Assembly: GCA_020072815.1 (NCBI GenBank)
Contig: JAIQGE010000017.1
Coordinates: 62,001-126,000 of the forward strand
DNA from: Terriglobia bacterium
Lineage (GTDB): Bacteria; Acidobacteriota; Terriglobia; Terriglobales; Acidobacteriaceae
Direction: 5' to 3'
Length of the DNA stretch: 64,000 nt
Shown here one piece after another: positions 1-64,000 of the stretch. A model generated the notes under the pieces. That model worked only from the letters and a program-made list of their open reading frames with translations, was not told where the DNA came from and ran no database searches. Position 1 is the stretch's first letter; the number at the start of each line of letters is the position of its first letter. The translations under genes were made by a program, and so were the position numbers.

Positions 1-1569
1 CTGCAGGACGCCCGCGAAGCCTGGCTCCACTACGTGCTTACCCCGGAAAAGCAGGACAGGGTCAATTTTGAAAGCGCCGTGTTGCGCACCTGGACACAGT
101 TGGACCGTGTTTCGGGAAAAGATCCTGAACATCAGGCCAGCATCAAGCAGTTGCGCGGCTTCATCACCGACGAACTGCAACAGTTGCGCGCCGACGTCTA
201 TTCCAACTACTCCAAACGCATTTATCACTCGCCGGAAGCAGATGCCAAGATGGACCGCGTCCGCGATGCCATCCAAAATTTCAAGGACGAGCAGGAACGC
301 CTGCTGCGCGACCGCAACCAGGCAGCGCAGGTGCGCTCCCGCCAGATCACGCGCAGCGTATTTTCCCGCACCATGGTGTTCAGCGGGCTCATGGCCGTGC
401 TCTTTCTGCTGGTCATGCGGGATTCCAAGAAGCTTCGCGTCGCGGAACAAAAGGCGTTGCTGGCCCAAACCGGCCTGGAGGGTTCGCTCCTGCAGCTCAA
501 GAGCGAATCGGAAAACAGCCGGCTTTTGAATGAGCTCCAGGCAGACTTCCAGATCTGCGTAAGCGCCACGGAAGCCTACAAAGTAGCCGCCAGTTATCTG
601 CAACGACTGATGCCGGAAAGCCTGGGTACGGTTTTTGCGATTGATAGTTCGCAAGATGCGATGGATGCGCAGGCCATCTGGCCGTCGCCGGAAGCCGCTC
701 CTTTACATCAGGTGTTTTCCCGCGAAGACTGCTGCGCCGTCCGCGGCGGGCGCTTGCATGCGCACTTGAATTCGCCCAAGGGCATTGATTGCCGGCACTT
801 CACCGCAGCCGTCCCCGCCACCTACATTTGCTTTCCTCTTTCCGCGCTGGGAGAAACCCTGGGCGTGCTGCATTTAAGCGCTCCCAATCCTGAAATGTTC
901 ACGGAAAACCGGCTGGCGCTGATCCAGCAGATTGGCGAATACGCCGCGCTGCGGCTGGCCAACCTAAAGCTGAAAGAGAAGCTGCAGCACCAGTCGCTGC
1001 GCGATCCGCTCACCGGGCTGTACAACCGGCGGTTTCTGGAAACCACCCTGGAACAGGAACTGGGCCGGACAGCGCGCGGCGGCGCCGGCATCGGCTTGAT
1101 CATGGCGGACATTGACGGCTTCAAACTTTTCAACGACAAATTCGGGCACGACGCCGGCGACCTGGTGCTCAAAGAGATTGCCGCGTTGTTGCGCCGGTCG
1201 GTCCGCGCGGAAGATATTGTCTGCCGCTACGGCGGAGAGGAATTTCTCGCCGTGGTCCCGGAGAGCACGCTGGAGAGCGTGCAGGAGCGCGCGGAGCAGA
1301 TGCGCGCGGCCGTCTCTAAACTGCAGCTCGACTATGCCGGCAACCGCCTGGGCAAGATTACCGCATCTTTTGGCGTGTCTTATTCGCAGGATGGCGCGGT
1401 GGCCTCCAGCCAGCTTTTGCGCTACGCCGACGACGCCCTGTATGAGGCCAAACGCAGCGGTTGCGATTGCGTCCGCCTCAGTGAAGCCGCCAGCGCCAAG
1501 CCGCCCGCTTCTGAGACCGACCAGGACAAAGCGCGCGCCCAGGTGCGTTCCATCACCGGCCGCAGCTGA
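1..1569 (+). CDS. Membrane diguanylate cyclase (CHASE3-like sensor, GAF, GGDEF), 5' end outside window
   Basis: The reading frame is open to base 1, so the true start lies upstream; the GTG at 34 is only the first in-window start. From that GTG, residues 1-105 form a charged helical bundle of the CHASE3/MCP-sensor type. A single membrane helix follows at about 112-128 (SGLMAVLFLLVMRD), then a GAF-like region at about 165-310 and a GGDEF domain at about 325-480. The active-site loop GGEEF sits at residues 400-404, preceded by DIDGFKLFND, so synthesis of cyclic di-GMP from two GTP is expected. The sequence shows the domains; the signal sensed by the extracytoplasmic helices is unknown. The C-terminal 30 residues are polar and probably disordered. 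It ends 130 bases before glpD and is unlikely to share its transcript. Confidence 0.9.
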   Translation: MQDAREAWLHYVLTPEKQDRVNFESAVLRTWTQLDRVSGKDPEHQASIKQLRGFITDELQQLRADVYSNYSKRIYHSPEADAKMDRVRDAIQNFKDEQERLLRDRNQAAQVRSRQITRSVFSRTMVFSGLMAVLFLLVMRDSKKLRVAEQKALLAQTGLEGSLLQLKSESENSRLLNELQADFQICVSATEAYKVAASYLQRLMPESLGTVFAIDSSQDAMDAQAIWPSPEAAPLHQVFSREDCCAVRGGRLHAHLNSPKGIDCRHFTAAVPATYICFPLSALGETLGVLHLSAPNPEMFTENRLALIQQIGEYAALRLANLKLKEKLQHQSLRDPLTGLYNRRFLETTLEQELGRTARGGAGIGLIMADIDGFKLFNDKFGHDAGDLVLKEIAALLRRSVRAEDIVCRYGGEEFLAVVPESTLESVQERAEQMRAAVSKLQLDYAGNRLGKITASFGVSYSQDGAVASSQLLRYADDALYEAKRSGCDCVRLSEAASAKPPASETDQDKARAQVRSITGRS

Positions 1570-1699
1570 AGCAAGGACTCTTACCCCTTTCTAATCCGTT
1601 TCTTTCTAAGCCACCTCTAACCTTCTAGTTCTAGCCTGGATAGTAGTGTTCCGAAGTAATGTTGTTTCTTCGCCCCAAAGCATCCAACAATAGAGGTAG

Positions 1700-3364
1700 A
1701 TGATTCGCTCTTTACCACAGCAAGGCCAGGGCTTTGACGTCCTGGTGATCGGCGGCGGCATCAACGGCGTGGCCATTGCGCGAGAGTGTGCTCGCCATGG
1801 CAAACGCACCTTGCTGGTGGAGCAAAGCGACTTCGCCTCCGGAGTCACCAGCCGGTCTACGCGGATTATCCACGGCGGGCTGCGTTATCTGGAACAGGGC
1901 GAGATCGCCATGGTGCGCGAGTCCCTGCGTGAACGCGAACGCTTGCTTCGCCAGTCGCCGCACCTGGTCCGCGCGCAGCAATTTCTCCTGGTGTTGCCGG
2001 GACATGCGCGCTCGTTGCTCCGCAGTTCGCTGGCGGTACGCACCGGCCTGTGGCTGTACCATCGCTGGGCCGGCGAGCAAAAGTCTGCTCCGCCTGACCT
2101 GCGCCTCCTGGAACAGCAACTCGACTCCGGCCGGCAGTGGGCGATTTACTCCTACGAAGACGCGCAGTGCGAATTCCCGGAACGCCTGGTGGCCGAGTGG
2201 CTCGTTGAGGCCGTCGAAGCCGGCGCTTTGGTGCGCAACCACACCAAGGTACTGGCGATTATTCACAGTAACGGCCGCGCTACCGGCGTCCGCCTGCGCG
2301 ACGAAATCTCCCGCCAGGAATACCAGGTCTCCGCCACCTGGATCGTGAACGCTACCGGCCCGTGGGCTGATCTGGTTGCCGGCTCTTCCGGCATCAAGGC
2401 CGCGCGCATGGTGGGCGGAGTGCGCGGCTCGCATTTGGTGCTGCCCAAATTCGCGGGCGCGCCAGAAAATCCCGTTTATACCGAAGCGCTCGACGGACGT
2501 CCTATCTTCGTGCTGCCCTGGAACCACCAAGTGCTGGTCGGTACCACAGAGGTGGCCGACTCGGCCGCGCCGGACAACGCCCAGCCCAGGGCTGATGAAA
2601 TCAACTACCTGTTCAACAGCTTTACCAGTATCTTCCCGCACTCCGGGCTCACGCCGGCGGATGTGCGTTATGCGTTTGCCGGAATTCGTCCTCTGCCCTA
2701 CGCCCCGGGCAAGTCCTACTCGGCGGTCACGCGCAAGCATGTCCTGTTTGACCACAAAGATGACGGCGCCGCCGGGATGATCTCCGTCATCGGCGGCAAG
2801 CTGACCACCGCGGCCAGCCTGGCCCGCGACGTTGCCCGCAAGATCGGCATCCCAGTCCCTGAGCCGGTGAACGTCTTTGCCGCGCCGGCACAAGAAGAAG
2901 GCGTGGACATGGTGGTGCGGCAATGGTCGCACACCGTGGCCAGCAAAGCCCGCATTCGTGAGGATTGCGCGCAAGGCATTGCCGAATGGCACGGTCGTCA
3001 CGCTCTGGCCATTGCCCATGCCGCGTCGCTGGACGAGCATCTGCGCGAACCCATCTGCGCACACAGTTGCCACCTGGTGGCTGAAGCCGTGGACGCGGTG
3101 GCCCACGAGTCAGCGATTACGCTGGGCGATATTGTTCTGCGTCGCGTTCCCGTGGCCCTGGGCGCATGCTGGTCAGAAGCCTGCAGCCGAGAAGCCGCAC
3201 GGAAAATCGGCGGCACCTTGGGCTGGGACCAGGCGCGCATTCACCAGGAACTGGATAGCCTGGAGCAAGAACGCGAGAAATTCCTGCACCCAAGACAAGT
3301 CCCCAACACGCCTGATGCCGCCACACCTGAAGCGCGGCCGCTGATGAAGACCGAGAGCACGTAA
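1700..3364 (+). CDS. glpD: FAD-dependent glycerol-3-phosphate dehydrogenase
   Basis: 554 residues, the normal length for aerobic GlpD. The N-terminal Rossmann motif GGGINGVAIARECARHG (about residues 13-29) binds FAD. It is followed by SGVTSRSTRIIHGGLRYLEQ-type sequence characteristic of GlpD, and the all-helical C-terminal DAO_C domain covers about 400-520. The enzyme oxidises sn-glycerol-3-phosphate to dihydroxyacetone phosphate and passes electrons to membrane quinone. The ATG at 1700 follows a GAGGT ribosome site. No glpF, glpK or glpR is adjacent, so the context says little about induction. Confidence 0.95.
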   Translation: MIRSLPQQGQGFDVLVIGGGINGVAIARECARHGKRTLLVEQSDFASGVTSRSTRIIHGGLRYLEQGEIAMVRESLRERERLLRQSPHLVRAQQFLLVLPGHARSLLRSSLAVRTGLWLYHRWAGEQKSAPPDLRLLEQQLDSGRQWAIYSYEDAQCEFPERLVAEWLVEAVEAGALVRNHTKVLAIIHSNGRATGVRLRDEISRQEYQVSATWIVNATGPWADLVAGSSGIKAARMVGGVRGSHLVLPKFAGAPENPVYTEALDGRPIFVLPWNHQVLVGTTEVADSAAPDNAQPRADEINYLFNSFTSIFPHSGLTPADVRYAFAGIRPLPYAPGKSYSAVTRKHVLFDHKDDGAAGMISVIGGKLTTAASLARDVARKIGIPVPEPVNVFAAPAQEEGVDMVVRQWSHTVASKARIREDCAQGIAEWHGRHALAIAHAASLDEHLREPICAHSCHLVAEAVDAVAHESAITLGDIVLRRVPVALGACWSEACSREAARKIGGTLGWDQARIHQELDSLEQEREKFLHPRQVPNTPDAATPEARPLMKTEST

Positions 3365-3483
3365 GCCGACTCGTCTCTTACGAACTTCGCCAAGACGCAA
3401 CTAGACGATCGTGAGTGGCCCGCTTCGCGCTGTAGCGCAACGCTGTGCCTCACTAAGAGCGCAACTGTTAGAATGACTCCGCT

Positions 3484-4551
3484 ATGCCTACCGTAAATGG
3501 GCTGTTCTGGAACCGAAAGCAAGCAAAATCGCCGCGCTTGTTGGTTCTGGCCCTGGTCTTGTCCGGCGGATGCCAGTCGTCATTTCTTTACAAATGTCAC
3601 GACGCGGAGGGCATTGATCGAAAGAAACAGTTGGAGATTTTCGGGGCCAGCATGTTGTTCGTCCAGCTGGCCGTTGAAGGCTACATGGACGCTGCTTACG
3701 CCCATTTCAGCGACGCCGCAAAGGCCAACACTTCCAAAGATCAATTTGCTCAAGTTTTGCAGGTATTTAAGCCGGCGCGCCACTTCGAAGGCTATCGCCT
3801 CGAAAAGATCATGACCGTAACCGGATGGGGAGATACCTCAAAGACCAATGGCGTCGCCATTTGCTCGAATGATATTGCCCATCCTGAGCTCGGCGTGACT
3901 GTGGCAATACAAAAGGTCCCTGAACAAGCGTATACGCTGATCTCAGCCAGGAGCACAACCAGCCACGAAAGCTGGATCATTTCTGTTTGGCTGGTTCCGC
4001 ACGCTGGGACGTGGGAGGTGAACGCCTTCCACGCAACGATACAAACTGCCGTAGGCAAGAAGGCAGAGGATTTTCTCGCGATGGCCCGGGCGGAAAAAAA
4101 TCGCGGACACGCCCTTAACGCGGGCTTGTTGTACTCCGGCGCCGCCAGTCTCGCCGGGCGCGGTCCTTTCCTTCACACTGGAATGGAGGATCTCATTCAC
4201 CAGGAAGCACAACAGGTCACTCCACCTCAGGAGTTCCGCGGTCGCGCTCCTTTCCCCTTCGCCGGGCCATCAGGTCCGTTCTCCATTCTCCGTGTCAATC
4301 TCACGCCTCTAGATGGGAAAATCTACTTGGTGATTGCGTACGAGACCGATCCATGGAAGGACTCTCGAGAGATCGAAAAGAAGAACCATGCGCTTATCAG
4401 GGCCTTCGCCACCCGATTTCCTGAATATTCCGAAGTCTTTGGAGGGATCATTGCCGAAGCGACTGAGCTTGGGGGAAATAATGGTTGGCGTACGGTCGAA
4501 GAGAAAACTGCGATCTTGTCCCACGCAGCGTCGCCAGGCAATCAAGAATGA
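3484..4551 (+). CDS. Putative lipoprotein of unknown function
   Basis: 355 residues. The N-terminus is a basic stretch, then LLVLALVLSGG followed by Cys at about residue 30. This reads as a signal peptide with lipobox LSGGC, so lipid attachment and export are inferred. The mature part is a mixed alpha/beta sequence with several Trp-containing strands. I do not recognise a catalytic motif or a named family. The region at about 60-110 (VEGYMDAAYAHFSDAAK) resembles the DUF3887-like folds that accompany secreted hydrolases, but this is a weak impression. It lies on the same strand as the dienelactone hydrolase downstream, with about 87 bases between its stop and that gene's preferred ATG. Confidence 0.7.
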   Translation: MPTVNGLFWNRKQAKSPRLLVLALVLSGGCQSSFLYKCHDAEGIDRKKQLEIFGASMLFVQLAVEGYMDAAYAHFSDAAKANTSKDQFAQVLQVFKPARHFEGYRLEKIMTVTGWGDTSKTNGVAICSNDIAHPELGVTVAIQKVPEQAYTLISARSTTSHESWIISVWLVPHAGTWEVNAFHATIQTAVGKKAEDFLAMARAEKNRGHALNAGLLYSGAASLAGRGPFLHTGMEDLIHQEAQQVTPPQEFRGRAPFPFAGPSGPFSILRVNLTPLDGKIYLVIAYETDPWKDSREIEKKNHALIRAFATRFPEYSEVFGGIIAEATELGGNNGWRTVEEKTAILSHAASPGNQE

Positions 4552-4638
4552 TTGGAGGCAAAAGAGTGGTTCGCGCTTCCGCGCAGGAATCCAGGGTTGT
4601 ACCATTTGAGTGTTGCTATCGATCATCGGAGGATTCGC

Positions 4639-5310
4639 ATGGGAAACATCATTCAATTCAAGCGTCCTGATGGAAAAACTTGTCCTGGCTACCTGGCCTC
4701 GGCCAAGGGAGATGCCGGCGCGCCCGGTTTCGTCGTCATTCAAGAATGGTGGGGGCTGAATCCTCAGATCAAGAAGACCGCTGACCGCCTTGCCGAAGGC
4801 GGCTACCACGCGCTGGTTCCGGATCTCTACCGTGGCAAAGTCGCCAGCGCCGCCGACGAAGCGGCCCACATGATGGCGGGCGTCAACTTTCCCGATGCGG
4901 CCGAGCAGGACATTCGCGGCGCCGTGCAGTACCTCAAGCAGACGTCGAAGAAAGTTGCCGTGGGCGGATTCTGCATGGGCGGCGCGCTAACGCTGCTGGC
5001 CGCCGGGCGCGTCCCGGAGATGGACGCCGGCGCCTGTTTCTACGGCATTCCGCCGGCCAACGTGCTTGATCCCAAGACCATCAAGGTCCCGCTCATCTGC
5101 CACTTCGCCAACCAGGACGACTGGTGCACGCCCGCCAAGGTGGACGAACTGGAGGCCGCGCTCAAACAGTCGAAGTCAAAATTCGAGCTGTATCGCTACA
5201 ACGCGCATCATGCCTTCATGAATGAAGCGCGTCCTGAAGTTTACGACGCGCAGAGCGCCAAGGCCGCGTGGGAGCGGACCATGAAGTTCCTGGAGAAGGC
5301 GCTGGCGTAA
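4639..5310 (+). CDS. Dienelactone hydrolase family protein
   Basis: I choose the ATG at 4639 because it follows GGAGG at 4628; the same frame is open further upstream to 4552, but that stretch lacks family similarity. The 223-residue product has the alpha/beta hydrolase fold of carboxymethylenebutenolidase: an early IQEWWGLN strand, the nucleophile elbow GGFCMGGAL with catalytic Cys, an Asp in FANQDDWCTP and the His in YNAHHAFMNE. Members hydrolyse dienelactones or related lactones and esters in the cytoplasm. No aromatic-degradation genes are nearby, so the substrate is open. Its stop codon overlaps the ATG of the following GNAT gene (TAATG), indicating translational coupling. Confidence 0.9.
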   Translation: MGNIIQFKRPDGKTCPGYLASAKGDAGAPGFVVIQEWWGLNPQIKKTADRLAEGGYHALVPDLYRGKVASAADEAAHMMAGVNFPDAAEQDIRGAVQYLKQTSKKVAVGGFCMGGALTLLAAGRVPEMDAGACFYGIPPANVLDPKTIKVPLICHFANQDDWCTPAKVDELEAALKQSKSKFELYRYNAHHAFMNEARPEVYDAQSAKAAWERTMKFLEKALA

Positions 5311-5912
5311 TGGCATGGCCTGAACCCATCACTTTGCGCGGGAGGCATGCCGTCCTCGAACCGCTCACCCACGCCCATCACGACGATCTGGTCGAAGCGG
5401 TGCAAGACGGCGAGTTGTGGAAGCTGTGGTACACCGTAATTCCGCCGCCGGACAAGATGAGCGTGGAGATTGACCGCCGGCTCGACCTGCAAGCCAAAGG
5501 AACCATGCTTCCCTTTGCCGTTCGCGACATCCGCACGGCCAAAGTCGCCGGCATGACCACTTACATGAATATTGACGCGCCCAACCGGCGCGTGGAGATT
5601 GGCTCCACCTGGTACCGCAAGAGCGTGCAGCGCACGGCGTTGAACACAGAATGCAAACTGCTTTTGCTCACGCATGCGTTTGAATCCCTTGAATGCATCT
5701 GCGTGGAGCTGCGCACACATTTCTTCAACCATCAAAGCCGCCGGGCCATTGAGCGCTTGGGCGCGAAGCTGGACGGCGTCTTGCGCAACAACCAGATTCT
5801 GCCCGGAGGGACCGTCCGCGACTCCTGCGTCTACAGCATCATTGCCGGCGAATGGCCCACGGTGAAGGCGCACCTCACGTGGAAGCTGAACCGGGCAGCA
5901 GCTGGGGCGTAG
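5310..5912 (+). CDS. GNAT-family N-acetyltransferase (RimJ/RimL-like)
   Basis: 200 residues from the ATG at 5310, which overlaps the stop of the hydrolase gene. It begins ITLRGRHAVLEPLT, the usual first strand of the RimJ/RimL type. An acceptor-site block at about 80-115 (AGMTTYMNIDAPNRRVEIGS) and helix-rich acetyl-CoA binding sequence ending NHQSRRAIERLGAKLDGVLR are typical of this class. It would acetylate an amine (protein N-terminus, amino acid or small molecule) using acetyl-CoA. Pairing with the hydrolase suggests a shared small-molecule pathway, but nothing in the sequence names the substrate. Confidence 0.88.
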   Translation: MAWPEPITLRGRHAVLEPLTHAHHDDLVEAVQDGELWKLWYTVIPPPDKMSVEIDRRLDLQAKGTMLPFAVRDIRTAKVAGMTTYMNIDAPNRRVEIGSTWYRKSVQRTALNTECKLLLLTHAFESLECICVELRTHFFNHQSRRAIERLGAKLDGVLRNNQILPGGTVRDSCVYSIIAGEWPTVKAHLTWKLNRAAAGA

Positions 5913-6011
5913 AAGCGCCGAGACAGTTTGCGAAGTGCGCCGCAAGGACGCGAAACGGAATCGCACTTCTTGCCGGTACCGCTAGTTCGCGACTGCCGGC
6001 CGTCTTCCCGC

Positions 6012-7184
6012 TCAAGCGACGCCACCCGGAACAACCTGGACGACAAACCATTCGGCGCCATAGCGCTTGAGGTGGAGTGTCACTCCGCCTGCTTGCAGCT
6101 TGCCTTCCCAATCGTGCAGTTCCACGGTGGCTTCGTCGGTAGACTTGCGGGTGATGGTCCAGTTCAAAAAGATTCCGCCCAGCGGGTGGTCCTTCTTCCA
6201 TGCGGCTTCTCTTTCTTTGGAGAGATACAGTACGCGTCCGCGGTAGCCTGCCACCTGGATGGGCTTGGACTTGGGGCCAACCAGAATGAGATAGCGCGAC
6301 TGGCTCAGTCCATATTCGGCGAAGAAGGCTTTCTGCAGAATCCTCGCGTCTTCGTCCTCGGGCGCACCCTTGGCCGAATACAGGGGACAGGGGTCGGCGC
6401 CATCGGGAATTCCATCACCGTCAGTATCGGGATTGTGGGGATCGGTGCCTAGTCTTTGCTCTTCGATGTCGGTCAGGCCGTCACCGTCGGAATCGCGCTC
6501 AACGTCGGCGACGGAGATGTGCCAGGTCTGCTCACCCAGAGCCGGGGCGGATTGCAGAGGCGGGAGGTGGCCTTCCATGATCCCGCGCGGCCCGGGCTCA
6601 TCCTGTGTGAAGCGAAAGACCAGGTGGCCCGGGACCTGTTCCTGCAACCGAGGCTCGCTGATGCTGCGGTAAATCTTTTGCGGCAGCAGATAGGGTCCGT
6701 GCCAGGAGCTTTTGTCCTCAGGGTTGGTACTGGTGATGAGATACAGATCGTTGGCGTCCCCCAAAAAGTACTCATGGATCACCGCGTAGGTTACGCCGTC
6801 CGCTCCCTTCACCGAGGCCAGTGGTTTCTGTACTTCATTGTCAGAAAAATGCCACATGGGATGGGTGATGATTCCCAGCTTAAGCGTCTTGGGCACGGGC
6901 ATGCTGTCCCTGGCCAATTGCTCGATGCGGCGCGCCGCAGCCAGACTCTCCGGCGTGCCCAGTTCGCCCAGGCGGGCGTAGGCGCGTACTCGTAGCTCCT
7001 TGGTGCTACGCCCGAGCAGGGCCCGGCCAGGATTTTCCTCCGGGTCAGTCTGCGCAATCTTCTCCAGGGCGACGACGTTCGTCAAAGTTGCGATGTCTGG
7101 AGGCTCTGCCCGTCGGCTGTCGCTCGCCAGCGAAAGGCCGAGAAAGAAAGTCGTGAGCAAGGTCAGCGAGGAACACCAGTTCAT
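6012..7184 (-). CDS. Secreted protein with thrombospondin-type-3 calcium repeats
   Basis: The ATG at 7184 is preferred over an upstream in-frame start at 7268. It opens a clear signal peptide (MNWCSSLTLLTTFFLGLSLA) and has a purine-rich AGGGGGC upstream. The mature protein has a helical N-terminal part, then strands with several Trp residues. At about residues 235-270 it carries two calcium-binding repeats of the form DSDGDGLTDIEE and DTDGDGIPDGADPCP. These TT3-like loops bind Ca2+ and usually link extracellular domains. The last 110 residues are basic and unassigned. Export is inferred from the signal peptide; the function is not known. It is a single gene between oppositely oriented neighbours. 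Confidence 0.8.
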   Translation of the reverse strand: MNWCSSLTLLTTFFLGLSLASDSRRAEPPDIATLTNVVALEKIAQTDPEENPGRALLGRSTKELRVRAYARLGELGTPESLAAARRIEQLARDSMPVPKTLKLGIITHPMWHFSDNEVQKPLASVKGADGVTYAVIHEYFLGDANDLYLITSTNPEDKSSWHGPYLLPQKIYRSISEPRLQEQVPGHLVFRFTQDEPGPRGIMEGHLPPLQSAPALGEQTWHISVADVERDSDGDGLTDIEEQRLGTDPHNPDTDGDGIPDGADPCPLYSAKGAPEDEDARILQKAFFAEYGLSQSRYLILVGPKSKPIQVAGYRGRVLYLSKEREAAWKKDHPLGGIFLNWTITRKSTDEATVELHDWEGKLQAGGVTLHLKRYGAEWFVVQVVPGGVA

Positions 7185-7341
7185 GAATGCCCCCTGGCGA
7201 ATCGAGACTGTGCTTACCGTAAAGAACCGGCCCGTCAAAAAGCGCCAGCTAATTAGACGGGCCTGCAAAAGAACGGGCAGCGGCTCGATTCTTACGCCGG
7301 TGTGACTAAGGACGATTCATCCCGGCGCTGAGCGGGCGGCG

Positions 7342-7554
7342 TCACAATCTGTTCTTGCCTGCTTTTTTGGCCTTGGCCCAGCGTGCTTTCGCAGCCAGCG
7401 ACAGCCTCTTCTTTGCTGCTGCACTCATTTTGCGCCGCTTACTTGGTGCGGAGAATGACGCGTGGCCGGTGCGGCTTCCCCGCAGGGCCTCGATGGCCGC
7501 AACCACGCGGTCCCGCTGTTCTGTCAGTCTTTCAACGAAGCTAGTGGTATTCAT
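7342..7554 (-). CDS. Small basic protein of unknown function
   Basis: 70 residues. The N-terminal half is an amphipathic helix (SFVERLTEQRDRVVAAIEAL). The C-terminal half is lysine/arginine/alanine-rich (KKRLSLAAKARWAKAKKAGK), resembling histone-H1-like tails and a short motif I associate with small acidobacterial proteins. Nucleic-acid binding is an inference from charge only. The divided helix-plus-tail organisation argues that it is a real gene rather than a chance frame. Confidence 0.6.
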   Translation of the reverse strand: MNTTSFVERLTEQRDRVVAAIEALRGSRTGHASFSAPSKRRKMSAAAKKRLSLAAKARWAKAKKAGKNRL

Positions 7555-7600
7555 AGATTTGAATTATAAGCGGTGATGGCCGGTTGCCGATCGTCCCCAG

Positions 7601-7711
7601 TTAGACCTTGCTCTTTTTCTTTTCGCGATCAATCGCCCACAGCAGTAGAATCGCACCCACCACCGTCATCAGAGGAAACAGCATGTTAAGACCGATGATC
7701 GATGCTGGCAC
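7601..7711 (-). CDS. Possible small single-pass membrane peptide
   Basis: A 36-residue frame starting GTG at 7711 (or ATG at 7684). It has one hydrophobic helix, MLFPLMTVVGAILLLWAI, followed by DREKKKSKV, so the C-terminus would face the cytoplasm. The ribosome site is weak. The only support is the membrane-helix-plus-positive-tail pattern and a perfect 18-bp palindrome about 33 bases upstream of the GTG. It could be a chance frame. Confidence 0.3.
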   Translation of the reverse strand: MPASIIGLNMLFPLMTVVGAILLLWAIDREKKKSKV

Positions 7712-7743
7712 AATTTTTGTTCTACCTAACTCGCATCCTGGTG

Positions 7744-7761
7744 GTGTCCTAATTAGGACAC
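7744..7761. promoter_or_regulatory. Perfect 18-bp palindrome, candidate operator
   Basis: GTGTCCTAATTAGGACAC is its own reverse complement over all 18 bases. It is flanked by direct copies of ACTCGCATCC at 7729-7738 and 7763-7772. It lies between the small membrane ORF (minus) and the LPHTA gene (plus) and could serve either. A dimeric regulator site is inferred; I cannot name the regulator. Confidence 0.5.
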
Positions 7762-8035
7762 TACTCGCATCCCCGCGTCCTTGCTTTCTCACACTCCGCG
7801 GTGACCTGTGTCACAGCCCGCACGCGACGCAATTGTTACGTTAGGGTGTGGCTTGGTGTGGGTCTGATCTACAGGATGGAAGCTTGAAAAACCGACATCG
7901 TCGCCCATGCCACTCCGCTCACGCGCGTACCGCTTGCCACATGGGTGCGCCTGAAGGGACCGCGTATCTGCGTCGTATATGACGCTCACGAACCTCCGCA
8001 GCGGCAAGGCCGCGAAGATTCAGAAGGAGGAAGCA

Positions 8036-8689
8036 ATGAAATTCACAAAGGCTTTGTTTATCGCATTCAGTATTCTTGCGCTCTGTCTGTTCGTACTGCC
8101 CCAGGCAAACGCGGATGAGTGGAACAAGAAGACCATCGTTACCTTCAGCCAGCCGGTCGAGGTACCGGGTGTGGGCGCCCAGATCCTGCCGGCGGGTACA
8201 TACGTTTTCAAGCTGTTGGACTCGCAATCCAACCGCAACATCGTGCAAATCTTCAACGAAGACGAAACCCAGGTGTTGACGACAATTCTGGCGATCCCCA
8301 ATTACCGCCTGCACCCGACTGACGAGACCGTCCTTACGTTCCGCGAGAGGGCGACCGGCACGCCGCAAGCAATCCGCGCCTGGTTCTATCCAGGACGGAC
8401 ATGGGGACAGGAATTTGTGTACCCCAAGGCCAGGGCCATTGAACTGGCGAAGAGCACACAGGAACCCGTTCTCGAGACACCTACTGAGCTAGCCAACGCG
8501 CCTCTGGAGGCCTTCGAGACGGCCCCGGTTGAGACCGTTCAACCCAGCGGAGAAATCATGGAACCCACCGTTGAGCAGCCTGCGGCCCTGCCGCACACTG
8601 CCAGCCCTCTGCCTTTCTTTGGACTGGTTGGGCTGCTGACTCTAAGCGCGGGCTTTGCGGTTTCAATGTTCCGCAAGCGCATTGCTTAA
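8036..8689 (+). CDS. Exported protein with C-terminal LPXTA sorting signal
   Basis: 217 residues from the ATG at 8036, preceded by AAGGAGG. It has a signal peptide (FIAFSILALCLFVLPQANA), then a beta-rich domain at about 30-140 (PAGTYVFKLLDS, LTFRERATGTPQAIRAWFYP) of a type common in acidobacterial exported proteins. A Pro/Glu/Thr-rich stalk covers about 145-183. LPHTA sits at 185-189, followed by a hydrophobic segment and the tail FRKRIA. This is the complete tripartite sortase signal. A class D sortase is encoded 1.2 kb downstream (9900-10589), and LPXTA-type signals are known for class D enzymes such as Bacillus anthracis SrtC. Attachment by that sortase is inferred. A terminator follows the gene, so it is its own transcription unit. 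Confidence 0.85.
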   Translation: MKFTKALFIAFSILALCLFVLPQANADEWNKKTIVTFSQPVEVPGVGAQILPAGTYVFKLLDSQSNRNIVQIFNEDETQVLTTILAIPNYRLHPTDETVLTFRERATGTPQAIRAWFYPGRTWGQEFVYPKARAIELAKSTQEPVLETPTELANAPLEAFETAPVETVQPSGEIMEPTVEQPAALPHTASPLPFFGLVGLLTLSAGFAVSMFRKRIA

Positions 8690-8731
8690 GTAAAGTCACT
8701 TCGTTATGCTCGCAAGATTGCGAGAGAGCTG

Positions 8732-8760
8732 GGTGGTACGCGAGTACCACCTCGCTTTTT
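8732..8760 (+). terminator. Rho-independent terminator after the LPXTA gene
   Basis: GGTGGTAC pairs with GTACCACC across a GCGA loop, followed by CTCGC and a run of five T. It separates the LPXTA gene from the VWFA-sortase pair. Confidence 0.85.
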
Positions 8761-8829
8761 CCAACAACCGCGACCGTAACAGCAGACTTCTTCGGCCAAC
8801 ACACAGAAATTCAGAAAAGGCTTCAACGT

Positions 8830-9903
8830 ATGAAAAGGCCTTCTCCATTCAGACCACAACTGCCAGGTGAGACCAGCCTGAGCGTTTTCGATTGCGAAAC
8901 ACGCACCGCCGCTGTACATCACTTCGCTCTGCGATTTCTAGCGGTAGTTTTTCTGCTTACGGCTCTGCCGGGTATCGCCCGGCCTCAGGCATCCTCCACT
9001 TCACAAAACCGCCCGGGCCAACAGCCTACGTTCCGATTGGAAACCGATCTGGTGGTCTTGCACGCGACGGTGCAGAACCAGAGAGGCGTTTTGGTCTCCG
9101 GGCTGGAGAAAAGCGATTTCCAGGTCTATGAGGACGGCGCTCTGCAGCAGATCAAACATTTCAGCCATGAAGATATCCCGGTCACCGTGGGCTTGGTGAT
9201 TGACAACAGCGGGAGCATGCGGCCCAAGCGCTCGCACGTGATCGCCGCTGCTCTGGCGTTTGCCCGTTCCAGCAACTCACAGGACCAGATGTTTGTGGTC
9301 AACTTCAACGAACGGGTTTCCTTTGGCCTGCCGGCGGCCATTCCGTTTACTGACCAGGTGCCCCAGTTAGAGCTTGCTCTGGCCAAGTTTGCCGCCGATG
9401 GCGAGACGGCGCTGTATGACGCCGTGGCAGTCGCGCTGGACCACCTCAACAAGGGCAATCGCGACAAGAAAGTGCTGGTAGTCATCAGCGACGGAGGCGA
9501 CAACGCCAGCAGGAACAACCTGGCCAAGGTGATCGCCATGGCGCGGCAGCCGGGGACCATCATCTACACCATCGGCCTTTTTGATGAAACCGATGAAGAC
9601 CGCAATCCCAAAGTGCTCAAGCAACTCGCCCACGAGACTGGCGGCGAGACGTTCTTGCCGACGGCCATCAAGGAAGTGGTACCCATCTGCGAGCGAATCG
9701 CCCGTGATATTCGCAACCAATACACCATCACCTACGTCCCGACCAACAAGAACCAGGACGGGGCCTATCGCGCCATTGAGGTCAAGGCCGCTGCGCATGG
9801 CCAGGGGGCTTTGCAGGTCCGCACCCGCGCCGGTTATTACGCACGCACTGGGGTGCAGTCGATGCCGCAGCCGGCGCCGCCGGAGAAAGGCGGCCGGCCA
9901 TGA
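8830..9903 (+). CDS. VWFA-related acidobacterial exported protein
   Basis: 357 residues. A long N-terminus precedes a signal-anchor-like hydrophobic stretch at about 36-52. A short strand-rich region follows (LVVLHATVQNQRGVLVSGL, ending KSDFQVYEDG), then a von Willebrand A domain with MIDAS motif DNSGS, a second acidic loop VISDGGDNAS and the conserved ending QYTITYVPTN...GYYAR. This is the family I know as the VWFA-related acidobacterial domain, whose function is unproven; metal-dependent protein binding is the usual expectation. Its stop overlaps the sortase start by 4 bases (ATGA), so the two are translationally coupled. The coupling suggests a role in the envelope process the sortase serves. 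Confidence 0.9.
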   Translation: MKRPSPFRPQLPGETSLSVFDCETRTAAVHHFALRFLAVVFLLTALPGIARPQASSTSQNRPGQQPTFRLETDLVVLHATVQNQRGVLVSGLEKSDFQVYEDGALQQIKHFSHEDIPVTVGLVIDNSGSMRPKRSHVIAAALAFARSSNSQDQMFVVNFNERVSFGLPAAIPFTDQVPQLELALAKFAADGETALYDAVAVALDHLNKGNRDKKVLVVISDGGDNASRNNLAKVIAMARQPGTIIYTIGLFDETDEDRNPKVLKQLAHETGGETFLPTAIKEVVPICERIARDIRNQYTITYVPTNKNQDGAYRAIEVKAAAHGQGALQVRTRAGYYARTGVQSMPQPAPPEKGGRP

Positions 9904-10589
9904 AACCCGGCGGCAACCCGCGGATGTTGCGCCAGAAAGATCGGCCCCGAAGAACACCAGCGCAGAGATGGCTCGATTGGCTTCAATACTTCTTCTTTGC
10001 CGTTGCGCTCCTCACGCTCTGTTACGTCGGGTTCACACTGCTCGACGCGAAACTCTATCAGGCCGACCAGAACCGGCAATTTGAACAAGCGAAGAATTCA
10101 GCGCCCGCGATACCTGACAGTGATCTTCTCTCCGAATCTCCTGCTCCCGTTGAGCCGCTGTCCGCGAGTCCTGCCACCACGGCAACCGCCCTCCGCGGAC
10201 CCCATGCGGTGGGACGCATCGAGATCCAGAGAATCGGCCTGGCCGCCATGATCATGGAAGGCACTGACGAGCGGACTTTGCGGCGGGCCGTCGGGCATTT
10301 TCCCGGCACGGCGCTCCCCGGACAGCGCGGGAACGTGGCCATCGCCGGACATCGCGACACTTTCTTCCGCGCCCTGCGCAACATCCGCAAGAACGACGAA
10401 ATCACCCTGGAGACGGCCACCGGGTCGTACCGCTATCAAGCTGACTCTACTGAAGTGGTCGAACCCCAGAACACTGAAGTGCTGGACAGCTCTGATGACT
10501 CGCGGCTGACGCTGGTGACTTGCTATCCGTTCTCGTATGTTGGCCCGGCGCCCAAGAGATTTGTTGTGCATGCGCACCGAGTGAGATGA
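9900..10589 (+). CDS. Class D sortase
   Basis: 229 residues. A basic N-terminus leads into one membrane helix at about 32-50 (YFFFAVALLTLCYVGFTLL), then a linker and the sortase beta barrel at about 95-229. The catalytic triad is visible: His151 in AGHRD, Cys208 in TLVTCYPF and Arg220 in PKRFVVHAHR. TLVTCYPF is diagnostic of class D. The enzyme cleaves an LPXT(A/G) signal between Thr and the next residue and transfers the protein to an amine acceptor. This is a diderm-type phylum, so the acceptor and the membrane leaflet are not obvious. The candidate substrate is the LPHTA protein at 8036-8689. Confidence 0.92.
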   Translation: MKPGGNPRMLRQKDRPRRTPAQRWLDWLQYFFFAVALLTLCYVGFTLLDAKLYQADQNRQFEQAKNSAPAIPDSDLLSESPAPVEPLSASPATTATALRGPHAVGRIEIQRIGLAAMIMEGTDERTLRRAVGHFPGTALPGQRGNVAIAGHRDTFFRALRNIRKNDEITLETATGSYRYQADSTEVVEPQNTEVLDSSDDSRLTLVTCYPFSYVGPAPKRFVVHAHRVR

Positions 10590-10930
10590 AGCATCGCCAG
10601 ACCAAAATGCAAGCCTAATAGCCTTGAGGTTTTGACGATACTCGTGGAGCACAGCCGCCCTCGGCTGTGCATTGTCTCTGCGACCTCTGCGTCCTCTGCG
10701 GTGAAATTCCAGGGCTTGGCTTTCAATTATAGGTACTACTCGATCCAAACGAGCCACGCCCGTCACATTATTCAGAAAACGTCCCGTCTGTCCCCGGTTT
10801 TCCTGTCCCCGGCTTTCCTGTCCCCGGCTTTCCCCCGGTTTTCCTTTCGCTGAAGCTGAAAAACCAACGGCCAGCTTCCCGCGAAAGGATGGGGCGCCGG
10901 CTTACAAACACAATTCCCGCACCTCTCCTC
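10590..10930. repeat. Intergenic spacer with 15-bp tandem repeat
   Basis: No gene is visible. TGTCCCCGG(T/C)TTTCC occurs three times head to tail at 10789-10833, with a degenerate part-copy to about 10844. The section at about 10675-10710 is a degenerate CTCTGCG-type string like those in other spacers of this window. The end lies downstream of the minus-strand 5'-nucleotidase-like gene. Confidence 0.7.
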
Positions 10931-13900
10931 TTACTTCGTCGCCGGCGGCGCATAGAACCATTGTTTCGTCCAGTCTCGTCCGTTGAACCAGTCGAAGCTC
11001 CACTGGGCTTTGATGAGGAGCTGGCTCTGGAACAGGAAATGGCCGTTCCTTCCGGGGACGGCTTTGTTGCGGTAAAGCAGCACGTCGTATTCCGGGCCGA
11101 TGGAAAGACTGGGGAAGATATCGATCTTCAACTGGTGCTGCGAGTAATCCTTCAGCAGGGTGGTGGCTGCGTTCTCGGTGCCATACCTCACCCAGAAGTA
11201 GTCCCCGCCATCGGTGAGCACATAGCTCAGGCGCTTGTGGAACGGAACAGTCATGTTGATCTTCCAGTATGCGCCGGTGTGGGCCTGGTTGCGGCGGTCG
11301 GTGAAGACCACCGACCGGGTGTTCAGCGCGGTGGCGTCGTTGCTGAGGGCGTTGGAGGCGCACGTGGAAAGCGACTGCGCGACATCGGAGGGGCACCGCA
11401 GCGGCACCGGATGGCCGTCGGTCAGGAAGTTAATGCCGGTCAGGGCCTTCAATTCGTAGCTCCATTCCGGGCCGAACTCAACCGAACTTACGCGCCGCTT
11501 CCAGCGATAGCCGGGACGAAACGCGACCGTATAGCTGCGGTCGAGGTGGATACGCAGCTGGTCCTTGATGTCACTGCCGTCTTCGCCCTTATGCGTAGTC
11601 TTGAGTTTAATGCTGGTAACGCTTTCCATCAGCGGTGTTTCGAAGTGCGTAGTCATCAGAAATTCATGGCGCTCGGGCTGACGCGGATTGAGCGTGTACG
11701 CGTAGCCGGTATCGAGAAAGCCGAGATTGGCCGCCTGCGTGACCTGGTCCAGATCGTCAGCCTGGCCTTTGTGTTGAAAGTTGAAGGTATAGCCGGGCGA
11801 GACAAAGAGCTGGTTTCTGCGCCAGTTGCGGCTCCAGGTGGCAGCCAGGTCGCTCGTCCACGCGGTGGAAGACACGGTGCTGGGTTGTGAATTCGCGAGA
11901 CCGCCGAAAAGAGACGTCACATCGAAATTGTTGCCGGTATGGGTCACACGTGTGAGACCGAGAGTCCACTTGGCCAGGTTGAAATCCCACAAGGGGCGGT
12001 TCCTGATCAACTGGCTCGCCGCGGTCTGAATGCTGACTTTCGGCGCGGTTCCCTGCGGCACATGGCCGCGACGGTGAAACACATTCCAGAGCTGTAACTG
12101 TCGGCCTGAGGTCCTGCCGACGCGCGGGTCATCCGGCAGCGCGGAGCTTGAATCGAAGTATTCTGCGGAGTTGAGTTCCCCCCCGCACTGGGCCCGGTTC
12201 GCGATCTTCTGGCAGACAATGCTGCTGATCGTCTCCAGCGATTCGCCCGCTTCCGCAGGCGTTTGTGGCGGACTCATTTGCGATGCCGCAAAATCGGGAT
12301 ACCCGGTATCACCCATGGCAATGAATTCACTGGTCGCGATGGAATAGAGCTTGTTCGGGTCAAGGGCCAGACCGTTGACCTTATACTCTTTGCGGTCAGA
12401 GTCGTAGTCGATGCCCAGCGTAATCAACTGGCGGTTGCGCTCGTCGGCCAGCGTCAGGGGCGAATCGTTTTCTGCCTGAAAGGCCTTCGACTGGTCCATG
12501 ACTTTCTTGATGGCGCTCCCGGGCATGTAGATCAGCTGCAGAAAATCGCCCTTCCACACGATGCGATCGAGAATCGACTGCGTGGATCTGTGAATCAGGG
12601 GCAGGCGGTCGACATAGTTAGGCAGATCGACGAAAATATCGCGTTTCTGCAGCATGGCGATGTCGGCCTCGGTCACGCCCTGAATGGCGCATAGCGTAAT
12701 GGTTTCGAGATAGTCCTGGCGTCGCTGCCGGTCGTCGACCCCAGACGGAGGCGTGACGTCCCTCGGCACGCACAAAGCATTGCTCCGGGGGTACAGTATC
12801 GTTGTGAACCATGACGCCTGCTGCAGCGGATCAATTCCGATCTCGGTATCGTAGCGCTGGTGAGCTGAGACCGTCTGCCATACCGTGGCGCCCACCGGGC
12901 CGGTGCGCGTAATCTGCAGTTCTCCTACATCGGTGACCCAGGAAGGCGACGACCCGTCTTTGCCGGCCACATAATGAGGATAGGGCACGGCCAGAAACTG
13001 GGGCGTGGATTTATCGAGTGGCGATGGCGGTGGCGGGTCGATTCTTCTTGATGTCCCCATCGGCGTGGACCAGTTGGTCTCGGCCCTGGCCAGCGTCGCA
13101 ATCTCGGAATCGGCGGCGCTCACTACGACAGTCACGTTGGAGGAGCGCCGCGCCAGAACCTGGGCCTGCTGCGGGCTCATCTGCGCCAGCAGCACTCGGA
13201 CGCCTTTGAAGGCCTGCCCATGCTCTTCGCTGTAGCGCCGGTCAAAATACGCCGACAACTGCTGCAGAGCTTCCGCAGGGTCCTTGAAAGCCACCTGCGT
13301 CTTGTAGTCCGAACTGTCGTTGCGCCATGCAAGATTCAGCAGGCCCACGGTATCGCTCAGATGCGGATCAACCACGCCAAACACCACCACATCATTGCTG
13401 TCGGGAACCGGGGGATTGCCCGCGATCAGCGCATACGGCTCAGGGTCGTGCTGCGGATGACCGCAGACGGCCGCGCCCCGGCACAGCGCCATGGGATTTC
13501 GTTCCAGGCAGCCGGGGTTGGCCGCCGGGCATTGCGCTCCGAGCGAAGACTGAAACAGCGGCAGATAAGTCGAGAAGCGTACGCAGAAAGGCGGGTTCCC
13601 CGCTCCGCTGTGCGAAAAACAGAGACGGTAGCGTTCCCCCGCCAGGAGAGTCGCCGAATGAGTCGCGTTCTGCCACGGGAACATCAGATTGAAGCTCAGA
13701 GCGTCACCGGCCACCGCATCAACGTTAAGAACCGTACATGCGGTGGTCTGAAACAGGGCGGGATCTTCGTCGTTATTGGCCGGGTTGTCGAAATCAGATT
13801 TGCTGTTGGCCCGCGGCACCTTGCAGATTCGCGGATTCAGTCCCTGCAGCGCCAGCTGCAACGCGGCCGCGAACGTGGCGGCATTCGTGCCCTTGACCTT

Positions 13901-14767
13901 CACCTTCACGCCCGTAAACCACGGATACACGCTGCCGCCATCCTTCACTCCTGAAAACTCAACGGTAACGCCGGCCGCCGAGGCGGCCGCTACAAGATCA
14001 GCCGCCACAGGGTACCCGGGGATAAACACTGGCGGTCGTTCCGTGTCAGACAGGGGATCGTGGTTTTTAGTCCACGAAGATTCAATCACCAGGTTCGCGC
14101 CCAGCATCTGCACCGTGGCCGTATGACGTGGGGCGGTCACCGCCGCCGGGATCGGGCTGGAAGCCAGCAGGCGTGCCATCTGGCGCAGCCGTTCCGGCCC
14201 GAAATAGAAATCGTGTCGCCCTGGAACAAGCGCGCTGTATCCTTTGGCAATAAAGAAGTTGGCGACATTGTCTTCGGGAATGCGACCCTGTCCGCGCCTT
14301 AACAGGACATCCAGGGCGCTGCCGGCCGTGACAGCCGCGTTCGGCACCCAATCACCCGGCCCTCCGTTGACCGACGGATTCCAGACATAAAGGTCTTTGC
14401 CGAGGTCCTGCGGATATGCCGCAAGCCTGGGCGGCAGACAGAATTCCCGCGCCGCCAGCTCCGGCGCGAAGTTGTCGCCGGTCCCGACGAGGATGGAAGG
14501 TAACGGGCTCGTGAGCGCAGGAAAAACCTGGGCCGAGATGCTCTGCGCCGAATGCTCACCCAGCGGATACAGCGCTTCATCCTGCGAGGTCGGGCACTCC
14601 CGGTCGTCAGGCGACTGCCAGTTCGTCATGCGGAAGTACCCCAACAGCCTGCCGGTGTAGAACACCTTCATGTTGACCGGATCCTGCGCCTGCGCTCTGG
14701 CGGCAACGCAGAAAAGGACAGCAAAGAAAACCGAAATTGTGACGCGTAGGAAGTTGAAACGCTGCAT
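10931..14767 (-). CDS. 5'-nucleotidase/UshA-like protein with C-terminal barrel-like region
   Basis: I choose the ATG at 14767 because GGAGG lies just upstream and it opens a signal peptide (FLRVTISVFFAVLFCVAARA). The product is about 1278 residues, roughly twice the length of UshA. An N-terminal metallophosphatase-like part contains VGTGDNFAPELA and ALVPGRHDFYFGPERLRQM, matching the positions of GNHEFD/FG motifs but with altered metal ligands. At about 745-860 there is a 5'-nucleotidase C-terminal domain (GVTEADIAMLQKRDIF, LDPNKLYSIATSEFIA). The last 400 residues have alternating polar/aromatic strands (DLAATWSRNWRRNQLFVSPG, GYAYTLNPRQPERHEFLMTT) typical of outer-membrane beta barrels. Surface exposure is inferred. 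Substrate and activity are uncertain because canonical metal-ligand motifs are not clearly preserved. Confidence 0.75.
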   Translation of the reverse strand: MQRFNFLRVTISVFFAVLFCVAARAQAQDPVNMKVFYTGRLLGYFRMTNWQSPDDRECPTSQDEALYPLGEHSAQSISAQVFPALTSPLPSILVGTGDNFAPELAAREFCLPPRLAAYPQDLGKDLYVWNPSVNGGPGDWVPNAAVTAGSALDVLLRRGQGRIPEDNVANFFIAKGYSALVPGRHDFYFGPERLRQMARLLASSPIPAAVTAPRHTATVQMLGANLVIESSWTKNHDPLSDTERPPVFIPGYPVAADLVAAASAAGVTVEFSGVKDGGSVYPWFTGVKVKVKGTNAATFAAALQLALQGLNPRICKVPRANSKSDFDNPANNDEDPALFQTTACTVLNVDAVAGDALSFNLMFPWQNATHSATLLAGERYRLCFSHSGAGNPPFCVRFSTYLPLFQSSLGAQCPAANPGCLERNPMALCRGAAVCGHPQHDPEPYALIAGNPPVPDSNDVVVFGVVDPHLSDTVGLLNLAWRNDSSDYKTQVAFKDPAEALQQLSAYFDRRYSEEHGQAFKGVRVLLAQMSPQQAQVLARRSSNVTVVVSAADSEIATLARAETNWSTPMGTSRRIDPPPPSPLDKSTPQFLAVPYPHYVAGKDGSSPSWVTDVGELQITRTGPVGATVWQTVSAHQRYDTEIGIDPLQQASWFTTILYPRSNALCVPRDVTPPSGVDDRQRRQDYLETITLCAIQGVTEADIAMLQKRDIFVDLPNYVDRLPLIHRSTQSILDRIVWKGDFLQLIYMPGSAIKKVMDQSKAFQAENDSPLTLADERNRQLITLGIDYDSDRKEYKVNGLALDPNKLYSIATSEFIAMGDTGYPDFAASQMSPPQTPAEAGESLETISSIVCQKIANRAQCGGELNSAEYFDSSSALPDDPRVGRTSGRQLQLWNVFHRRGHVPQGTAPKVSIQTAASQLIRNRPLWDFNLAKWTLGLTRVTHTGNNFDVTSLFGGLANSQPSTVSSTAWTSDLAATWSRNWRRNQLFVSPGYTFNFQHKGQADDLDQVTQAANLGFLDTGYAYTLNPRQPERHEFLMTTHFETPLMESVTSIKLKTTHKGEDGSDIKDQLRIHLDRSYTVAFRPGYRWKRRVSSVEFGPEWSYELKALTGINFLTDGHPVPLRCPSDVAQSLSTCASNALSNDATALNTRSVVFTDRRNQAHTGAYWKINMTVPFHKRLSYVLTDGGDYFWVRYGTENAATTLLKDYSQHQLKIDIFPSLSIGPEYDVLLYRNKAVPGRNGHFLFQSQLLIKAQWSFDWFNGRDWTKQWFYAPPATK

Positions 14768-15026
14768 CTGTGCCTCCACAGAATCGGACACGCCCTGGGA
14801 TAGGTGTGGCTCGGACATTGACTACTACAACGCTAAAGCCGGATAAAAGCCTTTCGCTGTATGGACTGCGAGCCGGAGAAAAACTCGCAAAAATTCCAAT
14901 TGAATGATAGGAGGAAGAGCCTCGATCCTGGGATGCGGCCTGGTTGCCCTGAATACTTGCGGGGAATCCTACACCAGATAGCGGTGGATGAGACGGGAAA
15001 AAGGGATCTGGTTGTAAATGGCCGGT

Positions 15027-16316
15027 CTAGTCCCTCACTGTCTCCGCGATCCACCCGCCGCCCACCACCAGATCATCTTGGTAGAACACCACCGCCTGTC
15101 CCGGAGTGATGGCCCTTTGCGGCTGATCGAAGGTGACCAGCACTTCGCCGTTGGGTGCCGGCTCGATAGTCGCCGGGGCAGGCTCATGGCGATGGCGAAT
15201 CTTCGCAGTCACGCGCAGTGGCGCGTGGGCTTGCACGCGCAATGGCGCGTCGGCCGAGACACCAACTCCCGCGCTGCCCTGCCGCCGAATCTCCTCACCC
15301 AGATCATCAAACGCAATCCAGTTCAAGTCGCGGGCGATCAGCCGGGTGTGCAGCAGATCGTCATTGCCACCCACGGTGACTTTGCCTTCGGCGCCGTTGA
15401 TGTTGATCACGTACAACGGCGATCCCGTGGCCACACCCAGTCCCTTGCGCTGGCCCACGGTGAAGTTGTGGACGCCGTCATGGCGGCCCAGCACCTTGCC
15501 GTCCGTGGTGACCAGGTCGCCGGAAGTGTCTGGCAGGCTCTCGCCCTGCTCGCCCAGGTAGGCGTCAATGAATCGCTTGTAATCCCCGCCGGGAACGAAG
15601 CAAATTTCCTGCGAATCCGGCTTCTCCGCCAGAGCAAGGCCGTGCTGGCGTGCCAGCTCGCGCACCTGCGGCTTGGTCATGTGGCCCAGGGGAAAGCGCG
15701 TGCGGCTGAGCTGCTCTTGCGTCAGGCCAAAGAGAAAATATGTCTGGTCCTTGGCCGGGTCAGCGGCCCGGCGCAGCAGCCAACGGTTGCGCGCGGAATC
15801 GAATTCGCAGCGCGCATAATGTCCTGTCGCCAGCAGGTCAGCGCCGATCTGCCGCGCGGTAAGCAGCAACTGATCGAACTTCAGATGGTTATTGCACAGG
15901 CTGCACGGGATGGGCGTACGTCCGGAGAGATACTCCTGGACGAATGGACGCACCACGTCGCGTTCAAAGCGCTCCTCATGGTTGACCACGTAATACGGAA
16001 TGTCCAGGTCCTGAGCGACGCGACGCGCGTCGTAAACGTCCTCAATCGAGCAACAGCGTCCCTGCACCTGCTCGGGCATGCCTTCGCGCCCGGCCAGGCG
16101 GCGCTGGTTCCAGAGCTGCATGGTCAGGCCGACCACGTTGTAGCCTTCGGCGCGCAGCATGGCCGCGACGGTGGACGAATCCACACCGCCGGACATTGCC
16201 ACGGCAACCGTCTCGGTTGCGGCCACTGCGACCGTGCCGGTCGCGGCTACGGCAACCGTCTCGGCAGCCGTGCTGGCCACGGGCATGGCCTCATCGGACA
16301 TGGGAAATCGGGACAT
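15027..16316 (-). CDS. mnmA: tRNA 2-thiouridylase MnmA with repeat-expanded N-terminus
   Basis: 429 residues; typical MnmA is about 360-380. The PP-loop motif AMSGGVDSS binds ATP. CSLCNNHLKFD holds the first catalytic Cys, TGHYARC the tRNA/ATP site, and the C-terminal barrel includes VGQRKGLGV. The enzyme thiolates U34 of Lys, Glu and Gln tRNAs using sulfur relayed from a cysteine desulfurase (one is encoded at 27412-28575). Oddly, the first beta strand ETVAVA is repeated three times in front of the PP-loop (ETVAVAATGTVAVAATETVA...), and a second in-frame repeat (APLRVQAHAPLRV) lies near residue 370. Both add length without disrupting motifs. Confidence 0.95.
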   Translation of the reverse strand: MSRFPMSDEAMPVASTAAETVAVAATGTVAVAATETVAVAMSGGVDSSTVAAMLRAEGYNVVGLTMQLWNQRRLAGREGMPEQVQGRCCSIEDVYDARRVAQDLDIPYYVVNHEERFERDVVRPFVQEYLSGRTPIPCSLCNNHLKFDQLLLTARQIGADLLATGHYARCEFDSARNRWLLRRAADPAKDQTYFLFGLTQEQLSRTRFPLGHMTKPQVRELARQHGLALAEKPDSQEICFVPGGDYKRFIDAYLGEQGESLPDTSGDLVTTDGKVLGRHDGVHNFTVGQRKGLGVATGSPLYVININGAEGKVTVGGNDDLLHTRLIARDLNWIAFDDLGEEIRRQGSAGVGVSADAPLRVQAHAPLRVTAKIRHRHEPAPATIEPAPNGEVLVTFDQPQRAITPGQAVVFYQDDLVVGGGWIAETVRD

Positions 16317-16479
16317 TGCAATTGGATGCTCTCATCCGCAGAGAGTCTTCATCCATTATAGAGAACCACCCCCCTGTCTGGCTTTGCCGGCAAAAAGGCC
16401 TGGTTGTCTGATCCAGGCGGCTTCGGCAAGATTTAGCATTTTCTTATGATTTGGCTTCAATACTGGTACTTTCGGGCTG

Positions 16480-16507
16480 TTGCCAGAGCTTTCAAATGGC
16501 ATACAAT
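16480..16507 (+). promoter_or_regulatory. Sigma-70-like promoter for the hybrid kinase
   Basis: TTGCCA at 16480-16485 and TACAAT at 16502-16507, separated by 16 bases, each one mismatch from consensus. The start codon at 16573 lies about 60 bases beyond the expected transcription start. Confidence 0.55.
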
Positions 16508-16572
16508 CTTGCCCACTAGAAGGAGCTGTCCCAGGCACATTGCGAGAGAGCAAAGCAGTACGAGGGGAACCA

Positions 16573-19434
<2,862 letters not shown>

Positions 19435-19496
19435 ACTTCACGCCGGCGACGAACGGCGCATCAATCCGCAACGAAATACGCCCAGCATCAACCACG

Positions 19497-20288
19497 TCAG
19501 CGTTTCGCGGTCCGGCGCAGCACTTCCAGGATTCCCGTCAGCAGCATGGCCGGAGTGGGCGGACAGCCGGGAATGTATGCGTCCACGCGCAGCAGTTTGT
19601 CGAGCGGACCGGAGACCGCATGGCTGGTGGCGAAGATTCCTCCGCTGCATCCGCATGCGCCTACCGCCACCACCAATTTGGGCGCGGGCGTGGCTTCATA
19701 TGTCTTTTTCACCGCCACCGCCATGTTGCGCGTGACCGGCCCGGTGACCAGCAGCATGTCCGCGTGTTTGGGCGACGCGACAAAATGAATGCCAAACCGC
19801 TCCAGGTCGTAGTAGGGGTTGGTCAGCGCCGCGATCTCCGCCTCGCATCCGTTGCACGAACCCGCATCCAGCTCGCGGACATTCAGCGCGCGGCCCAGCA
19901 TCTGGAAAATCTCCTGCCGAACTTCCGGCGCGCTGGGACGAACTTCCACCTCAGCGCCGCGCTCGCAATCGAAATAGCGGAGCAATTCCTGTCGCGATAC
20001 GCCGCAACCAGCAACGCGCTCCGCCTGCGAAAACGCCGCATGCTCAAAGCAGCGTCCGCAGCCAATGCATTTTCCGTAATCCAAACAGAGCAGTTCTTTG
20101 TCTTGCGGCTTGGCCATGGCCAGCGCCGCCGTCGGACAAACCTCGCCCACCTGCTTGGCCATCTCCGGGGTGAGCTTGGCGGCATTGACCTGAGGCATGC
20201 GGCCGCCTTCCGCGCGGCCCAGCAGCTCTTCCACCGTCACCAGACGGTTGGGAGCTTTCAAACTGCGGTGGATCACATCGAAGATCAT
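19497..20288 (-). CDS. Ehr-type complex small subunit (HyfI/NuoB-like) with N-terminal ferredoxin-like region
   Basis: 263 residues. The N-terminal 110 residues hold EVCPTAAL and CIGCGRC, enough ligands for one [4Fe-4S] cluster, as in NuoI/HyfH-type ferredoxins but short. The C-terminal part is the NuoB/hydrogenase small-subunit core, with proximal-cluster Cys residues in SCNGCEAEI, GACGCSGG and PGCPP. It passes electrons between a soluble donor or acceptor and the large subunit at the membrane. The fusion of ferredoxin and NuoB-like parts is unusual for complex I. It is the last gene of the operon; its ATG overlaps the stop of the large-subunit gene (ATGA). Confidence 0.88.
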   Translation of the reverse strand: MIFDVIHRSLKAPNRLVTVEELLGRAEGGRMPQVNAAKLTPEMAKQVGEVCPTAALAMAKPQDKELLCLDYGKCIGCGRCFEHAAFSQAERVAGCGVSRQELLRYFDCERGAEVEVRPSAPEVRQEIFQMLGRALNVRELDAGSCNGCEAEIAALTNPYYDLERFGIHFVASPKHADMLLVTGPVTRNMAVAVKKTYEATPAPKLVVAVGACGCSGGIFATSHAVSGPLDKLLRVDAYIPGCPPTPAMLLTGILEVLRRTAKR

Positions 20289-21754
20289 CGGTCACATCCG
20301 GAGTAAGAAAGATTGAAGCTCTTGTTGATCAAGGGAAAGTCCGCGATCACGTTGCCGATTACCGCGTGCGGCAGCGCCGGCCAGTTCTGGAACGATGGCG
20401 ACTTGATATAGCACCGTTGCAGCTTGCCGCCCTCGCCCTTCACCCAGTACAGCAGTTCGCCGCGCGGCGACTCCACCGCCGACCAGCCTTCGAAAGCAAC
20501 CGCCGGGGGAAGCTCCGCGCGAATTGGTCCGGACGAAAGCCGGCCCAGCGCGTCCGCCAGCAGCCGCGCCGAAACCACGACCTCTTCGATGCGAACCCGC
20601 GCGCGGGCCAGCACGTCACCGTAGCTAAGGCAAGGAACGTGGATCGGCAAGTCGCGGTAAGCTCCATACGGATGGTCGCGACGTACATCTCGATTGGCGC
20701 CGCTTGCTCGCGCCACCGGTCCGACGACCGCCAGGTCCTCCACCACGGCACTCGCCAAAACCCCGGCGCCTTCAAACCGGGCCTGGACTGACGGCCGGTC
20801 GAGAATAGTGTTCGCTATCTTGGCGAACTCGCTCGCCGCCTGGGCCACTGCTTTGCGCAGGGCCTCCGCCGCAGAGGGAGAAATGTCTCTCGCCACTCCG
20901 CCGGGCACGGCAATTCCCTTCCAGAAACGCGTGCCCACGGCGCGCGAGCTGGCCTGCATCAGGTCTTCTTTGATGCGGCTGCAATAGGCCGCGGGCAGCA
21001 CAAACGCTACGTCGTTGGAAAGCGCGCCCACGTCGGCGATGTGGGAGATCATTCTCTCCAGTTCCAGACCGATCAGCCGCACCAACTGCGCCTGCTTCGG
21101 CGCGACGATCGCATGCGCCGCTTCGATCGCCTGGCAATTGGCCACCGCGTGAGCAAAGCAGTTGTCCCCGGAGACCGACTCGGCGATCATCGGCCCGTAC
21201 GCCACGGGCGTTCCCTGGAACAATTTCTCCGTGCCTTTATGCGTGTAGAAGTGGCGCAGTTCCAGGTACAGCACGTTGTCGCCGACCACGCTGAAGCGGA
21301 AGTGCCCAGGCTCGATGATGCCCGCGTGCACCGGCCCGACTGCCACTTCGCACACTCCCTCGCCTTCCACCTTCAGGAAATCATAACGCTCGTCAGCCCA
21401 GGGGGCGGATTGAGCGTCAGCGACCATCGGGTGCAATCCCCGAGGCCAATTCTCATGCAGCAGCAGAGGCCGAAGATCAGGATGGCCTGTCAGTTCAACA
21501 CCGTACTGGTCCTGGATCTCCCGCTCATACCACGCCGCCGCCGGGGTGACGGGCGTGATGGACTGCAGCGCACCGTTTACCGTTTCCTCCAGCACGCGAT
21601 AGCCTTCTCTCGGAACGTCCAGAATGTAATGCACTTTGATTGCGCCGGCGTCTGCAGAAGCAAACTCGCACACCAGTCGCGCGCCCGCCTGAAGCAGCCG
21701 CGTCGCCTCGGCCACCGCCCATCCAATGCGCTGTTGTTGTGGCGTGGTACTCAT
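20285..21754 (-). CDS. Ehr-type complex large subunit (NuoCD/HycE-like) lacking NiFe ligands
   Basis: 489 residues from the ATG at 21754, which overlaps the stop of the upstream antiporter-like gene. The NuoC/HycE-like N-terminus (about 1-140) includes WYEREIQDQYGVELTGHPDL. The NuoD/[NiFe] large-subunit core follows (GHFRFSVVGDN, HIADVGALSNDV). In hydrogenases the two CxxC pairs hold NiFe. Here the N-terminal site reads ESVSGDNCFAHA instead of ERxCGxCGFAH, and the C-terminus ends NLSYSGCDR instead of DPCxxCxDR, so neither CxxC pair is present. This is the hallmark of energy-converting hydrogenase-related (Ehr) complexes. Hydrogen chemistry is therefore not expected; the real substrate is unknown. 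Confidence 0.9.
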   Translation of the reverse strand: MSTTPQQQRIGWAVAEATRLLQAGARLVCEFASADAGAIKVHYILDVPREGYRVLEETVNGALQSITPVTPAAAWYEREIQDQYGVELTGHPDLRPLLLHENWPRGLHPMVADAQSAPWADERYDFLKVEGEGVCEVAVGPVHAGIIEPGHFRFSVVGDNVLYLELRHFYTHKGTEKLFQGTPVAYGPMIAESVSGDNCFAHAVANCQAIEAAHAIVAPKQAQLVRLIGLELERMISHIADVGALSNDVAFVLPAAYCSRIKEDLMQASSRAVGTRFWKGIAVPGGVARDISPSAAEALRKAVAQAASEFAKIANTILDRPSVQARFEGAGVLASAVVEDLAVVGPVARASGANRDVRRDHPYGAYRDLPIHVPCLSYGDVLARARVRIEEVVVSARLLADALGRLSSGPIRAELPPAVAFEGWSAVESPRGELLYWVKGEGGKLQRCYIKSPSFQNWPALPHAVIGNVIADFPLINKSFNLSYSGCDR

Positions 21755-23205
21755 GAGCGCAATACCGCCATTGCTTGATGGATGATTTGAATCAGAGCGC
21801 TGGGCAAGTGCAGGCCCAGGGCCACCACGATCACCGCGCACAATGCCATGGCCGTGATCTCCGTCCTGCTCGTCTTGGTTTTCTCCGGGATGGTCGGCGC
21901 GCCGCTCAGCATTCTTTGCAACTGGAAAATCAGCGCGCCAAATCCGATCACCAGCGCCAGCAGCACCGCCGTGACCACAGCGTGTTGCTCCTGGGAAAAT
22001 GCCGCGCTCAAAATCGCAAATTCGCTCACGAACAGGGAGAACGGAGGCAGCCCGACAATCGCCAGCACTCCAATGATGAGAAATACGCTGGTCCAGCGCA
22101 TACTGCGCGCCATCCCCGTGATGCGCTCCAGCTTCAGCGTGCCAAAATTTTCGCGCACGTTGCCGGCGGCGAAAAACAACAGTGACTTGGCCGCGGAATG
22201 GTTGAAGGTGTGCAGCAGCGCGCCGTAGAGTCCCAGCGGCACGCCAATGCCAATCCCCGTGGCGACGATGCCCATGTGTTCCACGCTGCTGTACGCCAGC
22301 AGGCGCTTCAAGTCGCGCTGCACGATCATCAGCAAAGAAGCGCCAATCAGGGACAGCGCCCCAAAGATCAGCAGCATGGTATGGCTGAAGTCCGGTCCCA
22401 GGGCGCGGACGCTGATGGCGTCATAGCGCAGCAGCGCGTACATGGCGCAGTTCAGCAACGCGGCGGAAAGCATGGCGCTGATGGGTGAAGGCGCTTCGGC
22501 GTGAGCGTCCGGCAGCCAGCTGTGCATGGGCACGAACCCGACCTTGGTGCCGTATCCCACGGCCACAAACAGAAACGCAAGTTTCACCAGGTTGGAGACG
22601 CGTCCCATCTCCGGCGCGGCCTTCATCAGGGCCGTCCAGTCCAGCGCGGAAGGCGCCGGAACTCCGGAGCGCGCCGCCGCCAGATAAAGTGCGATCGTCC
22701 CGAACAACGCGAACGCGATTCCCACCGTGCAGACCACCAGGTACTTCCATCCGGCTTCCACCGCGCCTTCGGTGTTGTAAAAGCCGACCAGCAAAGCCGA
22801 CGCGAGCGTGGTGGCCTCCATCATGATCCACAGCAGACCCAGGTTCTCCGCCAGATACGCCGCCAGCATGGCGAAGATGAACAGGAACGTGAGGCAGTAA
22901 AACCATCGTGGCGAGGAGAACCTGCCCGCCGGCACATGGCGCAGGTAGTTGACCGAATAAAGCAGCGTCACCAGAAAAACGAAGGCCAGTCCCAGCAGGA
23001 AGAGAGACGTCAGCCCATCGGCGCGGAAGTAATGTCCCCATGCGACTTGGGTCTGCCTGTGGACCTGAAGCACCACGTTCAGAAGCAGCCCAACTTCCAC
23101 ACATCCGCCGGTTACGGCCACCGTGGTCGCGCGGCGTCCGTCGCTGAAAGCCAGCACCAGCGCGGCCATCACCACGGGAAGAATCAGTGGAAGCAGGAGG
23201 GTCAT
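21751..23205 (-). CDS. Antiporter-like membrane subunit (HyfF/NuoN-like)
   Basis: 484 residues, about 14 membrane helices. It is a member of the complex I/Mrp antiporter-like family. It shows the TM5 glutamate in WIMMEATTLASAL, the broken-helix lysine in VGYGTKVGFVPMHSWLPDAH and the central HTFNHSAAKSLLFFAAG lysine. These residues make up the proton or sodium pathway in related subunits. It would be one of two ion-pumping modules of the Ehr-type complex. Its stop overlaps the start of the large-subunit gene (ATGA), and it begins 3 bases after the HyfE-like gene. Confidence 0.92.
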   Translation of the reverse strand: MTLLLPLILPVVMAALVLAFSDGRRATTVAVTGGCVEVGLLLNVVLQVHRQTQVAWGHYFRADGLTSLFLLGLAFVFLVTLLYSVNYLRHVPAGRFSSPRWFYCLTFLFIFAMLAAYLAENLGLLWIMMEATTLASALLVGFYNTEGAVEAGWKYLVVCTVGIAFALFGTIALYLAAARSGVPAPSALDWTALMKAAPEMGRVSNLVKLAFLFVAVGYGTKVGFVPMHSWLPDAHAEAPSPISAMLSAALLNCAMYALLRYDAISVRALGPDFSHTMLLIFGALSLIGASLLMIVQRDLKRLLAYSSVEHMGIVATGIGIGVPLGLYGALLHTFNHSAAKSLLFFAAGNVRENFGTLKLERITGMARSMRWTSVFLIIGVLAIVGLPPFSLFVSEFAILSAAFSQEQHAVVTAVLLALVIGFGALIFQLQRMLSGAPTIPEKTKTSRTEITAMALCAVIVVALGLHLPSALIQIIHQAMAVLRS

Positions 23206-23208
23206 CGC

Positions 23209-23871
23209 TTATCCCCGCAACTTTCGCAGCTTGGAGACGTCCAGATGGTCAAACGTTTCGCGAATGCGGAAGGTGAAAATGCCCATCAGGAAAACTCCCA
23301 TCACCAGATCAAACACAATGCCGATCTCGATCACCAGCGGCATGCCGAAGGTGGTGGTCAGTGCGGCCATAAAGATTCCGTTTTCCAGGACCAGCAGTCC
23401 CAGGATCTGCATCAGGGCTTTGTTGCGGCTGGTCATGAGGAAACAGCCGGTCAAGATGATGGCCACCGCGGCGGCCAGCGGGTCGCGGGCAACGTTCAAG
23501 TCCTTGGCATAGGACTGGACGGCGGAAAAAGCAATAAAGATGAGCACCACGGTGATGAACACCGAGCTGGCCGGCGAAATGGACGCGTTCACGTCGCGCG
23601 ACGTATGCAGCCGCTTGATCAGCCGGAACAGCGCCCACGGAATGGCGATGGCCTTGATCAGCGCCACCATCGCGCCGATCACGAACGCTTCCGCCGACCA
23701 GTGTAGATAGGCGATGGCCAGCACCTGCGCCGCAATCACCGCCGACTGCATGGCGAAGAGCGAGACACAAGCGGATATCCGTCGCGCGCCGGCCAGCAGC
23801 AGCAAGGTAAGAAAAATCAGCACGGCCGAAGAGCTGATGGCCTGGCTGGCGGCAAAGTTGATGATCTTCAT
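23209..23871 (-). CDS. HyfE-like membrane subunit
   Basis: 220 residues with six or seven membrane helices. The C-terminal part (MQILGLLVLENGIFMAAL) matches the NuoK/HyfE segment with its membrane glutamate, followed by a cytoplasmic tail FDHLDVSKLRKLRG. HyfE-like proteins combine a NuoK-like helix bundle with extra N-terminal helices and connect the antiporter modules to the NuoH-like subunit. The gene overlaps its upstream neighbour by 4 bases and is followed within 3 bases by the next gene. Confidence 0.87.
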   Translation of the reverse strand: MKIINFAASQAISSSAVLIFLTLLLLAGARRISACVSLFAMQSAVIAAQVLAIAYLHWSAEAFVIGAMVALIKAIAIPWALFRLIKRLHTSRDVNASISPASSVFITVVLIFIAFSAVQSYAKDLNVARDPLAAAVAIILTGCFLMTSRNKALMQILGLLVLENGIFMAALTTTFGMPLVIEIGIVFDLVMGVFLMGIFTFRIRETFDHLDVSKLRKLRG

Positions 23872-24809
23872 GGTTGCCTTCTCATAATCACGGTGAACAC
23901 AATTGCCAGGATGGAAAGCGCCGTAGCAATGCCGAAAAATTCCGGCACCGCATACATGCGCAGCTTGGCTACCGAACTTTCAAGCACGGCGATCGCCAGC
24001 ATGGCGACCGCCAGTTTCGCGAGATACAGCACCAGGGATAATGCGACTGTTGCGGACGTCAGGCTGGTTGCCGTCCCCCACGGCGCAAACAGGGCCACCA
24101 GCAGCGCGATCAACAAATTGAGTTTGATGGCTTGCGCCCATTCCACGAACGCCAGGCTTGGCCCCGAGTATTCCAGCACCATGGCTTCATGAAGCATGGT
24201 GAGTTCCAGGTGCGTCGTAGGATTGTCCACCGGCATGCGCCCGGTCTCAGCGATGGCCACAAACAGCAGCGCCGTCAGGGCCAGCACGTGGACCACGGAG
24301 ATGTTGAAGAAGTTCTGCGCGCCGGTCCAGGCGACAATCGCTCCCAGGCTGCCAGCCTTGGCCGTCAGGGCCAGCGCCATCAAGGAAAGCACCAGCGGCG
24401 CTTCCGCCAGCACAGAAACCATCGCCTCGCGGCTGCCGCCCATGCCGCCAAAGCTGCTGCCGGAATCAAAAGCGCCCAGCACCATCACGAAACGCCCAAA
24501 GGCCAGCAGGTAGACCAGCAGGAAATAATCGCCGCTGAACGTAAGCACGCCGGCGGAAGCCACCACCGGCACGAATGCCGCTGCCGCCAGCATGAGCGCG
24601 AAACCCATGCGGGGCGCGGCGCGGAACAGCCATGAAGCCGATGGCGGCGTCAGGTCTTCCTTGCGAAACAACTTTCCCAAGTCGGCATACGGACGCCAGA
24701 TGCTGGCGCCTTGCCGACGCTGTAGCCTGGCCTTCAGCCGGGCAATAATCCCCCGCACCAGCGGCGCGCTCAAAATCAGAAAAGCGAATTGTGCCAGCCT
24801 GAGTCCCAT
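23868..24809 (-). CDS. HyfC/NuoH-like membrane subunit
   Basis: 313 residues, about eight membrane helices. The conserved acidic loop of the NuoH/HyfC family is present (AIAETGRMPVDNPTTHLELT and MLHEAMVLEYSGP), as is the N-terminal block RRQGASIWRPYADLGKLF. NuoH-type subunits anchor the NuoB/NuoD module and carry the E-channel at the quinone cavity of complex I. The stop of the preceding HyfB-like gene abuts this start directly, so expression is coupled. Confidence 0.92.
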   Translation of the reverse strand: MGLRLAQFAFLILSAPLVRGIIARLKARLQRRQGASIWRPYADLGKLFRKEDLTPPSASWLFRAAPRMGFALMLAAAAFVPVVASAGVLTFSGDYFLLVYLLAFGRFVMVLGAFDSGSSFGGMGGSREAMVSVLAEAPLVLSLMALALTAKAGSLGAIVAWTGAQNFFNISVVHVLALTALLFVAIAETGRMPVDNPTTHLELTMLHEAMVLEYSGPSLAFVEWAQAIKLNLLIALLVALFAPWGTATSLTSATVALSLVLYLAKLAVAMLAIAVLESSVAKLRMYAVPEFFGIATALSILAIVFTVIMRRQP

Positions 24810-26798
24810 TTACCGGAACCTCATCAGCAACAGCATGAAAACCAGGGCCAGAAAGATGTAGAGCAGGTACCACTGAATATTTCCCGTCTGCAGGCGCCGC
24901 AACTGCTGCGCGGTCGCCATGATGGCGTCCACCACCGGACGATATAGCAGCCGTTCATACGACAACGTTCGCGTGGAACGGTAGGAAATCGCTTTGGGGA
25001 AATACGGGCTGTCCGCGGGCGAAGTGTCCAGCTTGCGGTCGGCCCGGTAGACCGGAGAAAAGACGATGCGAATCGGCTTGGAAAACGATGTTGCCGTGTA
25101 CTGCATGCGCGCCGTCAACTGCGCCAGGCCGCATCCCCATGTGGGAGCCAGGCGGACCACCGCGCGGACCAACCACACTGCCGCGGCGCCGGCCAGCACC
25201 ACGACCGCGACTTTTTGAATTCCCGTGGCGATCGCGGCAATGGCGGCGAAGTCGCCGCCCGGCGCCAGCATCACCGTCACTTCCCACAGAGGACGAAGCA
25301 CCAGCATCGGCATCACGCCAATCAGCAAGCACGCGCCCGCCAGCACGCCAAGAGGCAGCAGCATGGAAAACGGCGGATTCTCCGGTGAATCCACTTCTGC
25401 TTGCCGCGGTCTTCCCAGAAACGCGGTCCCAAAAGTATTGGCAAAGCACGCTGCGGCCAGCGCTCCGGTCAACGCCAGCACGCCGGCCATCAGCGGAAGC
25501 AGAAGCTGCGGCAAAGTCTGGGCCACCTGTCCGCCTGCCAGAAATCCCTGGAAGGCCAGCCACTCGCCGATGAATCCGTTGAACATCGGCAGCCCGGCGA
25601 TGGAGACACATCCCACCAGCACAAAAAGCCCGGTCGCCGGCATGGTCTTCAAAAGGCCGCCGAGTTGGTTCAATTTCAGCGAATGCGTCCGGTAGGCGAT
25701 GGCGCCCGCTCCCAAGAAGAGCAAATTCTTAAAGATGGCGTGGTTGAGCGCGTGGACCAAAGCAGCCATCAGCGCCAGCGCGGCAAACGCGGGCGCTCCG
25801 TTGGCACGGCAGAGCATGCCTGCGCCAATCGCCAGATAGATGATGCCGATGTTCTCCACGCTGGAGTACGCCAGAAGCCGCTTGAGGTCAGTCTCCGACA
25901 TGGCGTAGAGAATTCCCAGGACCGCCGACGTCGCACCCGCGGCCAGCACCAGGTATCCGCCCCAGTCCGGCCCGCCGGAAAGAAAATCAAACACAAAGCG
26001 GAGAAAAACGTAGACCGCCGTCTTCAGCATGATGCCGGACATCAGGGCTGAAACCGGCGTGGGCGCGATGGGATGCGCCCTCGGCAACCACACATGCAGC
26101 GGAATGATTCCGGCTTTGGTCCCGAAGCCGAAAAAAGCCAGCAGGAAGATCGCCGCTTTCTCCGCGCCCGGCATGGTCTGGGCCGCCGCCCGGATCGCGG
26201 CAAAGGTAAGTGAAGGCGCTTGCGGCGCAAACAGCAGAAATGCCGACAGCACCAGCGCCGCCCCGGCATGCATGGTGAGCAAATAGAGGAAAATGTCGCG
26301 CCGTCGCTCTTCCGCGTCGCCTTCCAGAAAAATCAAGCCGGCGGAAAGCACGGTCATGAGTTCCCATCCGGCAAAAAAGGCAAACACCGTGGCGCTGCTC
26401 ACCACCATGACCATGGAGAGCAGGAACAGAGGCAAAAGCACCCAATACCACGCGGCGCGTGCGCGATCGTAGTGGTGCTCAATGTACCGGAAAGAATAGA
26501 CAACCGCCGGTATGGAGACGGCGCACACGATGAACAGGAATAACCCGCCCAGCCGGTCCAGCGAAAACATAAATTGAAGAGGCGGGAAAGGGCTAAGGAA
26601 AGAGAGACTGAAGTTGACGGGAACTCCGTACACCCACGCAGCGATTGCCAGGACGGTTCCGCTGGCCAGCGCCAGAACCGCGCTGTATGCTGCTCCAACT
26701 CGCAGCGCCTTGCCTGCCGGGCCGGCGACATGCGACCAGCCTGCCAGGAAGGAGGCTGCGACGAGCAAACTGAATAGGCCGCTGAACGCAATCAACAT
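24810..26798 (-). CDS. Large antiporter-like membrane subunit (HyfB/NuoL-like)
   Basis: 662 residues, about 15 membrane helices and a final helix (WYLLYIFLALVFMLLLMRF) after a cytoplasmic loop, as in HyfB. Proton-pathway residues are visible: Glu in FAGWELMTVL, Lys in FGFGTKAGIIPLHVWLP and Lys in HALNHAIFKNLLFLGAGAI. It is the first structural gene of the operon, 34 bases after the arsR-type gene. With 21751-24809 it forms the membrane arm of a hydrogenase-4-like, Ehr-type complex. Confidence 0.92.
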   Translation of the reverse strand: MLIAFSGLFSLLVAASFLAGWSHVAGPAGKALRVGAAYSAVLALASGTVLAIAAWVYGVPVNFSLSFLSPFPPLQFMFSLDRLGGLFLFIVCAVSIPAVVYSFRYIEHHYDRARAAWYWVLLPLFLLSMVMVVSSATVFAFFAGWELMTVLSAGLIFLEGDAEERRRDIFLYLLTMHAGAALVLSAFLLFAPQAPSLTFAAIRAAAQTMPGAEKAAIFLLAFFGFGTKAGIIPLHVWLPRAHPIAPTPVSALMSGIMLKTAVYVFLRFVFDFLSGGPDWGGYLVLAAGATSAVLGILYAMSETDLKRLLAYSSVENIGIIYLAIGAGMLCRANGAPAFAALALMAALVHALNHAIFKNLLFLGAGAIAYRTHSLKLNQLGGLLKTMPATGLFVLVGCVSIAGLPMFNGFIGEWLAFQGFLAGGQVAQTLPQLLLPLMAGVLALTGALAAACFANTFGTAFLGRPRQAEVDSPENPPFSMLLPLGVLAGACLLIGVMPMLVLRPLWEVTVMLAPGGDFAAIAAIATGIQKVAVVVLAGAAAVWLVRAVVRLAPTWGCGLAQLTARMQYTATSFSKPIRIVFSPVYRADRKLDTSPADSPYFPKAISYRSTRTLSYERLLYRPVVDAIMATAQQLRRLQTGNIQWYLLYIFLALVFMLLLMRFR

Positions 26799-26832
26799 GA
26801 GCCGGCGTCCCTCCAGTCAACGGCTTCGCCGC

Positions 26833-27201
26833 TCATCGCGGGCTCCCCGATGAAACGTCCAGCTGAGTCAGCATGTCCTGCACGCTGACCAGTTGGTTGT
26901 TGAAAATTTCTCTGGCCACGTCCAGCAGCCGGAAGATCGACCGGTCGCGGATGGAATAGAAGACTCCCTGACCTTCTTTCCTTCCCACCACGATGTTGCG
27001 TCCCCGCAACTGGGCCAGTTGTTGCGACAACGTGCTCTGCTCCACGCCCAGTCGCGCGCATAAATCGTTGACCCCGATTTCGCCATCGCGGAGCGCGTCA
27101 ATAATGCGGATGCGCAGCGGATGGGCCAGGGCCTTGAAAAATTCCGCCTTGAACCTGGCCAGGTCAGAAGCGTCAAAGCCGGTTTTTTTTGCGCGAGGCA
27201 T
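26833..27201 (-). CDS. ArsR-family transcriptional regulator of the Ehr-type operon
   Basis: 122 residues, a winged helix with FFKALAHPLRIRIIDALRDG (helices 1-2), recognition helix VEQSTLSQQLAQLR and wing VVGRKEGQGVFYSI. The ELCVC metal site of ArsR/SmtB is absent; the equivalent position is GVNDLCARLG with one Cys, so a classical metal sensor is unlikely. It is the first gene of the operon 27201-19497 and probably represses its own promoter. What it senses is unknown; redox state or a ligand are both possible. Confidence 0.9.
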   Translation of the reverse strand: MPRAKKTGFDASDLARFKAEFFKALAHPLRIRIIDALRDGEIGVNDLCARLGVEQSTLSQQLAQLRGRNIVVGRKEGQGVFYSIRDRSIFRLLDVAREIFNNQLVSVQDMLTQLDVSSGSPR

Positions 27202-27227
27202 GGTGTCCGCTCGTAAGGTTACATTAT

Positions 27228-27251
27228 TATATATGAATATTACAATATATA
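27228..27251. promoter_or_regulatory. AT-rich inverted repeat, candidate ArsR operator/promoter
   Basis: TATATAT and ATATATA flank a 10-base spacer, 27 bases upstream of the arsR start. The surrounding 27221-27251 is extremely AT-rich in a GC-rich genome and includes a TATAAT-like box on the minus strand. Size, symmetry and position fit an autoregulatory ArsR site. Confidence 0.5.
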
Positions 27252-27411
27252 GTTACGAAAGGGCCAAGACTTTTCCCAGAGAGACTACGAGCTTACGTTG
27301 CGGTCGCCGCGAAAGGTGAGGCTGAGTTGAAAAATGGCAGCCTGCTCGGCCGCGCTCGCGACCCGCACCGAATTGATTCGGCCAGATTCGGACAGAGATG
27401 ATGTCGCCCGC

Positions 27412-28575
27412 CTATCGGGCGTGCTGCTTTTGGAATACCGGAGAGATCTCGCGCAGCCGTCCCACCACCTCAGGAATCACCTTGATGGCGAAGTCTATGT
27501 CCTCGTGCGTGGTCTGCTTGCCCAGGCTAACGCGGATGCTTGCCCGCGCACGCTGGTGCGGCAGCCCCATAGCCAGCAGCACGTGCGAAGGTTCAATCGC
27601 GCCCGATGAGCACGCTGCGCCGCTGGAAACCGCCAGCCCTTTCAAGTCCAGGGCAATCACCAGGGCTTCGCCTTCGCAATGGTCGAACCAGAGATTCGTC
27701 GTGTTAGGGACACGCGGCGCTCCCAGTCCGTTCACGCCTGCGTCTTCCACCACGCGCAAGACTGAATCCTGCAGGCGGTCGCGCTCTGCGGCCATTTCCG
27801 CCGGTCCGTCACTATGCAACCAATGCAGCGCGATCTCCACAGCCTTGCCCAGGCCCACGATTCCCGGCAGGTTTTCCGTGCCGGCGCGGCGCTGGCGCTC
27901 ATGACTGCCGCCATAAATCAGCGGCTGGATCAGTGTTCCCTTCTTGACGAACAGCGCCCCTGTCCCTTGCGGCCCGTGGATCTTATGTCCGGAGATGCTC
28001 AGCGCGTCGCAACCGATCTTGGCGACGTCAACCGGAACTTTGCCCGCGGCCTGGACTGCGTCAGTATGGAAGAAGACGTCGGCTTCGCGCGCGATGCGGC
28101 CAATCTCTTCCACCGGCTGCAACACGCCGGTTTCATTGTTGGCCATCATGATGCTGATCAGCCGGGTGTTGGACCGCAGCGCCTTGCGGACTTCCTGGGG
28201 ATCAACTTCTCCGCGGCCGTTGACCGCGACGTACGTCACTTCGCACCCGGTTTCTTCCAGCCGCTTGCAGGTCTTGAGCACCGCGCTGTGCTCGATGGTG
28301 GAAGTAATCACGTGGTCGCCGCGCGCAACCAGTCCGAAGATGGCGGCGTTGTCAGCTTCCGTGCCGCCACTGGTAAAAACGATCTCCGCCGGACGCGCAT
28401 TCAGCAGCGCGGCTACGTGCCCGCGCGCCCGCTCCACCGCCGCCCGCGCATTCTGCCCGTAATGGTGAATGGACGAAGCATTGCCAAACCCTTCCAGATA
28501 GAAAGGCTTCATGGCCTCAAACACTTCCGGCAGGATGGGAGTGGTGGCGTTGTTGTCCAGGTACACGCGATGCAT
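27412..28575 (-). CDS. Cysteine desulfurase (NifS/IscS type)
   Basis: 387 residues. It starts VYLDNNATTPILPEVFEAM, the hallmark of the class V aminotransferase desulfurases. The PLP lysine lies in ISGHKIHGPQG, and Cys322 in SSGAACSSGAIEPSH is the persulfide-forming residue. The C-terminus RASIRVSLGKQTTHEDI is also typical. It converts cysteine to alanine and supplies sulfur for Fe-S clusters and tRNA thiolation. No iscU, iscR or nifU is adjacent, so the scaffold partner lies elsewhere. The GCCCG...CGGGC hairpin at 27406-27420 overlaps the stop codon. Confidence 0.95.
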   Translation of the reverse strand: MHRVYLDNNATTPILPEVFEAMKPFYLEGFGNASSIHHYGQNARAAVERARGHVAALLNARPAEIVFTSGGTEADNAAIFGLVARGDHVITSTIEHSAVLKTCKRLEETGCEVTYVAVNGRGEVDPQEVRKALRSNTRLISIMMANNETGVLQPVEEIGRIAREADVFFHTDAVQAAGKVPVDVAKIGCDALSISGHKIHGPQGTGALFVKKGTLIQPLIYGGSHERQRRAGTENLPGIVGLGKAVEIALHWLHSDGPAEMAAERDRLQDSVLRVVEDAGVNGLGAPRVPNTTNLWFDHCEGEALVIALDLKGLAVSSGAACSSGAIEPSHVLLAMGLPHQRARASIRVSLGKQTTHEDIDFAIKVIPEVVGRLREISPVFQKQHAR

Positions 28576-29033
28576 GGAGTTATTCTACGCTTCGCGAGAA
28601 ACGCGCGGCACTCAGCACTCAGCGGCCAGAGGCATTTTTGTGAAGAAGAAACCCCGACACCTTCGAAACACGGAGGAACTGAGGAAACGCAGGTTGTGGA
28701 TATGTGTGTATCCCTTTGTTTCCTCCTTTCCTTTGTGTTTCAGAGGTTTTTGGGCTTGGCTTTTTGGCTTCTTTTTGCGGCGAACTGACTTTCTGCAAGC
28801 AATTGAGGAAACGGTGGGTTGCTACGCCATTCCAAACCTCCGCTACCTCCTTTCCTCTGTGTTTCAAAGGTTTAGGGTTTTGCTGAGTGCTGACTGCTGA
28901 GTGCTTTTTCTTTGCAATCCCTGGAACTTTCCCCGTACTTTCGACATTACACATAGTGAGAATCGCAATCTGCCGTGTACAGGCAGAGGAAGCCGGACGC
29001 GAACTAATTGACATTGACCGTGGCGGCGACAAA
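28576..29033. repeat. Intergenic spacer of degenerate repeats upstream of the ECF sigma gene
   Basis: I see no gene. The spacer is made of strings found again in other spacers of this window: GCACTCAGCACTCAGC-like at 28609-28625 and 28883-28903, and TTCCTCTGTGTTTCAAAGGT-like at about 28730-28745 and 28852-28873, the latter also present near 44250, 48410 and 57340. The last 100 bases presumably hold the sigma gene promoter, but I find no convincing boxes. Confidence 0.6.
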
Positions 29034-29675
29034 ATGACCAGCGATGAAACCTTAATGCTGGAGTTCCAGCGGGGATCGCGAGAGGCCCTGGAGGAGCTCT
29101 TCGCCCGCTATCGCCAGCCCCTGTTCGGCTTCTTCCGCCGCCGTCTGGCCAACAAGGAACGCGCCGAAGACCTGGCCCAGGAAACGTTTGTCGCGGTGAT
29201 TCGCGCGGCCGCGCGCTACGAGCCGCGCTCGATGGTGTGCACGTATCTGTACGGCATCGCCCTGCGATTGCTGGCGAATGAGCGGCGGAAGCAGAGTAAG
29301 AACCCGCGGTCGCCAGACATGGTGGATCAAGATGGGCGGAAGCAAGATGGCGCGGCGACGTTGGATGCGATCCCCGATCCAAAAGCCGCTGGCGCAGCCG
29401 ACACCGTCTTGTGGGTGCGGCAGGCGCTGGAAAAGCTGGAGCCGGTGGAGCGCGAAGTGCTTATGCTGCGCGAGTACGAGCAGCTCAGTTATGAGGACAT
29501 CGCCCAGCTCTTGCGGATACCCATCAACACCGTGCGCTCCCGGTTGTTTCGCGCGCGCATGGCGTTGAAAGAACGCCTGCAGCCCGATGCGGCGGCGGAC
29601 AAGGGCGAGAAGGACGAGAAGGCTGCGGATTTGGCCGGCCAAGTCAATCCAAATCCGGCGGAGAGCGAGGCCTGA
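29034..29675 (+). CDS. ECF-family RNA polymerase sigma factor
   Basis: 213 residues from the ATG at 29034; the frame is open upstream, but that part is repeat-derived spacer. Region 2 spans about 10-75 (RYRQPLFGFFRRRLANKERA, EDLAQETFVAVI), and region 4 about 125-180 (LEPVEREVLMLREYEQLSYE, LLRIPINTVRSRLFRARMAL). The C-terminal 30 residues are charged and disordered. A zinc-finger membrane protein gene follows immediately, the standard ECF/anti-sigma arrangement. Release in response to an envelope signal is inferred. Confidence 0.93.
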   Translation: MTSDETLMLEFQRGSREALEELFARYRQPLFGFFRRRLANKERAEDLAQETFVAVIRAAARYEPRSMVCTYLYGIALRLLANERRKQSKNPRSPDMVDQDGRKQDGAATLDAIPDPKAAGAADTVLWVRQALEKLEPVEREVLMLREYEQLSYEDIAQLLRIPINTVRSRLFRARMALKERLQPDAAADKGEKDEKAADLAGQVNPNPAESEA

Positions 29676-29733
29676 TGTGAAGGACGATGTGAAGAGCGAC
29701 GGCGCGAAGAACAAAGGCGTGAAGAGTAACGAC

Positions 29734-30432
29734 ATGAGCAAAAAGGAAATCGGCGTCAGCCAGCATCCGTTTGACCAGGAAGAGCTCATGGCCTTCCTTG
29801 ACGGCGAACTCGCCGCCGAGCGCGCCGCCAGTGCAGCCGCGCACTTGAAGAATTGCCTGGAATGCCAGAAGCTGGCCGCCGCCTTCCAACAGGTCTCGCA
29901 GGCCATGGTGAGTTGGGAAGTGGAGCAGGTGGGCAGCGAGATTCCCGCAAACATCGCGGCAGCCTTGAATGAACGGAAGAAAGACCCTGCTCGCAAGCTA
30001 AACAGTCAGCGCTGGGAATGGCGGAAGCTCTTGCGCGTGCAGCAACTCACGTGGGCTGCCGGGCTGGCGGCAGCCACGTTGCTGGTGATCGCAGTTTCTA
30101 TGGCCATCCTGCTTAGGAGCAACAAAGGCGCTATCGAGTCAGCAAGAGTGACAAAGACTTTGTTTCGAAATATGCCGGCGCCACTAAGAAATTCGGCACC
30201 GAGTACGGCCGAAATGCCGGTTCCGCCACCAAGGTTGTCCCCAAGAACGGCGACGGGTCTCGTGCGCGGAAGTCTCCAGGGAAAGCGGCTGACGCCAACG
30301 GCAATACCGGATCGCCAGGCCAGTCCACTGTTGGAGCGTCCACCGTCTACACCTACCTCCTTTCGCCGCAGGCTGCACCTCCACCTCCCAAACCCGCGGC
30401 CACGCCTGCGCCGGGAAACTTACACGGCCTAG
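29734..30432 (+). CDS. Anti-sigma factor part (zinc finger plus membrane helix), frameshifted
   Basis: The start is the ATG at 29734, or a GTG at 29677 that has a GAGG site and sits against the sigma stop. Residues 10-55 form an anti-sigma zinc finger (ELMAFLDGELAAERAASAAA, then HLKNCLECQ, giving HxxxCxxC). A membrane helix (WAAGLAAATLLVIAVSMAIL) ends near 30116. Beyond about 30120 this frame becomes Arg/Pro-rich and looks like out-of-frame translation to the stop at 30430. The -1 frame, open from 30117, gives sensible sequence that runs straight into the DUF4349 domain. I therefore see one gene broken by a one-base shift between 30117 and about 30150. Confidence 0.8.
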   Translation: MSKKEIGVSQHPFDQEELMAFLDGELAAERAASAAAHLKNCLECQKLAAAFQQVSQAMVSWEVEQVGSEIPANIAAALNERKKDPARKLNSQRWEWRKLLRVQQLTWAAGLAAATLLVIAVSMAILLRSNKGAIESARVTKTLFRNMPAPLRNSAPSTAEMPVPPPRLSPRTATGLVRGSLQGKRLTPTAIPDRQASPLLERPPSTPTSFRRRLHLHLPNPRPRLRRETYTA

Positions 30433-31334
30433 TCGCATCCGCAGCAGCGCCAGTGGCCAAGGTCAACCGAGATTTCCGGAGCGCTTCTCCCGTTGAAGCC
30501 AGCAAGCAGCCAACCGCGAGCGGGGGAGCCGCAGCCGAAGCCAGGAAAGATTCTCGCGTAGCAGACGAAACAGTTAACGTCACCGCCAGCGCCAGCACGG
30601 TTGAGGTGGAAGCGGACGCGACGCAGGTCACGCCCCCTATGATCGTCCGCACCGCCAACCTCACGGTGACGACGAAAGAATTCGAGAAAGCCCGTCCGGC
30701 GGTGGAAGAAATTCTGAAGCGCCATCACGGCTACGTAGGCGAGATGAACGTAGACACGCCCACCGGCTCCGCCCGCTCGCTCACCGCAACCTTGCGCGTA
30801 CCGGCCGCGCAACTGGAAGCCACGCTGGCGGACCTGAAAGGCCTGGGCCGCGTGGAAAAAGAATCGCAGAACGGAGAGGAAGTCACCCAGCAGTATGTTG
30901 ACCTGGAGGCGCGGCTCAAGAATTCGCGCAACACCGAGCAGCGCCTGGTCCAGTTGCAGCGCGAACGCACCGGGAAACTCTCTGACGTGCTCTCTGTTGA
31001 AAACCAGATCAGCCGCGTGCGCGGCGAGATCGAGCAGATGGAAGCCCAGCGAAAAGAAATGCGCAAACAGGTGGACTACGCCACCCTGAACCTGACCGTG
31101 AGCGAAGACTACAAGGCCGAGCTGAAAGTGGTTCCCACGTCCACCGGCACGCTGATTCGCAACGCAGCAGTGGATGGTTATCGTTCCATGGTGGACGGCC
31201 TGCTTGCGTTGCTGTTGTGGCTGCTCTCTGCGATGCCCAGCCTGCTGCTGTGGCTGGCGATTTTGTTTTTTCCCGCGCGCTTCACCTGGCGTCGGCTGCG
31301 GCACCGTTTTTTGCAGCGCGAGTTGGCCACATGA
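30117..31334 (+). CDS. DUF4349 domain part of the frameshifted anti-sigma gene
   Basis: The frame opens after a TAG at 30114 and continues unbroken to 31334. The first usable start inside it is the GTG at 30453, which would give 293 residues. The stretch 30170-30450 encodes a Gly/Ser/Pro linker (KYAGATKKFGTEYGRNAGSA), then the DUF4349 domain from about 30640 (MIVRTANLTVTTKEFEKARP). A coiled coil covers about 30890-31080, and a C-terminal membrane helix (LLALLLWLLSAMPSLLLWLA) is followed by a basic tail. DUF4349 proteins are periplasmic with two membrane anchors. Zinc finger-membrane helix-DUF4349 in one chain is an arrangement I expect for an ECF partner. Confidence 0.8.
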   Translation, partial: EQQRRYRVSKSDKDFVSKYAGATKKFGTEYGRNAGSATKVVPKNGDGSRARKSPGKAADANGNTGSPGQSTVGASTVYTYLLSPQAAPPPPKPAATPAPGNLHGLVASAAAPVAKVNRDFRSASPVEASKQPTASGGAAAEARKDSRVADETVNVTASASTVEVEADATQVTPPMIVRTANLTVTTKEFEKARPAVEEILKRHHGYVGEMNVDTPTGSARSLTATLRVPAAQLEATLADLKGLGRVEKESQNGEEVTQQYVDLEARLKNSRNTEQRLVQLQRERTGKLSDVLSVENQISRVRGEIEQMEAQRKEMRKQVDYATLNLTVSEDYKAELKVVPTSTGTLIRNAAVDGYRSMVDGLLALLLWLLSAMPSLLLWLAILFFPARFTWRRLRHRFLQRELAT

Positions 31335-31367
31335 ACGAGCTGGCCGCTTGAGTTGTTGTAAAGCAAT

Positions 31368-31426
31368 CAGCCCCTGGACTCCTTCGCAAATATTTGCTTG
31401 CGTATCCCAAGGGAGTTCCGGGGCTG
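31368..31426 (+). terminator. Long hairpin after the DUF4349 gene
   Basis: CAGCCCCTGGACTCC pairs with GGGAGTTCCGGGGCTG around a 30-base loop that itself holds GCAAATATTTGC. It lies 34 bases after the stop. No T-run follows, so it may act as a processing or Rho-assisted end. Confidence 0.5.
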
Positions 31427-31482
31427 AATGCTGAGTACGATTGACGGTTCATGGTTAAAGAGCTTGCAACACTCTTTTAGGA

Positions 31483-31724
31483 TTGTCATCCTGAGCGAAG
31501 TCCGAGCGACCAAAGGGAGTGAGGACGGAGTCGAAGGACCCCGAGAATCCTACCCTGACCATGCCGCTTCAATGCGTTTTCACGATGCACGGTGACCACA
31601 ACCAAAGGCAAAGGAAGCTTTTTCGTGAGAACGCCTTGATGCCGCATGGTGGGAATTGACATTCTCGGGGTCCTTCGACTTCGCGACGCCACGCTGCGCA
31701 GCGTCGCTACGCTCAGGATGACAA
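31483..31724. repeat. Nested inverted-repeat element
   Basis: The outer arms are TTGTCATCCTGAGCG (31483-31497) and CGCTCAGGATGACAA (31710-31724). The inner arms are GTCGAAGGACCCCGAGAAT (31530-31548) and its perfect complement (31661-31679). The 110-base centre has no frame. A further partial arm (GCGCTCAGCATGACAG) follows at 31771. The pattern resembles a non-autonomous miniature element or paired dispersed repeats. From general familiarity, the TCATCCTGAGCGAAG string recurs in many environmental genomes. Confidence 0.7.
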
Positions 31725-31898
31725 GTCTTAGAGGTCTTTCGTGTCACAACGGCCCGTGAGGGTTCGTGCGGCGCTCAGCATGACAGACTAAGGCGGCAAG
31801 GTGCTCTCAAACACAGCCACGTTGCATTAAGAATCTCAATGCCACCTTCAACCTGATCAATGCTCACCCCTGAAGCGTGCATTCCCGCAAACGCCATT

Positions 31899-31932
31899 CA
31901 GCCCCTGAAACTCATCAGAGCGTCAGGGGCTG
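31899..31932 (-). terminator. Hairpin downstream of citrate synthase
   Basis: CAGCCCCTGA and TCAGGGGCTG pair over a 14-base loop, 27 bases beyond the gltA stop on the minus strand. There is no clear U-run, so termination is likely but not certain. The stem shares CAGCCCC with the hairpin at 31368-31426. Confidence 0.5.
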
Positions 31933-31958
31933 AGCGGGGAGGGGTGCTTCGTCGCGCG

Positions 31959-33089
31959 TTATCTTTTCTCCATTGGAACGTACCGGCTGGGATATTTCGG
32001 TCCCTGATAATCCGCGCGGGGGCGGATCAGCCGGTTGTCGTTGAGTTGCTCGATCACGTGGGCGGTCCAGCCGCTGATGCGTGACACGGCAAACACCGGC
32101 GTGAACAGGTCCACATCAAGGCCCAGGGTGGTGTAGGTGGAAGCGGAGTAGAAGTCCACGTTGGCGTTGAGATGTTTTTCCGCCTTGATGTACTTCTCGA
32201 TCTTCTCCGACATCTCTGACCACTTGGGATTGGCCGATTTTCCCAGGTCATGCGACATCTGGCGCAGGTGCGTGGCCCGCGGATCTTCCGTGTGGTACAC
32301 GCGGTGGCCGAATCCCGAAATCTTCTTGTGGCTGGCCAGGATGTTCTTGACGTATTCGACCGGGTCTTCACCCTTCTTGTCAATTTCAAACAGCATGCGC
32401 ATCACGGCTTCATTGGCGCCGCCGTGCAGCGGGCCTTTGAGCGCGCCGATGCCGCCGGTAATCGCCGAATGCATGTCCGCCAGCGTGGCGGCTATCACGC
32501 GCGCCGCGAAGGTCGAGGCGTTCAACTCATGGTCGGCATGCAGGATCAGGGCCACGTCGAGCGCCTTCTCTGCCGTGGGTGAAGGTTTTTCGCCGGTGAG
32601 CTGTAACAGGAAATTGCCGGCATGGGAAAGCGACGGGTCGGCTGCGACCACGTTCTTGCCTTTGCGGATGCGGTCGTAATTGGCCACAATCATGGCCAGC
32701 TGCGAGGTTAAACGGATGGCCTTGCGCACGTTGGCGTCATGGTCCACCAGCTCGGCGTCTTTGTCATACATGGAAAGCGCGCTGACCGCGGTCCGCAGGA
32801 CCTCCATGGGAATGGCGGACTTGGGAAAGCTGCGGAGTAAATCTATGATGGCCGGGTCTAATTTGCGTTCAGCTCCCAGGCGCTGCTGCAAGTCGTTCAA
32901 TTCGGCGCGCGTGGGCAATTTGCCGAACCACAGCAGATAGCAGACCTCTTCAAAGGTGGACTGCTCCGCCAGTTCGTGTATGTCAATGCCCCGGTAGGCG
33001 AGCACCCCGGCGTCGCCGTCAATGTAGCAAATGGAGGAGGTAGCCGCGACTACGCCTTCCAATCCCTTGGTTACTGTGCTGGTTGCCAT
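31959..33089 (-). CDS. gltA: Citrate synthase
   Basis: 376 residues from the ATG at 33089, which has AGGA upstream; an in-frame start at 33179 would add 30 residues without family similarity. Short type II citrate synthase (bacterial/archaeal dimer class): GDAGVLAYRGIDIHELAE near the N-terminus, ALILHADHELNAST with catalytic His, ISGFGHRVYHTEDPRA with the second His, and an Asp in the C-terminal ANVDFYSA. It condenses acetyl-CoA and oxaloacetate at the entry to the TCA cycle. A 2-methylcitrate synthase role is possible, but no prp genes are adjacent. Confidence 0.94.
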   Translation of the reverse strand: MATSTVTKGLEGVVAATSSICYIDGDAGVLAYRGIDIHELAEQSTFEEVCYLLWFGKLPTRAELNDLQQRLGAERKLDPAIIDLLRSFPKSAIPMEVLRTAVSALSMYDKDAELVDHDANVRKAIRLTSQLAMIVANYDRIRKGKNVVAADPSLSHAGNFLLQLTGEKPSPTAEKALDVALILHADHELNASTFAARVIAATLADMHSAITGGIGALKGPLHGGANEAVMRMLFEIDKKGEDPVEYVKNILASHKKISGFGHRVYHTEDPRATHLRQMSHDLGKSANPKWSEMSEKIEKYIKAEKHLNANVDFYSASTYTTLGLDVDLFTPVFAVSRISGWTAHVIEQLNDNRLIRPRADYQGPKYPSRYVPMEKR

Positions 33090-33322
33090 GGTTTTCCTGC
33101 CGTTTTCCGTCTTTTCCAGTGTGGGAAGAACTTCAGTGTATGACATTTCTTTATACTCCAAATGCGCCAGACTTTCCAACCGGCGATGACGTTCGTAATC
33201 GGGCGTTCAGGCCAGGGAAATTGGGCCATCCGGCTCCAAATTTCTCACTTCGCCCGAGATTAGCCCGGCGGGTCAAAAGGGTCTGTGACTACCGTCACTC
33301 CTATTTAGGACTAAGGCAGGAG

Positions 33323-34345
33323 TTAGCGAGTGCGCTGGTGTGCTGGCATTCCGGCCGCCTCCGGGTGAGGGCCGAAATAGCGGTAATGGCCGGTGATGGT
33401 CCAATCAAAGAGCACATCTTCCATTTTGGGACCCTGGCCAATGTTGTGGACGACCATGTAGCGCCCGCCCAGCAGCGCCTTGCGGTCCACGACGATGCCG
33501 ATGTGGGTGAGACCATGGCCCAGGTCCCAGGTGACCAGGTCGCCGGGGTGGTAATCGGCGGCGGTGGCGGTGATCGGCAGAACTTGGCCTTTCCTGCGGA
33601 AGAAAACCATCAAATTGGGTACGCGACGGTGGTCAATGTTGGCGTCCGGGTGGTCCAGTCGCCATTTGGCCTTGCCTGGATAGGCGGAAAAGTTCGCCAG
33701 CATGTCCTCATGGACTTCTTTTTGCAGGTCAATCCCCAACGCGCGGTAGGAACGGATGACCTCGTCGGTGCAGACGCCGGATTCCGGTGGGACGTCGCCG
33801 CCAGGGTAAGAGATGGCCACGTAACCGGGGTCATAGCGGACGATATGTTGCGTGCGTTCGATCGCGGCGTCGGAAAGCTTGTGCAGAAATTCCCGTTGCG
33901 AAGCCGCATCCCGGGGTTGCGCCTGCGCAACCGCAACCAGCGCCAGCATGGCGACCACGTTCAATCCTAGAGCCTTGAGCAGCCGCCGCACGTTGGAAAG
34001 GCGGCGATGGCGGCGTCCCGGCGCGGCCGGCGTCTGCGTCTCTTCCATCACACGCAACGCGACGCTCAACTTCCTCTTGTCCGCAGCCTGCCGCAGCCAG
34101 CTTCGCGTGCTGCGGGCAATGGAGTCCGCGCAGCCTTCATTGCCGCTCTTCAGCACCAGCGCGAACAGGTCGGCGACTACTTCAAAGGGAACATCACGGG
34201 GAATCTCCGCGAACAAGCGGTTGGCAAGGTCATGTTCGCCGTACTCGGTCAGCAGTTGCTGCACCAGCACGGGTGCTTCGCGGAAACGGCCGTCGCGTTC
34301 CGTGCAGATGGCGGCAATCACTTGAGCTAATACAGGATGCATCAC
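33323..34345 (-). CDS. Membrane protein: N-terminal unknown domain fused to periplasmic DUF1287
   Basis: 340 residues. Residues 1-100 are a compact helical domain (PVLVQQLLTEYGEHDLANRL) that I do not recognise. A basic stretch and a membrane helix (LGLNVVAMLALVAVAQA) follow at about 120-140. Residues 150-335 are DUF1287, an NlpC/P60-like fold: Cys in SGVCTDEVIRSYRALGIDL, IDHRRVPNLMVFFRR, the His in LTHIGIVVD, and HNIGQGPKMEDVLFDW. The Cys-His pair suggests a cysteine hydrolase or amidase in the envelope. Most DUF1287 proteins start at the signal peptide, so the cytoplasmic front domain is an odd addition. An alternative start nearer the membrane helix cannot be excluded. Confidence 0.8.
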   Translation of the reverse strand: MMHPVLAQVIAAICTERDGRFREAPVLVQQLLTEYGEHDLANRLFAEIPRDVPFEVVADLFALVLKSGNEGCADSIARSTRSWLRQAADKRKLSVALRVMEETQTPAAPGRRHRRLSNVRRLLKALGLNVVAMLALVAVAQAQPRDAASQREFLHKLSDAAIERTQHIVRYDPGYVAISYPGGDVPPESGVCTDEVIRSYRALGIDLQKEVHEDMLANFSAYPGKAKWRLDHPDANIDHRRVPNLMVFFRRKGQVLPITATAADYHPGDLVTWDLGHGLTHIGIVVDRKALLGGRYMVVHNIGQGPKMEDVLFDWTITGHYRYFGPHPEAAGMPAHQRTR

Positions 34346-34395
34346 AAAATGCCTTCTGATCTAAAGCTTACTCGTGTCACAGGGTCCCGTGGAAA

Positions 34396-35229
34396 TTACT
34401 TGTGCCAGATCTGCCACAATCCTATGACGACAAACGGCAGCATCACCGCCAGCACCCACAGCTTGGCTGTGCCGCGGATCTTCTCTTCTTTTTCCCAGCG
34501 AAAGAGCTTGGTCCCTACGGTGAGCCCAACCACCAGGGTGACCAACAGCGCCCCGGCCGCCTCCCACAACTCCCTGGAGGCGAGCCAGCTAAACCCCGCG
34601 CCTTTGAGCATGATGTCCTGCATCCCCTGGACCAGGTACCTGGCGGGAATGAACTGGGAAATCACGCTGAAGATCGGGCCGCGGATAGGAAACGTGGCGC
34701 CGCTCAGGAACAGCATGGGGAAGTAGAGCAGTTGGACCAGGATTGTCCCTTCCTGCATGGTGTTGGCGACGGACGCGACCACCAAGCCAATTGAACGGAA
34801 CGTAATCAAGCCCAGGGATATGAACCCTACCAGTGATGCCATGTGGTGGGGCCACGGCATCAGATACCAGTAGTGAGAGAAGGTGAGCAGTACCAGGATG
34901 TACGGGAGAAAAATGATCCACCCGGTGACCATGGACGCCACCAGCAACGGCGTGGGCGAAATCGGCGTGACCTTGTAGCGGCGCAGGATATTCAATTCCC
35001 GCTCCTGCAAGGCGCGTATTCCGGCGCCAAACAACCCGTTGCCCAGGATGCCCAGCGTCACTGACATGGTGACCACGGTCGTTGCCCTTGCCACATTGCC
35101 CTTGGCCTCCATAAAAGTGCCGATGGTAAAAAAGAAAATCAGGGGAAACAGGTAGTTGAAGAAAATCACCGCGCGCAAGCGCAGAGCCAGCTTCAGGTCA
35201 ATCTTGATAAGCTCAATATAAGGTTTCAT
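34396..35229 (-). CDS. ABC-2 type transporter permease
   Basis: 277 residues with six membrane helices. It opens with a short cytoplasmic helix (YIELIKIDLKLALRLRAVIF), then helices including VVTMSVTLGILGNGLFGAG, and the typical ABC-2 ending with LFLSGATFPIRG before the last two helices. It forms a multidrug- or lipid-export-type channel with the ATPase at 35500-36429. A repeat pair lies between the two genes (35232-35467). Substrate unknown. Confidence 0.92.
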   Translation of the reverse strand: MKPYIELIKIDLKLALRLRAVIFFNYLFPLIFFFTIGTFMEAKGNVARATTVVTMSVTLGILGNGLFGAGIRALQERELNILRRYKVTPISPTPLLVASMVTGWIIFLPYILVLLTFSHYWYLMPWPHHMASLVGFISLGLITFRSIGLVVASVANTMQEGTILVQLLYFPMLFLSGATFPIRGPIFSVISQFIPARYLVQGMQDIMLKGAGFSWLASRELWEAAGALLVTLVVGLTVGTKLFRWEKEEKIRGTAKLWVLAVMLPFVVIGLWQIWHK

Positions 35230-35231
35230 TG

Positions 35232-35467
35232 TTCTTGTCGCTTCGCTCCAAACCGCTTACGTGCCTTGCTCCGCCTCTACCTTTATTCAGCGCCTCATAC
35301 AGGCGGCTCGGCGCGCGAGCCGGCCTCGCCGCATTGTTTCTCTCGCCGGTTCTTGTCGCTTCGCTCCAAACCGCTTACGTGCCTTGCTCCAACTCTACCG
35401 CCGTTCTGCATCTCGCACAGGCGGCTCGGCGCGCGAGCCGGCCTCGCCGCTTTGTCAAGAACCAAGC
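35232..35467 (+). repeat. Tandem pair of the 118-bp dispersed repeat
   Basis: Two head-to-tail copies with a period of 118 bases: both begin TTCTTGTCGCTTCGCTCCAA (35232 and 35350), and both contain the palindromic core GGCTCGGCGCGCGAGCC followed by GGCCTCGCCGC. The middle third has diverged. Related copies occur at 49631-49840 (tandem pair) and 41100-41219 (single, inverted). The pair splits an ABC exporter operon between ATPase and permease. Confidence 0.85.
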
Positions 35468-35499
35468 TAGTTGCCAATTGCGAGCTGCTAGCTGCTTCC

Positions 35500-36429
35500 T
35501 CAGTCCCTCAACTTTTTCCCCGTCAGCTCCACGAACACATCTTCCAGGGTCGGACGCTTCAGGTGCACGTCTTCCAGCGTGATGCTCTGCTGGTCCAGCC
35601 ATTTCATGATCTCAAACAGCGTCCGCGCCGGACGGCTGGAGTACACGTTGAGCGCGCGCTTGTCTTCTTCCTGGTCCATCTCCACCACGTCCGGCCATGC
35701 GGGAAGCGCGGCCAGGTCCAGGGGCTGGGCGGTGATGATCTGTATCCGCGACTGCGACCGGCTCTTCTGCTGCAGTTCGCGCGGCGTACCCAGGGCCACG
35801 ATCTTGCCTTCGTCCATGATGGCCACGCGGTCACACAGCCTCTCGGCTTCTTCAATATAGTGCGTGGTCAGCACCACGGTGCGATGCTCCGCCTTCATCT
35901 CTTCGATGAGCCCGTGGATTTCCAGGCGAATCTGCGGATCAAGCCCGGTGGTGGGTTCGTCCAGGAAGAGCACCTGGGGATCGTTCACCAGGGCCAGCGC
36001 CAGGGCCAGCCGCTGCTTCTGTCCTCCGGAAAGCGTTTCGTAATACGCTGCGCGCTTCTCCCACAGTTGCAGGCGTTTGAGCAGCTGCTCTGAGCTGACG
36101 CTGCGCGTGTAGAACGAAGCAAACAGGTCAAGCGCTTCCTGGGTACGGATCTTGGCGGGAAGGTTGGTGGCCTGCAGGCAGACGCCGATGCGGTCCTTGA
36201 GCTGCTGCTTCTGCCGCTCGGGGTCGAAACCCAGAACAGTGGCGTCGCCCCCGGTGCGGGGACGCAGCCCTTCCAGGATCTCCACCGTGCTGGTCTTGCC
36301 GGCGCCGTTCGGCCCCAGGATGCCGAAGACTTCACCGGGGGCGACTTCAAAGTCAATGCCTTTCACGGCTTCTAGCTTGGCGTAATTCTTCGTCAATGAA
36401 TGAACAGCGATGACCGGCGGTGTGCTCAT
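35500..36429 (-). CDS. ABC transporter ATP-binding protein
   Basis: 309 residues of the drug-resistance exporter (DrrA-like) type: Walker A GPNGAGKTS, Q-loop GVCLQATNLPAKI, signature LSGGQKQRLALAL, Walker B VLFLDEPTTGLDP, H-loop VVLTTHYIEEAE. The C-terminal 80 residues include TLEDVHLKRPTLEDVFVELT, the regulatory tail of this subfamily. It is the first gene of a two-gene unit with the permease and is divergent from the amidohydrolase at 36728. Confidence 0.94.
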   Translation of the reverse strand: MSTPPVIAVHSLTKNYAKLEAVKGIDFEVAPGEVFGILGPNGAGKTSTVEILEGLRPRTGGDATVLGFDPERQKQQLKDRIGVCLQATNLPAKIRTQEALDLFASFYTRSVSSEQLLKRLQLWEKRAAYYETLSGGQKQRLALALALVNDPQVLFLDEPTTGLDPQIRLEIHGLIEEMKAEHRTVVLTTHYIEEAERLCDRVAIMDEGKIVALGTPRELQQKSRSQSRIQIITAQPLDLAALPAWPDVVEMDQEEDKRALNVYSSRPARTLFEIMKWLDQQSITLEDVHLKRPTLEDVFVELTGKKLRD

Positions 36430-36727
36430 ATGTGTTTCTGCGTGTGTATTACTCGCAGCTTCTCTGTAAGTTACAGGGCCCGTTGCAAGTCAAAACATTC
36501 AAAGCTGCCCTGCGACCGGAGGCTGGTGAAATGTGATTCTTTCATTCCCCGGCCCTTTTCGTCGAATGCGAATTCTCGCGTCCGCGCGAATCCCGAGAGA
36601 TGTTTGCGGGCAAGGCCTTCGAACGCGCGCCTGCTTTGCGCAAATGGCGGCGCCAATTTACCCTTCTTCGCGATAAGATTTGCCCTTCTTTGCAAGCAGT
36701 CTGAGGCAAGACTTAAGGGTGGTCCGA

Positions 36728-38059
36728 ATGCTGAAGCAATTCCTCCTCGCACTCATTCCCGCGCTGGCCTCTCAACCGGCTGCCGCCCAGGCGCCCGATC
36801 CGCAGTTGCTGGCGGAGATCCAGAAGATCAAAGCCATTGACAACCATTCCCATCCGCCGAAAGTGGTGGCCGCGGGAGAGAAAGACGACGAGTTTGACGC
36901 CCTGCCTTGCGATCCCCTGGAACCCAGCATACCCACCACCGTATCGCGCCCGGAGAACCCCCAGTATCTTGCCGCATGGAAGTCGCTCTACGGCTATCCC
37001 TACAATGACGCGGCCCCGGAGCACGTAAAAGAACTGCTGGAAGCCCGCCAGAAGATCATGCAGGAACAAGGAGACAACTTTCCCAACTGGGTGCTGGACC
37101 AACTGGGCATTGAAACCGAGCTGGCCAATCGGGTGGCCATGGGCCGCGGGTTGCAGCCGCCGCGTTTCCGCTGGGTGCCCTTTGACGACGCGCTGATGCT
37201 GCCGCTGAAAAACTCGGAGATCGGCAACGAGACGCCTGACCGCAAGTTTTTTTACCATCAGGAAACTGTGCTGCTCAGGAGGTATCTGGAGTCGCTTGGC
37301 TTGGAGACCCTGCCCGCAACCTTGCAGGGCTACACCGCCAAGGTGATCACGCCCATGCTGGAGAAACAAAAGCGCGAAGGCGCGGTGGCCATCAAGTTTG
37401 AAGCCGCGTATTTGCGGTCGCTCGACTTTGGCCGCCCTGAGCCGGCCGAGCTGGTGCAAAGAATCTATCTCCACTTTGTCAAAGAAGGCGTGCCGCTGAC
37501 GGCCGACTACCTTCGCCTGCAGAACTATCTTTTTCGCTACATCGCGCGCGAAGCCGGACGGCTGGGACTGCCCGTCCATCTTCACACCGGCGGCGGTTGC
37601 GGCAGCTACTTCATGCTGTCCGGCTCCAACCCTGCCCTGCTGGAATCGGTGCTCAACGATGCCTCGCTGCGCAAGACCAACTTTGTCCTGGTCCACGGCG
37701 GCGCCGGGGCTTTTACCAAGAACACGTCCTACCTGCTGATGAAGCCTAACGTGTACGCTGATTTCTCCGAGCAAACCTGGCTGATTCCCACCCGCGCGCT
37801 GAGCAAGGTGATCCGCGAATGGCTGGAGTGGTACCCGGAGAAAGTCATGTTCGGCACCGACCTCTACCCCAATACGCCGGAAATCGACTGGGACGTGATC
37901 GGCTGGCAGACTACCCAGTCCGGACGCGAAGCCTTGGCCATGGCCCTCACGGCCATGATGCAGGATGGCGAAATCACCCGCGAGCGGGCGCTGGGAATCG
38001 CCCACATGGTGCTTCACGACAACGCCGCCAAACTGTATGGCTGGCGACCAGGTATGTAG
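36728..38059 (+). CDS. Exported amidohydrolase-family protein
   Basis: 443 residues from the ATG at 36728, which opens a signal peptide (MLKQFLLALIPALASQPAAA). The amidohydrolase_2 TIM barrel shows the first-strand HxH in AIDNHSHPP, then LPVHLHTGGGCG, NFVLVHGGAGAF and the last-strand Asp in VMFGTDLYPNTPE. These are metal-binding positions. Family members hydrolyse or decarboxylate cyclic substrates. Periplasmic location is unusual for decarboxylases and suggests a hydrolase. The 298 bases upstream contain no gene, only the divergent promoter region with the ABC ATPase. Confidence 0.88.
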   Translation: MLKQFLLALIPALASQPAAAQAPDPQLLAEIQKIKAIDNHSHPPKVVAAGEKDDEFDALPCDPLEPSIPTTVSRPENPQYLAAWKSLYGYPYNDAAPEHVKELLEARQKIMQEQGDNFPNWVLDQLGIETELANRVAMGRGLQPPRFRWVPFDDALMLPLKNSEIGNETPDRKFFYHQETVLLRRYLESLGLETLPATLQGYTAKVITPMLEKQKREGAVAIKFEAAYLRSLDFGRPEPAELVQRIYLHFVKEGVPLTADYLRLQNYLFRYIAREAGRLGLPVHLHTGGGCGSYFMLSGSNPALLESVLNDASLRKTNFVLVHGGAGAFTKNTSYLLMKPNVYADFSEQTWLIPTRALSKVIREWLEWYPEKVMFGTDLYPNTPEIDWDVIGWQTTQSGREALAMALTAMMQDGEITRERALGIAHMVLHDNAAKLYGWRPGM

Positions 38060-38490
38060 AACGCATGTCTTGGTCAGATAAGACATGGCGAACACGGTTG
38101 GTCCCGGCTCAGACTACCCACCTTTACGCATTGGGCGAGCCACAAATGCACGATCTACCTCGATCGTCTCAATATAAGACGCCTCTTATGCGGGTTTTAT
38201 GCATTTTTGCACAACTTCTTCCTTGACTTGATTAGAAGAGACTGCAAAACTCACACCTAGCTGGATCAACGTCAAAGTTTGGCTGACCGACCCTCGGCGG
38301 CTGGCTTGCAAGAGGACGAAATTCCGGGATTCATAAGAGCTGTTCCGCAGTTTTAAAAGTAAGAGCGCGGTCCACTGAACCGCGCCGGGGCCGAACCCGT
38401 GGTAGGTATCGCCCTGAAGGTTCCCAACGGATGAGGTATGCCCCTCTGGCCGGACCCTTTAGGGTGGTTAGGAAAGGGGGACATGTCTCG
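38060..38490 (+). promoter_or_regulatory. Long spacer with structured leader of the zinc-ribbon gene
   Basis: No gene visible. TTGACT at about 38223 could be a -35 box. Closer to the gene, GCGCGGT and ACCGCGC form a hairpin at 38365-38385. Two near-identical units, GGTATCGCCCTGAAGG (about 38405) and GGTATGCCCCTCTGG (about 38435), follow, and ACCCTTTAGGGT is palindromic at 38456-38467 just before the GGGGG ribosome site. The concentration of structure in the last 130 bases suggests a regulated 5' leader. I do not recognise a known riboswitch. Confidence 0.4.
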
Positions 38491-38802
38491 ATGGAGTTCC
38501 AGGATAAGGTTCTCAAGTGTGTGGACTGCGGCGCTGACTTCATTTTCACATCCGGTGAGCAGCTTTTCTTCCACGATAAACAATTCAAGAACGAACCCAA
38601 ACGCTGCAAAAACTGCAAGGGCAAACGCGCCCAGGCGCTAGGTTTGCCGCAGACCGGGCCCACCTTCCAGCGGGTGGAGACCAAGGCCGTTTGCTCCGGT
38701 TGCCAGCGTGAGACCACGGTTCCGTTCAAACCCACGCAGGGCCGCCCGGTGTTCTGCCGGGAATGCTTCCAGCAGCGACGAACTGCCGCGGCATCCGCCT
38801 AG
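38491..38802 (+). CDS. Zinc-ribbon protein with two Cys4 motifs
   Basis: 103 residues from the ATG at 38491 (GGGGG about ten bases upstream). The first motif CVDCGADFIFTSGEQ...CKNC is of the probable zinc-ribbon zf-trcl type. The second is CSGC, exactly 17 residues, then CREC, the CxxC-x17-CxxC domain. Each should bind one Zn2+. Small proteins of this type are abundant in Deltaproteobacteria, Acidobacteria and candidate phyla; nucleic acid or ribosome binding is suspected but not established. The long structured leader suggests regulated expression. Confidence 0.85.
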   Translation: MEFQDKVLKCVDCGADFIFTSGEQLFFHDKQFKNEPKRCKNCKGKRAQALGLPQTGPTFQRVETKAVCSGCQRETTVPFKPTQGRPVFCRECFQQRRTAAASA

Positions 38803-38954
38803 GAAGTTCATTCCGGTTGCTTACGCGACAAACCGCCCCAGGAATTGGCACCCGCGTCGAGTAGTGTGCCCGAACGCGGCTGTGTCTTCAGCCATCGCTG
38901 GCCTGTTGCCTTGTCGCATGAGTGTCTTCGCGCGCGGCCCTCTATAATATTTCC

Positions 38955-40328
38955 GTGCCTGCATACTTCCTGGAAAACTTTGGCTGCCGCGCAACACAAG
39001 CCGACGGCGCCGCCCTGGAACGGCAACTTGCCGGCCATGGGCTCGTCCGCGCCGGCGACGCTGCCGCCGCCGACGTTGTGGTGCTGAACACATGCACCGT
39101 GACCGCCGCCGCCGACCAGGACGCGCGCGCGGCCATCCGCCGGGCACATCGTGAAAATCCTTCCGCAAAAATTCTGGTCACCGGATGCTACGCCCAGCGT
39201 GCGCCGGAAGAGATCGCAGCCCTGCCCGGAGTCACCTGGGTGGTGGGCAATTCTCATAAGCACGTGGCAGCGGAGATTGCGGCTTCGCCTTTCTTCGCTG
39301 GCGATTTCTCTAGCAACGAATTTGCGCCGGGACCGCGGGACTTTGTTTCACTGGAGCAGGTTTCCCTTTCCGCTCCGGCATTTACCCTGATCGGCGACAT
39401 CTTCGCTCATACTGAGCTCATCGCCACGCCGGTGTTTGTGGCCGATGAGATCGGCGCCAAGACCCGCCCGAACCTGAAAGTCCAGGACGGCTGCGACAAT
39501 CGCTGCTCATTCTGCATCATTCCCAGCGTGCGCGGGCAAAGCCGTTCGATGAAGCTGGAGCGGGTTGTCGCCGAAGCTAACGCCCTCGTGGCAGCCGGCT
39601 ATCGCGAGATTGTGCTCAGCGGCATCAATCTGGGGCGCTGGGGCCGTGACTTCTCGCCGCAACTTCGCTTCGAACAACTTCTGCGCGCGCTGCTGGAACA
39701 CACCGGCATCGCCAAGGTCCGCATCAGCTCGGTCGAGCCCATGGACTGGAGTGACGAACTGATCGAGCTGGTGACCGGTTCGCCGCGCATCGCCAAGCAC
39801 GCGCACGTGCCGCTGCAATCCGGCAGCGATGCGATTCTGCGGCGGATGCATCGCAAGTACCGCCCGTGGCATTACGCGGAAAAGATCCGCAAAATTCGCG
39901 AAGCCATGCCCGATGCGGCCATCGGCGCCGACGTCATGACCGGCTTCCCCGGCGAGACCGACGAACTGTTCGAGGAAAACCGCAGCTTCATCGAGCGTCT
40001 GCCGTTTACGTACCTGCACGTATTCACATACTCGTCGCGTCCGGGGACGCCGTCGGCGGCCATGCCGGACCCGGTGCCGGTGCACATCGCGCGCGAGCGC
40101 AACCGCGTGCTGCGCGAACTCATCCGCGAGAAGAACCGCGCGTTCCGCCAGAGCTTTGTCGGCCGGACGCTGGAAGTGATCACCTTGCAGGCGGGCGGCG
40201 AGAGCTGGACCGAAGCGCTAAGCGACAACTATTTAAAAGTCCGCGTCGCGGGGCGGCACGAGGCAAATCGGATTCTTCAGGCAACGGTAGTGGACGCAGG
40301 AACTGACGATCTGATTTGTCACCCATGA
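38955..40328 (+). CDS. mtaB: tRNA t6A37 methylthiotransferase MtaB
   Basis: 457 residues from a GTG at 38955. The UPF0004 domain holds the first three cluster Cys residues in ENFGCRATQAD, LNTCTVTAAAD and VTGCYAQRAPEE. The radical-SAM CxxxCxxC is in DGCDNRCSFCIIPSVRG, and a C-terminal TRAM-like region covers about 385-455. It adds a methylthio group to N6-threonylcarbamoyladenosine 37 of tRNAs, using two [4Fe-4S] clusters and SAM. TATAAT at 38943-38948 is only six bases ahead of the GTG and there is no ribosome site, so a leaderless mRNA is possible. A more upstream in-frame ATG at 38922 is the alternative start. Confidence 0.92.
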   Translation: MPAYFLENFGCRATQADGAALERQLAGHGLVRAGDAAAADVVVLNTCTVTAAADQDARAAIRRAHRENPSAKILVTGCYAQRAPEEIAALPGVTWVVGNSHKHVAAEIAASPFFAGDFSSNEFAPGPRDFVSLEQVSLSAPAFTLIGDIFAHTELIATPVFVADEIGAKTRPNLKVQDGCDNRCSFCIIPSVRGQSRSMKLERVVAEANALVAAGYREIVLSGINLGRWGRDFSPQLRFEQLLRALLEHTGIAKVRISSVEPMDWSDELIELVTGSPRIAKHAHVPLQSGSDAILRRMHRKYRPWHYAEKIRKIREAMPDAAIGADVMTGFPGETDELFEENRSFIERLPFTYLHVFTYSSRPGTPSAAMPDPVPVHIARERNRVLRELIREKNRAFRQSFVGRTLEVITLQAGGESWTEALSDNYLKVRVAGRHEANRILQATVVDAGTDDLICHP

Positions 40329-40418
40329 AACCCAGCGTGCTGCTCTCCGCATTCCAGTATCGCCCTAAGCTCAGATCAAGCCTTGCCGGCCCCTTTCGCT
40401 CCAACTTCAGGAGGACTT

Positions 40419-41090
40419 ATGCTCGAGAGAATCGCCAACGGACGTACCGATCTGGTGTTCGACTATCTGGCGCAAGGCCATGCTGCCAGCTCGACGGACA
40501 AGGCGGGGGTGTCCCTGATCAAGTGGTGCGCGTACTACGGCGACGTGAGCGCCATCCGGTTCCTGTTGGCCAACGGCGAGTCTCTACGATCGCTGGGAGA
40601 AGACTTGGGACTCAACGGGGCTGCGTTCCACGGGCATTGGCGGCTGTGCGAGTTCCTGATTGAGAACGGGGCGGACGTGAATCATGCCTCGCCGGACAGC
40701 GGAGAAACGCCGCTGCATTCGGCCTTATGCAGTGACAAGCGGCCCGGGTGCGGCCTGGTGGTCAAAGTCCTGCTCGCCCACGGCGCCAATCCAAATTGCC
40801 GGACCAAGCCATCGGCAGAAACCGGCGGGTTCATGCGGGACGTGAGAACCAGGGCAGAGACTCCTCTGCATCGCGCCGCCGCGTTCGGCCACGAGGAGAC
40901 CATCCAGCTTCTGCTCGATGCCGGCGCTGTCATTGACGCCAAAGACATGAACGGAGATTCTCCGCTCACCTGGGCGAGTTGGCATCTGCGGCCGACCTCT
41001 ATTCTTAGGAAGCTTTGTTACGGTGACTTTCGCATTAACCCGGAACGAACCAGCATGGAAAAGTACTTACTTGGGCAGCCAAGCGTTTAA
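40419..41090 (+). CDS. Ankyrin-repeat protein
   Basis: 223 residues from the ATG at 40419, which follows CAGGAGG. Four or five ankyrin repeats are visible (LIKWCAYYGDVSAIRFLLAN, NGAAFHGHWRLCEFLIENGA, TPLHRAAAFGHEETIQLLLD, GDSPLTWASWH). There is no signal peptide, so a cytoplasmic protein-binding role is expected. It lies 90 bases after mtaB, possibly co-transcribed. Confidence 0.9.
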   Translation: MLERIANGRTDLVFDYLAQGHAASSTDKAGVSLIKWCAYYGDVSAIRFLLANGESLRSLGEDLGLNGAAFHGHWRLCEFLIENGADVNHASPDSGETPLHSALCSDKRPGCGLVVKVLLAHGANPNCRTKPSAETGGFMRDVRTRAETPLHRAAAFGHEETIQLLLDAGAVIDAKDMNGDSPLTWASWHLRPTSILRKLCYGDFRINPERTSMEKYLLGQPSV

Positions 41091-41099
41091 TTGAGTGAA

Positions 41100-41219
41100 G
41101 CGACCAAGACTTTAGCCCGCGTCGAGGGCCGCGAAGCCGATTTGCGCGCTGAGCGGCCTGCAACAGGCGCTGAACCAACCGCACCGGAGAAGGCTCGCAA
41201 GCGGTGTGGAGCGCAGCGA
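41100..41219 (-). repeat. Single inverted copy of the 110-118-bp dispersed repeat
   Basis: Read on the minus strand it starts TCGCTGCGCTCCACACCGCT and ends in a degenerate GCTCAGCGCGCAAATCGGC version of the core seen at 35232-35467. It lies between the ankyrin gene and the infC promoter. The core palindrome is decayed here. Confidence 0.65.
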
Positions 41220-41234
41220 CAGGAATAAGGACCA

Positions 41235-41243
41235 TGCTATACT
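41235..41243 (+). promoter_or_regulatory. Extended -10 promoter for infC operon
   Basis: TGCTATACT has the TGn extension and a TATACT box; no clear -35 is visible because the upstream DNA is repeat-derived. It would give a leader of about 100 bases before infC, which includes a CCCCATT...AATGGGG hairpin at about 41317-41338 next to the ribosome site. Confidence 0.45.
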
Positions 41244-41351
41244 TTTCACTGTCTTTGCCGCGTGCCGGCTCCGTGGCATTCCCCCACAGAGTAGCGCGGC
41301 CAGAGACGCGGATTTGCCCCCATTCGTAGCAATGGGGCCCGGGAGGATGGA

Positions 41352-41999
41352 ATCGACAAAAAGTTTATTCGCATGAATGAGCGCATCCGCGCGCGGGAAA
41401 TCCGCGTGATCGGCGCGGAAGGCGACCAGCTGGGCATCATGACCCCGTTTGATGCGATCAAGAAGGCCCGCGAACTGAACCTGGACCTGGTGGAGATTTC
41501 ACCCAACGCGGTTCCTCCCGTGTGCCGCATCATGGACTACGGCAAGTTCCTCTACGAGCAGGAAAAAAAGGAACGCGCGGCCAAAAAGAACCAGAAGCAG
41601 ATCGTCCTGAAGGAAGTAAAGTTCAGCGTGAACGTGGACGAGCATGATTACGTCACCAAGCGCAATCACGTGCTGCGCTTCCTGGACGACGGCGACAGGG
41701 TCAAAGCCAGCCTGCGTTTTCGGGGACGCGAAATGGCCCACCAGAACCTGGGTCGCAACGTGCTGGAGCGATTGATCAAGGAAGTGGGCGAAAAAGGAAT
41801 TGTGGAGTTCCGTCCGCGCATGGAAGGCAATACCATGCACGCGATCCTGGCGCCGCCCAAGCAAGTACCCGGCAGCAAGAAGCCGGCCGATGCCCACGGA
41901 CAGGCGTCCGGCGGGAAGAAGCCGCAAGCCAAGCCGCAACCGGCGCCGGAGCAGAAAGTTCAAGCAGCGCCGGCTGAAGGAAGCAAAGCAAGCTCGTAA
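41352..41999 (+). CDS. infC: Translation initiation factor IF-3, with ATC start
   Basis: The frame extends seven codons upstream of the ATG at 41373, encoding IDKKFIR, the usual N-terminal peptide before MNERIRAREIRVIGAEG. GGGAGG at 41341-41346 is correctly spaced for ATC at 41352, while the ATG at 41373 has no ribosome site. I therefore assign a near-cognate ATC start. In E. coli infC an AUU start lets IF-3 repress its own translation by start-codon discrimination; the same logic is inferred here. The N-domain, linker and C-domain (FRGREMAHQNLGRNVLERLI) are complete. An extra Lys/Pro/Ala-rich tail of about 40 residues follows. First gene of infC-rpmI-rplT. Confidence 0.93.
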   Translation: MDKKFIRMNERIRAREIRVIGAEGDQLGIMTPFDAIKKARELNLDLVEISPNAVPPVCRIMDYGKFLYEQEKKERAAKKNQKQIVLKEVKFSVNVDEHDYVTKRNHVLRFLDDGDRVKASLRFRGREMAHQNLGRNVLERLIKEVGEKGIVEFRPRMEGNTMHAILAPPKQVPGSKKPADAHGQASGGKKPQAKPQPAPEQKVQAAPAEGSKASS

Positions 42000-42003
42000 G
42001 AAA

Positions 42004-42146
42004 AGCAATTAGCAAATAGCAATTGGCAACTGGCAAAAAGCAAGCAGTCAAAGATCAAGGACTCGGAACTCGCGGAGCTCGTCTGCGGCATACTTCAGAA
42101 AGAGCAGTTGCCTTGGCCAATCGCTAATTGCCATTTGCTAATTGCT
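42004..42146. repeat. Degenerate inverted repeat in the infC-rpmI spacer
   Basis: A 24-base arm beginning AGCAATTAGCAAAT (42004-42027) is matched, at 22 of 24 positions, by the complement of 42123-42146. The arms are themselves built of short AGCAATT(A/G)GC units. The structure would fold in the operon transcript just before the rpmI ribosome site and might affect its translation. Confidence 0.65.
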
Positions 42147-42165
42147 GATTACGGAATAAATCTTT

Positions 42166-42360
42166 ATGCCTAAAATGAAAACGCACAGCGGCGCAGCCAA
42201 GCGGTTCAAAAAGACCGCGACCGGCAAGATCAAGCGGGGCAAGGCTTACAAGCGCCATATTCTGACCTCCAAAGGCACCAAGCGGAAGCGCCAGCTCGAC
42301 ACCGACACACTGGTGAGCGATGCCGACGCCCACAAGGTGCGGAGAATGATCCCGTACTAG
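42166..42360 (+). CDS. rpmI: Ribosomal protein L35
   Basis: 64 residues, full length. It starts [20 protein letters not shown] and contains the family's basic core [21 protein letters not shown] 50S subunit protein. It is the middle gene of the conserved infC-rpmI-rplT order. The ribosome site is weak, as is common for translationally coupled rpmI, but a 166-base spacer separates it from infC here. Confidence 0.97.
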
Positions 42361-42531
42361 CCACTAGCTGCTATCAGCTAGCAACTAGCTTTCGGGACAG
42401 AACCCGGCCCGCCTGTGATGAACGGTGCAGAGGCCGAGTCTGAAACCAGCGAGTGATCAGGGATTCCAGCATCCTTCCCTGTAGCCGCTACAACCCGCCG
42501 GGAAAACCGGCCATGGAAAAAAGGAGCAACT

Positions 42532-42897
42532 ATGCCTCGCGTAAAACGCGGCACAAAACGCCGCCAGCGCCGCAAGAAGATACTGGAGCGCGCCAGTGGT
42601 TATTTCCTCACAAAATCAAAACTCTACCGTTCCGCCAAAGAGTCGGTTGAGCGCGGACTGAAGTTCGCCTACACCGGACGCAAGCAGAAGAAGCGCCAGT
42701 ACCGGGCCATCTGGATCGTGCGCATTGGCGCCGCCGCCAAGGCCAACGGCATCAGCTACAACATGTTCATCAGCGGCCTGAAGAAAGCCGGCGTGGAACT
42801 GGACCGCAAAGTCCTGGCGGACATCGCGGTGAATGATCCGGGATCGTTTAGCGTTCTGGTGGAGACGGCCAAGAAAGCCAACACGAAAGCAGCGTAG
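42532..42897 (+). CDS. rplT: Ribosomal protein L20
   Basis: 121 residues: [20 protein letters not shown] at the N-terminus, then the typical RDRK-like basic helices and the globular C-terminus ([20 protein letters not shown]). It binds 23S rRNA early in 50S assembly and represses its own operon in several bacteria. AAGGAG precedes the ATG. The 171-base rpmI-rplT spacer contains hairpin-forming TAGCTG...CAGCTA sequence near 42363-42385 but no recognisable L20 leader. Confidence 0.97.
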
Positions 42898-42940
42898 CCG
42901 GGCACTCAGCAATCAGCACTCAGCAATCAGGAAAAGCAAG

Positions 42941-43017
42941 AACCACAAAGGGCACGAAGTCTCACGAAGGAGTTGTTCGGCATGCAGCCTTTGTGTTCCT
43001 TCGTGTCCTTTGTGGTT
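42941..43017. repeat. 19-bp inverted repeat between rplT and pheS
   Basis: AACCACAAAGGGCACGAAG (42941-42959) pairs with CTTCGTGTCCTTTGTGGTT (42999-43017) with one mismatch. A 39-base loop separates them. It follows a degenerate CAGCACTCAGCAATCAG string at 42902-42930. It may also end the rplT transcript. Confidence 0.7.
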
Positions 43018-43028
43018 AGAAGAAGTTG

Positions 43029-43052
43029 GGCACAGGCAAGAGTGCCTGTGCC
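43029..43052. repeat. Dispersed hairpin repeat in the pheS leader
   Basis: GGCACAGGCA and TGCCTGTGCC pair over a short AGAG loop. The same hairpin, with flanking CACAC, is at 62682-62707. It ends 12 bases before the pheS ATG, which has no ribosome site of its own. Confidence 0.75.
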
Positions 43053-43064
43053 ACACGATCCAAC

Positions 43065-44174
43065 ATGGCGACTTACAGCGTTCCAAAACTCGAGGATTAT
43101 TCAGCGGCGTCACTGGACAGCGCCGTCCGCGACCTGCTGGCCGCCCTTCGCCAGGAAGCGGAATCCATCGCCAGCGAGAACGACTACAAGAATTTTCGCG
43201 ACCGCTGGATGGCCCGCAAGAACGGCGTCCTTACCCAGATCAACGATCTTTGGCTGAAAGCCGCTCCGGGTCCGGCGAAACGCGACGTCGGCGCGCGGGT
43301 CAATCAGCTCAAGACTGAAGTCGAGCAGACGGTGGACGCGGCGCAGACGCGCATCTCCGGCTCGGCCTCCGCGACGCGTTTGGACGCCGAACGCGTTGAC
43401 GTCACTCTCCCCGGCATTCGTCGCCCGCTGGGCGCTGAGCACCCCATGCTGGCGACGATGAACGAAGTCGTGAACGTCTTCCGCGCCATGGGCTACTCCG
43501 TAGCGGACGGTCCGGAGATCGAGACCGATTACTTCAATTTTGAAGCGCTGAATTTTCCCCCGAACCATCCGGCGCGCGATACGCAGGACACATTGTTCGT
43601 CGCCGGGCAGGAGAAGAAGGCGCAGCGCGACCGCCTGCTGCTGCGCACGCACACCTCGCCGGTGCAAATTCGCTCCATGATGGCCACGCCGCCGCCGATC
43701 CGCGTGGTGATTCCCGGCAAGGTCCACCGCGCGGACACCGCGGACGCCACCCACTCGCCCATTTTTCACCAGGTGGAGGGCCTGGCCGTGGACACCAACA
43801 TCACCTTCTGCGACCTGAAGGGCACGCTGGACCACGCCATGAAATCGCTGTTCGGGTCGAACGTAAAGACGCGGTTCTTCCCCTCGTTCTTCCCTTTCAC
43901 CGAGCCGAGCGCCGACGTGTCCATCACCTGCTTCAAATGCGGCGGCAAAGGCTGCCGCCTGTGCAAGATGAGCGGCTGGATTGAGCTGCTGGGCTGCGGC
44001 ATGGTGGACCCCAACGTCTTCAAGTTCGTGGAGAGCAACGGTTACGACGCGCAGAAGATCTCGGGCTTCGCCTTCGGCATGGGCGTGGAGCGCATCACCA
44101 TGCTCAAGTACGGGATTGATGATATTCAGCTGTTCTATCAGGGTGATGTGAGGTTCCTGGAGCAGTTTGCGTGA
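43065..44174 (+). CDS. pheS: Phenylalanyl-tRNA synthetase alpha subunit
   Basis: 369 residues from the ATG at 43065. An N-terminal coiled coil for tRNA binding covers about 1-100 (NDYKNFRDRWMARKNGVLTQ). The class II catalytic core has motif 1 near HPMLATMNEVVNVFRAMGY, motif 2 VIPGKVHRADTADATHSPIF and motif 3 GFAFGMGVERITMLKYGIDD. A four-Cys insert (CFKCGGKGCRLCKMSGW) is seen in many bacterial PheS proteins. With PheT it forms the heterotetramer charging tRNA-Phe. pheT starts 172 bases later, beyond a repeat-filled spacer. Confidence 0.97.
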   Translation: MATYSVPKLEDYSAASLDSAVRDLLAALRQEAESIASENDYKNFRDRWMARKNGVLTQINDLWLKAAPGPAKRDVGARVNQLKTEVEQTVDAAQTRISGSASATRLDAERVDVTLPGIRRPLGAEHPMLATMNEVVNVFRAMGYSVADGPEIETDYFNFEALNFPPNHPARDTQDTLFVAGQEKKAQRDRLLLRTHTSPVQIRSMMATPPPIRVVIPGKVHRADTADATHSPIFHQVEGLAVDTNITFCDLKGTLDHAMKSLFGSNVKTRFFPSFFPFTEPSADVSITCFKCGGKGCRLCKMSGWIELLGCGMVDPNVFKFVESNGYDAQKISGFAFGMGVERITMLKYGIDDIQLFYQGDVRFLEQFA

Positions 44175-44346
44175 AGTAGCATTCAGCAGTCAGCACTCAG
44201 CATTCAGCCCCGAAGCAGCAATTTGCAATGGCAAGTAAGAGAACACCTTGGAAACACAGAGGAACGGAGGAAGCGGAGGAATTGTTAAGCCTGCGTAAAC
44301 CAACAATGATTTTCTCCGTGTCTCCGTGCCTCCGTGGTGAGAACTA
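44175..44346. repeat. pheS-pheT spacer of degenerate repeats
   Basis: The spacer contains CATTCAGCAGTCAGCACTC-type strings at 44180-44210. It then has ACCTTGGAAACACAGAGGAA at about 44248 (complement of the CTCTGTGTTTCAAAGGT string elsewhere), and CTCCGTGTCTCCGTGCCTCC at 44316-44335. No gene. The pheT ATG follows at once. Confidence 0.6.
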
Positions 44347-46509
44347 ATGCGTATCGATCCCAAATGGCTGCGCGAATTCGTCGACCTTAAAGTCACCGAA
44401 ACCCAACTCGCCGACGATCTCACCCTAGCCGGCGTGGCGGTGGAGTCCGTCAAGCAGATCGACGGGAAAATGTTCTTCGAGATGGAGATCGGCACCAATC
44501 GTCCCGACGCCATGTGCCACTACGGCGTGGCGCGCGAGTGCTCGGCCATCTATGACCTTGACCTGAAGCCCATCGCGCCCAAGCTCCCAAAAGCCAAGCC
44601 CGCGGCCAAGCCGTTCCCGATTGAAATCCAGGACGCCGAAGGCTGCAAGCGCTACACCGCGCGCGTGATTCGCAACGTGAAGATCGCTCCTTCGCCGGAG
44701 AAGATCCTCGATCGCCTGAAGATTGACGACCACGGCGGCATCAGCAATGCCGTGGACGCCAGCAACTACACGCTGATGGAGATCGGCCATCCCACGCACG
44801 CCTTTGACCTGGACAAGCTGGAAGGCGGCAAGATCATCGTGCGCCGCGCGCGCCACGGCGAATCGCTGAAGACATTGGACGGCGTGGACCGCAAGCTCGA
44901 GCCGGAAGACCTGGTCATCGCCGACGCGGTGCGGCCGGTCGCGCTGGCCGGCGTGATGGGCGGACTGGATTCGGCGATATCGGCCACCACGAAAAATATT
45001 CTGATCGAATCCGCGTGGTTTGATCCGGCCACCGTCCGCAAAACAGCGCGGCGGCTGGGCATGCACACGGACGCGTCGCACATTTTCGAACGCGGCGCGG
45101 ACTGGAGTGCCACGTTGCTGGCATGCGATCGCGTAGCCGAGTTGATTCTGGCAACCGCCGGCGGCGAACTCGAAGGCGACGCGGTGGACGCCGTTGCCGG
45201 ACACATTGTCCGCCATTCACTGTGGCTACGCCACAGCGAAGTACTGCGCCACCTGGGCAAGGACATTCCGACCGATGACATTCGCCGCATGTTCAAGCGG
45301 CTGGGATTCGCTCCCTTGAAGAGTCTTGCCGAAGGCGTTTTCAAAGGCGCGGCGTTCCAAACCAAGACCGCCGAGCAAGTGGAGAAGATGCGCGAAGAAG
45401 CCAAGGCCGTGGCCGCCAAACTCGGGGTGAAGCTGCCGGAATGGAATTTGAATTTCGAGAAAGACCTGGGTGTTGAATTGCCCACCTGGCGTCTGGATAT
45501 TGAGCGTGAGATTGATCTGATCGAAGAGATCGCGCGCATTCACGGATACAACAAGTTCGCCAACACGTTGCCTTCGTTCTCCGGCGGCGTGGTGGAGTTA
45601 CCGCATGCGGCCAAAGAAGCGCGCCTGCGTTCCGAGTTGCTGGCTCTGGGCTACAACGAAGCCGTCTCGCCCACGTTCATTTCGCCGGAGGAAGCGCATG
45701 CGTTCGCCCAAGCGACCCCGGTGATGCTGGCCAATCCGCTGAGCGAAGAGCAATCCGCCATGCGGACGTCGCTGGTCCCCGGGATGCTGGCGATGCTGGC
45801 ATGGAACCTGAATCGCGGGGCGGAGGACGTTCGCCTGTTTGAAACAGGCAATGTGTTCGAACTCAAGGGTGAACGCGCCAACGAAAAAAAGATGATCTGC
45901 CTGGGCGCTACCGGCCATGCGCTGGAATCCAGCGTGCACGGCGCGGGCCGGCCGTACTCGTTCTTTGACCTCAAGGGCGACGTGGAAGCCCTGCTGCATT
46001 CGTTTGAGATTAGCGCGCTGGCGTTCACGCCGGGCGCGGGAGCTTACTACCATCCGGGGCGTTGCGCCACGGTAACTGCCGACGGCCAGAAAGTAGCCAC
46101 GCTGGGACAGCTTCACCAGGATGTGGCCGCGGCGCGCAAGCTGAAGCAGGAAATCTACATCGCGGAAATCCATCTGGACGCGCTGTTTGCGCTGGGGCTG
46201 CGCGTGGCCCGTTACCAGCCACTCTCAAAATTCCCCGCCGTGGACCGCGATTTCTCTTTCGTCTTTGCCGACGCGATGAGCTTTGAGCAGATTCAGTCCG
46301 CCGCGCACGCGCTCAATATCGCGGAGATGCAGAGTTTCATGCCGGCGGAAATTTTTCGCGGAGGCGCCGTGCCGCACGGGAAATACTCCGTCCTGCTGCG
46401 GGCGCAGTTCCAGTCGGCGGAGCGCACGCTCAAGGACGACGAAGTGGCGCAATGGTCGGCGCAGATTATCAGGGCGCTGGAAGCCATCGGGGGAAGCCTG
46501 CGGAGTTAA
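44347..46509 (+). CDS. pheT: Phenylalanyl-tRNA synthetase beta subunit, lacking EMAP-like domain
   Basis: 720 residues; E. coli PheT is 795. The N-terminal domain (MRIDPKWLREFVDLKVTETQ) runs directly into IGTNRPDAMCHYGVARECSA without the usual tRNA-binding (EMAP/OB) insertion at 40-150, which explains the shorter length. B3/B4 editing domain (ARVIRNVKIAPSPEKILDRL), B5 domain (IPTDDIRRMFKRLGF, EIDLIEEIARIHGYNKF), catalytic-like core and C-terminal FDX-ACB anticodon-binding domain (YQPLSKFPAVDRDFSFVFAD) are all present. B5 also holds an insertion at about 325-365 rich in Glu/Lys/Ala. Otherwise intact. Confidence 0.96.
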   Translation: MRIDPKWLREFVDLKVTETQLADDLTLAGVAVESVKQIDGKMFFEMEIGTNRPDAMCHYGVARECSAIYDLDLKPIAPKLPKAKPAAKPFPIEIQDAEGCKRYTARVIRNVKIAPSPEKILDRLKIDDHGGISNAVDASNYTLMEIGHPTHAFDLDKLEGGKIIVRRARHGESLKTLDGVDRKLEPEDLVIADAVRPVALAGVMGGLDSAISATTKNILIESAWFDPATVRKTARRLGMHTDASHIFERGADWSATLLACDRVAELILATAGGELEGDAVDAVAGHIVRHSLWLRHSEVLRHLGKDIPTDDIRRMFKRLGFAPLKSLAEGVFKGAAFQTKTAEQVEKMREEAKAVAAKLGVKLPEWNLNFEKDLGVELPTWRLDIEREIDLIEEIARIHGYNKFANTLPSFSGGVVELPHAAKEARLRSELLALGYNEAVSPTFISPEEAHAFAQATPVMLANPLSEEQSAMRTSLVPGMLAMLAWNLNRGAEDVRLFETGNVFELKGERANEKKMICLGATGHALESSVHGAGRPYSFFDLKGDVEALLHSFEISALAFTPGAGAYYHPGRCATVTADGQKVATLGQLHQDVAAARKLKQEIYIAEIHLDALFALGLRVARYQPLSKFPAVDRDFSFVFADAMSFEQIQSAAHALNIAEMQSFMPAEIFRGGAVPHGKYSVLLRAQFQSAERTLKDDEVAQWSAQIIRALEAIGGSLRS

Positions 46510-46512
46510 CGT

Positions 46513-47118
46513 ATGCGTTGGTTGTCTGCGGTTCGCAAGTCGGGCAAGAACCAGGAGACTGTGAGTCCGCGCGTGCAGCCCGTCCTGCAGACGGAGCGGC
46601 TGGTGATACGGCCGTTTGTCGCCGCCGATGCGGCGCGCCTCGCTGAACTCGCCGGCACACGCCGCGTGGCTGACACCACGGTGTCCATTCCGCATCCTTA
46701 CAGCCCGGAACAGGCGCTGGATGACATTCACAAATACAACGAGGAGTTTCAGCTCGGCTCCGGCGCATACTTTGCTATCGCGCTGCGGGAAGCTCCGCAG
46801 GACCTGATTGGCGGCGCGCTCATCAAGTCCATTGAGCGTCCGCACGAGCAGGGAGAACTGGGATACTGGATTGACGAAGCCCACAGCGGACTGGGCTACG
46901 TGACCGAAGCCGGCCATGCCATGCTGGACTACGCGTTCAACCTGGAAGGCCTGCACCGCGTGTGCGCCTACCACATGGTGCGCAATGCTGCATCCGGCAA
47001 CGTGCTGGCCCGCCTGGGCATGAGGCAGGAAGGCCGCTTGCGCCACATGGTAAAGAAGTGGGGCGAATATGAAGACGTGCTGCTGTGGGCGATTTTGCGG
47101 GAAGAGTTCAAAGGCTAA
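46513..47118 (+). CDS. GNAT-family N-acetyltransferase (RimJ-like)
   Basis: 201 residues, starting three bases after the pheT stop, so probably co-transcribed with it. Signature parts are LQTERLVIRPFVAADAARLA, ELGYWIDEAHSGLGYVTEAG and the acetyl-CoA segment AASGNVLARLGMRQEGRLRH. The family acetylates ribosomal protein N-termini or small amines. It differs clearly from the GNAT at 5310-5912 and is probably not a recent duplicate. Confidence 0.9.
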   Translation: MRWLSAVRKSGKNQETVSPRVQPVLQTERLVIRPFVAADAARLAELAGTRRVADTTVSIPHPYSPEQALDDIHKYNEEFQLGSGAYFAIALREAPQDLIGGALIKSIERPHEQGELGYWIDEAHSGLGYVTEAGHAMLDYAFNLEGLHRVCAYHMVRNAASGNVLARLGMRQEGRLRHMVKKWGEYEDVLLWAILREEFKG

Positions 47119-47145
47119 GGATGTGCGAGAGCCGAAAGAGGTGAC

Positions 47146-47568
47146 GTGCAAATGGAATACCTGATCGGCTTGATACTGGGGTTCGCGACTGTGGCCTTCG
47201 CCGCCTCGGTTGGCCTTGATCGGGACCGCGCTTTCTATCCAACCGTGGCCATCGTAGTCGCCTCATATTATGCATTGTTTGCTGTGATGGGAGCTTCCGG
47301 GCGGACACTCATCCTTGAAGTCCTTGCGGCCAGCGTGTTCCTTCTCCTTGCGGTTCTAGGCTTCAAAACGAATCCCTGGTTCGTGGCCGCTGCCATTGCC
47401 GGACACGGCGTTTTTGACTTCGTGCATCACTTGCTCATCGAAAATCCTGGAGTGCCGCGCTGGTGGCCCGGTTTCTGTTTGACGATTGATGTGACCATCG
47501 GCGGATGGGTGGCCCTGCGCCTGATGAGGCGGCCTGGCGTTCTGCCGACGCCGGACGCGCGCAAATAA
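47146..47568 (+). CDS. Membrane protein, DUF6010-like
   Basis: 140 residues with four membrane helices (YLIGLILGFATVAFAASVGL first). A conserved-looking FDFVHHLLIENPGVPRWWP loop lies between helices 3 and 4. I associate this pattern with the DUF6010 family, function unknown. An in-frame ATG at 47152 is an equally good start. Confidence 0.72.
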   Translation: MQMEYLIGLILGFATVAFAASVGLDRDRAFYPTVAIVVASYYALFAVMGASGRTLILEVLAASVFLLLAVLGFKTNPWFVAAAIAGHGVFDFVHHLLIENPGVPRWWPGFCLTIDVTIGGWVALRLMRRPGVLPTPDARK

Positions 47569-47628
47569 GGCGACGTTTGGTTCCAACTTCGCTTGAAATT
47601 CTTCTGGTTCCCTCTTACCCTACTGCGC

Positions 47629-48282
47629 ATGTTTCTTGGACACTTTGGACTCGCGCTCGCCGCGAAAACGGTTGCTCCGAAGACTTCTTTCGGCACGGCG
47701 CTGCTGGCCACCGAATTCGCCGACGTCCTCTGGCCCGCGTTTCTGCTCCTGGGATGGGAGCGGGTGGCCATCGCCCCAGGCATCACCAAGATGACGCCGC
47801 TCGACTTTATCTCTTACCCCTGGTCGCACAGCTTGCTCATGGATTTGATATGGGCCGCCGGGTTAGCCGCGGCGTACTTCATCGCCCGGCGCTACCAGGC
47901 AGGAACGTGGGTGGTGTTCGCCGGCGTGCTGAGCCACTGGGCGCTGGACTGGGCATCGCACCGTCCGGACATGCCGCTGACGCCGTGGTCGCCACAAAAG
48001 TACGGCCTGGGATTGTGGAATTCGGTGGCCGGGACAGTCGTGGTGGAGTTGGCGATGTTCTTCGGCGGGTTGGCGATTTATCTGGGTTGCACCAAATCCA
48101 AAGATCGCACCGGACAATTTGCCTTGTGGAGTTTTGTTGCGCTGCTGCTGGTAATCTGGGTGGGCGCAACGTTCGGTCCGCCGCCACCGAACCTGAACGC
48201 CATCAAGTTCAGCGGCGTGGCCCTGTGGCTGACGATTCCCTGGGCGTACTGGATTGATAGGAAGAGAGAAAGCAAACCTTGA
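47629..48282 (+). CDS. Membrane protein resembling metal-dependent hydrolase (YdjM/DUF457 type)
   Basis: 217 residues from the ATG at 47629; MFLGHFGLALAAKTVAP is the usual beginning of such proteins. A TTG at 47593 would add 12 residues. There are six membrane helices with His/Asp clusters at their ends: GHFG, YPWSHSLLMD and VLSHWALDWASHRPD. This resembles membrane-bound metal-dependent hydrolases, whose substrate is unknown. It follows the DUF6010-like gene by about 60 bases. Confidence 0.72.
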   Translation: MFLGHFGLALAAKTVAPKTSFGTALLATEFADVLWPAFLLLGWERVAIAPGITKMTPLDFISYPWSHSLLMDLIWAAGLAAAYFIARRYQAGTWVVFAGVLSHWALDWASHRPDMPLTPWSPQKYGLGLWNSVAGTVVVELAMFFGGLAIYLGCTKSKDRTGQFALWSFVALLLVIWVGATFGPPPPNLNAIKFSGVALWLTIPWAYWIDRKRESKP

Positions 48283-48504
48283 AACACAGAGAGGAATTTG
48301 TTAAATGAGTAACTTGGTAATTTGGTAATTTTCATTTCGGCCGCAGCTTTCTGCTAACTTCTCGATTACGAAATTCCCGATTCGTTTCCCTCCGCTTCCT
48401 CCGCTCCTCCGCGTTTCAAAGGTCTTCGTTCGCAGCCGCGTGCTGCCGCCATCCTAGCTAGAGTCCGTTGGAAAAGCCCGTCGCCTTTGGTTACAATCCC
48501 TGCC

Positions 48505-49623
48505 ATGCTCTCGCGTCGCTCTTTTTTCAAAGCGGCAGGTGTGTCTGCCGCGGTCGCTGCCACCACCAACTTTCCCGCCGGCATGCTCACCTGGGCGGAA
48601 CCGGCGCGCGAGCCGCAGCCGGGCGGTCCCATCCTGCTGAACAGCAATGAGAACGCCTACGGGCCGCTGCCGGACGTGCTGACTTTGCCGAATCCGTTTC
48701 GCGACGCCAACCGCTATCCGGACTCGAGCGCCGATGCGCTGGTGGCCAAGCTGGCCAAGATGCACAAAGTCAAGCCGGAGCAGATCGTGCTGGGTTGCGG
48801 CTCCACGGAGATCCTCAAGCTGGCGGCGGCCGCCTTCACCGGCCCGGGCAGAAAGCTGATCACCGCCAACCCCACGTTTGAAGCGCTGTGGTCGTATGCC
48901 CAGGTAACGAAGGCGGAAGTCGCCAAGGTGGACCTGACCACTACGTTCGCGCACCATCTTGCGGCCATGGCCGAGGAAGCGGCGAAGAATGGCGGCCTGG
49001 TCTACATATGCAATCCCAACAATCCCACGGCCAGCCTCACGCCGCGGCGCGGCCTGGAAAACTTTATTCGCGAGCTGCCCAAGAACGTTTACGTGCTTAT
49101 GGATGAGGCTTATCACGATTTTGTCACGGTGTCCGGGGACTACATTTCTTTCATCGACACGCCCATGGACGACGACCGCGTGATTGTGGCCCGCACTTTC
49201 TCCAAGATATACGGCATGGCGGGGTTGCGCATGGGTTACGCCGTGGCCACGCCCAAGACAGCCAAGCTGCTGGCAGAGCAAAAACAGCAGGACAGCGTCA
49301 ACATTTTTGCTCTGCGCTGCGCGCTGAAGTCGCTGGAGAGTGAAGACGATCATCAGATGGCGGTGATGCGCAACGCCAATGACCGCCAGGAATTCATGCT
49401 CCAGGCGGCCAAACGCAAGCTGCACGTGATCCCCTCATGGTGCAACTTTGTGATGATGAACACCCAGCGGCCGGTGAAGACGGTGATTGATCACTTTGTG
49501 AAGAACAACATCCGCATTGGACGCCCCTTCCCACCGATGGATACGTTCGCCCGCATCTCGCTGGGGACGCCGGAGCAGATGAAGGCCTTCTGGGCGGCCT
49601 GGGACAGGTTGCCGAAGGCCTAA
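48505..49623 (+). CDS. Tat-exported PLP-dependent aminotransferase (HisC-like fold)
   Basis: 372 residues from the ATG at 48505. The N-terminus MLSRRSFFKAAGVSAAVAA is a twin-arginine signal. The rest is a fold-type I aminotransferase of the histidinol-phosphate type: LNSNENAYGPLPDV, ICNPNNPTAS, VLMDEAYHDFV and PLP lysine in RTFSKIYGMAGLRMGYA, then the substrate Arg in FARISLGTPEQM. HisC itself is cytoplasmic. Here a folded, cofactor-loaded enzyme would be sent to the periplasm, as Tat allows. No his genes are adjacent. Amino acid or amine turnover in the periplasm is inferred; the exact substrate is unknown. Confidence 0.88.
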   Translation: MLSRRSFFKAAGVSAAVAATTNFPAGMLTWAEPAREPQPGGPILLNSNENAYGPLPDVLTLPNPFRDANRYPDSSADALVAKLAKMHKVKPEQIVLGCGSTEILKLAAAAFTGPGRKLITANPTFEALWSYAQVTKAEVAKVDLTTTFAHHLAAMAEEAAKNGGLVYICNPNNPTASLTPRRGLENFIRELPKNVYVLMDEAYHDFVTVSGDYISFIDTPMDDDRVIVARTFSKIYGMAGLRMGYAVATPKTAKLLAEQKQQDSVNIFALRCALKSLESEDDHQMAVMRNANDRQEFMLQAAKRKLHVIPSWCNFVMMNTQRPVKTVIDHFVKNNIRIGRPFPPMDTFARISLGTPEQMKAFWAAWDRLPKA

Positions 49624-49630
49624 TTTTCTG

Positions 49631-49840
49631 TCGCTGCGCTCCAAACCGCTGGCGAGTCTGGCTGCGTGGCTGCTTCCTTCTGCACCTGTTGCAGGCAGCT
49701 CGGCGCGCGAGCCGGCCTCGCTGCCAAGTCCTAAAATTAGTCGCTGCGCTTCAAACCGCCGGCGGGTCTGGCTGCGTGGCTGCTTCCTTCTGCACCTGAT
49801 GCAGGCAGCTCGGCGCGCGAGCCGGCCTCGCTGCTAAGCT
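49631..49840 (+). repeat. Second tandem pair of the dispersed repeat
   Basis: Two copies starting TCGCTGCGCTCCAAACCGCT (49631) and TCGCTGCGCTTCAAACCGCC (49741), period 110 bases. Both have CTGCGTGGCTGCTTCCTTCT in the middle and the GCTCGGCGCGCGAGCCGGCC core. It shares both ends with the pair at 35232-35467, but the middle is different. It lies between two converging genes. Confidence 0.85.
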
Positions 49841-50428
49841 TCAGATCCGTTTTCTCAGTTGCGACAAGTGCCGGATGAGGAAGCGGATCAGCAGAGTGGT
49901 GCCGAAGGTCGTCAGGTAACCTAACAAAATTGTGATCGGGATGAAGTAGGGTGCGAAGACTTCATGGCCATGCTGCACTGGGAATTGCGCCAGGTTGAAG
50001 CCAAAGTCGCCAACGTAGAAACCGACGTTCTGGGGAAAGAACGGCTTAAGCAAAGCGCAGATGTAGAAGCTTGCAGAAAGCAAATATCCGATCACCGCGA
50101 CGACGAACACCAGATAGCCCTGAACGCCGGCCACCGTCCAGCGCAGCGTGGTGCGCAAAACCTTAAACGGAGAAAGACTCCAGGAGGAACTGCGCAGGAT
50201 CATCTCCATGCGGTAATGGCGGGCGATCTCGTCGGGCGTGCCCAGCGCCTGGAGCACGTTGCGGCAATCGTCCTGCGTGGGAGTGGCCACCTGCTCCAGC
50301 CGATCCAGCACATGGGCGCGCAACTCGCGCAGAAAATCCTGGCGGCGGGCGTCAGGCAGGTCAGAAAGCTTGGCGTTGAGCTGGGCGAAATAAGTGTCCA
50401 TCATGGGAATGCAGGTCGTCAGGTTCAT
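49841..50428 (-). CDS. HAAS/DUF1700-like membrane protein paired with PadR
   Basis: 195 residues. An N-terminal helical domain at about 10-75 (LNAKLSDLPDARRQDFLREL, NVLQALGTPDEIARHY) matches the HAAS/DUF1700 signalling domain. Three membrane helices follow (GYLVFVVAVIGYLLSASFYI, YFIPITILLGYLTTFGTTLL). Such proteins are nearly always encoded after a PadR regulator, and here the ATG overlaps the padR stop (ATGA). The pair probably senses membrane stress or controls a transporter elsewhere. Confidence 0.85.
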   Translation of the reverse strand: MNLTTCIPMMDTYFAQLNAKLSDLPDARRQDFLRELRAHVLDRLEQVATPTQDDCRNVLQALGTPDEIARHYRMEMILRSSSWSLSPFKVLRTTLRWTVAGVQGYLVFVVAVIGYLLSASFYICALLKPFFPQNVGFYVGDFGFNLAQFPVQHGHEVFAPYFIPITILLGYLTTFGTTLLIRFLIRHLSQLRKRI

Positions 50429-50820
50429 GAGCGTCCTCCCTTGTCATCCTTTCCGTCGAGCACCGGTTGCAGGAGCTGGTTGAGGCTGGCGGCAAAGCCG
50501 TTCCAGAAGTGGGCCATGGAAACGATCTTTTGGCGTCCGGCGGCGGTCAGCCAGTAGTATTTGCGGGGATGGCCGGCATCGGCCTCAACCCACTCAGATT
50601 GAAGGAGACCGTCTTCTTTCAGGCGGCTCAGGATCGGGTAGACCGTCCCTTCAGCCACCACCAGTCGCGAGTTCTGCTCCAGCACCCGAAGGATTTCAAG
50701 TCCATAAAGTCTTTGGTTCCATAAGCTTGCCAGGATTGCTAAGTCCAGGCAGCCTTTGCGAAGCTGGGCTTCCCACTTTTCCGTGGGCTCGGATTTCGAC
50801 GTTTTGCTAAGCAAAGACAT
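50425..50820 (-). CDS. PadR-family transcriptional regulator
   Basis: 131 residues. Winged helix of the short PadR subfamily: LRKGCLDLAILASLWNQRLY, VVAEGTVYPILSRLKEDGLL and RKYYWLTAAGRQKI (the beta wing). The C-terminal helix serves for dimerisation. It controls its own two-gene operon in most known cases. Direct TATGTAT repeats sit immediately upstream of its start. Confidence 0.92.
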   Translation of the reverse strand: MSLLSKTSKSEPTEKWEAQLRKGCLDLAILASLWNQRLYGLEILRVLEQNSRLVVAEGTVYPILSRLKEDGLLQSEWVEADAGHPRKYYWLTAAGRQKIVSMAHFWNGFAASLNQLLQPVLDGKDDKGGRS

Positions 50821-50822
50821 AT

Positions 50823-50844
50823 ACTATGTATTGCTATGTATAGT
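50823..50844. promoter_or_regulatory. Candidate PadR operator
   Basis: ACTAT and ATAGT bracket two TATGTAT copies (50825 and 50835) that are one helical turn apart. The site directly abuts the padR start codon region. PadR operators commonly contain ATGT/ACAT-type boxes; the match is partial. Confidence 0.4.
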
Positions 50845-51039
50845 GCAAGACATAGATTCGTGTCAAGAGGTTTTTGGGGAAATACTCTTTGGTGTGAATA
50901 AGCCGCGCAACCATCCGACCGACCGAACGTCGACCGGGCAACCAGCGAGGCAGCAACGGCGAAGGCTCATTTCCACAAGACAGTGCGTTATACTGCGCAG
51001 GCGCCGCTCGACACACATCTCAAGATTGACAGAGGGTTT

Positions 51040-51336
51040 ATGTCGGCAAAACCGGCCCACAGCCTGGAACCATTGACGGGAAAGCCAGCCACCGATGACT
51101 TCCCCGCGCTGGAAGAAAAAATCTATAAAGCCATTGAACTGCTGAAGGCGGCGCGCGCCAGCCAGGCCGCGGCGGAACGCGACGCCAGCCGCCTGCGCGA
51201 GCAACTGGAGCAGCGCGAAGAAGACCTGGAGACGCTGCGCTCAGAAGTGGTGTCACTGCGCAAGGACCGCGAAGAAGTCCGCGGGCGCGTGGAGAAGATG
51301 CTCAAACAGATTGACGCGCTGGTGGCGCAAAGCTGA
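51040..51336 (+). CDS. Small coiled-coil protein (ZapB-like in character)
   Basis: 98 residues from the ATG at 51040 (AGAGGG upstream). Residues 25-95 are one continuous coiled coil (ERDASRLREQLEQREEDLET). Similar short coiled coils often lie near zapA, which is 2.9 kb downstream here, and the size fits a ZapB-type division factor, but this is an inference from size and composition. The 240 bases after it contain no supported gene. Confidence 0.7.
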   Translation: MSAKPAHSLEPLTGKPATDDFPALEEKIYKAIELLKAARASQAAAERDASRLREQLEQREEDLETLRSEVVSLRKDREEVRGRVEKMLKQIDALVAQS

Positions 51337-51577
51337 AGCCCCACCTCATCGCGCACGCGATGACGGCAACGCAGAATCTCACACTGGAAGCCCACCGCGT
51401 AGGCGAATCGCCGGAATCGCGTTGCTCGGACACGAGCCGCAAATCGAAGAGACGCATCTCTAAAAAATCCGCTAAATCCGCTACTTGCAGCAGCCATTGC
51501 AGGCATGAAGAGCGTCCCCAGAAGTTCGCGGCTCGCGCCGATGAATGAAAGTCAGTGTGCAACTACCCCCACCTCCG

Positions 51578-52069
51578 CTATTTCTTCCGGCTGGGATCGT
51601 CCTGAGGGTTTACGTAATTGAACTGGACAGGGGACATGCCGTGGATCTGGACCACGACCTCACCGCTGGCCTTGGCGAAGTGGTGCATGTCCGGATCGAG
51701 AAAAGCAAAGCTGCCGGCGGGGAAGGTCATCATGCTGCCTTCGTCAAAACTGTCTCCCATGCCAACTTTGAAGGTCCCGGAGATCACGGTCACGTTCTCG
51801 CGCTTGGGATGCCAGTGCGGGGCGATCTTGTATCCGTCTGGCATTTTCAGGCGGACGGTGTAATCACCCGTGGAAGCCATGGGGTCGCCTTCCAGCACGG
51901 TGAGTTGCGCGCCCGGAGGCACGAAGGCCGGCGCCGGGCCATATTGCATCGCGTCAGGACTGTAGGCGTGCTTGCTCTCGGAAGCTGCTTTTGCGGTCAT
52001 CGTCATCTGCCGGCCCAGGAGACAGATCAATCCCAGAAGAGCCAGGGTCAGGTAAAAACTGCGTTTCAT
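51578..52069 (-). CDS. Exported cupin-domain protein
   Basis: 163 residues from the ATG at 52069 (GAGGAAC upstream), with a signal peptide (YLTLALLGLICLLGRQMTMT). The single cupin barrel shows the metal-binding PHWHPKRENVTVISG (two His and a Glu) and a second His in DPDMHHFAKASG. It is a secreted metal-binding cupin; enzyme activity is unknown. It is divergent from the winged-helix/TPR regulator at 52222, with a 152-base shared promoter region. Confidence 0.88.
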   Translation of the reverse strand: MKRSFYLTLALLGLICLLGRQMTMTAKAASESKHAYSPDAMQYGPAPAFVPPGAQLTVLEGDPMASTGDYTVRLKMPDGYKIAPHWHPKRENVTVISGTFKVGMGDSFDEGSMMTFPAGSFAFLDPDMHHFAKASGEVVVQIHGMSPVQFNYVNPQDDPSRKK

Positions 52070-52221
52070 GTTTGTTCCTCCTTGATTTCGCGTGCGATCA
52101 GTGAGGCCATCATCAGGCGCGGAGTGCGATGATTCAATGAAGCCCAAATAACTTTTATGTATTTTCCATATATCGTTCCAAGTTACTGATAATTATGGCA
52201 TTATGATCAATCGGGGGCACA

Positions 52222-54033
52222 ATGCCGCATTCCAAAACCGCAATTGGCGAGGTTGAACTCGACCTGGGCCGCTACGAACTTCGCCGCCTGGGCCGCCGGG
52301 TGAAACTCGAAAAGAAGCCCATGGAGCTGCTGATCTTTCTGGTGGGCCGGCGCGAGCGGCTGGTTTCACGCCAGGACATTGTCGCCAAGCTATGGCAGTC
52401 CGACCTGTTTGTTGACACCGAGCGCAACATCAACAACATCGTGCGGAAGATCCGCAGGGCGCTGGGCGACGATCCGGCCAAGCCGCGCTTCCTGGAAACG
52501 GTTGTAGGCAAAGGCTACCGGTTCATCGGGCCTATACGTGTGATTGACGCCCATTACCCGCAGACTGATCTGCCCGGTGGCAAGCGCGGTGCCGCGTCGG
52601 CGGCGGAGCATACCGTCTGGGCGGCAGACCGCCTGTCCCTGGCCGTGCTGCCGCTGCGTCTTGCCGGCAACAGCACGGACGACAGCGGGCTTAGCCTGGG
52701 TTTTACAGACGCGTTGGTTACGCGGCTGGGAAATCTGCCGGGCGTTGATGTTCTCCCCATCTCCGCGGTCCTGAATGTCCCGGCCACGGCGGCGCCCGCG
52801 GAGGTTGCGGCGCGGTTCGGGGTCCGCTTTGTGGTCCACGGCGCGCTGCAAATCGCCAAGACGCAATCCCGTCTTTGGGTGGAAATGTACGACGCGCATT
52901 TGCAAAGCACATGCCTCACGCGGCGCTGCGAACTTGACGTCAATTCCCTGTTCGAACTCAAGGACGACATCGCGGCACGAATCGCCGGCGCATTGAACCG
53001 TCCGCTGGGCGAGTCCGCGGTGCAGATTCGCGCCCGTTACAGCAAAGACCCGCTGGCTTATACCCAGTTCATGCAGGGCTACCGGCACAGCTCTTCGGGC
53101 GATCCCCGGCTTCTGGAAGAGGCCACCGAGCATTTGATGAACGCGGTGGCTCGCGATCCGGGCTTTGCCCTGGCCCACGCGGTCCTGTCTTTGGTATGCG
53201 CGGCGCGCCATTTCGAGTTTGATCCCAGCCGGACCTGGCTGGAGAAGGCTGAATTTCACTGCGAACGCTCCCTGGAACTCGATTCCAATCTGCCCGAAGG
53301 ACACGTGGCCAAGGCTTTTCTGCTCTGGGGGCCATCGAAAAACTTCCAGCACCTGGAAGCCATTGCCGAACTGAAGCGCGCTCTGGCCTTGCAGAAGAAT
53401 TTGCCTCACGCTTACAACCGCATGGGGACCATCCTTGCCCATATCGGGCTGCTGGACCAGGCCCGCACCATGTACGAGATGGGCAGCGCTTTTGATCCGC
53501 GAAAAGCCGTCAGCCACAGCATCGTGCAGGCATACATTTGGAACGGCGACTACGAGTTGGCGCGGGAAGAGCTGCACAAATGGCGGACGGAGAATCCTGC
53601 CAACAAATACGCTGTTTATTTTGCCCCTTATCTGGCGATGTTGAACAACCAATGGGAAGAGGCGAAGAGCTTGTTTGACGAAGCAATGGCCCTAATGGGG
53701 GAAGATCCACTGATCGTCAGCCTGCAAGGTGTGATGCACGCGATGCAGGGCAGATCAGAAGAGGCCCTGGCGTGTATGAGCCGGGCGTGTGCGAACCCAA
53801 AATCTTTTGGACACGCCCACCACACCCACTACCAGATCGCCTGCATTCTTTCCCTGCTTGGCCGGCCGGAGGCGGCGCTGGAATGGCTGGAACGCAGTGT
53901 TGATACCGGATTCGCATGTTGGCCGTTCTTTCTCAAAGACCCTTGTCTGAAAAACTTTCGCAGCCTTCCGCAGTTTGAGCTTCTGGTGAGTTCACTGCAG
54001 GGCAAGTATCCCGATCACTTGGGGTTGCTGTAG
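52222..54033 (+). CDS. CadC-like winged-helix regulator with TPR region
   Basis: 603 residues. An OmpR/PhoB-type winged helix spans residues 5-100 (LVSRQDIVAKLWQSDLFVDT, NINNIVRKIRRALGDD, VGKGYRFIGPI). A TolB/adenylate-cyclase-associated-like region at about 135-250 begins LSLAVLPLRLAGNSTDDSGL. TPR helices run from about 270 to 590 (NLPHAYNRMGTILAHIGLLD). There is no membrane helix, unlike CadC. This architecture is widespread in Acidobacteria. It probably regulates the divergent cupin gene and binds a ligand or partner through its TPRs. Confidence 0.9.
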   Translation: MPHSKTAIGEVELDLGRYELRRLGRRVKLEKKPMELLIFLVGRRERLVSRQDIVAKLWQSDLFVDTERNINNIVRKIRRALGDDPAKPRFLETVVGKGYRFIGPIRVIDAHYPQTDLPGGKRGAASAAEHTVWAADRLSLAVLPLRLAGNSTDDSGLSLGFTDALVTRLGNLPGVDVLPISAVLNVPATAAPAEVAARFGVRFVVHGALQIAKTQSRLWVEMYDAHLQSTCLTRRCELDVNSLFELKDDIAARIAGALNRPLGESAVQIRARYSKDPLAYTQFMQGYRHSSSGDPRLLEEATEHLMNAVARDPGFALAHAVLSLVCAARHFEFDPSRTWLEKAEFHCERSLELDSNLPEGHVAKAFLLWGPSKNFQHLEAIAELKRALALQKNLPHAYNRMGTILAHIGLLDQARTMYEMGSAFDPRKAVSHSIVQAYIWNGDYELAREELHKWRTENPANKYAVYFAPYLAMLNNQWEEAKSLFDEAMALMGEDPLIVSLQGVMHAMQGRSEEALACMSRACANPKSFGHAHHTHYQIACILSLLGRPEAALEWLERSVDTGFACWPFFLKDPCLKNFRSLPQFELLVSSLQGKYPDHLGLL

Positions 54034-54144
54034 CTCGTCGCGTGCGTTCCAAGGGGACGCACGTGCTTGGTTTTTGCGCGTCGCGTTGGGCCGCAGGCGG
54101 ATGGCCGGCGAGCAAATAAATTCGTCCTGCCAGCAACTTTTCCC

Positions 54145-54172
54145 TTGACCTCACTCCGCAGAGAACGATAAT
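54145..54172 (+). promoter_or_regulatory. Sigma-70-like promoter for zapA
   Basis: TTGACC (54145-54150) and GATAAT (54167-54172) with a 16-base spacer. Each has one mismatch to consensus. The zapA start is 30 bases downstream. Confidence 0.65.
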
Positions 54173-54202
54173 CAATCTTGTAAGTTTTTGTTGAGGTGAA
54201 GC

Positions 54203-54520
54203 GTGGCATCACAAGCGAATTCAGCCCTACCGCCGGTAAAGGTGGAGATTTACGACCAGGTGTACAGCCTGCGCGGCGTGGACGCGGAATACGTCACGCG
54301 CCTGGCGGAGTTTGTGGACGCCAAGATGCGCAGCGTCGCCGACCAGACCTCTACCATTGATTCTCTGCGGTTGGCCGTGCTGGCGGCGCTGAATATCGCC
54401 GACGAGTACCATATCCTCAGAAAAAAATATGAGCTGCTGGCCGGCGAGTACCTGCAGCGCGCGGACGCATTGTCCGGAGCTCTGGATGAAGTGCTGGACG
54501 AAGGACGCAAAGCCGGGTAA
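54203..54520 (+). CDS. zapA: Cell division protein ZapA
   Basis: 105 residues from a GTG at 54203 (GAGGTG upstream). The sequence VKVEIYDQVYSLRGVDAEYV, then LAEFVDAKMRSVADQ and a C-terminal coiled coil after ALNIADEYHILRKKYELLAG is the ZapA fold. It bundles FtsZ filaments at midcell. It is followed by a strong terminator and a candidate 6S RNA, the order known from many bacteria (zapA-ssrS). Confidence 0.93.
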   Translation: MASQANSALPPVKVEIYDQVYSLRGVDAEYVTRLAEFVDAKMRSVADQTSTIDSLRLAVLAALNIADEYHILRKKYELLAGEYLQRADALSGALDEVLDEGRKAG

Positions 54521-54547
54521 TCAAGTTTCAGTTCTGGAAAGAATATG

Positions 54548-54575
54548 GGCCGCGCTCTGAGACGCGGCCTTTTTC
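54548..54575 (+). terminator. Rho-independent terminator after zapA
   Basis: GGCCGCG pairs with CGCGGCC across CTCTGAGA, followed by five T. A textbook intrinsic terminator 27 bases past the stop. Confidence 0.93.
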
Positions 54576-54639
54576 TTTGCTTCATTTCTTCCGCAATGCA
54601 GGACACCTCAAATCGGTCGCGCAGCGACCAGAAAAATGA

Positions 54640-54796
54640 AGACCGACCCACGGGGCCGTGCGAAAGGGCCGTTAATGAACCCGTCGGTAGACGGCGGGAA
54701 CCCGCCGCGGCTCTTTAGGCATTTCCGTACTGGCGGAACCTTGCACACCGAGCCGTAATACGAGTCGAGTCCCCTGTTCATTTTGAATATCGGTTC
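54640..54796 (+). ncRNA. ssrS: Candidate 6S RNA (ssrS) downstream of zapA
   Basis: The gene-free stretch folds as a long imperfect hairpin. ACCGA (54642) pairs with TCGGT (54790), and ACGGGG pairs with CCCTGT. GTGC..AAGG pairs with CCTTGCAC, leaving an internal bubble, with GCGGG/CCCGC and CCGTC/GACGG near the tip. Position after zapA, length of about 160 and a bulged rod shape match 6S RNA, which mimics an open promoter and binds sigma-70 holoenzyme. I did not recognise a diagnostic primary sequence, so the call rests on position and shape. Ends are approximate. Confidence 0.42.
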
Positions 54797-54980
54797 AAAT
54801 AACGGTGACCAATCGGCACCTGCTTTGCAGGCCGGTCGTCAGGGCTGATGCTAAACAAAAAGCAGTGACGATAGCAAGCGGGGTGATCGGCGTCGCCGCA
54901 AGCTCGTTGACGAGCCTTTTTCCTGGCAGACGTTGCAACAAGATTGCTGAGCGCTGCGTGCTTCCTTAGAATCAACTTGC

Positions 54981-55973
54981 GTGAGCGAACTCGCCTCCAA
55001 ACAAGTTTTTCTGGTTCCCACAGACGCCCTTGGCCAGCGGGTTGACCATTGGCTGGCTTCGCAACTGCCCGACGCCAGCCGTGTGCGCATCCAGCAACTG
55101 ATCGAGCAGAACAAAGTAACGATTAACGGCGCCGTTCCCAAACCGTCACTGCGCCTGCGCGGCGGAGAAGAAATCATCATCTCCGGACAAGTGGAACTGC
55201 CGCCCCTTAAGGCATTTCCAGAAGACATCCCTCTGGACGTGGTTTACGAAGACGACTATCTCGCCGTGATCAACAAACCTGCGGGCATGACGGTGCACGC
55301 TGGGTCGGGCAAGAACGAAGCGGGCAACAAAGGGACGCTGGTCAACGCGCTGCTGCACCGCTTTGGCAGCCTGTCGCAGGCCGGCGGCGAACTTCGTCCG
55401 GGCATTGTGCATCGCCTGGACAAAGACACCAGTGGGCTGATCGTGGTGGCCAAGACGGATGTCGCGCATCGCAAACTGGCGCTGCAATTCAGCCGCAGAG
55501 AAGTCAAAAAAACTTACGTAACATTGGTCCACGGCTGGATGACTCACAAACAGGGCACCATCAACAGCCCCATCAGCCGCGATGTTGTACGTCGCCAACG
55601 TATGACCGCCCGCCCCAGCGTGGGCCACGCTGCGGGACGCGCCGCCGTAACCCACTGGAAAGTTCTTCAGCAAATTGAAGGAAAGTGCGGTAAGTTCTCC
55701 TTATTGGAAGTGAAAATTGAAACCGGGCGGACGCACCAGATTCGCGTGCATCTGGCGTCGCTAGGCCATCCCGTTGTGGGCGATACACTCTATGGGGCGC
55801 CTCGCTTAGTTCCCGGTTACGGAGGTACAGGATCAAAAGCAGCATCTATGGGGAGGACGTTTCTCCACTCATCCGCGATACAATTCAAGCATCCCATGAC
55901 AAGCGCTCCCCTGTCATTGGAGCAACCCCTGCCCGCCGAACTGAAAGCGGTTCTCAGCGGCATTGGGGATTAA
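54981..55973 (+). CDS. rluD: RluD-family 23S rRNA pseudouridine synthase
   Basis: 330 residues from a GTG at 54981. An S4 RNA-binding domain is at about 15-75 (RVRIQQLIEQNKVTINGAVP). The catalytic domain has RPGIVHRLDKDTSGLIVVAK with the nucleophilic Asp, and the family's KIETGRTHQIRVHLASLGHP. It isomerises uridines in helix 69 of 23S rRNA. The VWFA gene starts 16 bases after its stop, so the two may be on one transcript. Confidence 0.93.
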   Translation: MSELASKQVFLVPTDALGQRVDHWLASQLPDASRVRIQQLIEQNKVTINGAVPKPSLRLRGGEEIIISGQVELPPLKAFPEDIPLDVVYEDDYLAVINKPAGMTVHAGSGKNEAGNKGTLVNALLHRFGSLSQAGGELRPGIVHRLDKDTSGLIVVAKTDVAHRKLALQFSRREVKKTYVTLVHGWMTHKQGTINSPISRDVVRRQRMTARPSVGHAAGRAAVTHWKVLQQIEGKCGKFSLLEVKIETGRTHQIRVHLASLGHPVVGDTLYGAPRLVPGYGGTGSKAASMGRTFLHSSAIQFKHPMTSAPLSLEQPLPAELKAVLSGIGD

Positions 55974-55989
55974 GGAAGGTTCTGAGTTG

Positions 55990-57027
55990 ATGCGATTGAA
56001 TCACATGTCTTCCACTCGACTTCTTGGGATTGTGCTGGTGCTGGCCCTGGGGTGCGGCCTGGGTCTGGCGCAGACCCAACCGGGAACCCTGCTGCCGAAA
56101 CCGGCGACTCTGGCCCAGCCAGCGCCAACAACCAACGCCATGGCCACAGGCCTGGGCGGGGACGATAATCCGCAGGGACCAATCCACGTTTTCCGCAGCC
56201 GCTCGGATGAAGTCAACGTGATCTTCACCGTGACCGACAAGCACGGCAAGTTTGTGAAAGACCTGAAGCAGAAACAGTTCACCATCCTGGACAACAACCT
56301 GCCCCCGCGGGAAATCAAGACCTTTGAAGCCGAGACCGACCTGCCATTGCGCGTCGGCCTGCTGATTGATGCCAGCAATTCCATTCGCGACAAGTTCCAG
56401 TTTGAGCAGAACGCGGCCATCGCCTTCCTGCGCCAGGTGGTCCGTCCGCAGACCGACCGGGCCTTTGTTCTGGCCTTTGACGAAGTCATGGACGTGACCC
56501 AGGACTACACCAATGACCTGGACAAACTGGGCAAGGGCGTAAAAGTGATCCGTCCCGGCGGCGGCACCGCCATGTGGGACGCCGTGTACCTTGCTTCGCG
56601 CGACAAGCTGATGAAAGAACACGCTGACACAGCGACCGGCACGGTGCGCAAAGCCATCATTCTGGTCTCTGACGGCGACGATAACCAGAGCCGCTTTACC
56701 CGCCAGGAAGCTATCGAAATGGCGCAGCGCGCCGGCGTGATCGTCTACGCCATCAGCACCAACCTCAACAACATTCTGGATAGCGGAGACCACAACCTGA
56801 AACAACTGGCGGAAGCCACCGGCGGACGGGCGTTCTTTCCTTCCAAGTTGCACGATCTGACCGACTCCTTCCGCGCCATTCAGGAAGAGCTTCGCAGCCA
56901 GTATTCGGTTTCCTACAAGCCGGAACACTTTGACGCCAACGGCCAGTTCCGGCCGATCACCATCCTGGCGGAGAACAAGAAGTTCCGCGTCCGGGCAAAA
57001 AAGGGCTACTTCGTTCCCCGGCAATAA
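55990..57027 (+). CDS. VWFA-related acidobacterial protein, first tandem copy
   Basis: 345 residues from the ATG at 55990 (AAGGAAGG upstream). A signal peptide (LLGIVLVLALGCGLGLAQ) precedes DEVNVIFTVTDKHGKFVKDL, an Ig-like strand block that ends with FTILDNNLPP. The VWA domain has MIDAS DASNS and VSDGDDNQS, and the C-terminal QYSVSYKPEHFDANGQFRPI...KGYFVPRQ. DASNS retains the DxSxS metal motif. It is about three-quarters identical by eye to the next VWFA gene, including long nucleotide matches around GTGATCTTCACCGTGACCGA, so a tandem duplication is clear. Function unproven. An intrinsic terminator follows. Confidence 0.9.
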   Translation: MRLNHMSSTRLLGIVLVLALGCGLGLAQTQPGTLLPKPATLAQPAPTTNAMATGLGGDDNPQGPIHVFRSRSDEVNVIFTVTDKHGKFVKDLKQKQFTILDNNLPPREIKTFEAETDLPLRVGLLIDASNSIRDKFQFEQNAAIAFLRQVVRPQTDRAFVLAFDEVMDVTQDYTNDLDKLGKGVKVIRPGGGTAMWDAVYLASRDKLMKEHADTATGTVRKAIILVSDGDDNQSRFTRQEAIEMAQRAGVIVYAISTNLNNILDSGDHNLKQLAEATGGRAFFPSKLHDLTDSFRAIQEELRSQYSVSYKPEHFDANGQFRPITILAENKKFRVRAKKGYFVPRQ

Positions 57028-57048
57028 CAGCTTCATGAATTCTTTCAG

Positions 57049-57073
57049 GCCCGGCGATGAGCCGGGCTTTTTC
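57049..57073 (+). terminator. Rho-independent terminator between the VWFA paralogues
   Basis: GCCCGGC and GCCGGGC pair around GATGA, followed by five T. It makes the two VWFA copies separate transcription units. Confidence 0.93.
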
Positions 57074-57103
57074 ATTGGACTGCGGAAGACCCTGCTTGCG
57101 TCG

Positions 57104-57317
57104 AAGATTGCCAAAATTGCCAGAATTGCCAAAATCGCCGGAATTGAAAAATGCTTGCCTCTCGGCCATGTCTCAGCTCACGTGATCAAACCCGTCTTTG
57201 AACCATGGAGGGACGAAGGTGTCAGAGGAGAATTGGGAAGCCGAAGCTCAGTAACCAGTAGAGGGCAGACGTAGTCGTGGCGATTCTTGGCAATCCTGGC
57301 AATTTTGGCAATTCTTT
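57104..57317. repeat. Nonamer array in inverted orientation between VWFA paralogues
   Basis: ATTGCCAAA-like nonamers run head to tail at 57104-57141 (ATTGCCAAAATTGCCAGAAT). Their complement appears at 57279-57317 (GGCAATCCTGGCAATTTTGG). The two arms align with only a few mismatches over 38 bases and enclose about 137 bases with no gene. A related ATCGCCGGG array is at 62578-62630. Confidence 0.75.
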
Positions 57318-57379
57318 CCATCGCCTCCGTTTCCTCCCTTCCTCCGTGTTTCAAAGATTTTGGGTTTGTGCTCCTGGAC

Positions 57380-57385
57380 TATAAT
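57380..57385 (+). promoter_or_regulatory. -10 box of the second VWFA gene
   Basis: A perfect TATAAT lies 12 bases ahead of the ATG at 57398, implying a 5' leader of only about five bases. The -35 region is unclear because it is within a TTTCAAAGATTTTGGG repeat string. Confidence 0.4.
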
Positions 57386-57397
57386 GTTCGTCATCCC

Positions 57398-58339
57398 ATG
57401 AGAGTTCTCAGCGCATTTTTCGTTTTCGTTGTCGCGAGCTGCATAGGTCAGGCGCAGCAGCCATCACAATCGCCCTCCGGCGTGGCGGTGTCGGGCGATG
57501 GTATCCCCAAGATCGTGGTCCGCACCGACGAAGTCAACGTGATCTTCACCGTGACCGATAAGCACGGCAAATTCGTCAAAGACCTGGGCGCCAGCCAGTT
57601 CAGGGTCCTGGACAACAACCTGCCGCCGCGGCAAGTGGTCCACTTTCAGGCCGAAACCGACCTGCCGCTGCGCGTGGGCCTGCTGATTGACGCCAGCAAC
57701 TCCATCCGCGACCGCTTCCAGTTTGAGCAGCAGGCGGCCACCGAATTTCTGCAGCAGATCATCCGGCCCAAGAGCGACCGCGCCTTTGTGCTGGCCTTTG
57801 ACGAAATCCCCGACGTCACCCAGGACTTCACCAACGATCTGGACAAGCTCACGCGGGGCATCAAGGTGATCCAGCCGGGCGGCGGCACCGCGCTGTGGGA
57901 CGCCATCTACGTCGCCTGCCGCGACCACCTGATGAAGCAGCCGGAAACCAGCGTGGTGCGCCGGGCCATCATCCTGGTCTCTGACGGCGATGACAACCAG
58001 AGCCGCGTGCTTCGCTCGGAGGCCATTGAGATGGCGCAGAAGGCGGGGGTCATCGTTTATGCCATCAGCACCAACCTCACCGACCCGCACGCCAAGGGCG
58101 ACGAGAACCTGAAAATGCTGGCCAATGAGACCGGCGGCCGGGCCTTCTTCCCCTTCAAGCTGTCCGACGTGGCCGACGCCTTCCACGACGTCCAGGAAGA
58201 ACTGCGCAGCCAGTATTCGCTGTCCTATAAGCCGGACCGCTTTGAAGCCAACGGCCAGTTCCGCACCATCCAGATCGTCATGGCGGACAAGAAGCTGCGC
58301 GTCCGCGCCAAGAAGGGCTACTACGTGCCGAAGATGTGA
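57398..58339 (+). CDS. VWFA-related acidobacterial protein, second tandem copy
   Basis: 313 residues from the ATG at 57398. Signal peptide MRVLSAFFVFVVASCIGQAQ, then DEVNVIFTVTDKHGKFVKDL identical to the first copy, MIDAS DASNS, VSDGDDNQS and the ending QYSLSYKPDRFEANGQFRTI...KGYYVPKM. It lacks the first copy's N-terminal linker of about 35 residues. The high similarity suggests duplication followed by moderate divergence. It is monocistronic as far as the sequence shows. Confidence 0.9.
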   Translation: MRVLSAFFVFVVASCIGQAQQPSQSPSGVAVSGDGIPKIVVRTDEVNVIFTVTDKHGKFVKDLGASQFRVLDNNLPPRQVVHFQAETDLPLRVGLLIDASNSIRDRFQFEQQAATEFLQQIIRPKSDRAFVLAFDEIPDVTQDFTNDLDKLTRGIKVIQPGGGTALWDAIYVACRDHLMKQPETSVVRRAIILVSDGDDNQSRVLRSEAIEMAQKAGVIVYAISTNLTDPHAKGDENLKMLANETGGRAFFPFKLSDVADAFHDVQEELRSQYSLSYKPDRFEANGQFRTIQIVMADKKLRVRAKKGYYVPKM

Positions 58340-58430
58340 GAAAACCGGCTCTTGGTAATTGGCCCTTGGTAGTTGGTAATTGGCTGATGCGAATTGTGTG
58401 ATGAATAAATAAACGATAAACTGACCGCCC

Positions 58431-59318
58431 ATGCCGATACCGCTTCAATTCTTGTTAGCGATGGGATTGGCGATTCACGCGGCGGCAGCTACCGCACCCT
58501 GTTCGCCTGTGCCGGGAGCAGATCAGATATGGTCTAAGGCTTCCGTGCATTGGGTGTTCATCGGCGAGTTGCACGGTTCCAATGAAACTCCCGCTGCTTT
58601 TCGTGAACTTGTCTGCGATGCCATTGCGCAGGGAAAGCACGTGACCGTGGCGTTAGAGCGTCCAACCAGCGAGCAGGCCGCTCTGGACAACATTCTCACA
58701 GCCAAAGACCTTGCAGCGGCCCAGGAATCGCTGCTCCAGCTACCCCGCTGGAAAGAGGGTATGGATGGCCTGGCAAGCGAAGCGATGCTGCGGCTGTTGG
58801 TCTCTTTGCGCGAACTGCGCAGGTTCCAACCCGACTTAAAGGTTGTTGCCTTCGATGCGCCTTACGCAGGACCGCCCTCCGCTGCCGCACGCGACGAAGC
58901 GTTGGGACATGCCCTGCTTGCGCTACGTCCAGCAAAACCCAATGACCTGGTGCTCATCCTCACCGGGAATCTTCACGCCATGCAAGCGTCGAAACGCGGC
59001 TATGATCTGGCGGCTATGTACCTTCCGCGCAAAGAAATCCTCAGTCTTGAAGTCACAGACAGGGGCGGCGAAACATGGTCGGAATCCACAACGGACGGGT
59101 GCGGTCCCCAGAAGGGTGGAGTTCCGGACAAGGATGTAAACAGGCCGCGCGGAATATTTCTCGATCCAAGCCTCGCGCCTTTTGGAAAGGTCGATGGCGT
59201 CCTCTCACTTGGCGTCCCGTTGACACCTTCAGCACCGGCGGCGGGTGAGCCTTCGCCCATTCCAGCTTGCCGCAAAAAGTTTCTCTCTGAGCACCAGACC
59301 ATTCCAAAAACTCAATGA
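58431..59318 (+). CDS. Exported protein of ChaN/EreA-like fold
   Basis: 295 residues. A short hydrophobic N-terminus (FLLAMGLAIHAAAA) suggests export. VFIGELHGSNETPAAF early in the chain and VTVALERPTSEQAALD match the TIKI/EreA/ChaN group (GExHG...E, ALE motifs), with LILTGNLHAMQAS later supplying the final His. ChaN binds haem, EreA hydrolyses macrolide lactones, and TraB/PrgY relatives are proteases. The three motifs are visible, but subtype and substrate cannot be decided. It is a single gene after a TTGGTAATTGGC repeat string. Confidence 0.75.
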   Translation: MPIPLQFLLAMGLAIHAAAATAPCSPVPGADQIWSKASVHWVFIGELHGSNETPAAFRELVCDAIAQGKHVTVALERPTSEQAALDNILTAKDLAAAQESLLQLPRWKEGMDGLASEAMLRLLVSLRELRRFQPDLKVVAFDAPYAGPPSAAARDEALGHALLALRPAKPNDLVLILTGNLHAMQASKRGYDLAAMYLPRKEILSLEVTDRGGETWSESTTDGCGPQKGGVPDKDVNRPRGIFLDPSLAPFGKVDGVLSLGVPLTPSAPAAGEPSPIPACRKKFLSEHQTIPKTQ

Positions 59319-59622
59319 CATTTGCCGTTCCGGAAGTTCCCATATACCTCATCTAGTTCACCTCCCACACAGCAGTCATTTCGGAAGTCCCGGTTTTTGT
59401 CACAGGAACCAGTGAGCCACATCACTGCAGCAAGGTCTCCGGAAGTTCGAAAGTTAAAAGTGAAGCGGATGCCTGCTCGAGTCGGAGTGTGGACGCAGGC
59501 AAACTTCCAGTTTCCCCATAGCGGAGCTTTTGTCTCATTTCGTCATTGAGCTCTGCGTTGACTGTTGCGTGGAAGGGTGAAGTCGGCAGGTTTTCCTGCC
59601 GCAACTGGCTTAGGAGGCCAAA
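59319..59622. other. Spacer upstream of the OmpA-family gene
   Basis: No gene is visible. It contains three TTCCGGAAGTTC/TTTCGGAAGTCC-like strings (59331, 59378, 59430) and a GGCAGG-TTTT-CCTGCC hairpin at 59586-59601 before the AGGAGG ribosome site at about 59610. The repeated CGGAAGT motif could be a regulator site. Confidence 0.4.
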
Positions 59623-60456
59623 ATGCAGATCCTGGTTAGATTGTTGTTGGTGTGCCTGGTGGCGTGTTCGTCGGTCGCCTGGGCGCAGGCGCCTGCCCGG
59701 CCTGATGCGAAGGGATGTTCCGAGAGCAAGGTGGTTACCCGCATGCCCGGATGTTTCATCCTTCGATGCGACCACAAGGACTACAGCACGACTGAGATGC
59801 CGCGCACCAAGAGTGAGAGAGGCCATCAGGTTGAGGGAGAATTCGAATTCACCTCCTACCGCTGTACCAGCAACAAATCTCCGTTGGAACTGGGCAGAAA
59901 CACCGAAGCGGCGCTGAAAAATGCGGGCTTCACCATCCTCTACACTGACGTTTACATTGGCGGCACGCGTTTTTGGATGACGGCCCAGAAAGGCGGCCAG
60001 TGGGTAAAGCTGGCCGTGGTTTCCGATACCTACGACTTGACCGCAGTCAAAGAGAAGCCAATGGAGCAGGCGATGACCGCCAACGCGGACGGGTGGGCCC
60101 AACAGATCAACCAGTCCGGGCGAGCCAGCGTGTACGGAATCAACTTTGACACCGGCAAGGCGACGATCCGGCCCGACTCGGAGCCCGCGCTGAATGAGGT
60201 GGCCAAGCTTCTCCAGGGGAATCCGTCGTGGGCAATGGTGGTCGCGGGCCATACTGACAACGTGGGCGCCAAGGCAACCAACCTGGTGTTGTCGCGGCAG
60301 CGCGCACAATCCGTGATCTCGTGGCTATCGGCCCATGGCGTGGAGGAATCGCGCTTGGTGCCGGCTGGTTTCGGCGATACTCGCCCGATCGCCGAGAACA
60401 AAGACGAAGCAGGCCGGCAGAAAAACCGTCGCGTGGACCTGGTGAAGGTGTACTGA
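59623..60456 (+). CDS. OmpA-family outer-membrane/periplasmic protein
   Basis: 277 residues with a signal peptide (RLLLVCLVACSSVAWAQ). An N-terminal domain with four Cys (GCSESKVV, MPGCFILRCDHKDY, TSYRCTSN) covers about 25-150. The OmpA peptidoglycan-binding domain spans 165-277: YGINFDTGKATIRPDS, VVAGHTDNVGAKATNLVLSR, QRAQSV, VPAGFGDTRPIAENKDEAGR. It binds diaminopimelate in peptidoglycan. No beta barrel is visible, so it is probably a periplasmic anchor protein like those carrying DUF4892-type fronts. Confidence 0.9.
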   Translation: MQILVRLLLVCLVACSSVAWAQAPARPDAKGCSESKVVTRMPGCFILRCDHKDYSTTEMPRTKSERGHQVEGEFEFTSYRCTSNKSPLELGRNTEAALKNAGFTILYTDVYIGGTRFWMTAQKGGQWVKLAVVSDTYDLTAVKEKPMEQAMTANADGWAQQINQSGRASVYGINFDTGKATIRPDSEPALNEVAKLLQGNPSWAMVVAGHTDNVGAKATNLVLSRQRAQSVISWLSAHGVEESRLVPAGFGDTRPIAENKDEAGRQKNRRVDLVKVY

Positions 60457-60641
60457 GGCGCGAGCGCGTTTGGCTCTTGGCTTTTCGCTCTTAGGCTGTG
60501 GTCTTCGACTTTGGCACTGTCGGTTGTTGGCTGAATACCCCGGGTTCTTCATGTGAGAAGCCAATCCTTGCTGCCGTTCCAAACTTGAACCCTCATTCAA
60601 GCGTCGCCGTTCTCACCTCGACCCAGAATCAAATGTCAACG

Positions 60642-61259
60642 CAAGCGCCTTCAGGCGCGACGACAGGTTAGCCCACGGCGAAGCCGTGGGAAACGTCGCC
60701 AATAGGCAGAGAGCGCCGTAGGCGCGGCACATCAATTACCCGAACACGTATTTCAGATCGAATTCCACGCCATGTTTTTTCAACAGCGCGATGAATTCTT
60801 GATCGAAGGTCATTTTGCGGTGGTGAGCTTCCTGGTTGCGAACATATCGGACAACCGCATTCAGGTTTGATGCGCTCACGCTGAAGGCGCCAAACCCGCG
60901 CTGCCATGCGAATTTGGGTCCCATCCATTTTGACGAGCTGGCCTTGATGCTGAGGATGGCGTCAGAAAGCGATAGCGTAGGCGGGAGTTGAATCAGAAGA
61001 TGGACATGGTCTTCCATGCCGCCAATTTCGTGAATGAAAACGCCCTCGTTCTTGCAGATGCCAACGATGTAGCGCCACAGGCGGGGCTGATGATTTTTGG
61101 GAATGCTCTTGCGGCGGTCTTTGGTGCTAAATACAACGTGAATGTAGTTCTGAACCAAGGTGTGAGCCATGTGTCGCGCCTCCAGCGCTCGGATTCTTCT
61201 GGACTCCTTACCCACGGCTTCGCCGTGGGCTAACCTGTAGTCGCGCCTGAAGGCGCTTG
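60642..61259. mobile_element. IS200/REP-type transposable element with 49-bp inverted ends
   Basis: The ends 60642-60690 and 61211-61259 are reverse complements at 48 of 49 positions. Each end holds two internal palindromes, GCGCCTTCAGGCGC and CCCACGGCGAAGCCGTGGG, so each can fold into stem-loops. One transposase gene of the Y1 HUH type lies inside (60736-61170). Hairpin ends plus a single Y1 transposase is the organisation of REP-associated (RAYT) elements, whose transposition uses single-stranded DNA and leaves no target duplication. Only this copy is in the window. Confidence 0.9.
60736..61170 (-). CDS. REP-associated tyrosine transposase (IS200-like, Y1 family)
   Basis: 144 residues from the ATG at 61170. 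It has the fold's first strand YIHVVFSTKDRRKSIP, the HUH metal site in GGMEDHVHLLIQLPP, and the C-terminal helix with catalytic Tyr in YVRNQEAHHRKMTFDQEFIA. The N-terminal starts upstream belong to the element end rather than the protein. It nicks single-stranded DNA at the foot of REP hairpins. Intact by length. Confidence 0.93.
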   Translation of the reverse strand: MAHTLVQNYIHVVFSTKDRRKSIPKNHQPRLWRYIVGICKNEGVFIHEIGGMEDHVHLLIQLPPTLSLSDAILSIKASSSKWMGPKFAWQRGFGAFSVSASNLNAVVRYVRNQEAHHRKMTFDQEFIALLKKHGVEFDLKYVFG

Positions 61260-61282
61260 GAACGTGCAATATCCCAAGGATC

Positions 61283-62140
61283 TCAACCACGGAACGAGTT
61301 TGGGTGGCCCGAAAAGACGTAGTTGGCTTCTTCGTCCTTTCCTGATTGCTTAAAGACTTTTTCCATCATTTCCTTGCCCTGCTCTTCCGTAACTCTGTGA
61401 GATTGATCGTCACCTCGCTGATTCAGGATGTTGTCCTGCGTCCGGAAGTCAACAGGATATGCACTTGAAGCCGGATTAACCGGCAGAGAAAGAAATAGCT
61501 TTGCGTTCGAAACGGTGTAATCGTAACTCGCATACTGGTGAACGGGAGTAAGCCTGTAGTGGTCCATTGGTTGGAATGCGAGGACGGTGCCAATAGGCCA
61601 GAATGTGAATTCTGCAACCACAAAAATCTTTTTATTGACTAGATCGTAAAAACCGCTAACTCCGGATTTGCGACCTGCTTTGCCTGTCACGGCAAACGCG
61701 TAGACGTAGAGATCTTGGGGAAAATCTCTATTACGGGAATCACGAAGAAATTTCCTGATCCATGGATGCGTTTTGACGAAGTTTTCGCCATTCGCCGACA
61801 CGAAGTTCTGCATGATTTGTTTCAAGATACTCAGCGGTCGATTTACTACGACCGTTATCTTCTCGCCATCTTTGGCCCTATCTACTTTTTCAGCAACGTC
61901 TCTGATAAAGTCGGCGTAGTGAGAGCCGTACATCCTCCCAGCCTTACTGTTGCAGCGTGCACACAAGCTACGAACAATCAGGCCAGTGACAACTTCACCC
62001 TTCCAGACTATTTTCTCCGAGCGTGCGTCTACAGCTTGCAGCAGAATCTCATGATCATTGAATGCTGATTCGGGAGGAATGTGCTCCCTTGTGAGTGGGC
62101 CAAACTTCCCGCATAGCCAACAATTCCCTTCTTGCGTCAT
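61283..62140 (-). CDS. HNH-type zinc-binding protein next to the transposon
   Basis: 285 residues. The N-terminus holds CWLCG, LTREHIPPESAFND and SLCARCNSKAGR, the CxxC...H...CxxCN arrangement of HNH endonuclease-like proteins. The rest (residues 90-285) has no family I recognise and ends in a polar, charged tail. The gene is visibly less GC-rich than its neighbours and stops 24 bases from the transposon end. Acquisition by transfer is inferred. A defence or homing nuclease is possible; the HNH match is partial. Confidence 0.7.
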   Translation of the reverse strand: MTQEGNCWLCGKFGPLTREHIPPESAFNDHEILLQAVDARSEKIVWKGEVVTGLIVRSLCARCNSKAGRMYGSHYADFIRDVAEKVDRAKDGEKITVVVNRPLSILKQIMQNFVSANGENFVKTHPWIRKFLRDSRNRDFPQDLYVYAFAVTGKAGRKSGVSGFYDLVNKKIFVVAEFTFWPIGTVLAFQPMDHYRLTPVHQYASYDYTVSNAKLFLSLPVNPASSAYPVDFRTQDNILNQRGDDQSHRVTEEQGKEMMEKVFKQSGKDEEANYVFSGHPNSFRG

Positions 62141-62765
62141 TGAGCTTCGCCTTTTGATCCCTGTCTAGATTTTACATGAAGTCGCGGATATATCGCTATG
62201 CTCTCAACCACGATGGAAAACAGGCCATTGTCCGACTTCTGCATTGATTCCTAGCCTATTTTCGCATACGATTCGCTCTCCATAAAATGCAGATATCTGC
62301 GCCGGCTTGCGCCTGGAGATGGCGGAGGCGCGGAAGTTCTTTGAAAACTTAAAGAAGCACTCAGCAGTCAGCAATCAGCAGGTCAGCCAAAACGCAAGCT
62401 CTCCTCCACACATCGTGCAAAACACAAAGAATCAGCAAGATGGGGAGAATTGTACTAATGAGTAAATATTTGGGTGACCGTTGGGTCGAATGGAATAAAC
62501 CCTTTTCTTTCAACAGTCGCGTCAGGGGGAGGGTGGGGGTAGGCTTATCGATTTGGTTGTTAGCCAGAGAGTTACTAAGATCGCCGGGATCGCCGACATC
62601 GCGCGAAATCGCCGGAATCGGGTTAACGCAAACAGCCGCAGGCGAGGGCGCCTGCGCTCCACAAATCCTAACCCCAAAATCGCACAGGCAAGAGTGCCTG
62701 TGCCACACGGGCTTGAGGGCCCCCTAACACGATAACGATCTTAACAGTAGCGATCTTCGGTCCAG
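62141..62765. repeat. Repeat-filled spacer after the HNH gene
   Basis: No gene is supported. The spacer contains CAGCAGTCAGCAATCAGCAG at about 62364-62383. An ATCGCC(G/A)G(G/A) nonamer array is at 62578-62630. GCAGGCGAGGGCGCCTGCGC lies at about 62638-62657, and the hairpin GCACAGGCAAGAGTGCCTGTGC at 62682-62703, the last shared with 43029-43052. The first 200 bases (AT-rich) are the HNH gene's upstream region. Confidence 0.6.
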
Positions 62766-63758
62766 CTAATCTATCGGCGCGTAATACCCGCGTCTCGCCT
62801 GGATCCTGTACCCGTCTTTGGATTTCACTTCGATCTTGCGGAACTTGCCGTCATTACGTGTCTCGGTCGGCGTGTAGCTAAGGTAATACTGGCTGCGCAG
62901 CTCATTGGAGATTTCGCTGAAGGCTTTTTGCAGCTTTTCTGGCCGGTTGACGATGATCATCCGCCCGCCGGTCTGGTCGGCCAGTTGGCTCATATCGTGT
63001 GGGTCAGAGCCGTACTGCGGGTCGCTGATCAACAGGACGTAGCAGATCACGTCCGCTTTCTGCGCCGCTTCAATCGATTCTTTCAACCGCAGCCGGCTGC
63101 CCTGGTCCACGCCGTCGGTAAGCACGACCACCGCTTTGCGGCCCACCTGGGGAGCCAGCACGTCATTGGCGGCCAGGTAGACGCCATCGTAAAGCAGCGT
63201 GCCTTTAGGGCGCGAGATGGGAATGGGCCCCTGACCCAGCCCAGGAATGCCCTGGGTCGCGGTGCCGGTGTTGATGCGGGCTTTGTTGAGGCCGGCTTTC
63301 AGCAGACGGACGTCCGTGGTCAGGTCCTGGAGCAGGTCCACGGAAACGTCAAAGCTGATCACGAAGGCCAGGTCTCTGTCGGTGATCACCTGGCGGAGGA
63401 AGTCGCCGGCCACGATCTTTTCCTCGGGCAGCATGTGCTGCATGCTGCCGCTGGAATCAATCAGGATCCCCAGCGTCAGCGGCTGGTTACTGACGGCGGC
63501 AAAGTTCTTGATGACCTGCGGCTTGCCTTCTTCGAAGACGTCAAACTGGTCTTGCTTCAGGTCGGGGACCAGCGCGCCGTGCTTGTCCTTCACGTTGAAG
63601 AACAGGTTCACCAGCTTCACGTTCTGGCGAAAGACCGGCGTCTGTTCGGGCCGCGCCGCCGGGGCCTTGTTCTTGTCGGCGTTCTTGTCGTTCGTCTGGG
63701 CCAGAGCGGTGGAAATACACAAGGACGCCAGCAACAAGGCGAGAATCGGGTTCCGCAT
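62766..63758 (-). CDS. VWFA-related acidobacterial protein, fourth copy
   Basis: 330 residues with a signal peptide (ILALLLASLCISTALAQ) and a Lys/Asn/Asp-rich linker. The strand block FFNVKDKHGALVPDLKQDQF and ending FDVFEEGKP are the usual lead-in. The VWA domain has MIDAS DSSGS, VVVLTDGVDQGSRLRLKESI and the C-terminal QYYLSYTPTETRNDGKFRKI...RGYYAPID. It has an insert at about 175-195 (Gly/Ile/Pro-rich) absent from the other copies. It is not in tandem with the pair at 55990-58339. Function unproven. Confidence 0.9.
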   Translation of the reverse strand: MRNPILALLLASLCISTALAQTNDKNADKNKAPAARPEQTPVFRQNVKLVNLFFNVKDKHGALVPDLKQDQFDVFEEGKPQVIKNFAAVSNQPLTLGILIDSSGSMQHMLPEEKIVAGDFLRQVITDRDLAFVISFDVSVDLLQDLTTDVRLLKAGLNKARINTGTATQGIPGLGQGPIPISRPKGTLLYDGVYLAANDVLAPQVGRKAVVVLTDGVDQGSRLRLKESIEAAQKADVICYVLLISDPQYGSDPHDMSQLADQTGGRMIIVNRPEKLQKAFSEISNELRSQYYLSYTPTETRNDGKFRKIEVKSKDGYRIQARRGYYAPID

Positions 63759-64000
63759 AAGCGAACACTGCCTTTCTAGGGAGGAATTGGGCTTGAACGT
63801 CAGCTGATTAGATGCTCAGGCCCTGTCTCCTGAATGCCTGGAAAGCATACAATGAAAGAAGAAAACATTGCGCCTGGCGACTGCCGGAACGCAAAAGTAC
63901 GGCTGCCTGACCGTTCTGCTCAGCAGGGAACATGCCTGGCGGGAAAACGCCTGGCAGGATGACGTCTGGCGCCGGGGATTGCGCTTGGCTTCCCCGGCGA
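63759..64000. other. Upstream region of the fourth VWFA gene at window end
   Basis: I see no gene in these 242 bases. They presumably contain the promoter of the minus-strand VWFA gene. The last 80 bases carry CCTGGCGGGAAAACGCCTGG-like degenerate repeats. Confidence 0.4.

What the first reader, a model, noticed from the sequence alone, without database searches (positions are those of the whole stretch)
19497..27201. ArsR-controlled, cysteine-less hydrogenase-4-like (Ehr-type) complex
Five overlapping or abutting genes encode two antiporter-like subunits, HyfE- and HyfC/NuoH-like subunits, a NuoCD/HycE-like large subunit and a ferredoxin-NuoB fusion. The large subunit reads ESVSGDNC where [NiFe] enzymes have ERxCGxC, and ends NLSYSGCDR where they have DPCxxC. 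The small-subunit cluster Cys residues are kept. Ehr complexes are known to exist, but their substrate is not. The ArsR regulator at the operon head, lacking the usual metal site, is a lead to the signal.
Basis: partly seen in the sequence, partly recalled or inferred. Interest (0 to 1): 0.78.

Follow-up and report, generated by a model that had tools for sequence, protein, structure and literature searches.

The report
Metal-free hydrogenase-like ion pump operon
An acidobacterium carries a self-contained operon for what looks like a membrane ion pump, built like a hydrogen-making enzyme whose metal site is gone but whose pocket is still tightly conserved, under its own switch protein; some distant relatives have also lost their electron-feeding iron-sulfur centre while keeping the pocket, which questions whether this family works by redox chemistry at all.

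Summary
At 19497-27201 (minus strand) lie arsR and six (not five) structural genes hyfB-C-E-F-G-I. All four NiFe ligands are replaced (S195, N198, S483, G486). It is an Ehr complex, a known class of unknown function; a quick 115-row tree places it among metal-free Ehr, apart from group-4 hydrogenases.

Not seen in what I could read: (1) this ArsR type (best solved match Rv0081) heads 15 of 15 fetched Acidobacteriota operons with upstream room, 3 of 3 in Rokubacteria, 3 of 6 named Acidobacteriota loci, 0 of 44 elsewhere. A palindrome ATATnnnAATATTnnnATAT precedes it in 19 of 21 regions; the only perfect copy in this genome is here. (2) The window's clade has a cysteine one residue after two lost ligand positions (C199, C487; 10 of 10 complete rows). 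(3) The window keeps its proximal Fe-S ligands, but 14 of 109 small subunits keep at most one of four, while pocket and channel charges persist.

Most likely an ion-translocating complex I relative with a metal-free pocket, here fed by a ferredoxin-like donor; substrate unknown. A redox-free, ligand-gated antiporter is not excluded.

The parts
27229..27248 (.). operator-like palindrome ATATTGTAATATTCATATAT (minus strand), 27 bases upstream of the arsR start
   Evidence: Motif found in upstream regions of 21 arsR genes; perfect match here and nowhere else in the 5.29 Mb genome, one other place at 2 mismatches; in the window 3 overlapping matches at up to 3 mismatches, 0.14 expected
26833..27201 (-). 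arsR, 122 aa, Rv0081-like ArsR/SmtB regulator without the SmtB-type alpha5 DHH
   Evidence: NF033788 85.2 bits; best PDB match 6jmi Rv0081 E 5.9e-18; SmtB DHH aligns with DRS
24810..26798 (-). hyfB/NuoL-like antiporter subunit, 662 aa
   Evidence: PF00361 E 1.4e-49; channel residues E146, K228, K306, K357 conserved
23868..24809 (-). hyfC/NuoH-like membrane anchor, 313 aa
   Evidence: PF00146 E 2.8e-41; E202 and E208 conserved, E213 Glu or Asp
23209..23871 (-). hyfE-like membrane subunit, 220 aa
   Evidence: NF008556 89.7 bits, under its cut-off of 136; PF00420 20.7 bits, under its cut-off of 26.1
21751..23205 (-). hyfF-like antiporter subunit, 484 aa
   Evidence: PF00361 E 1.1e-54; E130, K154, K221, K340 conserved, K300 Lys or Arg
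20285..21754 (-). large subunit (HycE/NuoCD-like), 489 aa, NiFe ligands replaced; gene ends at the residue aligned with HycE 537
21158..21181 (-). codons of residues 192-199 (ESVSGDNC), former ERxCGxC motif
   Evidence: sequence and alignment; coordinates computed from the gene start at 21754
20288..20314 (-). codons of residues 481-489 (NLSYSGCDR), former DPCxxCxxR motif
   Evidence: sequence and alignment; coordinates computed from the gene start
19497..20288 (-). small subunit: N-terminal ferredoxin-like domain (CP + CxxCxxC, ligands for one cluster) fused to a NuoB/HyfI domain with all four proximal-cluster cysteines
   Evidence: PF01058 E 2.8e-32; model pLDDT 84.5, best PDB 7z0s_G

Best explanation
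This is an Ehr complex: a membrane-bound complex I relative that moves ions but should not make or use H2. Shown here (by sequence and model): the subunit set, loss of all four NiFe ligands, a conserved metal-free pocket, intact ion-channel charges, intact proximal-cluster ligands, and an ArsR gene behind a conserved palindrome whose only perfect copy in the genome is here. Inferred: (a) electrons enter from a soluble ferredoxin or similar donor through the fused ferredoxin-like cluster to the proximal [4Fe-4S] cluster; (b) the former NiFe pocket binds a small proton-accepting molecule, using residues such as E148, D197, K478, Y484; (c) its conversion moves the beta1-beta2 loop (142-147) and drives the HyfC/HyfF/HyfB channel, as in complex I; (d) ArsR represses its own operon until an unknown, probably non-metal signal releases it. 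The substrate is not identified.
For: Ehr placement. Pocket: over 100 Ehr rows G196, N477, K478, Y484, D488, E148 100%, S483 and G486 99%, D197 95%. E148 aligns with MbhL E21 if the first 13 aligned residues are ungapped; [quoted passage not shown] HycE fold; loop 142-147 is predicted flexible. Channel residues. Window keeps proximal ligands and one ferredoxin-like cluster motif. ArsR: same strand, operon head, in 15 of 15 fetched Acidobacteriota regions with upstream room and in 3 of 3 Rokubacteria loci with room; palindrome. Expression of a relative: in Geobacter sulfurreducens all Ehr subunits were more abundant on formate than in hydrogen-containing conditions (PMC7894505 passages).
Against: 14 of 109 small subunits have at most one proximal ligand; in the 13 of these on the tree the pocket stays conserved, so electron feeding is not needed for what the pocket is selected for there. 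No soluble partner was recognised beside the operon. Many Ehr operons, including several ArsR-headed ones, lack the ferredoxin domain. No substrate, activity or expression data exist for the window. Direct ArsR binding is not shown; L036 of the same clade lacks arsR and the palindrome, and 4 of 5 plasmid Ehr loci inspected lack this ArsR.
Confidence: 0.5

Rival explanations
1. Redox-free ligand-gated antiporter: the large subunit is a binding domain whose metal-free pocket senses a small ligand or proton state and gates H+/cation exchange by the HyfB/HyfF module. Iron-sulfur clusters, where kept, only tune or sense.
For: 14 of 109 small subunits have at most one of the four proximal ligands; 13 of 89 tree rows, at least 3 changes, plus plasmid locus L171 not on the tree. 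In those 13 rows G196 and D197 are 13/13, S195 12/13, and the channel charges of HyfB and HyfF are unchanged. In 5 of 13 of those genomes it is the only PF01058 match. A sample not chosen by large-subunit motif: of 192 genomes of one phylum 7 matched; the 5 Ehr-type ones are clusterless and keep the pocket (L073). In 4 loci Ehr follows F1 ATP-synthase genes on the same strand.
Against: The window keeps all proximal ligands and a ferredoxin-like motif, as do most rows seen. Clusterless lineages may have changed function. loci were selected on HAG[IT]IEPG or NKSFNLSY, so conservation of those stretches is partly by selection; the query was itself a clusterless protein. In L171 the SGD motif is degenerate.
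Confidence: 0.27
2. Ferredoxin:quinone oxidoreductase of complex I type, with the quinone headgroup in the former NiFe pocket.
Against: The complex I headgroup residues H38 and Y87 (T. thermophilus) are I147 and G196 in 100 of 100 Ehr rows, while the 14 NuoD rows have His and Tyr. The loop is hydrogenase-like (EPGHF).
Confidence: 0.12
3. Disulfide or sulfane reductase in which the displaced cysteine pair C199/C487 is redox active, loosely like MBS.
For: Both cysteines occur together in all 10 complete rows of the window clade; C199 is never alone in a complete row; MBS is a relative with two ligand cysteines lost that reduces polysulfide (PMC7684303 passages).
Against: The pair is one group on the tree, so co-occurrence is weak evidence; of 100 Ehr rows 85 lack C487 and 90 lack C199, and 5 have C487 alone. 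MBS acts through an open cluster site and its remaining cysteines C85/C385 are dispensable; here CxxC is of hydrogenase type. Distance C199-C487 not measured (no coordinates given).
Confidence: 0.06

Closest known systems
Ehr (energy-converting hydrogenase-related) complexes of Nitrospira, Geobacter, Methylacidiphilum, ammonia-oxidising archaea
   Same: Same subunits, no CxxC ligands; Nitrospira moscoviensis, Geomonas and Thaumarchaeota rows fall in the same 86-row fork; literature passages say function unknown
   Different: Window clade adds an Rv0081-like ArsR with palindrome and the C199/C487 pair; its one-cluster ferredoxin fusion is shared with some Ehr groups and absent from others
M. 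tuberculosis Rv0081-Rv0087 (ArsR + EHR/hyc locus)
   Same: ArsR at the head; window ArsR's best solved match is Rv0081; literature passages name the locus EHR and Rv0081 an autorepressor without a defined metal site
   Different: Rv0081 is described as a regulatory hub; here the palindrome occurs perfectly once in the genome. Gene order differs as I recall it (small subunit second); Rv0087 was not aligned here
E. coli formate hydrogenlyase HycE / hydrogenase 4 HyfG
   Different: No NiFe ligands, no HyfA/D/H genes in the operon; gene ends where HycE residue 537 lies
MBS sulfane reductase of Pyrococcus
   Same: Complex I relative that lost NiFe ligands and lacks H38/Y87 (passages)
   Different: MBS keeps two ligand cysteines and has a shortened, open proximal-cluster motif; window has CxxC and no ligand cysteines

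Membership tests
Group 4 [NiFe] hydrogenase | four cysteine ligands of the NiFe site | tested here: not met
   S195, N198, S483, G486
Group 4 [NiFe] hydrogenase | linked maturation genes and a cleavable C-terminal tail | tested here: not met
   HypD only on contig C29, where the genome's one [NiFe] large subunit also lies; large subunit ends at the residue aligned with HycE 537. Other hyp genes and proteases were not searched; that 537 is the HycE cleavage site is recalled
Group 4 [NiFe] hydrogenase | placement among ligand-bearing large subunits | tested here: not met
   quick tree of 115 rows, trait columns left out
Ehr complex | Hyf-type subunit set with a large subunit lacking NiFe ligands | tested here: met
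Ehr complex | phylogenetic placement with named Ehr lineages | tested here: met
   86-row fork, SH-aLRT 87, not starred; four metal-free Nitrospirota rows lie outside it
Respiratory complex I / Fqo | quinone headgroup residues His38 and Tyr87 (Nqo4) | tested here: not met
   I147 and G196 in 100 of 100 Ehr rows
MBS sulfane reductase | proximal cluster with three cysteine ligands from a shortened motif | tested here: not met
   CNGCE, GACG and PGCPP all present; compared with the description in PMC7684303 passages
Rv0081-type ArsR autorepressor | sequence closeness to Rv0081 and no SmtB alpha5 DHH | tested here: met
   6jmi best of 27 PDB sequences; SmtB DHH aligned with DRS; other metal sites not tested one by one
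Rv0081-type ArsR autorepressor | binds an inverted repeat in its own promoter | tested here: inconclusive
   conserved palindrome found; binding needs experiment
Any of the above | enzymatic activity and ion transport | not testable with these tools
   needs bench work

The most novel reading that the evidence does not exclude
Ehr complexes are not redox pumps at heart but ligand- or proton-gated antiporters made from a dead hydrogenase: the metal-free pocket is the conserved functional site, the iron-sulfur feed is dispensable and has been lost repeatedly, and in some candidate-phylum bacteria the complex without a proximal cluster is encoded directly after F1 ATP-synthase genes. The window's complex is then a redox-tuned version whose dedicated ArsR reports the pocket ligand or a related signal.
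Probability: 0.27. Interest if true: 0.87.

Novelty: new variant of a known kind. Interest (0 to 1): 0.62.

Why it matters
The papers I saw passages of still call the function of Ehr unknown, and the complexes occur in acidobacteria, nitrifiers, archaea, CPR bacteria and the tubercle bacillus. Three results here make the question testable: a dedicated regulator with a defined candidate operator, a list of conserved pocket residues, and natural variants that lack the electron-feeding cluster. If the redox-free reading is right, a complex I relative works without redox chemistry, which would bear on how complex I couples its pocket to ion pumping.

Tried and rejected
Active hydrogenase: rejected on ligands, C-terminus and tree. 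Complex I-type quinone site: both headgroup residues absent in 100 of 100 Ehr rows. MBS-like open cluster: motif is hydrogenase-type CxxC. Conserved soluble partner: all-against-all comparison of 882 flanking ORFs (crude ORF choice); of the 40 largest clusters listed, judged by eye from their first 160 residues, the most widespread look like histidine kinases, response regulators and ABC ATPases, and ATP-synthase genes recur in CPR-type loci; I recognised no formate dehydrogenase. Promoter scan: 1 found, mean 1.7 in shuffles; terminator-like: 17 found, mean 9.9, sd 2.9, not used. Plasmid relatives: 84 records matched, 5 inspected; one (L171) has this ArsR, two have other HTH genes that did not match the ArsR model, two show none annotated near by; the plasmid gene table is incomplete. 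The ArsR count by script missed L163, whose arsR overlaps the next ORF; counted by hand.

Literature: Acidobacteria + Ehr + hydrogenase + ArsR gave 0 papers. One search listed 30 of 89,326 papers, mostly on health records; one search listed 2 of 2; one search listed 15 of 31. No title or abstract start there speaks of proximal-cluster loss in Ehr, but the Marreiros 2013 paper on the group was not read (known only from reference lists), so it may already note it.

Bias and limits: the 80 loci were selected on peptides HAG[IT]IEPG or NKSFNLSY, so those stretches look more conserved than they are; SGD (195-197) and the small subunit lie outside the patterns. The 87 'other' Ehr rows include rows whose small subunit was not seen. 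In the motif search two of 23 arsR genes were dropped (L045, not caught by my pattern; L151, a near copy), the regions include some coding bases, and shuffles had fewer restarts (20) than the real set (60), 8 shuffle runs per width. The tree is a quick search with 34 open forks. Copies of one genome among named and unnamed sources were removed for the large-subunit rows by shared sequence, but not searched for systematically in the ArsR counts.
Full report
What is there. The minus strand of 19497-27201 carries arsR and six structural genes that abut, overlap by 4 bp or lie 3 bp apart, with 34 bp between arsR and hyfB. Pfam and NCBIfam name two Proton_antipo_M subunits (hyfB- and hyfF-like), a NADHdh/NuoH anchor, a HyfE-like subunit (under the curated cut-offs), a 30 kDa + 49 kDa large subunit and a NuoB-type small subunit. 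I read the host as an acidobacterium: the same-genus genome G004 has a contig (C55) of the same length, 277222, as the Terriglobia contig of L056, and the closest named relative of the large subunit is Candidatus Acidiferrum.

Family survey. They include Nitrospira, Rokubacteria, Bradyrhizobium, Geomonas, archaea and CPR bacteria. In 396 genomes of the window's phylum 93 have a match at E 1e-60 or better; this does not separate Ehr from cysteine-bearing relatives. A set of 138 large-subunit rows falls into 100 Ehr rows, 17 related rows that mostly keep cysteines (NKSFELCY[SA]C; one, L071, keeps two of four), 5 group-4 hydrogenases, 14 NuoD rows and 2 truncated rows dropped. In the 100 Ehr rows G196, E148, N477, K478, Y484 and D488 are invariant; S483 and G486 99%, D197 95%; 2 rows keep a Cys at 195. 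The complex I quinone residues are I147 and G196 in all 100. E148 corresponds to MbhL E21 if the alignment start is ungapped. The scan peptides cover HAG[IT]IEPG and NKSFNLSY, so part of this invariance is selected; SGD is not in them.

Tree. With the motif columns left out, 115 rows (23 near copies or fragments of the 138 left out) place the window clade (9 rows with both C199 and C487) as one group, support 99, inside an 86-row metal-free fork (SH-aLRT 87). This fork is apart from E. coli Hyc/Hyf, two group-4 hydrogenases of the same family, and NuoD. Against a single origin of the metal-free state: four metal-free Nitrospirota rows with C487 alone, and L071, fall outside that fork, and the label Ehr needs 3 changes. 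C487 without C199 occurs in 5 rows (L067, L075, L083, L084, L099).

Regulator. The ArsR's best PDB match of 27 is Rv0081. Among the 20 regions fetched, 15 have upstream room and all 15 have this ArsR on the same strand at the head (14 by script, plus L163 read); the other five run into contig ends or are fragments. Rokubacteria loci with room: 3 of 3 (L057, L060, L068; two of these were left out of the script's tally because it missed hyfB). Acidobacteriota Ehr loci with room: 3 of 6; L036, L048 and L069 lack it. Other groups with room: 0 of 44 (metal-free and cysteine-bearing together), plus 0 of 1 cysteine-bearing Acidobacteriota locus. Of five plasmid loci inspected one, in Deinococcota (Allomeiothermus, L171), has the ArsR (127.7 bits) with two small reverse ORFs before hyfB; a Rhodococcus locus has none annotated near by. 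In L136 an ArsR of this type follows the large-subunit gene instead, without the palindrome.

Palindrome. A palindromic EM on 21 of 23 arsR upstream regions found ATATnnnAATATTnnnATAT, score 163.5 against at most 43.6 in 8 shuffles; 19 of 21 score above 9, L136 and L162 fail. Within 2 mismatches, 14 of 22 loci with this ArsR carry it: 13 in front of arsR, one (L156) just after arsR and before hyfB. Of 79 loci without it, 9 have a hit, all in loci of 34-48% G+C. In this genome the perfect site occurs once, at 27229-27248; one further place matches at 2 mismatches, as does one place for the reversed control pattern. So ArsR is probably a local autorepressor. Binding is not shown.

Electron path. 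The window's small subunit has C145, C148, C212, C242 for the proximal cluster and an N-terminal domain with CP and CxxCxxC, enough for one further cluster. Its model matches 7z0s_G and 6cfw_J (the small subunits of formate hydrogenlyase and of the membrane-bound hydrogenase) over 150 and 135 columns. Many Ehr small subunits lack the ferredoxin domain.

An unexpected result. In 109 aligned small subunits (Ehr and relatives), 14 keep at most one of the four proximal ligands: seven rows of the CPR/Thermoleophilia branch, L089, L100, L109, two archaea, one Planctomycetales row and L171. On the tree 13 of 89 rows are of this kind, with at least 3 changes. In these 13 rows G196 and D197 are 13 of 13, S195 12 of 13, S483 and Y484 13 of 13; mean identity to the consensus at 27 pocket and loop sites is 0.969, against 0.976 in the 87 other Ehr rows; elsewhere 0.477 and 0.537. 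L171 has a degenerate first motif. The channel charges in HyfB and HyfF are the same in both sets, and E202 of HyfC too. In 5 of 13 genomes the clusterless protein is the only PF01058 match; completeness of these genomes is not given. A check not based on the large-subunit motif, though started from a clusterless small subunit: of 192 genomes in one phylum 7 matched; five are Ehr with clusterless small subunits and a kept pocket (one with AGD for SGD and a ferredoxin-like motif), two are true group-4 hydrogenases with all cysteines (L073). In L074, L085, L100 and L109 Ehr follows F1 ATP-synthase genes on the same strand. These complexes cannot pass electrons through a normal proximal cluster, yet keep pocket and channel.

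Genome context. The genome has one [NiFe] large subunit and HypD on contig C29, and one NuoD on C3. Ehr lies between a cysteine desulfurase gene (NifS/IscS family) and mnmA, with a sensor-kinase-like ORF between; by eye the same two genes flank it in one congener (L145) but not in the other loci listed.

Known work (passages read). Ehr in Nitrospira close to group 4f without CxxC (PMC10284858), in Sulfobacillus (PMC4378227), in Riflemargulisbacteria with a proposed formate dehydrogenase partner (PMC6349859), in Methylacidiphilum with a suggested pH role (PMC6688271), in ammonia-oxidising archaea (PMC10432482), in G. sulfurreducens proteomics (PMC7894505), and the M. tuberculosis locus as EHR of undetermined function (PMC6728331). 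Rv0081 is reported to bind an inverted repeat in its own promoter and to lack a defined metal site (PMC6177252). So class and ArsR pairing are known; the breadth of the pairing, the palindrome, the displaced cysteine pair and the repeated loss of the proximal cluster were not seen in what I could read.

Judgement. For the window I favour an electron-fed ion translocator with a metal-free pocket (0.5), because its cluster ligands are intact. For the family, the clusterless members make a redox-free, ligand-gated antiporter a serious rival (0.27).

Noticed in passing
L072, L073, L074, L085, L087, L094, L107, L089, L100, L109, L076, L105, L113, L171 (small subunits); L192-L195: Ehr small subunits that lost three or four proximal-cluster cysteines, often replaced in order by T/D, D and D, while the large-subunit pocket mostly stays conserved (degenerate in L171).
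   Followed up: yes
L074:455-2693, L085:1124-3699, L100:498-3303, L109:1015-3621: Ehr genes directly after F1 ATP-synthase genes on the same strand in CPR-type genomes.
   Followed up: partly
L171:10311-11183 (Allomeiothermus silvanus plasmid): Small subunit without any proximal ligand but with a ferredoxin-like motif; large subunit with a degenerate SGD motif; Rv0081-like ArsR upstream.
   Followed up: partly
L051, L052, L061, L063, L064, L065, L070, L078, L079, L080, L081, L090, L110, L129, L134, L138: A group close to Ehr that keeps NiFe-type cysteines but reads NKSFELCY[SA]C or similar instead of DPCxxC and shares the Ehr loop; its activity is not known to me.
   Followed up: no
L071:4358-5827 (Desulfosporosinus): Large subunit with only the 2nd and 4th ligand cysteines left, within the cysteine-bearing group: a half-lost metal site.
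   Followed up: no
L056:1730-3520: A SulP-family transporter gene sits between arsR and hyfB in one acidobacterial Ehr operon.
   Followed up: partly
L154:12740-15688: A [NiFe] hydrogenase large-subunit gene of the HyaB type, with a likely small-subunit gene before it, lies just downstream of an ArsR-Ehr operon.
   Followed up: partly
window 15027-16316 and 27412-28575; L145: A cysteine desulfurase gene and mnmA, both for sulfur transfer, flank the Ehr operon in the window and in one congener.
   Followed up: partly
L136:1138-1494: An ArsR of the same type lies right after an Ehr large-subunit gene instead of at the operon head, without the palindrome.
   Followed up: no
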